Positions 1 to 22,298 of a stretch of 22,298 bases of DNA are shown piece after piece; position 1 is the first letter of the stretch, and each line of letters starts with the position of its first letter. Under the pieces are notes generated by a model. That model was given only the letters and a program-made list of their open reading frames with translations. It searched no databases and was not told where the DNA came from. The stretch is from IMG/VR virus record IMGVR_UViG_3300032087_005237, positions 1-22,298 of that record. The stretch is one strand, 5' to 3'. Made by a program: the position numbers and the translations under genes. The stretch is from a virus.

Positions 1-309
1 AGTGGTTCCGACGTTGGAAATGGTCACATCAAAAGACCCAGCAGCAACAGCACTAACACTGGCGATGTAAGTACCAGTGGAAGCACCAGACTGCACGCAA
101 ACTGCAACCACATCAGTGGCAGCAACCTTGTCAGAAGTAACGGTGAAGGAAACTTCAGCGCCACCAGCAAGGGATGCGTCATCAGTAGTGATCTGACCGC
201 AAGGCTGGTTCAGAGTCACACCAGTGGATTTGCTGGTTGCTTGGGTAACGGCACCGCCAGAGACGTAACCGATAGCCTTACCAGCAGACACTTCAAATTG
301 AGAAGCCAT
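1..309 (-). CDS. Decoration-like head protein (3' end cut by window edge)
   Basis: The frame is open from ATG at 309 to the window edge, giving 103 codons, so the C-terminus is missing. The protein is rich in Gly, Ala, Thr and Val and looks all-beta. It contains GGAVTQATSKSTGVTLN and later VAATDVVAV, patterns I associate with a widespread small phage protein encoded directly after the major capsid gene, thought to be a head decoration or Ig-like structural protein. A strong AGGAGG (319-324) lies just upstream and overlaps the stop codon of the coat gene, so the two are probably translationally coupled and made in large amounts. The assignment rests on position and sequence feel. A tail-spike or other beta-rich structural protein is possible. 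Confidence 0.7.
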   Translation of the reverse strand, partial: MASQFEVSAGKAIGYVSGGAVTQATSKSTGVTLNQPCGQITTDDASLAGGAEVSFTVTSDKVAATDVVAVCVQSGASTGTYIASVSAVAAGSFDVTISNVGTT

Positions 310-318
310 GATTAGTTA

Positions 319-324
319 CCTCCT
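319..324 (-). promoter_or_regulatory. Strong Shine-Dalgarno for the decoration-like gene
   Basis: AGGAGG on the minus strand, nine bases before the ATG at 309, overlapping the TGA of the coat gene (326-324). It is one of the few perfect SD sequences in this window and fits a highly expressed structural protein. Confidence 0.75.
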
Positions 325-1346
325 CAATCCATGTTAGAAGTGTTGGTCACGCGCACAATACCAAGGTTCTTGGTTTCGTACACTTTCGACCAGTTGCCGA
401 CAGTTTCCAGTTGTGAACGGGTTGGGTTCACATCAGAAGCAGTCCAACGGCTACCAACAGGGTGATAGCAGTAGTGCAGGTCGATTGACATGGCATCGCT
501 CTTAGCGAGGATGTCACGGTCAGTTTCGGTTTGCATTGCCAGTTGCTCACCGGAAGCAACAGCACCTTGAGTGAAGAAATACGTGGCGTATTCGGTGGTA
601 GCACCGGAGCCAGCAGTCTGCACATCATCCGAAACAATCACACGCAGACCCATAAAGGTCGGCACACTGACTTGACCGAATGCGTTCGCGGTAGAACCGG
701 AATCAGCAGCGGTGTCACCAGCACCAGTGTTGTCGTAGATGAAGTCGATTGCACGACGTTCAACTAAGTCATAGTAAACTTTACTATGAACACACATGGC
801 CGTCAACTTTTCACCCTGATCACCCAGCAGAGACTTAGCCTCAGCAACGTGACGTGGAGACAGCACAGTAGGAGTGTCGCCAGACTCACCATCAATGGTC
901 AGTGGGAAGAACGCAGCAGAAGAGCTGGTAGAACCCAAAGAACCAAAGACACCAGCCAAGCAGGACAGCAGATCCTTTTGGCGCTGGTTGGCAACGTAGT
1001 CAGCAACCTTGGCACCGATTGCAGCCATCGGATCGCTACCAGCAGCAAGTGCGGCCAGATCACGGGCTTCAAACGCACGACCACGATGCAGGATGACGCC
1101 GGTTTGGCGATCAGCAGTGATCTTGCCAGGAGTCAGTGAAGTGCTGTCAGACAGAACTTCAAAGTCACCAGTTAGGTTTGCCTTGTAGAAAGGAACGTTG
1201 ATAAAATCACCGCCCTCAGTGGCATTCAGCTCCGCCATTGGTTGAACCACACCAGATGCCAAGAAGGCATCACGCTGAGTGGTTTGCTCAATAACGTAAG
1301 GAGTAAATACCTCGGGGACGATGATGTCGCTACGGAGAGTAGCCAT
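324..1346 (-). CDS. Major capsid protein
   Basis: 340 residues, start ATG at 1346. The opening (RSDIIVPEVFTPYVIEQT), the middle segment DFINVPFYKANLTGDFEVLSD and the late HYCYHPVGSRW segment match what I know of the 'coat protein 13-like' HK97-fold capsid group, and the length is normal for it. It follows the scaffold-like coiled-coil gene and precedes the decoration-like gene, the usual head-gene order. Its role is to form the icosahedral shell around the packaged DNA. A 75-base gap separates it from the scaffold gene, and no obvious Shine-Dalgarno precedes the ATG, which is odd for such an abundant protein. Confidence 0.85.
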   Translation of the reverse strand: MATLRSDIIVPEVFTPYVIEQTTQRDAFLASGVVQPMAELNATEGGDFINVPFYKANLTGDFEVLSDSTSLTPGKITADRQTGVILHRGRAFEARDLAALAAGSDPMAAIGAKVADYVANQRQKDLLSCLAGVFGSLGSTSSSAAFFPLTIDGESGDTPTVLSPRHVAEAKSLLGDQGEKLTAMCVHSKVYYDLVERRAIDFIYDNTGAGDTAADSGSTANAFGQVSVPTFMGLRVIVSDDVQTAGSGATTEYATYFFTQGAVASGEQLAMQTETDRDILAKSDAMSIDLHYCYHPVGSRWTASDVNPTRSQLETVGNWSKVYETKNLGIVRVTNTSNMD

Positions 1347-1421
1347 CGTTGGATACCGAAAGGGGTTTACAGTTTGGGCGTAACCCGATATGGCTCAGCG
1401 TAGCTTTGCCGTAGTTTTATA

Positions 1422-2099
1422 TTAACGCCCAGCCGCTGCTTTCATCCGATCGTATAGATCACGATCAGTGCGGAACAGACGTGATTGTTCAGTCAGGTTG
1501 AAGTTATCAGGGCTGAATGGATTTTTCATTCCAGCAGGAATGTCACCAGTGCTGCGGCCCGATGGTGCGCCAGAACCTTGTGGCTTCGGTACTTTCTGCA
1601 TCCACTCAGGCAATGATGCCTTGGCCCAATCAGCAACAGGCTTGCGCTCATAACCATCAACGACAACAACAGTGCCGTCGGCTTCACGCTCAATCTTGTC
1701 GGCTGACAGCTTGGTTTTAAGCACCAAGTCAGGATCATGTACAATATCGGCCAGTGCAGAAACAGCAGGGCTGATCAGCTCCAGTTCACGAACCTTTGCT
1801 TCAAGTTCTGCAATGCGCTGGTCCTTTTCCGCCGACGCCTCACGGAACTGCTGCTCCAGAGCCTGTCGTGCTTCGGTGTACTTTCCTTCGGATTCAAGTT
1901 TTGACTGCTCTGCTTGTCGTTTGAAGTCCAGCAGTTCCTGAATATCCACCCCATCGGGCACCGCCTTTGCTTTTTTGAGTTTGCCGATCAGCTCATGGTT
2001 TTTACGCTCAAGAGCTTCGATGCTGCTTTTCAGTGCTTCGGCTTCTGTGTTGCTGGCTACATCAGGTGATGTAGGCTCTTGATTCTGTTCTTCAGGCAT
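1422..2099 (-). CDS. Scaffold-like coiled-coil head protein
   Basis: 225 residues. A short acidic, disordered N-terminus (MPEEQNQEPTSPDV) is followed by a long charged heptad region, about residues 20-108 (for example SIEALERKNHELIGKLKKAK and EKDQRIAELEAKVRELE), then a Gly/Pro/Ser-rich C-terminal third. This composition and the place directly before the major capsid gene fit a scaffolding protein, which would guide procapsid assembly and then leave or be cleaved. No protease motif is visible here or next door. Assignment is by architecture and context, not by a specific motif. A head-fibre or minor capsid protein is the alternative. Confidence 0.65.
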   Translation of the reverse strand: MPEEQNQEPTSPDVASNTEAEALKSSIEALERKNHELIGKLKKAKAVPDGVDIQELLDFKRQAEQSKLESEGKYTEARQALEQQFREASAEKDQRIAELEAKVRELELISPAVSALADIVHDPDLVLKTKLSADKIEREADGTVVVVDGYERKPVADWAKASLPEWMQKVPKPQGSGAPSGRSTGDIPAGMKNPFSPDNFNLTEQSRLFRTDRDLYDRMKAAAGR

Positions 2100-2142
2100 T
2101 GTTAACCAATAAGGCTAATTTGCCTTCACACTATAACTATCC

Positions 2143-2418
2143 TTACCATTTTTCCTTGGCTGCCCAGAACGCTGCTGACATCTTGCCTTTGGCGATGTTC
2201 TTGGCGTGACGTGCCATAAATGATGCACGACGTGCCTTGGCTGCTTTTGATTCGCCTTGTCGTGGTGGTGAGCCTGATACGCCTTGCTGCCCAAAACGGA
2301 TCAGCTTGATCTTGTTTCCTTCTTTGGCGAGTACCGCGTGAGATTTGCTGGGGTGGTTTGGCGTGCGCTTTGGTTTGTTGTAACCAGCGAAGGTCTCGCC
2401 ACGGTACTCGATGCTCAT
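2143..2418 (-). CDS. Small basic phage protein (DUF6321-like)
   Basis: 91 residues, strongly basic and glycine-rich. Segments such as YNKPKRTPNHPSKSHAVLAK, IRFGQQGVSG and ARHAKNIAKGKMSAAFWA match my memory of a small family in cyanophage and other phage head clusters, called DUF6321 (family number from memory). Its ATG overlaps the stop of the TUDOR-like gene by the ATGA arrangement. The function is unknown. The charge suggests nucleic-acid contact or an internal head role, which is inference. Confidence 0.65.
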   Translation of the reverse strand: MSIEYRGETFAGYNKPKRTPNHPSKSHAVLAKEGNKIKLIRFGQQGVSGSPPRQGESKAAKARRASFMARHAKNIAKGKMSAAFWAAKEKW

Positions 2419-2639
2419 GATCGTTTCGGTGCTTTGCGGAGCTGTGATTCACGCTTGAGCACTGGATTGCCGGTTGATTCAGATTTGATCCGAATCACAG
2501 GATCATCCTTGCTGCCAACACGGGTGATGTTGCCACCAGTCGGACCTTTAATCATGGCGCGTTCACCAGCGATGCTGGTCACAACACCATAGGTGCGCTT
2601 GCCTTGATACACCCAGCTAACACGATCGCCGCGTTTCAT
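2415..2639 (-). CDS. TUDOR/SH3-like small protein (HVA1/DUF2945-like)
   Basis: 74 residues. The order GDRVSWVYQGKRTYGVVTSI, then an SKDDPVIRIKSESTGNPVLK segment and RESQL matches the hypervirulence-associated (HVA1, DUF2945) TUDOR-like fold, where a short SH3-like barrel is followed by a conserved SKDDP-x-hydrophobic-S strand. Its job in phages is not known. A good GGAGG at 8-9 bases before the ATG lies inside the preceding 23-residue peptide gene, whose stop overlaps this start (ATGA), so translation is coupled. Confidence 0.7.
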   Translation of the reverse strand: MKRGDRVSWVYQGKRTYGVVTSIAGERAMIKGPTGGNITRVGSKDDPVIRIKSESTGNPVLKRESQLRKAPKRS

Positions 2640-2707
2640 TTTTTCTTGCCTCCTTTCTTGGTCATTGGCTTTTGAGGCTTTTTAGGGCCTTTGTAAGTGC
2701 CGGGCAT
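2636..2707 (-). CDS. 23-residue basic peptide gene
   Basis: Reading from ATG at 2707 gives MPGTYKGPKKPQKPMTKKGG followed by KKK and TGA. Ten of the 23 residues are basic (all lysine), the rest mostly proline and glycine. The TGA overlaps the ATG of the TUDOR-like gene, and the gene contains that gene's Shine-Dalgarno. It starts 19 bases after the MuF stop. The perfect packing between neighbours supports a real minigene, although it could be only a translational coupler. No function is recognised. Confidence 0.5.
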   Translation of the reverse strand: MPGTYKGPKKPQKPMTKKGGKKK

Positions 2708-2726
2708 GATACAGAAGCAACTGAAC

Positions 2727-3947
2727 TTAGTCTAGTTTGCCGTACCGCCTGCGTAAGTCCTGCAGCGTGAGTTCTGAGCCATCATCACGAACAAGTTTTG
2801 CCATTGCATCACGAGCACCATGTTTGCGTGCAAGACGATCAAAGTATCTTGCCTTTTCTTTACCTAGGGCTTCAATTTTGCGTGCTTTATTTTCTGGGCG
2901 GGATAACCATTGTCCATAGCTTTGATCTGCTGGCACCATGCCTCCTGCTGCTGCACGTTTACCTTCTGGCGGTGGATCAAAACCTAATCCTTTATAGTCA
3001 ACTACAGCAACCGTCGTGCTGCGGCAGTTGAAGTGTTGCGGTGGTTTCGGACCCTTGCCATACTCAAATTCTCGGCCATCCAATGCACGACAAATGGCAG
3101 AAGTACGAGTATCAAGCGTTGCAACATAACGGTATTTTTTTGTGATGTCTTGGTTGGCTTCATAGACCTGCTGCGATGCGGCATTAGCAACCTGATTGAT
3201 GCTAGTGCGAACAAGGGTGATGACCTGACTGTTTGCTGCTTTGGTCAACTCACCACCTGCAAGCTGTATTTGTTTCACGGATTTTGCACGCTGCCCAAAT
3301 TCTAGTTGAATATCACCACGACGTTGAAGTCGTCCGGTTAATCTGCGCGCAATGTCTTGTGTTGTCTCACCAGTTAATAATCCTTGGCGTACAACCTGCG
3401 CGAATCGTTCAGCTTGATCTTCTGCAATACCACGAAATGCCTTCTCAATGATTTTGCCGTTTGGCAGTGTGATCGTTGCACCTTGAGCAGCAGTCAGGCT
3501 AAATGTCTGTGGTGCACCCTGCACTGCAGCAAATAAATCATCCGACAGTGTGACCACATTGATCTGCGTTGGATCGGTGGTGACGACGGCTTGAGCAAAC
3601 TGCGGGCTGATCTCAACGCTTCGCACAATGTTACGGCTGCCGCGTGGTAATACCTTTTTGAGTTGTTCTTCTACAAATTCAGATTGCAATTCTGCTAAGC
3701 CCTGCAGTGCTAATGCTGTTAGTTCAGTGCTGTCGCCTGCCCATGCTGCCAATGATTCCTTAAGTTGCGCCAGAATTGATCGCAGTCGTGCAGCCTTGAA
3801 TGATTCGTCAAGGTCTTCAATTGTACGCAGTTGATTGACAGCATCTAAAATAATATCGTTATATGAGTTAATTACCCTGCGGGCAACACTGTTGCTGTAG
3901 CGATTCAAATCAATCGCATTGCGATACAACGCCTCTGGTGTGCTCAT
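2727..3947 (-). CDS. MuF-like head morphogenesis protein
   Basis: 406 residues. The C-terminal half carries the phage Mu gpF (MuF) signature: LDTRTSAICRALDG (about 278-291) followed by PPQHFNCRS (302-310), with Cys286, His305 and Cys308 placed as in the family. The N-terminal half is helical and lacks recognisable motifs. MuF proteins are minor head proteins encoded beside the portal and are packaged in small copy number. Some carry toxin domains, but I see none here: the tail after the MuF domain (321-406) is short, basic and helical. The ATG overlaps the stop of the preceding small gene by four bases. Confidence 0.85.
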   Translation of the reverse strand: MSTPEALYRNAIDLNRYSNSVARRVINSYNDIILDAVNQLRTIEDLDESFKAARLRSILAQLKESLAAWAGDSTELTALALQGLAELQSEFVEEQLKKVLPRGSRNIVRSVEISPQFAQAVVTTDPTQINVVTLSDDLFAAVQGAPQTFSLTAAQGATITLPNGKIIEKAFRGIAEDQAERFAQVVRQGLLTGETTQDIARRLTGRLQRRGDIQLEFGQRAKSVKQIQLAGGELTKAANSQVITLVRTSINQVANAASQQVYEANQDITKKYRYVATLDTRTSAICRALDGREFEYGKGPKPPQHFNCRSTTVAVVDYKGLGFDPPPEGKRAAAGGMVPADQSYGQWLSRPENKARKIEALGKEKARYFDRLARKHGARDAMAKLVRDDGSELTLQDLRRRYGKLD

Positions 3948-4204
3948 TCTTCATCCAGTCCCAGATGCTCTGGATCATAAGGGCAGATCATTGAAATATC
4001 AGCACCGCCAAACATTGCTTGCTTTGCGACTTCTACAAAAGCCTCAATCGTGTCAACACCTTCATCAATTAACTTTGCTTCATCAACTTGCACGATTTTA
4101 CCATCATCATCGCGCCATTCCATTCTTACAACAGCAAAATATCGATTAGGCAACTCCTGCTGCACATAGTGAAAAATGCGCTTTTCCGACGTGTCCGATT
4201 CCAT
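3944..4204 (-). CDS. Hypothetical small acidic protein between portal and MuF
   Basis: Starting at ATG 4204 gives about 86 residues (MESDTSEKRIFHYVQQELPN...). An upstream in-frame ATG at 4243 would add 13 residues and overlap the portal end by 17 bases. The shorter form looks more natural because the extra residues (HDGGSCQRV) are low-quality and overlap the portal. The protein is acidic with predicted beta-alpha character and ends PYDPEHLGLDEE. No family recognised. Position suggests a minor head or connector accessory. The four-base overlap with MuF supports it as a real cistron. Confidence 0.6.
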   Translation of the reverse strand: MESDTSEKRIFHYVQQELPNRYFAVVRMEWRDDDGKIVQVDEAKLIDEGVDTIEAFVEVAKQAMFGGADISMICPYDPEHLGLDEE

Positions 4205-4226
4205 GACCCGTTGGCAGCTACCACCA

Positions 4227-5666
4227 TCATGCCGCATCGTCATCGATCACGGTGTCTTCTTCTGCCGGTACTGGTGCTGGTGTAGGTGTCGCCTCCATCA
4301 ACCCACCGTTTTGCGTTGCATCCAGTTCTTCCTCTACATCAAAGTCATCGCCAAGCACTTCGCCTTCTGATAGCTGCATCAGCAGCGTTTCTTGTGTGAT
4401 CGTGCCTGCGGTGTAAAGCTGCAGCAGTGCTTGGATTTCTTGTGGTTCCAGTCTTGTGCCAAGAAAATCACGGTTGACGTAGCAGCTACCTGGTTGCCGA
4501 TCACCGAGATACTGCGCGTGATACTGCAGGCAGTTGTCAATCATGTCCTGCATGTTCTGAGCGATCACCATCATGGTTGAGTCGCCTTGGCTGCGGTCCA
4601 GTCGTTTGGCTTCTGCAGTTTCAGCCGATAGCTTCTGCCCAAGTACAGCGGACAGACCCAGTTCGTTGATCTGCTTTTCAATTTGATCTAGCCGTTGGAA
4701 CTGCGATGCAAACGCATCAGATGATGGAGCAATATATTCGGCTCGTCCATCAGCGGGGAATGCAATTGCTTCACCAGGGCCAGCCGATACTTCTTCAGCA
4801 GCAGACGGGAAGCCATAGAACGCAAGCATCGGTACTGCCGAGATGTGCAGTTGATTATCAAGGTCCGATTGGACTTGATATGCCTTGAGGTTTAGGTTGG
4901 CGATGTCCTCCAGTGGTGGACGTGATTCCAATGTATTTACACGATTGGAATATGCGACACCAAATGGGATGCGATTTAGGCTCGTGCGACCTTCATCGAC
5001 AACGCGGAAATCACCTTTCTTTTCGTCACGCTGAAACAGCTTGAATTCACCGGGCGACAACACACGGATCTGCTGCACTTGTTTTTCGCCGTAGTCACCA
5101 TCAGGCACAATGATGGATTCTGATAGGCGAAGCTGCATTAGCCTCTGTTCACCATCAATGATTTCAGTACGCCAGCCAAGGATGTCGCGTGGTGTGTATG
5201 AAGTCCAGTAAGGTCTACCACCATCACGCGGTGCATCAACCAAAACGCCAACGTGACCGTAACGGATCATCTTGCGGGCAGTTTCGTATGTCCAAACGTT
5301 CAGGTCGTTGCCGTTGAGGTCAACGTTAAAAAGCTGCTCACGGATCTTATCTGATGTATCGTTCAGCCTGACGGGTTTGCGCGTGAGCATACCAGCCAGC
5401 ATCCGTTCAAGGCGTTGGTAGTACGGCGGGCAGATTGAAGTGCTCAGCCTGCGGTCGTAGCTTTCATCTAGTTCGCGTGGCTCTTGCGGTAGATAGCGCC
5501 GATGACGACGGCGGATTTCATAGGTGCCACCCATCAGGTCTTCAATCAGCATCCAGTGTGGCTCTTGATTGCGCCATGCTGAGTTTGGATCGTTGACCTT
5601 TGAAACCTTGGCGAACAGTTGCCGGTCGTAATGTGAGAAGCCAGAGTACACGCGTAAATTTCGCAA
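4227..5666 (-). CDS. Portal protein (DUF4055-type)
   Basis: 479 residues. It sits one gene away from MuF and directly after the large terminase, and its layout matches the DUF4055 portal family: N-terminal WMLIEDLMGGTYEIR, the RYLP motif, a PYYQRLERMLAG segment, and C-terminal helical region with EKQINELGLSAVLGQK and TAEAKRLDRSQ. Portals form the dodecameric ring at one capsid vertex through which DNA is pumped. The C-terminus is acidic and low-complexity (PTPAPVPAEEDTVIDDDAA). There is no ATG at the 5' end: the frame opens with TTG at 5666, with a GTG five codons later (5651) as an equally plausible start. Confidence 0.85.
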   Translation of the reverse strand: MRNLRVYSGFSHYDRQLFAKVSKVNDPNSAWRNQEPHWMLIEDLMGGTYEIRRRHRRYLPQEPRELDESYDRRLSTSICPPYYQRLERMLAGMLTRKPVRLNDTSDKIREQLFNVDLNGNDLNVWTYETARKMIRYGHVGVLVDAPRDGGRPYWTSYTPRDILGWRTEIIDGEQRLMQLRLSESIIVPDGDYGEKQVQQIRVLSPGEFKLFQRDEKKGDFRVVDEGRTSLNRIPFGVAYSNRVNTLESRPPLEDIANLNLKAYQVQSDLDNQLHISAVPMLAFYGFPSAAEEVSAGPGEAIAFPADGRAEYIAPSSDAFASQFQRLDQIEKQINELGLSAVLGQKLSAETAEAKRLDRSQGDSTMMVIAQNMQDMIDNCLQYHAQYLGDRQPGSCYVNRDFLGTRLEPQEIQALLQLYTAGTITQETLLMQLSEGEVLGDDFDVEEELDATQNGGLMEATPTPAPVPAEEDTVIDDDAA

Positions 5667-5737
5667 GTCTTTGACTTTAGTTTAGTCCACTGGCGCAGCA
5701 GTCAAAACTGTTTTGCCGTGCCTGACCTTGATATTGT

Positions 5738-7063
5738 CTAGTAAATTCTAATTCCAGTGCCATGACCAGCTCGTTCGTAAAGTGGATTGAACTCTGCCAA
5801 GATTAAATAGCCCAAACCATCCGTCCAATGTTCAATGTTTGCTGTTTTATCAATTACATAATCTTCAGCACCGTGCTTGTAAGTTACATTTTTTAACGCC
5901 TTTATAGTATTTTTACACTTCGGATGTATGAATAATTTTATCTTATCATTGGCGGTGCGAATCATCCAGTTTGTCGCATTTATCTTATCTTTTACGGGCC
6001 ATGGTGCTTTAGGGCTGACACATCCAAATCCATATCGTCTGATAATGTCATGATCTGTCCGTCCAGCAGATGAAGTTTTACGCGCTGAGCCTGTCGGGTC
6101 TGGATAGGCAACAATCTTGCGATTAGGATATTTTTCGCGCAACATCTTGCACACTTCGTCTGTATTTGACTGCTTTACAGCAACTTCATCCCAAATATGC
6201 AATGTATCCCCAACACGACTTCCAATAACTCCTGCCATGATGCTGACATTAAAATCAGTTCCCCAATAAATTGTGCCGCCAACGTCTTTAATATCAGTTG
6301 ATATGTTTTCATCTGAGAATCCAGGATAGACTCGCCCTGACAGTGCCTCAAAGCTCGCTAAATATTCTTGGCGAAATGTTCTAGCATCCAATGTGTTTTG
6401 CGCGGCCTGAACTTCAGACTTTGATACTTGGCCGCCATCAATTGTTGTATAAGAAAAAGTAGACCAATCAGACAGCTCTTCGGCTTGTTGCCACAAGTCA
6501 TAAAACCAATTCAATCCGGCTGGTGTTGTAATAAACCAAGCGGGACCACTTTGATCTGACAATGCCGGACGCAAAACCATTTCCCAAGCATCTTGTCTAA
6601 CATATGCGGCTTCATCAATGACTAAACCTGATAAACTAACGCCGCGCAAACTATCTGGATTGTCAGACCCCTTCAGGGCTAGAATTGATCCATTCTTAAG
6701 TTCAATGGTTAATTCAGCCTCATTTTTCGATAAAAAAACTTCTGCTGGCACCATTTGTCGCAATTGCCGCCAAGCAATTTGTTTTGCCATGCGATAATTG
6801 GCTGTCACATACCAATTTAAACTACCTGGCTTTTCTATAGCCCAATTAATAAGACGAGTAATGCTTAAATATGTTTTTCCAAAACGTCGCCCAGAGCACA
6901 AAAGCTTAAATCTACTGGTTGAATCATAAACTTCTTTTTGCGGGCCAGTTAAGCTCTCATATAGTTTTGAGGGCAATTCTGAAAAATCATAATTAGGGTC
7001 AAGTGCCGGTAATGGTGTTGACAAAATGCAACCCCTTGATCGACCAACCAATATATTTGTCAT
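5738..7063 (-). CDS. terL: Terminase large subunit
   Basis: 441 residues with both terminase domains. ATPase: Walker A CSGRRFGKT (56-64), Walker B GLVIDEAAY (146-154, Asp150/Glu151), coupling motif TTPAG (179-183). Nuclease (RNase H-like): acidic positions in YWGTDFNV (Asp270), YPDPTG (Asp322) and EHWTDGLGY (Asp415). It powers DNA packaging and cuts concatemers. The start codon overlaps the TAA of the small subunit (TAATG). The gene and its upstream partners are more AT-rich than the head genes below, hinting at a different recent history. Confidence 0.93.
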   Translation of the reverse strand: MTNILVGRSRGCILSTPLPALDPNYDFSELPSKLYESLTGPQKEVYDSTSRFKLLCSGRRFGKTYLSITRLINWAIEKPGSLNWYVTANYRMAKQIAWRQLRQMVPAEVFLSKNEAELTIELKNGSILALKGSDNPDSLRGVSLSGLVIDEAAYVRQDAWEMVLRPALSDQSGPAWFITTPAGLNWFYDLWQQAEELSDWSTFSYTTIDGGQVSKSEVQAAQNTLDARTFRQEYLASFEALSGRVYPGFSDENISTDIKDVGGTIYWGTDFNVSIMAGVIGSRVGDTLHIWDEVAVKQSNTDEVCKMLREKYPNRKIVAYPDPTGSARKTSSAGRTDHDIIRRYGFGCVSPKAPWPVKDKINATNWMIRTANDKIKLFIHPKCKNTIKALKNVTYKHGAEDYVIDKTANIEHWTDGLGYLILAEFNPLYERAGHGTGIRIY

Positions 7064-7407
7064 TATTCAAGCTGCGCCAACCTCGCTAATGTATTAATAG
7101 CGCCTAGCGCCACATTTAAATTATTTGTGCGGCGCGCTTCCATTTGTACACTCGACGCTTGCTGCATGAGTTCAGCGGCAAATTGCTCACGATCAATTTC
7201 AAAATCTCGCTTTAACTGCTTCCTTACTTCCACTAGCAATTTATCAGTCGTGGACTCACTGAGATTCCAGGTTTGTGCCGCAAATCGGATGCAATCCGTT
7301 CTGGTGCCGCCATTGCGAATTAAGTTGAAAAGGCGGTTGACGCGATATTGCTTTTCAGCGGCTGAGGCCCTTGGTGCACTTTTTTTACCGTCCAGTCGTT
7401 TTGGCAT
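7063..7407 (-). CDS. terS: Terminase small subunit (likely)
   Basis: 114 residues, basic N-terminus, then a predicted helix-turn-helix (RVNRLFNLIRNGG...WNLSESTTDKLLVEV, about 22-62) and a helical C-terminus (REQFAAELMQQASSVQMEARR) of the sort that oligomerises in small terminases. It overlaps TerL by one base (TAATG) and is overlapped in the same way by the ABC-GNAT gene. Function would be recognition of the packaging site and control of TerL. The call depends strongly on position. Confidence 0.75.
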   Translation of the reverse strand: MPKRLDGKKSAPRASAAEKQYRVNRLFNLIRNGGTRTDCIRFAAQTWNLSESTTDKLLVEVRKQLKRDFEIDREQFAAELMQQASSVQMEARRTNNLNVALGAINTLARLAQLE

Positions 7408-8549
7408 TACTTAATTCCGAGTGCGGCAGCTGCTTCAGGATTACTTGGTCCACAATATCGAAAACTTGCTGTAATTCTATCAGTGGTTAATGCTTTTCTC
7501 CATTGCGTCATGGCCTGTGTTTTTGCTTTTGTGTTGCGACGTTGCCGTTGATCGCAGTTATTTTTCGGTTTTCTTGTCATGTTCCAAAGCGGTGATTTTG
7601 CACGATAGGCAACCATTGCCGGGTTAGCTGTTACTGATAAATAATATCGCCCCCTAGTGCCATGAAAACAAGAGGCAATAAAGTTCGACATTGCATTTCC
7701 AATGCCGACCCCTTGAAAGTCAGGATGACACACGGTTCTGTGCTCTTTCCAGCGTGTACCTTGTGGACACGGCATGGTAAGCACGGCAGTAAAGGCAATT
7801 GGACGGCCATTGTAAAAACCGCAAAAGCATTTTGCGCCATTATGGATGTCGTGACTCAAATAGTGAAATTTACTAAAGAGCGGCCAATATTTTTTGCCCG
7901 ATACGGATTGAACGTCGATAGTAATTTGAGGTCGTTGAAGACAGTCCCGCGCAAAGCGGGAGGTAGATGGATCGAAAACCCAATCTGGTTGTAGCCATTC
8001 AAGAATGTCATAATGACAGGCGACAGCGACAAATTTCTGATTTCGTCTGCGAACAGCCTTTGCGATGGCCGCAGAACCTATTTGTGCAACTGTCCGATCA
8101 ACAACCGACGTAAATTCGTCAACGATAAGCAAATCAGGTGATTCGGCTAAGCCGCGTGCAATATTAACACGAAATTGCTCGCCATTGGACAATACATGAT
8201 GCGGTCTCAACCAGTTCGGGGGCGATGAAAACCCAACTGATGACAGGAGTCCAGTGATTTCTTTAATCGACATGGACTTTGGAAAAGAATCGACAATCGA
8301 TTTTTCTTGATCCCAACTCCACTGAGGATTAAATCGATCGCCAAATAGTTGACTAGCGATCGAAGTTTTACCTGAACCGGATGGACCAACAATAACACCG
8401 ACATTCCAGTCAAAATCTTCGATTGGGATGTCAACATTAAAACTGACTGTGGATTTAGGGTCTGGTGCAATGTCGAACAATCCCTCAAGTTGTGCAACTC
8501 TTGCAGTGCGTTTTATTTCGGATGTTTTTTTAAAATTAATTTTCGGCAT
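7407..8549 (-). CDS. ABC-type ATPase fused to a GNAT (Mom-like?) acyltransferase domain
   Basis: 380 residues from ATG 8549 (an in-frame TTG at 8555 would add two). Residues 1-205 form a soluble ABC ATPase: Walker A GPSGSGKT (55-62), signature LSNGEQ (120-125), Walker B DLLIVDE (139-145) and H-loop ACHYD (His179). There are no membrane segments, so it is not a transporter subunit. Residues 215-330 form a GNAT fold: strand segment KCFCGFYNGRPIAFTAVL and the acyl-CoA loop PDFQGVGIGNAM. An HY pair (229-230) before the first strand recalls the phage Mu Mom DNA-modification protein, from memory. The C-terminus is basic. The operon (ParB, this gene, TerS, TerL) suggests a DNA-directed role at packaging; enzymatic function is inferred. 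Confidence 0.78.
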   Translation of the reverse strand: MPKINFKKTSEIKRTARVAQLEGLFDIAPDPKSTVSFNVDIPIEDFDWNVGVIVGPSGSGKTSIASQLFGDRFNPQWSWDQEKSIVDSFPKSMSIKEITGLLSSVGFSSPPNWLRPHHVLSNGEQFRVNIARGLAESPDLLIVDEFTSVVDRTVAQIGSAAIAKAVRRRNQKFVAVACHYDILEWLQPDWVFDPSTSRFARDCLQRPQITIDVQSVSGKKYWPLFSKFHYLSHDIHNGAKCFCGFYNGRPIAFTAVLTMPCPQGTRWKEHRTVCHPDFQGVGIGNAMSNFIASCFHGTRGRYYLSVTANPAMVAYRAKSPLWNMTRKPKNNCDQRQRRNTKAKTQAMTQWRKALTTDRITASFRYCGPSNPEAAAALGIK

Positions 8550-8551
8550 AA

Positions 8552-9121
8552 TCAAGCATTCATGGCTTTACAGTCGAGCCCTTGGCCCAAAAGATAGTCC
8601 AAAGTCGCTGTTTGTTCTTCTTCATTTCGGCAATTTACGATAATTTGAAAAACTGCGTCGATTTTGTCTGACTGATCTTCAGTCGGGTCATCAGGGTCAA
8701 ATTCATCATCTTTGGCGAGCAACTCATTTATATCATCCTCCGAAAACCAAGGTGTCACATCATGTTCGGCTGCGAGTGATTGTAGCATTTGTGCATCCCA
8801 CTCGGCTAAGTCTGAAGTGCGGTTATCTGCCAAGGCGAGACCGATCTTGTCTGCATCGGACAAACCAGACCGTTTTACGGCAATAATTTCATCGCCATCG
8901 GTTTCAATAATGCGGACTCGATTTATGCCTTGAGCGGCTGCGGCTTCAACTGTACCGTTGCCGGCTAAAATTGTATTCGACTCGTCAATAACAATAGATC
9001 GAGCTGCGCCAAAAGATTTAATCGATTCCTGAAGAAGCGCCTTCGATTGAGCTGTGCGTTTTCTGGCGTTTCTTGGATCAGCAACCAAGTCGTTTATATT
9101 ATTGGTAGAACTGGCGGTCAT
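8552..9121 (-). CDS. ParB/sulfiredoxin-like nuclease-fold protein
   Basis: 189 residues from ATG 9121. The N-terminal 110 residues follow the phage ParB-like pattern: NDLVADPRNARK (10-21), LLQESIKSFGAARSIVIDE (29-47), ILAGNGTVEAA (51-61) and DKIGLALADNRTSDLAEWD (91-109). The C-terminus is acidic (DDEFDPDDPTEDQSD). Upstream in-frame ATGs at 9154 and 9187 are rejected because a good promoter (9145-9173) would start transcription near 9138. ParB-fold proteins of this kind in phages are often linked to DNA methylases or packaging genes; some are NTPases or DNA-binding, some nucleases. It ends two bases before the ABC-GNAT start. Confidence 0.85.
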   Translation of the reverse strand: MTASSTNNINDLVADPRNARKRTAQSKALLQESIKSFGAARSIVIDESNTILAGNGTVEAAAAQGINRVRIIETDGDEIIAVKRSGLSDADKIGLALADNRTSDLAEWDAQMLQSLAAEHDVTPWFSEDDINELLAKDDEFDPDDPTEDQSDKIDAVFQIIVNCRNEEEQTATLDYLLGQGLDCKAMNA

Positions 9122-9144
9122 GCACGATTGATTTAACTGAAAGT

Positions 9145-9173
9145 ACGATAACATATTTTTTTTATGCTGGCAA
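9145..9173 (-). promoter_or_regulatory. Promoter of the ParB/ABC-GNAT/terminase operon
   Basis: TTGCCA (9173-9168), 17-base spacer containing an A8 tract, TATCGT (9150-9145). This matches sigma70 at 5/6 and 4/6. The expected start is near 9138, about 17 bases before the ATG at 9121. It lies between the terminator at 9301-9327 and the first gene of the operon, which is where a promoter is required. Confidence 0.6.
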
Positions 9174-9194
9174 GCTTCATGATGCATAGTTCAT
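9174..9194 (+). repeat. Direct repeat A, copy 1
   Basis: A 21-base sequence (starts GCTTCATGATG, ends AGTTCAT) found again without mismatch at 10199-10219 in the same orientation. On the minus strand it abuts the -35 of the ParB-operon promoter, so it may be an activator or operator site. Confidence 0.8.
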
Positions 9195-9234
9195 CCAGCA
9201 GCTTTTTATAGAAAAAATTGATGTTCGAGCTTGG

Positions 9235-9260
9235 GACTCTAGTGGTGGCCTTGCTTCCCA
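9235..9260 (+). repeat. Direct repeat B, copy 1
   Basis: A 26-base sequence (starts GACTCTAGTGG, ends TTGCTTCCCA) that recurs at 10141-10166 in the same orientation with one mismatch (T to C at the sixth base). It lies between the terminator at 9301 and repeat A. Confidence 0.8.
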
Positions 9261-9300
9261 AAGGTCCATAGCGGACAGTTGTATGGCATGATGACAAGCC

Positions 9301-9327
9301 AAAAAAAACCCTGGACTTTTGCCCAGG
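9301..9327 (-). terminator. Intrinsic terminator of the small-gene cassette
   Basis: On the minus strand CCCTGG, an eight-base loop, CCAGGG, then seven Ts. It starts 17 bases after the stop of the 73-residue gene and would separate this cassette from the ParB/terminase operon. Confidence 0.8.
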
Positions 9328-9343
9328 GCTGTTAATTGGATTT

Positions 9344-9565
9344 TCAGTCTGGGAGCTTGGATGGATCAAGTGCAGGAGTTGCTCTCTGAAGATCCACAAG
9401 CAAATCATTCTGAAAGTCGGTAAACAGTTCAAATAAACCCGCATGGTAGTCACGCTCTGTATCGGTCATCAGCTCCTCCAGAGCTTTTCGGAGCCTGGTT
9501 GCATACAGTAGTCGGGCACCTGGGTCAAGTGGTTTCGGGGGGTTGAGATCAGGTAAGTACGGCAT
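9344..9565 (-). CDS. Hypothetical protein, 73 residues
   Basis: Start ATG 9565 with GGAG nine bases upstream. Proline-rich start (MPYLPDLNPPKPLDPGARLL) and then a predicted amphipathic helix (TRLRKALEELMTDTERDYHAG). No family recognised. It is the last gene of a three-gene unit, three bases after the 53-residue gene, and is followed by an intrinsic terminator. A TCACCCGATT element (9588-9579) sits 13 bases upstream, related to the leader element seen on other transcripts here. Confidence 0.65.
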   Translation of the reverse strand: MPYLPDLNPPKPLDPGARLLYATRLRKALEELMTDTERDYHAGLFELFTDFQNDLLVDLQRATPALDPSKLPD

Positions 9566-9568
9566 TGA

Positions 9569-9730
9569 TCAGTTCTCCAATCGGGTGAGTGCTTGATTAA
9601 GACGCTTGGTTAGCCGATCCAGAGTGGCATTTTCTTCATCACTGCGGTTCTCTGGAAAGACAGATTCTATGGAATCAAGTAAACCAAGTAGTTCGTCATA
9701 AGTGAAACGAAGAGTCGTGGTTTTGTTCAT
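9569..9730 (-). CDS. Hypothetical protein, 53 residues
   Basis: Reads MNKTTTLRFTYDELLGLLDS, then IESVFPENRSDEENATLDRL, then TKRLNQALTRLEN. It is acidic in the middle and mostly helical. The ATG overlaps the TGA of the upstream gene by one base (TGATG) and the stop is three bases before the next start, so it fills the gap in a small operon precisely. No family recognised. Confidence 0.65.
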   Translation of the reverse strand: MNKTTTLRFTYDELLGLLDSIESVFPENRSDEENATLDRLTKRLNQALTRLEN

Positions 9731-9951
9731 CAGAACTCCATCGGGTTGACAAGTGTGCAGTAAACCTCATCTTGCATGGTGTTGATGCGGTCAATTCCAA
9801 TTTCCTGTTTCAAGTTTGCCTTGAATACTGCAAGAGCTTCGAGCTTTTCCTCATCTGTTGCGGCATCACCAGTGGCTGAATCGAGCCAAAGTATCTGACC
9901 CAGCGCCTGATAAAGGCGTGCAGCATTCGGAAGTTCAAAGTGGATTTGCAT
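9730..9951 (-). CDS. Hypothetical protein, 73 residues
   Basis: Starts MQIHFELPNAARLYQALGQI and is otherwise helical and acidic (SATGDAATDEEKLEALAVFK). No family recognised. It is the first gene of the three-gene cassette and is preceded by the CACCCGATTC leader element ending three bases before its ATG, with a possible 5' stem (GAGTG/CACTC, 9977-10003) and a weak -10 (TACATT, 10013-10008). Confidence 0.65.
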   Translation of the reverse strand: MQIHFELPNAARLYQALGQILWLDSATGDAATDEEKLEALAVFKANLKQEIGIDRINTMQDEVYCTLVNPMEF

Positions 9952-9954
9952 GAT

Positions 9955-10003
9955 GAATCGGGTGATGGGGTGAAGTGAGTGTGGAAGAACTTGTCTTTCA
10001 CTC
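9955..10003 (-). promoter_or_regulatory. Leader with 5' stem and CACCCGATTC element
   Basis: Minus strand: weak stem GAGTG (10003-9999) with CACTC (9981-9977), then TCACCCGATTC (9965-9955) ending three bases before the ATG at 9951. Same order as the leaders at 11320-11362 and 12421-12454. Confidence 0.45.
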
Positions 10004-10140
10004 TTTTAATGTATGGCAAGTTCATAAACCGTGTAGTCCGTGCGGATGCACCGATAATTAAGATTTTTTTCTGGCTTAAGTTGGATGAAATGAAGTCTGA
10101 CAGGTTGCCTGGGTCAGGTGTTGACAATGGTTCTCAACAA

Positions 10141-10166
10141 GACTCCAGTGGTGGCCTTGCTTCCCA
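10141..10166 (+). repeat. Direct repeat B, copy 2
   Basis: 25 of 26 bases identical to 9235-9260, same orientation. Lies on the inner side of repeat A copy 2, so the order along the plus strand is A-B ... B-A. Confidence 0.8.
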
Positions 10167-10198
10167 GCTGTCGAACTTTGTTTTTTTTAAATTGACTT

Positions 10199-10219
10199 GC
10201 TTCATGATGCATAGTTCAT
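10199..10219 (+). repeat. Direct repeat A, copy 2
   Basis: Identical to 9174-9194 over 21 bases. On the minus strand it is followed by an A8 tract at the same distance as in copy 1, but the -35 and -10 hexamers of copy 1 are replaced by AAGTCA and TTCGAC, so it looks like a decayed or alternative promoter. Confidence 0.8.
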
Positions 10220-10261
10220 TCTGCAAAAGCAATGAAAAAAATAGACAATCGGTTTATAGGC

Positions 10262-10290
10262 AAAAAAAAGGGGGTCAGATCGACCCCTTT
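10262..10290 (-). terminator. Intrinsic terminator after DUF932
   Basis: Minus strand AAAGGGGTC, loop, GACCCC plus one extra C and TTT, running into eight Ts. The hairpin begins 22 bases after the DUF932 stop codon. Confidence 0.82.
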
Positions 10291-10312
10291 AAGAATTGTT
10301 GGTTGTTGAGGA

Positions 10313-11317
10313 TCAAGCAGTGCAAAGTTCAAGAATTGAATCCTTAGCTTTCTGCACAACTTTGCGAGTGTAGTAACCATTAGGTGTCATGAAGTTGCGG
10401 CTATCTGATGAATCTCTCAAGCTGGTTTCCACTTCAGTGACTGCATTGTATGCGCCCCAGGCAGTGCCAGATACTCCCTCAATTCCAGTGCCATAGCCTC
10501 CAACCCAAGCATGGGTAAGTCGGTTGAATTTGACTTTGTTATTGGCAATGTCGGCATCAATAACTGAACCATCCTCGGCAAGAGTTGGTTTGCAATTGTA
10601 AAGATGGGTTAACCACGCCTTGTAAGCATCGAACTCCATAGGAGTTTCCTGCATACGGCGATAGTCATTAGTATCTTCCTTGAAAGTCCGACGAGCAACA
10701 TCAATAGATTGAAGGAGATTATCATACATGCTGACACCGATCTTAGTGTGTGAAATTTGCTTAATTTTGCCCTCTTTTTTGGCTCCATTAAGCGCCCAGC
10801 CCAGGGTGTTTTGACAAACAACCCGAACATCAGTGAAACAGCAACCGAAGCCTGTGGTGCCATCATGACTTAAATAGCCAACTAAGTTGCGATGAACTCG
10901 ATCACCATCAACAATTTCCTCATCAGTTCCAACAATTTTACCAGTAAAGGCGACCTTTGCTCCACCTTTGAGAGTGATTACGGTGTCCATAATCAAATCA
11001 TCTCTTAGATACTCGGCAAGCTGACACAGTTGTTCGTTTTGAATGCACTCATAATTCAAGCCGACAGTGCCAAGCTGTTCACCTGTGTCTGTCCGATAGA
11101 CAGCACAGCGTTGGTCCGAGTCTTGTGTCTCACCAGTTACTGGATTCCTGAAAAGAAGAGGCGCTTTGTCAACAGTAAATAAAGCATTGGCCCGAGTGAA
11201 TGCTTCACGGGCTGGCAATGTGCCGTCAATAATTTCATGTTCCTGATGATAACCGGACTGTCCATTAAGAAGAACTCCGGTTGTTGCTGGTGCTTTGACG
11301 ATTTTTTTGGAAGTCAT
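10313..11317 (-). CDS. DUF932 phage/plasmid protein
   Basis: 334 residues from ATG 11317 (MTSKKIVKAPATTG...). Recognised as the DUF932 (phage/plasmid-like TIGR03299) family from the mid-region GTVGLNYECIQNEQLCQLAEYL, VAFTGKIVG and the late VGGYGTGIEGVSGTAWGAYNAVTE. The family is common on phages and plasmids; its function is unknown. An upstream in-frame ATG at 11368 is rejected because a near-perfect promoter (11369-11397) would start RNA near 11362, and because the ATG at 11317 carries the CACCCGATTC leader element used by other genes here. It has its own promoter, operator-like palindrome and terminator, so it is a stand-alone transcription unit. Confidence 0.85.
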   Translation of the reverse strand: MTSKKIVKAPATTGVLLNGQSGYHQEHEIIDGTLPAREAFTRANALFTVDKAPLLFRNPVTGETQDSDQRCAVYRTDTGEQLGTVGLNYECIQNEQLCQLAEYLRDDLIMDTVITLKGGAKVAFTGKIVGTDEEIVDGDRVHRNLVGYLSHDGTTGFGCCFTDVRVVCQNTLGWALNGAKKEGKIKQISHTKIGVSMYDNLLQSIDVARRTFKEDTNDYRRMQETPMEFDAYKAWLTHLYNCKPTLAEDGSVIDADIANNKVKFNRLTHAWVGGYGTGIEGVSGTAWGAYNAVTEVETSLRDSSDSRNFMTPNGYYTRKVVQKAKDSILELCTA

Positions 11318-11319
11318 TT

Positions 11320-11362
11320 GAATCGGGTGGTTAACTTGAAAGTGCGGACTAGTGATGTCCAC
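11320..11362 (-). promoter_or_regulatory. DUF932 leader: 5' stem-loop plus CACCCGATTC
   Basis: Minus strand from the predicted +1: GTGGAC (11362-11357), seven-base loop, GTCCGCAC (11349-11342, one bulged C), then CACCCGATTC (11329-11320) ending two bases before the ATG at 11317. The element is too close to the start to be a Shine-Dalgarno. Confidence 0.5.
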
Positions 11363-11368
11363 ATTCAT

Positions 11369-11397
11369 AATATATAATAAGAGGCTTGAAATGTCAA
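11369..11397 (-). promoter_or_regulatory. DUF932 promoter
   Basis: TTGACA (11397-11392, perfect), 17-base spacer, TATATT (11374-11369, 5/6). Strong sigma70-type match; predicted start near 11362. The -35 lies inside the palindrome 11381-11402. Confidence 0.75.
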
Positions 11398-11402
11398 GCC
11401 TC
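11381..11402. promoter_or_regulatory. Palindromic operator candidate over the -35
   Basis: Perfect inverted repeat, arms GAGGCTTGA and TCAAGCCTC with a four-base centre. It spans the -35 hexamer and part of the spacer of the DUF932 promoter. On the minus strand it is followed by no useful T-run, so an operator is more likely than a terminator for the upstream gene, though it might serve as both. Confidence 0.6.
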
Positions 11403-11428
11403 GGTTGTTGTTTTGCGATGAACGATTC

Positions 11429-11641
11429 TTATGTATTTATTTCACCTGACTGCCCGGCAATGAGTGTAACATCATTCTCAATTTGTCGCAATGTCATTGC
11501 ATTCCATCGATCATTGATCGGATAACCATTCACTTGATGAAGCTCAGTCAGCCAAAAATCAGCATAATGATCGGCACCCATGTCATAAAGTTGTTTAAGG
11601 GCATACCTAATATTTGAGGCAAGAATCGGGTTGATTTCCAT
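11429..11641 (-). CDS. Hypothetical protein, 70 residues
   Basis: Start ATG 11641 (MEINPILASNIRYALKQLYD...) overlapping the TGA of the upstream gene by one base (TGATG). A longer frame back to 11725 runs inside that gene and is rejected. Mostly helical, with a MGADHYADFWLTELHQVNGY segment. No family recognised. An AACCCGATTC stretch falls inside its first codons, which resembles the leader element but is out of place. Confidence 0.6.
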   Translation of the reverse strand: MEINPILASNIRYALKQLYDMGADHYADFWLTELHQVNGYPINDRWNAMTLRQIENDVTLIAGQSGEINT

Positions 11642-11964
11642 CAGTATTCCTCGGGGAACAAGACTGTAGTGTAACAATAGTCTCGGCCAAGAGCCTGCTG
11701 TCCATAGCCGCTTGTAATGATCCAAATCCTAGTGTTGTCGAATGTTTTGTAAGCTCCCATCAAAGAGCCGCCTGACTTGTTTTTGCAAGTTCCGACGTTT
11801 AGCTCCCAATCATTCTCGTCAATATTGCCCCAATCACCTGACCGGAACAACTGAATCATCTTTGTAATGTCAGCCGTAAACTGACAGTCATTCTCTAGGC
11901 GATTGGCAACACCAAAAGACCAGACAAGTGCACCGAGGCACTCAAGTTTCGGCATGGTAATCAT
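11641..11964 (-). CDS. Small 'plasmid-related' protein family member
   Basis: 107 residues. The pattern FRSGDWGNIDENDWELN, then a GAYKTFDNTRIWIIT strand and the ending TTVLFPEEY matches a small family scattered across plasmids, integrative elements and phages, often labelled only 'plasmid related protein' or hypothetical. Function unknown. Start ATG 11964 has GAGGA nine to ten bases upstream; a second ATG three codons on is possible. It lies 11 bases after the 146-residue gene and overlaps the next gene by one base. Confidence 0.65.
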   Translation of the reverse strand: MITMPKLECLGALVWSFGVANRLENDCQFTADITKMIQLFRSGDWGNIDENDWELNVGTCKNKSGGSLMGAYKTFDNTRIWIITSGYGQQALGRDYCYTTVLFPEEY

Positions 11965-11975
11965 TGAATAAATCC

Positions 11976-12416
11976 TCAGAGATAGGTGAAACCAGTGGCG
12001 GCAGAAAAAATCTGTTGTTGCCGCTCGATGTTGGGCAACTCAACTTGAGGCTTCGGTCTTGGCAACTTAGTCTGCAAGGTTTGGAGCGAGACCTTGTTAA
12101 TAGTGCCAAAAACACCGGGTGACATGTTCTCATTTTTGTGGACAATATGAATGAGAAATGCTTTGTGGTCCGGCCAATTGCCAAACAAACCAGCTCGAAT
12201 CAAGCACTCCAAGTGTGAGTCCTTGGATCCAGCATAGAAATCTTCATCCCATCGGGCCATGTGTGTGCCGCTTTTATGAACAATCCACAGCCAAGTTGAA
12301 TCGACCTGAATCTTTTCTAGATGGCGACGATCATGTATCGAAAGATCCTCGATAAAGTGCTGCAATGTGCCATCGGCCAACTTGCACAATGTGTCATAAA
12401 TCGGAACAATAGTCAT
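11976..12416 (-). CDS. Hypothetical protein, 146 residues
   Basis: Start ATG 12416. Contains a Trp-rich middle (STWLWIVHKSGTHMARWDED) and a His/Asp-containing segment, with a Lys/Pro-rich stretch near residue 115 (KLPRPKPQVELP). No family recognised. It is the first gene of a three-gene unit with the 107- and 70-residue genes, driven by a good promoter at 12461-12488, and its mRNA would begin with a perfect stem-loop followed by CACCCGATTC. Confidence 0.6.
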   Translation of the reverse strand: MTIVPIYDTLCKLADGTLQHFIEDLSIHDRRHLEKIQVDSTWLWIVHKSGTHMARWDEDFYAGSKDSHLECLIRAGLFGNWPDHKAFLIHIVHKNENMSPGVFGTINKVSLQTLQTKLPRPKPQVELPNIERQQQIFSAATGFTYL

Positions 12417-12420
12417 AATA

Positions 12421-12454
12421 GAATCGGGTGAATTGAAGTCAGTGGTGAACTGAC
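12421..12454 (-). promoter_or_regulatory. Leader: 5'-terminal stem-loop plus CACCCGATTC
   Basis: Minus strand from the predicted +1: GTCAGT (12454-12449), five-base loop, ACTGAC (12443-12438), perfect six-pair stem, then TCACCCGATTC (12431-12421) ending four bases before the ATG at 12416. Confidence 0.55.
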
Positions 12455-12460
12455 AATTGA

Positions 12461-12488
12461 ACTATATACGAGAACTTTGGGAAGTCAA
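12461..12488 (-). promoter_or_regulatory. Promoter of the 146-residue gene operon
   Basis: TTGACT (12488-12483, 5/6), 16-base spacer, TATAGT (12466-12461, 5/6). Predicted start near 12454, at the foot of the leader stem-loop. Confidence 0.7.
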
Positions 12489-12499
12489 ATGATCGTTTT

Positions 12500-12949
12500 T
12501 TATGACCTTAACCATTCGGCAAGAATGCGCTTATGAATGGATTTAAGAGGCATACACATTTGTGGAATTACAAAATTCGTTTCTCGACGCAAAATTTCTA
12601 GCGGCACTGGATCAAAAGACCGTACATCTTGAATCTCCATGCCGAATGCAAACTTGCGTTTTCGAAAGTAAGAAAAGTAATCCTCGAACTCGATGCCTAG
12701 TTGATCCTCATATTGCTGCCACGCATCGTCAGGGTGCAATTTAAATGTCCGTCCAATTTGAATGATTGTTCGGATCGCTTGAGTTGGCCTCGATTCATAC
12801 AATGCAATCCAACCGTTTGGGGCAACATTGGGTGAATAAGTCCGCAATTCCCAAAGCTTAGATCTGTCACGTATTTTATCGGCATATATTGTTTTAATCG
12901 ACAAAGCTCGCAGAGAAGAAGTGTCGGACAGTGAATAATCAAGGAACAC
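12500..12949 (-). CDS. ASCH-domain (PUA-like) protein
   Basis: 149 residues with a GTG start at 12949. The order ALSIKTIYADKIRDRSKLWELR, then NGWIALYESRPTQAIRTIIQIG, then GIEFEDYFSYFRKRKFAFGMEI matches the ASCH/PUA-like beta-barrel: an 'SIKxxYADxI' lead helix, the E-L-R strand, the W-I-x-L-Y-x-S strand and the final A-x-x-x-E-I strand. ASCH proteins bind nucleic acids and include RNA-binding regulators and a ribonuclease. In a phage it may act on RNA, but the substrate is unknown. It has its own promoter at 12972-12999. Confidence 0.72.
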   Translation of the reverse strand: MFLDYSLSDTSSLRALSIKTIYADKIRDRSKLWELRTYSPNVAPNGWIALYESRPTQAIRTIIQIGRTFKLHPDDAWQQYEDQLGIEFEDYFSYFRKRKFAFGMEIQDVRSFDPVPLEILRRETNFVIPQMCMPLKSIHKRILAEWLRS

Positions 12950-12971
12950 GGGAAAAGATCAGTTCCTAAGC

Positions 12972-12999
12972 ATCATACAACAAAACTACTTAAATTCAA
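12972..12999 (-). promoter_or_regulatory. Promoter of the ASCH gene
   Basis: TTGAAT (12999-12994), 16-base spacer, TATGAT (12977-12972, 5/6). Predicted start near 12965, giving a 15-base leader before the GTG at 12949. Confidence 0.5.
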
Positions 13000-13058
13000 A
13001 TAAAGGATAAATTGATTTTATTGCACAAATATAATCCGCTTTAATAATTTATTATGGC

Positions 13059-13093
13059 TTAACCCTCTTCCCCGAGTCAAAAAAGAGGGTTAA
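13059..13093. repeat. Perfect 11-base inverted repeat
   Basis: Arms TTAACCCTCTT (13059-13069) and AAGAGGGTTAA (13083-13093) around a 13-base centre. No T-run follows on either strand, so it is not a textbook terminator. It lies in the 214-base gap between the RHH-like gene and the ASCH gene and could end the upstream operon or bind a regulator. Confidence 0.75.
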
Positions 13094-13163
13094 CAACATC
13101 GGGTCACTACTCCGACGCGCCATGGACGCCAAAGAAGCTGCGCCCAACATATTATAGTCCGAC

Positions 13164-13418
13164 TTATGCAGTTTTTTTTGACGTATTGGCGATGGCACAA
13201 ATTGCAACGGCGGCAGCCTGTTCGGCTTGTTGAATCGTAAAAACGCCGTGCAATCTTTTACGAATAGCGATGGCGACACGATGCAGAGCGTCAACGCTAA
13301 GACCATGATTAGCAATGTTGCTACGAATAATTTCGGCACGGCTTGTGTTGTTTTCTCTTGCGATTTTATCGAGCAGTTGAATGTCAGGCTCCGGCAGGCT
13401 GACTTTAATTTCCTTCAT
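13164..13418 (-). CDS. Ribbon-helix-helix-like regulator (likely)
   Basis: 84 residues. The N-terminus KEIKVSLPEPDIQLLDKIAR followed by ENNTSRAEIIRSNI has the beta strand, helix, turn and S-R-A-E-I-I-R helix of the Arc/CopG fold. The C-terminal half is alanine-rich and helical. It would be a dimeric DNA-binding repressor; its target might be one of the palindromes nearby. It overlaps the upstream gene by 14 bases. Confidence 0.65.
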   Translation of the reverse strand: MKEIKVSLPEPDIQLLDKIARENNTSRAEIIRSNIANHGLSVDALHRVAIAIRKRLHGVFTIQQAEQAAAVAICAIANTSKKTA

Positions 13419-13623
13419 TTACTTCGAAAGCCGTGATTAAGTGTGCCTTGATTCGCTCAAGGTCATTGCAGAAGGACTGTAGCAGATCTGCTGGGATTGC
13501 GCGTTGTTCTTCTATTGCATTGTCAGAGATTGCGGCTGCAACTGCTTTGCTGTTGTCAAGTAGATCAGCGAGGCGATCAACGACTGGATCTTGACGTTTG
13601 GAGGTGGAGAGAAGTAAAATCAT
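13405..13623 (-). CDS. Hypothetical protein, 72 residues
   Basis: Helical, with a hydrophobic opening (MILLLSTSKRQDPVVDRLADLL). No family recognised. Its ATG overlaps the stop of the upstream gene by the ATGA arrangement and its end overlaps the RHH-like gene, so it is part of a tight four-gene run with the winged-helix protein. Confidence 0.55.
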   Translation of the reverse strand: MILLLSTSKRQDPVVDRLADLLDNSKAVAAAISDNAIEEQRAIPADLLQSFCNDLERIKAHLITAFEVNEGN

Positions 13624-13832
13624 TTTGCAGGTGAGAGGAAGTTTTCAATGCGTAAAAGATTCTTGTAACGAACACCGCGATAACCAGAAGGAAAATCACG
13701 CATGTGAACGTTCATGTTTGACTTGAAGCCTGGTGACGGTTCATCAAGTTGTTCAAGGGTGACGTAACCCTTGTCAACCATATAACGCAGTTTTAGGCGA
13801 ATGGAGCTTACATCAAATGCTCTGGCGGCCAT
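13620..13832 (-). CDS. Small winged-helix-like hypothetical protein
   Basis: 70 residues: SSIRLKLRYMVDKGYVTLEQLDEPSPGF followed by FPSGYRGVRYKNLL. The first part could be a short helix-turn-helix, the second resembles a small family in phage early regions, known only as hypothetical. Start overlaps the winged-helix gene's stop by one base (TAATG). Confidence 0.6.
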   Translation of the reverse strand: MAARAFDVSSIRLKLRYMVDKGYVTLEQLDEPSPGFKSNMNVHMRDFPSGYRGVRYKNLLRIENFLSPAK

Positions 13833-14626
13833 TAAAATAAACCATTAAGGATTGGGTTAGTGGTGGGCTGATCATCAAACCCACGATCAGCAGTGAAGAC
13901 ACGATGCGCCGGATGCTTCATGTCAGGCTCCTGTGCGGGGCTGTAAGCGGTCTGTTTCCTGGGTTGGAACACATCACCCCAACCTGATGCAATGGCGCGT
14001 TCTAGGGCCTCTTGGCGTTGCTGTGGTGTCCATTGCCGAAGCTTGTTGGTGATGCGTTTCAAGACCTGTGATGACCGCGTGCCTTTTTTAACCGACCAGA
14101 ACTCAACCAGCAACTCGGAGCAGTCCGCAAGATCAGGTGGCACGGAGCTGCTGGGCAAGACCTTGAGTCTGTTTGGATCCTTCTTCAGCGCTTGCGCCTT
14201 TTGGGTTATAGATACTGGGTTTTCTTTTACTGGGTTTTTATTCGTAGGGCCTTTTGGGCTGGGGGTGGTATGACCTTTTGGTACTGGGGTGGTATGACCT
14301 TTTGGGCCATGGGTCTTTTGGTCATAGGTTGTGTCATCACGGTGCATACGCACAAAGAAAACACTGGTCCTGCCTGGTCTTGGTGTCTGCACCACCCATC
14401 CCTCGGCAATCAACCATTTTATCGCCTGCTGCACGTCCTTGACCTTGATGCCGGTTGATTTTGCGATGGTTGCGAGCGATGCCCAGCAGCCTTGGTCGCT
14501 GCACCAGCCGAAGCGATGCAGCCATAGATAGACGCAGATGATCTGCTTGCCACCTCGTTCTGACATGACATCCATCAGCTCGTATGGGATGGATGCAAAG
14601 CGAGTGGCCTTAAAAGCCTTGGTCAT
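13832..14626 (-). CDS. Winged-helix DNA-binding protein, replication-initiator-like
   Basis: 264 residues. Residues 15-95 form a winged helix (IICVYLWLHRFGW, LATIAKSTGIKVKDVQQAIK, WLIAEGWVVQTPRPGRTSVFF), the layout of phage replication-initiation/DnaD-type N-termini. A linker follows with three near-copies of PKGHTTP (108-114, 116-122, 124-130). The C-terminal part (LLVEFWSVKKGTRSSQVLKRI ... QEALERAIASGW) resembles the DnaT/helicase-loader-like region in phage replication proteins. No separate helicase or polymerase is seen in this window. It might load a host helicase; a transcription factor is the alternative. Confidence 0.65.
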   Translation of the reverse strand: MTKAFKATRFASIPYELMDVMSERGGKQIICVYLWLHRFGWCSDQGCWASLATIAKSTGIKVKDVQQAIKWLIAEGWVVQTPRPGRTSVFFVRMHRDDTTYDQKTHGPKGHTTPVPKGHTTPSPKGPTNKNPVKENPVSITQKAQALKKDPNRLKVLPSSSVPPDLADCSELLVEFWSVKKGTRSSQVLKRITNKLRQWTPQQRQEALERAIASGWGDVFQPRKQTAYSPAQEPDMKHPAHRVFTADRGFDDQPTTNPILNGLF

Positions 14627-14656
14627 GTGCTAACCTTTGGTTGTTGGCTCGACAGG

Positions 14657-14685
14657 AGCCAGGGGTGGGACCCTGGCTTTTTTTT
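14657..14685 (+). terminator. Strong plus-strand intrinsic terminator with no gene upstream
   Basis: Plus strand AGCCAGGG (14657-14664), six-base loop, CCCTGGCT (14671-14678), then eight Ts to 14685. Another small hairpin, GGCTC/GAGCC (14646-14660), overlaps its 5' arm and would compete with it. All called genes to the left are on the minus strand, so it would act on antisense or unidentified RNA. Confidence 0.8.
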
Positions 14686-14699
14686 GCGCGTTCTTTATT

Positions 14700-14939
14700 T
14701 TACTGCGGATCAATGGCGTCATAGTACGCCTTCACTGTTAGTTCATGCTGTGTGAATAGTGTTTCTATGTAATATGAATTCTGCAAATGTTGTGCGCGTG
14801 CGACATCGGGCATGACGCCTGTTTCCCAATAAACTTTTTCCTCACATTGTTTTTGTTGTGCGATGTAATTTAGCGCGGCTTTTACTTGATTGCGATCTTT
14901 GATTAGCGCAGCAAGTAGCCGCTTGCGTTCCTCAGGCAT
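14700..14939 (-). CDS. Hypothetical helical protein, 79 residues
   Basis: Start ATG 14939 (MPEERKRLLAALIKDRNQVK...). A longer frame to 15023 runs antisense into the RusA gene and is rejected. Entirely helical and charged, with a YYIETLFTQHELTVKAYYD C-terminus. No family recognised. It diverges from RusA across at most 27 bases. Confidence 0.55.
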   Translation of the reverse strand: MPEERKRLLAALIKDRNQVKAALNYIAQQKQCEEKVYWETGVMPDVARAQHLQNSYYIETLFTQHELTVKAYYDAIDPQ

Positions 14940-14966
14940 AAAATGTTGAAGCGATTTGATAGAAAC

Positions 14967-15401
14967 ATGATCTATATTGCCGTCAATTATATTGAACCAG
15001 CACCACAGGGCAGCAAGCGCCATGTTGGCGGTGGAAGACTAGTCGAAGCGTGCAAGAGGGTCAAGCCATGGAGGAAAGCTGTTACAGTATCCGCAAGACA
15101 GCAGATGCGTGAGCAGAAATGCGCTTTGATAACTGGCGCGTGCATCGTGTCAGTTGAGTTTCGCTTCAAGAGACCTAAGTCTCATTTCACGACAAATTGT
15201 CAGTTAAAAGCGAACGCCCCGAAGCACTGCATTGTCAAGCGGAATGATATTGACAAGTGTTGCCGGTCCACCCTGGACGCGCTGAGTGATGGCGGTGTGT
15301 TTGCTGATGACTGTCTCGTCGTGCGACTCACTGCAGAGAAGCGATACTGCTTTGGGCATGAGCCGGAGGGGGCCTTAATAAAAATTTTCGAGTTGCCGTA
15401 G
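14967..15401 (+). CDS. rusA: RusA-family Holliday junction resolvase
   Basis: 144 residues from ATG 14967 (an ATG at 14943 would add eight). Motifs in order: IEPAPQGSKRHVGGG (9-23), KPWRKAV (33-39), and the catalytic block KRNDIDKCCRSTLDALSDGGVFADDCLV (in two pieces, 91-104 and 105-118) with Asp94, Asp96 and Asp115 as metal ligands. RusA resolves four-way junctions during recombination and before packaging. It is the first gene of the plus-strand early block, which also has exonuclease, annealase and SSB. The start at 14967 is preferred because the family normally begins right before the P-x-P-x-G-S motif. Confidence 0.83.
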   Translation: MIYIAVNYIEPAPQGSKRHVGGGRLVEACKRVKPWRKAVTVSARQQMREQKCALITGACIVSVEFRFKRPKSHFTTNCQLKANAPKHCIVKRNDIDKCCRSTLDALSDGGVFADDCLVVRLTAEKRYCFGHEPEGALIKIFELP

Positions 15402-15427
15402 ACAAATCATATATGACATGATACGAT
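15399..15427 (+). promoter_or_regulatory. Promoter of the DGQHR-type gene
   Basis: TAGACA (15399-15404, 5/6), 17-base spacer, TACGAT (15422-15427, 4/6). Predicted start near 15434, 18 bases before the ATG at 15452. The -35 overlaps the RusA stop. Confidence 0.5.
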
Positions 15428-15451
15428 TCTGCTGTCCACTTTTTTCACACC

Positions 15452-16474
15452 ATGGATCAACCCGAACCAATTTTTGCAATCGAAACAATTACGCCGCAAT
15501 TGGCGGAATTGTATTTACAAAAAAATACCAAGAATAATAGAAAGGTTACGAAGAAAACTGTTGGTAATTATGCTGCCGACATGAGTTCAGGCAATTGGAG
15601 GCTTTCTCCCGACTGCATTGCATTTGATGAGCATGACCATTTAATTAACGGTCAACATCGAATGGAGGCCGTTATTTCGTGTGGCAAACCAGTAAAATTC
15701 GCAGTTCTTAGAAAATTTCCTAAGGATTCTATGCAGTGCTTTGATATTGGAAAACGCAGGCAAATGCATGAGCGTTTAACAATTTCTGGCATTCCGATGA
15801 CACAAAGCGAATGTTCAATTGTTAGGAACTTATACAGTAAATATGCAACTAATGGAAAATATGCTGGCAATTTAGGCACTGAGCGATACAGCAATATTAG
15901 ACACGATGATTTTGTTAAAACTCAATATCTTAAGCACAACAAATTTATTGGATTACTAGAAGAACTTGGTTATTTGCATCACGGTTTTAATAAATTTTTT
16001 GTTATCGCCGCAATTAAAATCGCTTGTCTCACACATTCAAAACTGACTTACTGGTCTGGACGCAATGCGGAACTTATGATAACTTCTCCTAATACGTATC
16101 AAACGCCTACCATTAGGGCATTGCAGTTTTTGGAAATTATTAAAACAGGATATTTAGAAAAAACTGGTGTTTTCAATGCAGAAACAGACAAGTCTGCGCT
16201 TGTAGTGCGAGAAATTTATATGAAGCACAAAGCGACTGGTCGCAATTGGGCTTCATTTCCAGCCTTGAATATTTCCAATTCAGCAGGGTTTTCTTTTGCA
16301 ATGAATGAGTCGCGTTCATCTGTTAAACAAACAATTAATGATCCGTTTGAACCTTTCTTCGATGAAGATGTTTGCACAAATAAAATTATTTATGATGATG
16401 CACGCGGTTATATGCCAGACTCATTAAACCCTGAAATTAAGGGGCTTATTGTTAAATATGGCGACTATGTTTGA
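15452..16474 (+). CDS. DGQHR-type ParB/sulfiredoxin-fold protein
   Basis: 340 residues. The N-terminal domain has VTKKTVGNYAADMSSGNW (32-49), then IAFDEHDHLINGQHRMEAV (56-74) and CFDIGKRRQMHERL (96-109). This is the layout of a phage family with a D/N-G-Q-H-R motif in a ParB/sulfiredoxin-like fold, loosely related to the DGQHR domain of DndB. The C-terminal 200 residues are helical and unrecognised. Function in phages is unknown; DNA modification control or nucleic-acid cleavage are both possible. The gene is clearly more AT-rich than the recombination genes after it, suggesting separate acquisition. Confidence 0.68.
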   Translation: MDQPEPIFAIETITPQLAELYLQKNTKNNRKVTKKTVGNYAADMSSGNWRLSPDCIAFDEHDHLINGQHRMEAVISCGKPVKFAVLRKFPKDSMQCFDIGKRRQMHERLTISGIPMTQSECSIVRNLYSKYATNGKYAGNLGTERYSNIRHDDFVKTQYLKHNKFIGLLEELGYLHHGFNKFFVIAAIKIACLTHSKLTYWSGRNAELMITSPNTYQTPTIRALQFLEIIKTGYLEKTGVFNAETDKSALVVREIYMKHKATGRNWASFPALNISNSAGFSFAMNESRSSVKQTINDPFEPFFDEDVCTNKIIYDDARGYMPDSLNPEIKGLIVKYGDYV

Positions 16475-16478
16475 TTGC

Positions 16479-16622
16479 ATGAGTAAGCCAATGGACAAAA
16501 AAACAATCAGCGTCATTTTGAATCGAGAAACTTACAATAAATTAGTTTCTTATTGCGAAAAAAATGAAACTAAGATTAGCCCGTTTATTCGTAAAATTAT
16601 CAAACAAACTATCAGTTGTTAA
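16479..16622 (+). CDS. Small ribbon-helix-helix protein
   Basis: 47 residues from ATG 16479 (or 51 from ATG 16467, which overlaps the preceding stop). Reads KKTISVILNRETYNKLVSYC followed by EKNETKISPFIRKIIKQTIS: beta strand, helix A, turn, helix B as in Arc/CopG/MetJ-type repressors, at close to minimum length. Likely a dimeric DNA-binding regulator for the early block. AT-rich like the gene before it. Confidence 0.7.
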   Translation: MSKPMDKKTISVILNRETYNKLVSYCEKNETKISPFIRKIIKQTISC

Positions 16623-16630
16623 TTTGAGCC

Positions 16631-16780
16631 ATGCAAAACTTAATCGCCACAGTAGTCTTCATCACCTTGTTTAGTGGAGCTGCCTTTTATTCGGTTACGC
16701 AGACATTGGATGACTTAACTCGGATGGATTGTCAAGCTGGTGTTGTCCGAGCTTGCAAAGCAATAGCAGGGTCCAAATGA
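16631..16780 (+). CDS. Small membrane protein, 49 residues
   Basis: N-terminal hydrophobic segment (LIATVVFITLFSGAAFY, 4-20), then a short polar tail with two cysteines (MDCQAGVVRACKAIAG). It looks like a single-pass membrane or secreted peptide with a possible disulfide in the tail. The TGA overlaps the ATG of the RecE-like nuclease (ATGA). No family recognised. Confidence 0.6.
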   Translation: MQNLIATVVFITLFSGAAFYSVTQTLDDLTRMDCQAGVVRACKAIAGSK

Positions 16781-17589
16781 CCGTGTTACCCTTCGTTGGC
16801 CTAGGCGTCCACTCAATGGTTTCTAATGCTGAATACCATGCCGATCCATCAGTCTCAGCGTCACATCTTCACGCAATCTCACGCAGCCCGCAAACTTACT
16901 ACAAGCGATTCATCGATCCTAGTCGCCCTGCTTCAGAGCCGACTGCTGCTATGCGGCTTGGTACTTTTGTTCACACTGCTGTCCTTGAACCTGATGATCT
17001 TGATCGACGTTATGCAGTCTGCGCTACCCGCAAAGGTTCCACAACTTATAACAAGCTGATCGATCAAGGCATTGAACCTGTAACGCAAGCTCAATGGGAT
17101 CAAGCACTATCGATGTGTGATGCTGTTCGCAATCACCCTGAAGCTGCTTGGTTGTTATCAGACGGCAAGGCTGAGCAATCAGTCTGGTGGAATGACGAAC
17201 AGTTTGATTTGCGCTGCAAGTGCCGTCCTGACTGGTGGAACGGTGATATTGTGATTGACCTGAAAACAACGCAGGACGCAAGCCCACGCGGCTTTGCAAA
17301 GTCTGTCGCCAACTTCAGGTATCACGTTCAGCAGATGCACTATCTGCGCGGAACCAATGCAGCACGGTTTATTTTTATCGCTGTTGAAAAGGAATACCCA
17401 TTCGCCGTGGGTGTGTATGAACTTGACAACGACGCTTGTGGTGTTGGTGAGGAGTTACGGCAACGTGACATGCAACGCATTAAGACCTGCAAGCAACGCG
17501 ATGAATGGCCTGGCTACAGCAACGACATCTCAAGCCTGTCGCTGCCACCGTATGCCACCAATGTTGAATTCTCTTCTTATGACTTCTGA
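16777..17589 (+). CDS. RecE-like PD-(D/E)XK exonuclease
   Basis: 270 residues from ATG 16777. Motifs: LHAISRSPQTYYKRF (31-45), RLGTFVHTAVLEP (60-72, His66), CRPDWW (149-154, Asp152), then IVIDLKTT (158-165, Asp161 and Lys163 of D-x-K) and the YHVQQMHYL helix. This is the DUF3799/exonuclease VIII C-terminal layout. It would chew double-stranded DNA ends 5' to 3' to give single strands for the annealase. The ATG overlaps the preceding stop (ATGA) and its stop overlaps the ERF start (TGATG). A second start at 16816 would remove 13 residues. Confidence 0.82.
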   Translation: MTVLPFVGLGVHSMVSNAEYHADPSVSASHLHAISRSPQTYYKRFIDPSRPASEPTAAMRLGTFVHTAVLEPDDLDRRYAVCATRKGSTTYNKLIDQGIEPVTQAQWDQALSMCDAVRNHPEAAWLLSDGKAEQSVWWNDEQFDLRCKCRPDWWNGDIVIDLKTTQDASPRGFAKSVANFRYHVQQMHYLRGTNAARFIFIAVEKEYPFAVGVYELDNDACGVGEELRQRDMQRIKTCKQRDEWPGYSNDISSLSLPPYATNVEFSSYDF

Positions 17590-18182
17590 TGTCTGAACTA
17601 ACCAAAGCATTGATCGGCTTTCATAAAGCCGTTGACAAAATTGAAAAGAACGCCCGCGCCAATTACGGCAAGTTTGCTGACCTTGCCAATGTGTTGTCTA
17701 CGGTTACACCTGCGCTACATGCAAACGGATTGGCGATCACTCAAACATTCCTTGAGGATTCACTGGTCACAACATTGCATCACACCAGTGGTGAAACGCT
17801 GAACAGCACCGTTAAGCTCTACATCCAAGACGGCAGGAACATTACGCAGGAATGGGGCAAGGCTGTAACGTACCAGCGACGTTATGCGATTTGCTCAATT
17901 CTTGGCATCGTAGCCGATATGGACACTGACGCTGAAGCGGAAGCACCTGCATCAGTAAAGACAACACCAGCACAAACTAAACCAGCCAACGTGCAAAAGG
18001 CTGTTATGTCTCAAGCGTTTCAAGCTGGACAAAAGGCGATCAAAGCCGCCAAGACGTTGGATTCATTGTTGAATCTCAGCAAGCGTGTTGCCGATCGCTT
18101 TGAAAAAGACGACCTAACGAAACAAGAATACAACGACTTACTCAAACTGCTGCTTGACAAAGAATCTGAACTTAAGCCCTGA
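17589..18182 (+). CDS. erf: ERF-family single-strand annealing protein
   Basis: 197 residues. NYGKFADLANVLSTVTPALH, then LAITQTF, LVTTLHHTSGE and WGKAVTYQRRYAICSILGI (88-106) form the ERF signature; the last is the characteristic T-Y-x-R-R-Y-x-L/I helix. A Pro/Thr/Ala linker follows (about 120-135) and then a helical C-terminus. It pairs with the exonuclease gene one base upstream as an exonuclease-annealase recombination system, used in genome concatemer formation and repair. Confidence 0.88.
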   Translation: MSELTKALIGFHKAVDKIEKNARANYGKFADLANVLSTVTPALHANGLAITQTFLEDSLVTTLHHTSGETLNSTVKLYIQDGRNITQEWGKAVTYQRRYAICSILGIVADMDTDAEAEAPASVKTTPAQTKPANVQKAVMSQAFQAGQKAIKAAKTLDSLLNLSKRVADRFEKDDLTKQEYNDLLKLLLDKESELKP

Positions 18183-18232
18183 TGCACGACACTGACGACA
18201 TCAACACTTTTTTCACTACCAACATTAACTGA
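18182..18232 (+). CDS. 16-codon minigene between ERF and SSB
   Basis: ATG overlaps the ERF stop by one base (TGATG), reads MHDTDDINTFFTTNIN and stops two bases before the SSB ATG. It fills the 52-base gap exactly. Either a leader-type coupler that passes ribosomes from ERF to SSB or chance. No function recognised. Confidence 0.4.
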   Translation: MHDTDDINTFFTTNIN

Positions 18233-18234
18233 AC

Positions 18235-18561
18235 ATGCTGAACATCACTGCACACGGCAACATCGGCAAAGATCCCGAGCTGAAAACCGTTGGTCAAAAT
18301 CAAGTCGCTAGCTTCTCTTTGGCTGCTCGTACCGGCAAAGATGAAACGACCTGGCTGAACTGTGCTGTATGGGGCAAACGCGCTCAAACTGCTGCTGAAT
18401 ACCTCCACAAGGGTGCCAAAATCACCATCGTTGGTCAGGGCAAACTCAATAGCTACACCGCACAAGACGGCACAGAACGCCAAAGCCTAAACGTCAACGT
18501 AACTGACTTCACGCTACCAGCTCGTCAAGCCGAAACATCAAACGAAAACATTCCTTTCTAA
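18235..18561 (+). CDS. ssb: Single-stranded DNA-binding protein
   Basis: 108 residues. OB-fold of the bacterial SSB type: MLNITAHGNIGKDPELKTV, then VASFSLAARTG, TTWLNCAVWGKRAQTAAEYL, KGAKITIVGQGKL and SLNVNVTDFTL. It ends NENIPF, similar to the acidic D-x-I-P-F tip by which SSB recruits partner proteins, but the usual long disordered linker is nearly absent. It protects single strands made by the RecE-like nuclease. It is followed at once by a strong terminator. Confidence 0.9.
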   Translation: MLNITAHGNIGKDPELKTVGQNQVASFSLAARTGKDETTWLNCAVWGKRAQTAAEYLHKGAKITIVGQGKLNSYTAQDGTERQSLNVNVTDFTLPARQAETSNENIPF

Positions 18562-18580
18562 TCGCTAGACCACAACCGAT

Positions 18581-18614
18581 AAAGCTGTTACCCTTTGCCG
18601 GTGACAGCTTTTTT
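18581..18614 (+). terminator. Intrinsic terminator abutting the sigma-factor start
   Basis: AAAGCTGTTACC (18581-18592), seven-base loop, GGTGACAGCTTT (18600-18611): twelve pairs with one G-T wobble. The T-run covers 18609-18614, then one C and the sigma ATG at 18616. It ends the SSB transcript, and would also stop any RNA that begins upstream of the sigma gene unless read through. Confidence 0.82.
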
Positions 18615-18615
18615 C

Positions 18616-19494
18616 ATGGCGGAATCTTTTCAACTGTACCTCAACAAGATTGGTCGTTACCCACTGTTGACACCAAACCAAGAAATTGACCTTTCACGGC
18701 GCATCTTTAAATTCATTGAACTGCGCGATGCAGAAGGTGAACGCACAAAAGAAGAAAAACGTTTGATCCGTCAAGGCCAACATGCAAAAGATAAACTTAT
18801 CAAATCAAACCTGCGGTTGGTGGTAAGTGTTGCCAAGAAGTATCTCCGCAGAGTTGACGGCACAAGTCTGGAGCTATGCGACCTGATTCAAGAAGGTTGC
18901 ATTGGACTTGATCGTGCGGCAGAAAAATATGATGGAACACGCGGCTACAAATTTAGCACCTATGCTTATTGGTGGATTAGGCAATCGATTAGCAGAGCGA
19001 TTGATCAGCAGGTCAGGATGATTCGCATTCCCACTAATACGCTAGAGAATATCAACAAATTAGGGCGTTACACTTCAGAGTTTTTGCAGACGCATAATCG
19101 TAAGCCGACAATAGAAGAAATGATGGAATTTACAGGACGACCAAGAGCTGAAGTCATGATGTGGATTGAACGCATCGCTCGGCACACAAGCCTTGATAAG
19201 TTATGCCACGAAGATGGTTCACCGTTAATTGGTCAAATCCCAGATATAAATATCAACCTCGATGCTTTGAATGAATGTATCAAAAGTGAAGAACTTGAAA
19301 AGCTAGAATCTGCACTGTGCGAGTTAAGTGACCGTGAATATGAAATCATTTCGCGTTATTATTTTAGCGATGGCAAGAGCGGCAAGGATGAAACATTCGC
19401 CAACATTGCCAAGGAACTTGGGATTTCACGCGAACGCACAAGGCAAATCAAAGAACGTGCCTTAGTAAAACTACGCCTTCACACGCGCAAGTAA
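18616..19494 (+). CDS. RpoD-like sigma factor (cyanobacterial group 2/3 type)
   Basis: 292 residues from ATG 18616. Region 1.2: FQLYLNKIGRYPLLTPNQEI (5-24). Region 2: KLIKSNLRLVVSVAKKYL (60-77), core-binding ELCDLIQEGCIGLDRAAEKYD (86-106), then STYAYWWIRQSISRAI (114-129) of 2.3/2.4. Region 3: 143-195. Region 4: ALCELSDREYEIISRYYF (233-250) and the -35 helix IAKELGISRERTRQI (264-278). All regions are present; only the N-terminal 1.1 is lacking. It would redirect host RNA polymerase, perhaps to late promoters. Upstream GTG/TTG starts lie within the terminator hairpin. Its end overlaps the convergent minus-strand gene by 24 bases. Confidence 0.88.
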   Translation: MAESFQLYLNKIGRYPLLTPNQEIDLSRRIFKFIELRDAEGERTKEEKRLIRQGQHAKDKLIKSNLRLVVSVAKKYLRRVDGTSLELCDLIQEGCIGLDRAAEKYDGTRGYKFSTYAYWWIRQSISRAIDQQVRMIRIPTNTLENINKLGRYTSEFLQTHNRKPTIEEMMEFTGRPRAEVMMWIERIARHTSLDKLCHEDGSPLIGQIPDININLDALNECIKSEELEKLESALCELSDREYEIISRYYFSDGKSGKDETFANIAKELGISRERTRQIKERALVKLRLHTRK

Positions 19495-19740
19495 CTGCTG
19501 CCACCACGGCAAGCGTTGTTCAGATGGTGATTCAACTTCATCAATGATTTCAAGTTCAATGATCTGCTTCACCGCTTGCTCTAGTAATTTTTGCTGATGG
19601 TAATTTTGTCTGATTAGTGTTCCGCATAACTTGGCAATGGCTTCTGTATCAGTGTGATCATGCACAGCCCTTACTTGACGCTCTAGCATGAGTTGCTCCT
19701 CTAATGGGAGCTGAACAACCATCCACTGAGACCAACTCAT
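19471..19740 (-). CDS. Small helical protein, weakly NblA-like
   Basis: 89 residues from ATG 19740. Reads MSWSQWMVVQLPLEEQLMLE, then RQVRAVHDHTDTEAIAKLCG, and continues TLIRQNYHQQKLLEQAVKQI. The helix-turn-helix spacing and the L-x-L-E-x-Q-x-x-L start recall the phycobilisome-degradation protein NblA, but the NblA core (Q-M-M-V-R/K-D/E) is not matched, so this is only a resemblance. A small uncharacterised cyanobacterial helical family fits better. It shares a CATG with the start of the divergent plus-strand gene. Confidence 0.55.
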   Translation of the reverse strand: MSWSQWMVVQLPLEEQLMLERQVRAVHDHTDTEAIAKLCGTLIRQNYHQQKLLEQAVKQIIELEIIDEVESPSEQRLPWWQQLLARVKA

Positions 19741-19996
19741 GAGTAACAATGCTTTTGCGAAGGATAGCGCCCACGCTGCGCCAAAACTAGATGTAATTCA
19801 AACAAAAAGCGGAAAACTTTATCGCGTTACATATGCAGGCATGACACGCGAACACTTTCAAGAATGGCAAGCACGCTGCTGGTTTGAGCAGGTATTAGAT
19901 ATGTGGCGACATCGTGTCAAGCTGTCTGCGGCCCGACAATATCTGGCATCACAGTCAAGTGACCGTTGTAATGGCCGACAGCACGATAACTGTTGA
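19739..19996 (+). CDS. Hypothetical protein, 85 residues
   Basis: Start ATG 19739. Middle segment SGKLYRVTYAGMTREHFQEWQARCWFEQVLDMW reads as a real domain in two pieces of strand and helix; the last 27 residues (SAARQYLASQSSDRCNGRQHD...) are antisense to the 3' end of the dCTP deaminase gene (80-base overlap) and look like run-on. No family recognised. The real protein may need only its first 58 residues. Confidence 0.5.
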   Translation: MSNNAFAKDSAHAAPKLDVIQTKSGKLYRVTYAGMTREHFQEWQARCWFEQVLDMWRHRVKLSAARQYLASQSSDRCNGRQHDNC

Positions 19997-20450
19997 CTGG
20001 AATTTCATCCATTTGATGAAATACTATCTGCCCGATCTTAAGGGTTGGATATAGCGGAATGGAATGAAACCGTCGTTCGTTTTTCAGCTCAAGCGTTAGT
20101 TTGCTGCCATTCCAACCTGGATCACACCAACCAGCCAGAAGGTGATTCAATCCACTACGCGCACGGCTGGACTTCAATACAAATTGAGCACTAATGTGAT
20201 CAGGCAGGTTAAACATTTCGATTGTCTCAGCAAGGCAGAATTCACCAGGCTTCAACCAATATGGATCGTCTTTACTGCGGCCTGAAATGTCCATCAGCAC
20301 TAGCTCTTGCTGATCTGCGACTTCAACCATAACATTAAAACCCAAGCGCACATCAAGTGATGCAGGGTTGAGCAAATCTAAATTAAATGGCGACACCATT
20401 TGTGAACCTTCGCAATAACTGCGAATTTGCCAGTCCGAAAGAATGCTCAT
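19917..20450 (-). CDS. dcd: dCTP deaminase (dUTPase-fold)
   Basis: 177 residues. Motifs in order: LNPASLDVRLG (27-37), FVLKSSRARSGLNHLL (the S-x-x-R-A/S-x-x-G segment), GWCDPGWNGSKLTLELKN with the glutamate of L-E that acts as base, and LKIGQIVFHQMDE. It converts dCTP to dUTP (or dUMP in bifunctional relatives) to feed thymidine synthesis during phage replication. A strong promoter is seen 14 bases before the ATG. A deaminase/dUTPase bifunctional type cannot be excluded. Confidence 0.85.
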   Translation of the reverse strand: MSILSDWQIRSYCEGSQMVSPFNLDLLNPASLDVRLGFNVMVEVADQQELVLMDISGRSKDDPYWLKPGEFCLAETIEMFNLPDHISAQFVLKSSRARSGLNHLLAGWCDPGWNGSKLTLELKNERRFHSIPLYPTLKIGQIVFHQMDEIPVNSYRAVGHYNGHLTVMPDIVGPQTA

Positions 20451-20470
20451 AAACTTTGACTTGATAACTT

Positions 20471-20499
20471 ATTATACTATTGTTCCAACCATTCTTCAA
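20471..20499 (-). promoter_or_regulatory. dcd promoter
   Basis: TTGAAG (20499-20494, 4/6), 17-base spacer, TATAAT (20476-20471, perfect). Predicted start near 20464, 14 bases before the dcd ATG at 20450. The spacer overlaps the end of the HNH gene. Confidence 0.65.
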
Positions 20500-20809
20500 T
20501 CCATTTCTCACGGCAGTCAGACCAGAACAGACGCGATCTAAACCATTCTTTCCATTCACGCCCTGACTTGTTTGAATTACAGCCAAAACAAGCCGCTATT
20601 AGGTTATTTCTTGTTGTTTCCCCACCAGCATGACGCGGCACAACATGATCTAATGTTGTATTGTGTTCATTCAACATTTCACCGCAATATGCACAACAAT
20701 AACCCCAACTAACTAAAATTGAATCACGAAAGCGCATTTTTGCTTGCTTACGTGGTATTAATTCAGTGCCGTCAATTTGATGATCACAGCCGTCGTTTTG
20801 ACTGGGCAT
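20477..20809 (-). CDS. HNH endonuclease
   Basis: 110 residues from ATG 20809 (earlier in-frame GTG and TTG are weaker). Zinc-type HNH: CAYCGE, then TTLDHVVPRHAGGETTRNNL and ACFGCNSNKSGR, with CxxC...CxxC pairs framing the D-H and N catalytic core. Phage HNH enzymes either help the terminase nick DNA or act as free-standing homing nucleases. This one is far from the terminase operon and sits between dcd and the endolysin, so a homing or host-DNA-cutting role is at least as likely. Confidence 0.8.
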   Translation of the reverse strand: MPSQNDGCDHQIDGTELIPRKQAKMRFRDSILVSWGYCCAYCGEMLNEHNTTLDHVVPRHAGGETTRNNLIAACFGCNSNKSGREWKEWFRSRLFWSDCREKWIEEWLEQ

Positions 20810-20845
20810 CACCAAATTGCAGCTATTTAATTGTAGCGGCGATAA

Positions 20846-21571
20846 CTAATCCTTAATTATTTGACAGGCTTTTTTGTAGTAATGCAGTCTGTCTTCGATG
20901 CCATTATATCCGCCATTTAATACTCTTGTAACTTGATAAACATCTTCTGTTTTGCATACTTCCGCCCATCGATTTTCTTCAATCCAGCAAACTGCTGACA
21001 AAAATGGGTAAGTGTCGGCAATGTACTTTGCACCGATCTCTAGAACCTTGTCATCACGCATTCCGTTACGTTCCAGCCAAGTACTAAACCTTGTAACGTT
21101 TGCACGGCCAGTCAGCATAATCACGCCAGCACCTTTAAACTTTACGCCATCACCTGGAAAAACATTTCCCAAATCGCTGCGACCTTCATACGCTTTGCCA
21201 GTTGCCAACTCAAGCAGCCAGCGATAACGACCAGTTTCATGGCACGTTTGGGAAATCAAATGACGGCGCTGGTTCAAGCTCGTCATGTCTGTGACACGCA
21301 CCAGCATGTTCAGATCATTCATGAACTTATCGTCAAAATCTGACGGCTTCCAGCCTGAGATTTCGGCAACTTGCTCGCAGGTGATAAGCCATTTTTGTGG
21401 TGGTGGCGCTACCGCAGATGTCCAAGTGTTATACCAGGCAGTTCCTTTCGTGAGGATGTAAGGATCTAGCGCGTTGATCTCGTCCTCTAGTTCGTGGATT
21501 GCAGCAGTTTGATGCCCGAGTTTTTTGTAATACTTGAACAAGTCAAGCAGTCTGATCGGTTTCTTGCTCAT
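20846..21571 (-). CDS. GH19 (chitinase-like) endolysin
   Basis: 241 residues from ATG 21571. An N-terminal segment (IRLLDLFKYYKKLGHQTAAI ... LDPYILTKGTAWYNTW, about 1-50) resembles a helical domain on other phage lysins. The GH19-type catalytic domain follows: RHLISQTCHETGRYRWLLEL (103-122, candidate catalytic Glu112), YEGRSDLGNVFPGDGVKFKG (128-147), AGVIMLTGRANVTRF (148-162) and VTRVLNGGYNGIEDR (214-228). It would cut peptidoglycan at lysis. No signal peptide, so it needs a holin, and small membrane proteins lie directly upstream. Confidence 0.85.
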   Translation of the reverse strand: MSKKPIRLLDLFKYYKKLGHQTAAIHELEDEINALDPYILTKGTAWYNTWTSAVAPPPQKWLITCEQVAEISGWKPSDFDDKFMNDLNMLVRVTDMTSLNQRRHLISQTCHETGRYRWLLELATGKAYEGRSDLGNVFPGDGVKFKGAGVIMLTGRANVTRFSTWLERNGMRDDKVLEIGAKYIADTYPFLSAVCWIEENRWAEVCKTEDVYQVTRVLNGGYNGIEDRLHYYKKACQIIKD

Positions 21572-21824
21572 CAGCCCATTCGTAATAGATGGAGATTGGC
21601 CCGCCAAGAGGCGTTGTTCCTGGGTCGCTGCTTTCTACAACCACGGTGCGCGGCGCAGTGTCTGGCTGGCTATTGTGCCAACCCTCAATTTCAACGTCCA
21701 AGCGAGGTTTAAGCGTCGCATTGAACTTAAAATTTCGTGACGCTTCTTTTAGGTGGTCCGTCCAGTGTTTGTCACCAAAACGCACCACCCATTTGATGTC
21801 GTCTGGGACGCCGATTACTTTTTT
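21543..21824 (-). CDS. -1 frame extension of the 45-residue membrane gene (probable frameshift product)
   Basis: Reading in the -1 frame from the A-AAA-AAG heptamer (21824-21818) gives KK-VIGVPDDIKW-VVRFGDKHWTDHLKE and continues through ATLKPRLDVEIEGWHNSQPD to ISIYYEWADEQETDQTA. There is no ATG; only tandem GTGs at 21788 and 21785. The ten residues before the first GTG look like protein (VPDDIKW), supporting entry by frameshift rather than initiation. The product would be about 136 residues with the membrane segment at the front. No domain recognised. Alternatively it starts at GTG 21788 (81 residues), or the A6 run contains a sequencing error. Confidence 0.55.
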   Translation of the reverse strand, partial: KKVIGVPDDIKWVVRFGDKHWTDHLKEASRNFKFNATLKPRLDVEIEGWHNSQPDTAPRTVVVESSDPGTTPLGGPISIYYEWADEQETDQTA

Positions 21825-21834
21825 GGGAACACCC
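21815..21834 (-). promoter_or_regulatory. Candidate -1 ribosomal frameshift signal
   Basis: Minus strand: AGGGTG (Shine-Dalgarno-like) five bases before the A-AAA-AAG heptamer, followed at once by TAA. The heptamer is in the zero frame in the right phase, and the -1 frame is open beyond it. It resembles the E. coli dnaX signal, where AGGGAG precedes the same heptamer. A short CGTC-CCA-GACG hairpin follows a few bases downstream; no strong one. Confidence 0.6.
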
Positions 21835-21952
21835 TGAGCAGCACTTCCATCACGATTTGAATGATGCTGTTGCTGCGAAGTGGTGACAGAGCAATGATTT
21901 CAGATGCAGCGGCCAAGGCCACGCTGATCATTGCGATTGTTGCGGGATCCAT
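21815..21952 (-). CDS. Small membrane protein, 45 residues (holin-like; frameshift donor)
   Basis: Start ATG 21952. Reads MDPATIAMISVALAAASEII, then ALSPLRSNSIIQIVMEVLLR and VFPKK, TAA. One or two hydrophobic helices, and it sits directly before the endolysin, so a holin or holin-partner role is plausible. Similar short proteins occur in cyanophages to my memory. The last codons are CCA AAA AAG TAA, which place an A-AAA-AAG slippery heptamer exactly before the stop. Confidence 0.6.
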   Translation of the reverse strand: MDPATIAMISVALAAASEIIALSPLRSNSIIQIVMEVLLRVFPKK

Positions 21953-21979
21953 TGGGAAAAATGGTTGCACAAAATTATT

Positions 21980-22177
21980 CTAATGGTTCTTTTCCAAAAC
22001 CCTTAGGCGCAACTCATGATCGTCTAGTCGTTCTTTATGATCTGTTCGCAGAGCAACGATTTGCTCAAGGACGATTTCGACGCGGGCTTCAATGGTTGCG
22101 TGGCGTTTATCGAGTCGCCATAATGCACCAACGCCTGCTGAGATGATGACGGTTGCGATGCCGGAAAACAAGTCCAC
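21980..22177 (-). CDS. Membrane-anchored coiled-coil protein, 65 residues
   Basis: GTG start at 22177 with GGAG eight bases upstream. An N-terminal hydrophobic helix (LFSGIATVIISAGVGALW, 3-20) is followed by a charged coiled coil (RHATIEARVEIVLEQIVALR, HKERLDDHELRLRVLE). This shape is common for small lysis-region proteins (holin partner or spanin-like), and it precedes the other membrane gene and endolysin. The assignment is by shape and place only. Confidence 0.62.
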   Translation of the reverse strand: MDLFSGIATVIISAGVGALWRLDKRHATIEARVEIVLEQIVALRTDHKERLDDHELRLRVLEKNH

Positions 22178-22201
22178 TGCAGGTTCTCCAGCGATCTGCT
22201 T

Positions 22202-22298
22202 TTATTTTAACGGATCTGGTCTGCCTGCAACAATGGCTACCGCACGCCTGTAAAACATGGAATCAGTCTTGCCAGCCTTTTCAAGGGCTTCCTTGACT
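22202..22298 (-). CDS. C-terminus of a hypothetical protein (5' end beyond the window)
   Basis: The minus-strand frame is open from the window edge and ends VKEALEKAGKTDSMFYRRAV, then AIVAGRPDPLK, TAA. Only 31 residues are visible. Helical and basic. It reads like real coding sequence but no family can be named. It is the upstream neighbour of the lysis genes. Confidence 0.5.
   Translation of the reverse strand, partial: VKEALEKAGKTDSMFYRRAVAIVAGRPDPLK

Follow-up and report, generated by a model that had tools for sequence, protein, structure and literature searches.

In E. coli dnaX, the frameshift product is the shorter one, and the slippery site is accompanied by a close 3' stem-loop and by a Shine-Dalgarno (SD) element at about 10 nt. 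The S genes of lambda and phage 21 are dual-start holin/antiholin genes, the isoforms of which differ N-terminally by start choice. Programmed frameshifting in dsDNA phages, in the literature searched, concerns tail chaperones, tail tube and capsid proteins; for the tail assembly chaperone G/GT, PMC3483164, which cites Xu 2004, describes a main product that is short and a minor one that carries a C-terminal extension. Nothing on the junction gene analysed here came up when frameshifting was searched for together with holins, lysis or cyanophages in the literature covered, which included few subscription papers. The class of mechanism is already known, and the gene family and its setting in a lysis neighbourhood are new to that literature.

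The window, which spans a 22,298-base virus record, carries a gene for a small membrane peptide and, overlapping its end, a second frame that leads up to an endolysin gene. A sequence-only reading had proposed that the two are joined by a programmed -1 frameshift, and all the local features it relied on (the ending of the peptide gene, the phase of the heptamer, the spacing of AGGGTG and a 91-codon -1 frame devoid of ATG) are present as described. The peptide gene starts with ATG at 21952 and runs for 45 codons on the minus strand to the terminus CCA AAA AAG TAA, with the stop codon at 21817-21815. Read from the heptamer, the -1 frame stays open over 91 codons up to the TGA at 21545-21543. GTG first appears in it at codon 11, and the ATG of the endolysin (21571) lies inside the 3' end of this frame. 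Taken with the homologues described below, these features very probably reflect a conserved programmed -1 ribosomal frameshift at the junction of peptide and extension, yielding two isoforms.

Table 1 Features at the junction in the window.
Feature	Coordinates	Strand	Remarks
Zero-frame gene, 45-aa membrane peptide MDPATIAMISVALAAASEIIALSPLRSNSIIQIVMEVLLRVFPKK	21815..21952	-	phrog_22542, E 1e-10
Slippery heptamer A_AAA_AAG	21818..21824	-	X_XXY_YYZ in zero-frame phase; abuts TAA
AGGGTG, SD-like, candidate stimulator	21830..21835	-	5 nt 5' of heptamer
-1-frame extension VIGVPDDIKWVVRFGDKHW...TDQTA	21543..21818	-	91 codons + TGA; homologues, third-position substitutions
Endolysin (chitinase-like)	20846..21571	-	phrog_181 endolysin, E 1e-27; phrog_14712 chitinase, E 6e-22
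65-aa gene, N-terminal TM segment and coiled coil	21980..22177	-	upstream of peptide gene; possible lysis partner

For the peptide by itself, IMG/VR contigs contain more than 500 relatives, and relatives of the -1-frame product were found in the cyanophages KBS-S-2A, S-CBS1 and S-CBS3 and in many IMG/VR contigs. When both parts were profiled over all fetched loci to assign their relative frame, all 158 two-part loci, which correspond to 97 distinct junctions, had the second part in the -1 frame and never in frame 0 or +1; the peptide occurs without the extension in 45 loci. A_AAA_AAG or C_CCA_AAG lies 0-3 codons 5' of the zero-frame stop at 94 of the 97 distinct junctions, the remainder being one with C_CCA_AAA and two (L086 and L093) with a -1 frame and no good heptamer, and the heptamer of the isolate S-EIVl is G_GGA_AAG. 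A_AAA_AAG, C_CCA_AAG and G_GGA_AAG are all highly shift-prone in E. coli according to a review (PMC5009743). Among 2076 distinct ORF ends in the material analysed, 3 carry one of these heptamers 0-1 codons 5' of the stop, so that their presence at the family junctions is not attributable to chance. The alignment of homologues, in which heptamer and both frames are conserved, thus favours the frameshift that the sequence-only reading proposed. Peptide genes are also present on contigs binned as Planctomycetota, Hyphomonadaceae, Verrucomicrobiota and a Blastopirellula MAG (L200-L204), which are probably misbinned phage contigs or phages of other hosts.

The periodicity of substitutions switches frame exactly at the heptamer. 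Zero-frame third positions take 68% of the pairwise substitutions 5' of it, and on its 3' side -1-frame third positions take 55% directly after the heptamer and 60-62% thereafter, with a relative substitution rate of 0.011 per nt in the heptamer itself versus about 0.5 in its flanks. On comparison of sequences across the family, coding (purifying) selection acts in both frames, and the frameshift, its direction and its site are established at the same level. The codon that provides the first A of A_AAA_AAG can be CCA, CGA, AGA, GCA, AAA, CAA or GGA, spanning six amino acids with A always as final base, and the family alternates between A_AAA_AAG and C_CCA_AAG. Relatives devoid of both extension and heptamer offer a built-in natural control: their Phe-Pro-Lys is mostly encoded by TTC CCC AAG, CCT AAG or CCG AAG, and the Pro codon is CCA in 3 of 38 such genes compared with 61 of 62 genes with the extension (Fisher p 3e-22, computed ignoring relatedness), the background being 0.25-0.29. 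On the peptide tree, which was built on 46 columns and has many unresolved forks, the extension changes between present and absent about 4-6 times. By these codon comparisons, the heptamer is conserved beyond what the peptide sequence needs. In three relatives without the extension (L110, L087 and L090), C_CCA_AAG is kept three sense codons 5' of the stop, possibly as a remnant or a precursor of a frameshift site.

A sequencing error, an assembly error or a decayed gene might be suspected at a homopolymer, which is error-prone, in a metagenomic virus record such as the window. The same layout recurs, however, in dozens of independent contigs and in seven sequenced isolates (S-CBS1, S-CBS3, KBS-S-2A, S-EIVl, WH11-B, S-B28 and 7B11-B), which excludes an assembly error, and the purifying selection on both frames speaks against error and decay alike, leaving this explanation a negligible probability. 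Slippage of RNA polymerase on the A-run would likewise have a substrate in the window and in the part of the family with A6 to A9 runs, but it does not fit C_CCA_AAG, which has only three A and accounts for about half of the family, or the G_GGA_AAG of S-EIVl, and all members obey a codon-phased X_XXY_YYZ rule that transcript slippage does not need; we judge it highly improbable. The sequence-only reading had named a run length that fuses the frames as grounds for rejecting a frameshift, and among the homologues the length of the A-run never joins the two frames.

Another route to the second frame would be termination-reinitiation, in which ribosomes stop in the zero frame and restart in the -1 frame to make two separate proteins. 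Zero-frame stops do overlap the second frame, and the phages S-CRES1 and S-CRES3 encode the two parts as separate genes, each with its own ATG, but the position of the start is not conserved: the first ATG, GTG or TTG of the -1 frame may come as early as codon 2 or only after codon 70, and in L003, L009, L011, L012 and others it is at codon 40-71 or absent (as in L012). Because the first start codon often lies past the conserved W10, F14 and KFxATL core, a restart there would delete that core. Many relatives have no standard start codon ahead of the core, in line with the earlier remark that the -1 frame reads as protein before its first GTG. Reinitiation also leaves unexplained both the invariant heptamer and its synonymous loss from genes that lack the extension, and we consider it very unlikely. 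Homologues of the downstream frame with their own ATG, which the sequence-only reading would have held against a frameshift, occur in the distant S-CRES1 and S-CRES3 and leave it standing wherever the heptamer occurs. Programmed -1 frameshifting is the reading retained below, with transcript slippage, assembly error and reinitiation largely excluded. One contig stands apart: the junction of L093 reads CCG AAG AAG TGA, with a broken heptamer and a GTGA overlap that agrees with reinitiation, and restart may have taken the place of frameshifting there.

AGGGTG in the window could pair with the anti-SD at -6.4 kcal/mol, and the SD-like element claimed earlier is present, but its conservation in the family does not exceed the codon and amino-acid expectation: the family mean lies within a synonymous-codon null, in which 46 of 200 simulations are equally strong, and the gap relative to the control class vanishes under this null. 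As a conserved element of the family it was set aside; in the window it is a possible stimulator. Structure z-scores on the 3' side are unremarkable at the usual spacing of 5-9 nt and peak 30-90 nt 3' of the heptamer, and an RNA structure scan of the family found no conserved close 3' stem. A hairpin 33-62 nt 3' of the heptamer in the window's clade was set aside, as no pair is changed on both sides among 16 sequences.

Structure models (AF2) were computed from alignments with the rows from phage-collection records left out. The peptide is modelled as two helices (residues 3-22 and 30-41, pLDDT 82), of which the first is a single TM helix (hydrophobicity 2.03) and the second an amphipathic one. 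The window's peptide has a net charge of -1 before the TM segment and of +3 after it, and the family values are about -1 and +3.7; this split points to a likely N-out/C-in topology and hence to a cytoplasmic extension. Fold comparison of the peptide gave one weak match. The extension is modelled at moderate confidence (pLDDT 74) as a long helix (residues 19-49) and a two-stranded beta hairpin, and no match to it was found by Foldseek in PDB or viral-model libraries. Its conserved residues are W10, F14 and a KFxATLxPR core, and it shares a C-terminal LGGxMSIxAPW motif with the -1 extension of S-EIVl (HMM E 2e-10). In the T7-like phages WH11-B, S-B28 and 7B11-B, the same peptide and heptamer precede -1 extensions of only weak likeness (WSISLTSPW; E 1.6).

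From these features we infer product ratio, topology and role as follows. Most ribosomes would terminate at TAA and release a 45-aa inner-membrane peptide, predicted to consist of one TM helix and a cationic amphipathic helix in N-out/C-in orientation, and a fraction would slip by -1 on A_AAA_AAG to make a form of about 136 aa with a 91-aa cytoplasmic extension. Frameshifting would in this way lend the anchor of the peptide to the domain, which would act tethered to the membrane, and the extended minority form may set the timing of lysis or couple to endolysin or membrane.

The assignment to lysis comes from gene order. An endolysin homologous to that of the window lies 3' of the junction in 71 of the 86 loci whose sequence extends far enough, whereas several others have a neighbouring endolysin that is unrelated to it (phage lysozyme PF00959 or peptidase C39); directly 5' of the peptide, many loci carry homologues of the window's 65-aa gene, with TM segment and coiled coil, and a protein similar to this gene is weakly related to a hemolysin-type PHROG. 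As is looked for in a holin, the peptide is a small protein with one TM segment encoded beside an endolysin. In WH11-B, S-B28 and 7B11-B, its gene is located between the tail fibre and terminase small subunit genes, the slot of holin gene 17.5 in T7. The endolysin neighbour and this T7 holin-like slot favour a lysis role, with a holin-like short form and the extended form as its minority partner, which we hold with an evenly divided degree of belief. We put forward more tentatively that frameshifting fixes the ratio of the holin-like peptide to its partner with the cytoplasmic domain through two C-terminal isoforms, so that translation would set the timing of lysis.

A genuine frameshift serving another purpose, such as superinfection exclusion, virion assembly or takeover of the membrane, is a substantial though somewhat less probable alternative. 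It would accord with an extension that has no relative of known function, with the location away from lysis genes of the weakly related domains (phrog_6464) that stand alone in T4-like cyanophages, and with the scarcity of holin matches: the peptide has no curated holin match in Pfam or NCBIfam and one weak match to a PHROG holin (2 of 15 members, E 0.013). The constant adjacency to endolysins of unrelated types, the small, cationic, one-TM character of the peptide and its position in T7-like cyanophages argue against such a role and in favour of lysis.

Two side observations can be added. At L160:2995-3960, no stop closes the extension frame, which reads through into the endolysin in the same frame; should this be real, a membrane-tethered endolysin would be the product of frameshifting, a candidate that we rejected given the endolysin's own Met inside the frame and its occurrence in one contig. 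Elsewhere in the window, at 7407-8555 and 8552-9187 (both on the minus strand), an ORF that, judged by eye, resembles an ABC-type ATPase with an acetyltransferase-like region after it overlaps a ParB-like gene, and these could form a DNA-modification (Mom-like) pair.

In the records of S-CBS1, S-CBS3 and KBS-S-2A, the second frame is unannotated or annotated from an internal start; public entries with this treatment are NC_016164 gp22/gp23 (L002), NC_015465 gp21/gp22 (L205), NC_020854 CPKG_00007 (L001) and KJ410740 (L206), and in the S-EIVl record the peptide gene itself is unannotated. The junction adds an unannotated frameshift family with many metagenomic members, several cultured hosts and a lysis neighbourhood, and supplies the correct protein for a half-gene now left unannotated or listed as a truncated hypothetical ORF. 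It also makes testable whether phage recoding sets the stoichiometry of membrane lysis proteins; if it does, the timing of lysis would be set by translation in a widespread group of cyanophages.

Compared with described systems, the junction shares with dnaX the heptamer A_AAA_AAG and its codon phase, together with an SD-like element upstream in the window. By contrast, the shifted product of the cyanophage gene is the longer one, the gene encodes a phage membrane peptide, and the stimulator is only a candidate. The likeness to G/GT consists in a phage gene whose first frame ends in a slippery heptamer and which has a short main and an extended minor product; G/GT is cytosolic and precedes the tape measure gene, whereas here a TM peptide adjoins the endolysin and its gene follows the tail and tail-fibre genes rather than lying between the major tail and tape measure genes, and no sequence relation to G/GT was found. 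Among the PHROGs 22542 and 15106, the peptide is a member of PHROG 22542, listed as of unknown function; the extension lies outside Pfam, NCBIfam and, at a convincing E-value, any PHROG. Like lambda S and phage 21 S, the locus would provide two membrane isoforms that differ by an extension from one gene of a lysis cassette, but here the difference is predicted to be C-terminal and to arise by frameshifting, and the holin activity is putative. The closest arrangement is that of S-CRES1, in which a homologous peptide (gp105, E 7e-14) is followed by a related domain (gp104, E 1e-6), and of S-CRES3 (gp116/gp115), arranged alike, with E 1e-10 for the peptide and only 0.3 for the domain. Both lack the heptamer, and in both the separately encoded domain begins with a hydrophobic helix, which makes it reasonable to suppose that the domain acts at the membrane; the fusion is thus not universal, and, if our reading is true, these sister lineages with separate genes would show the origin of a fusion by frameshift.
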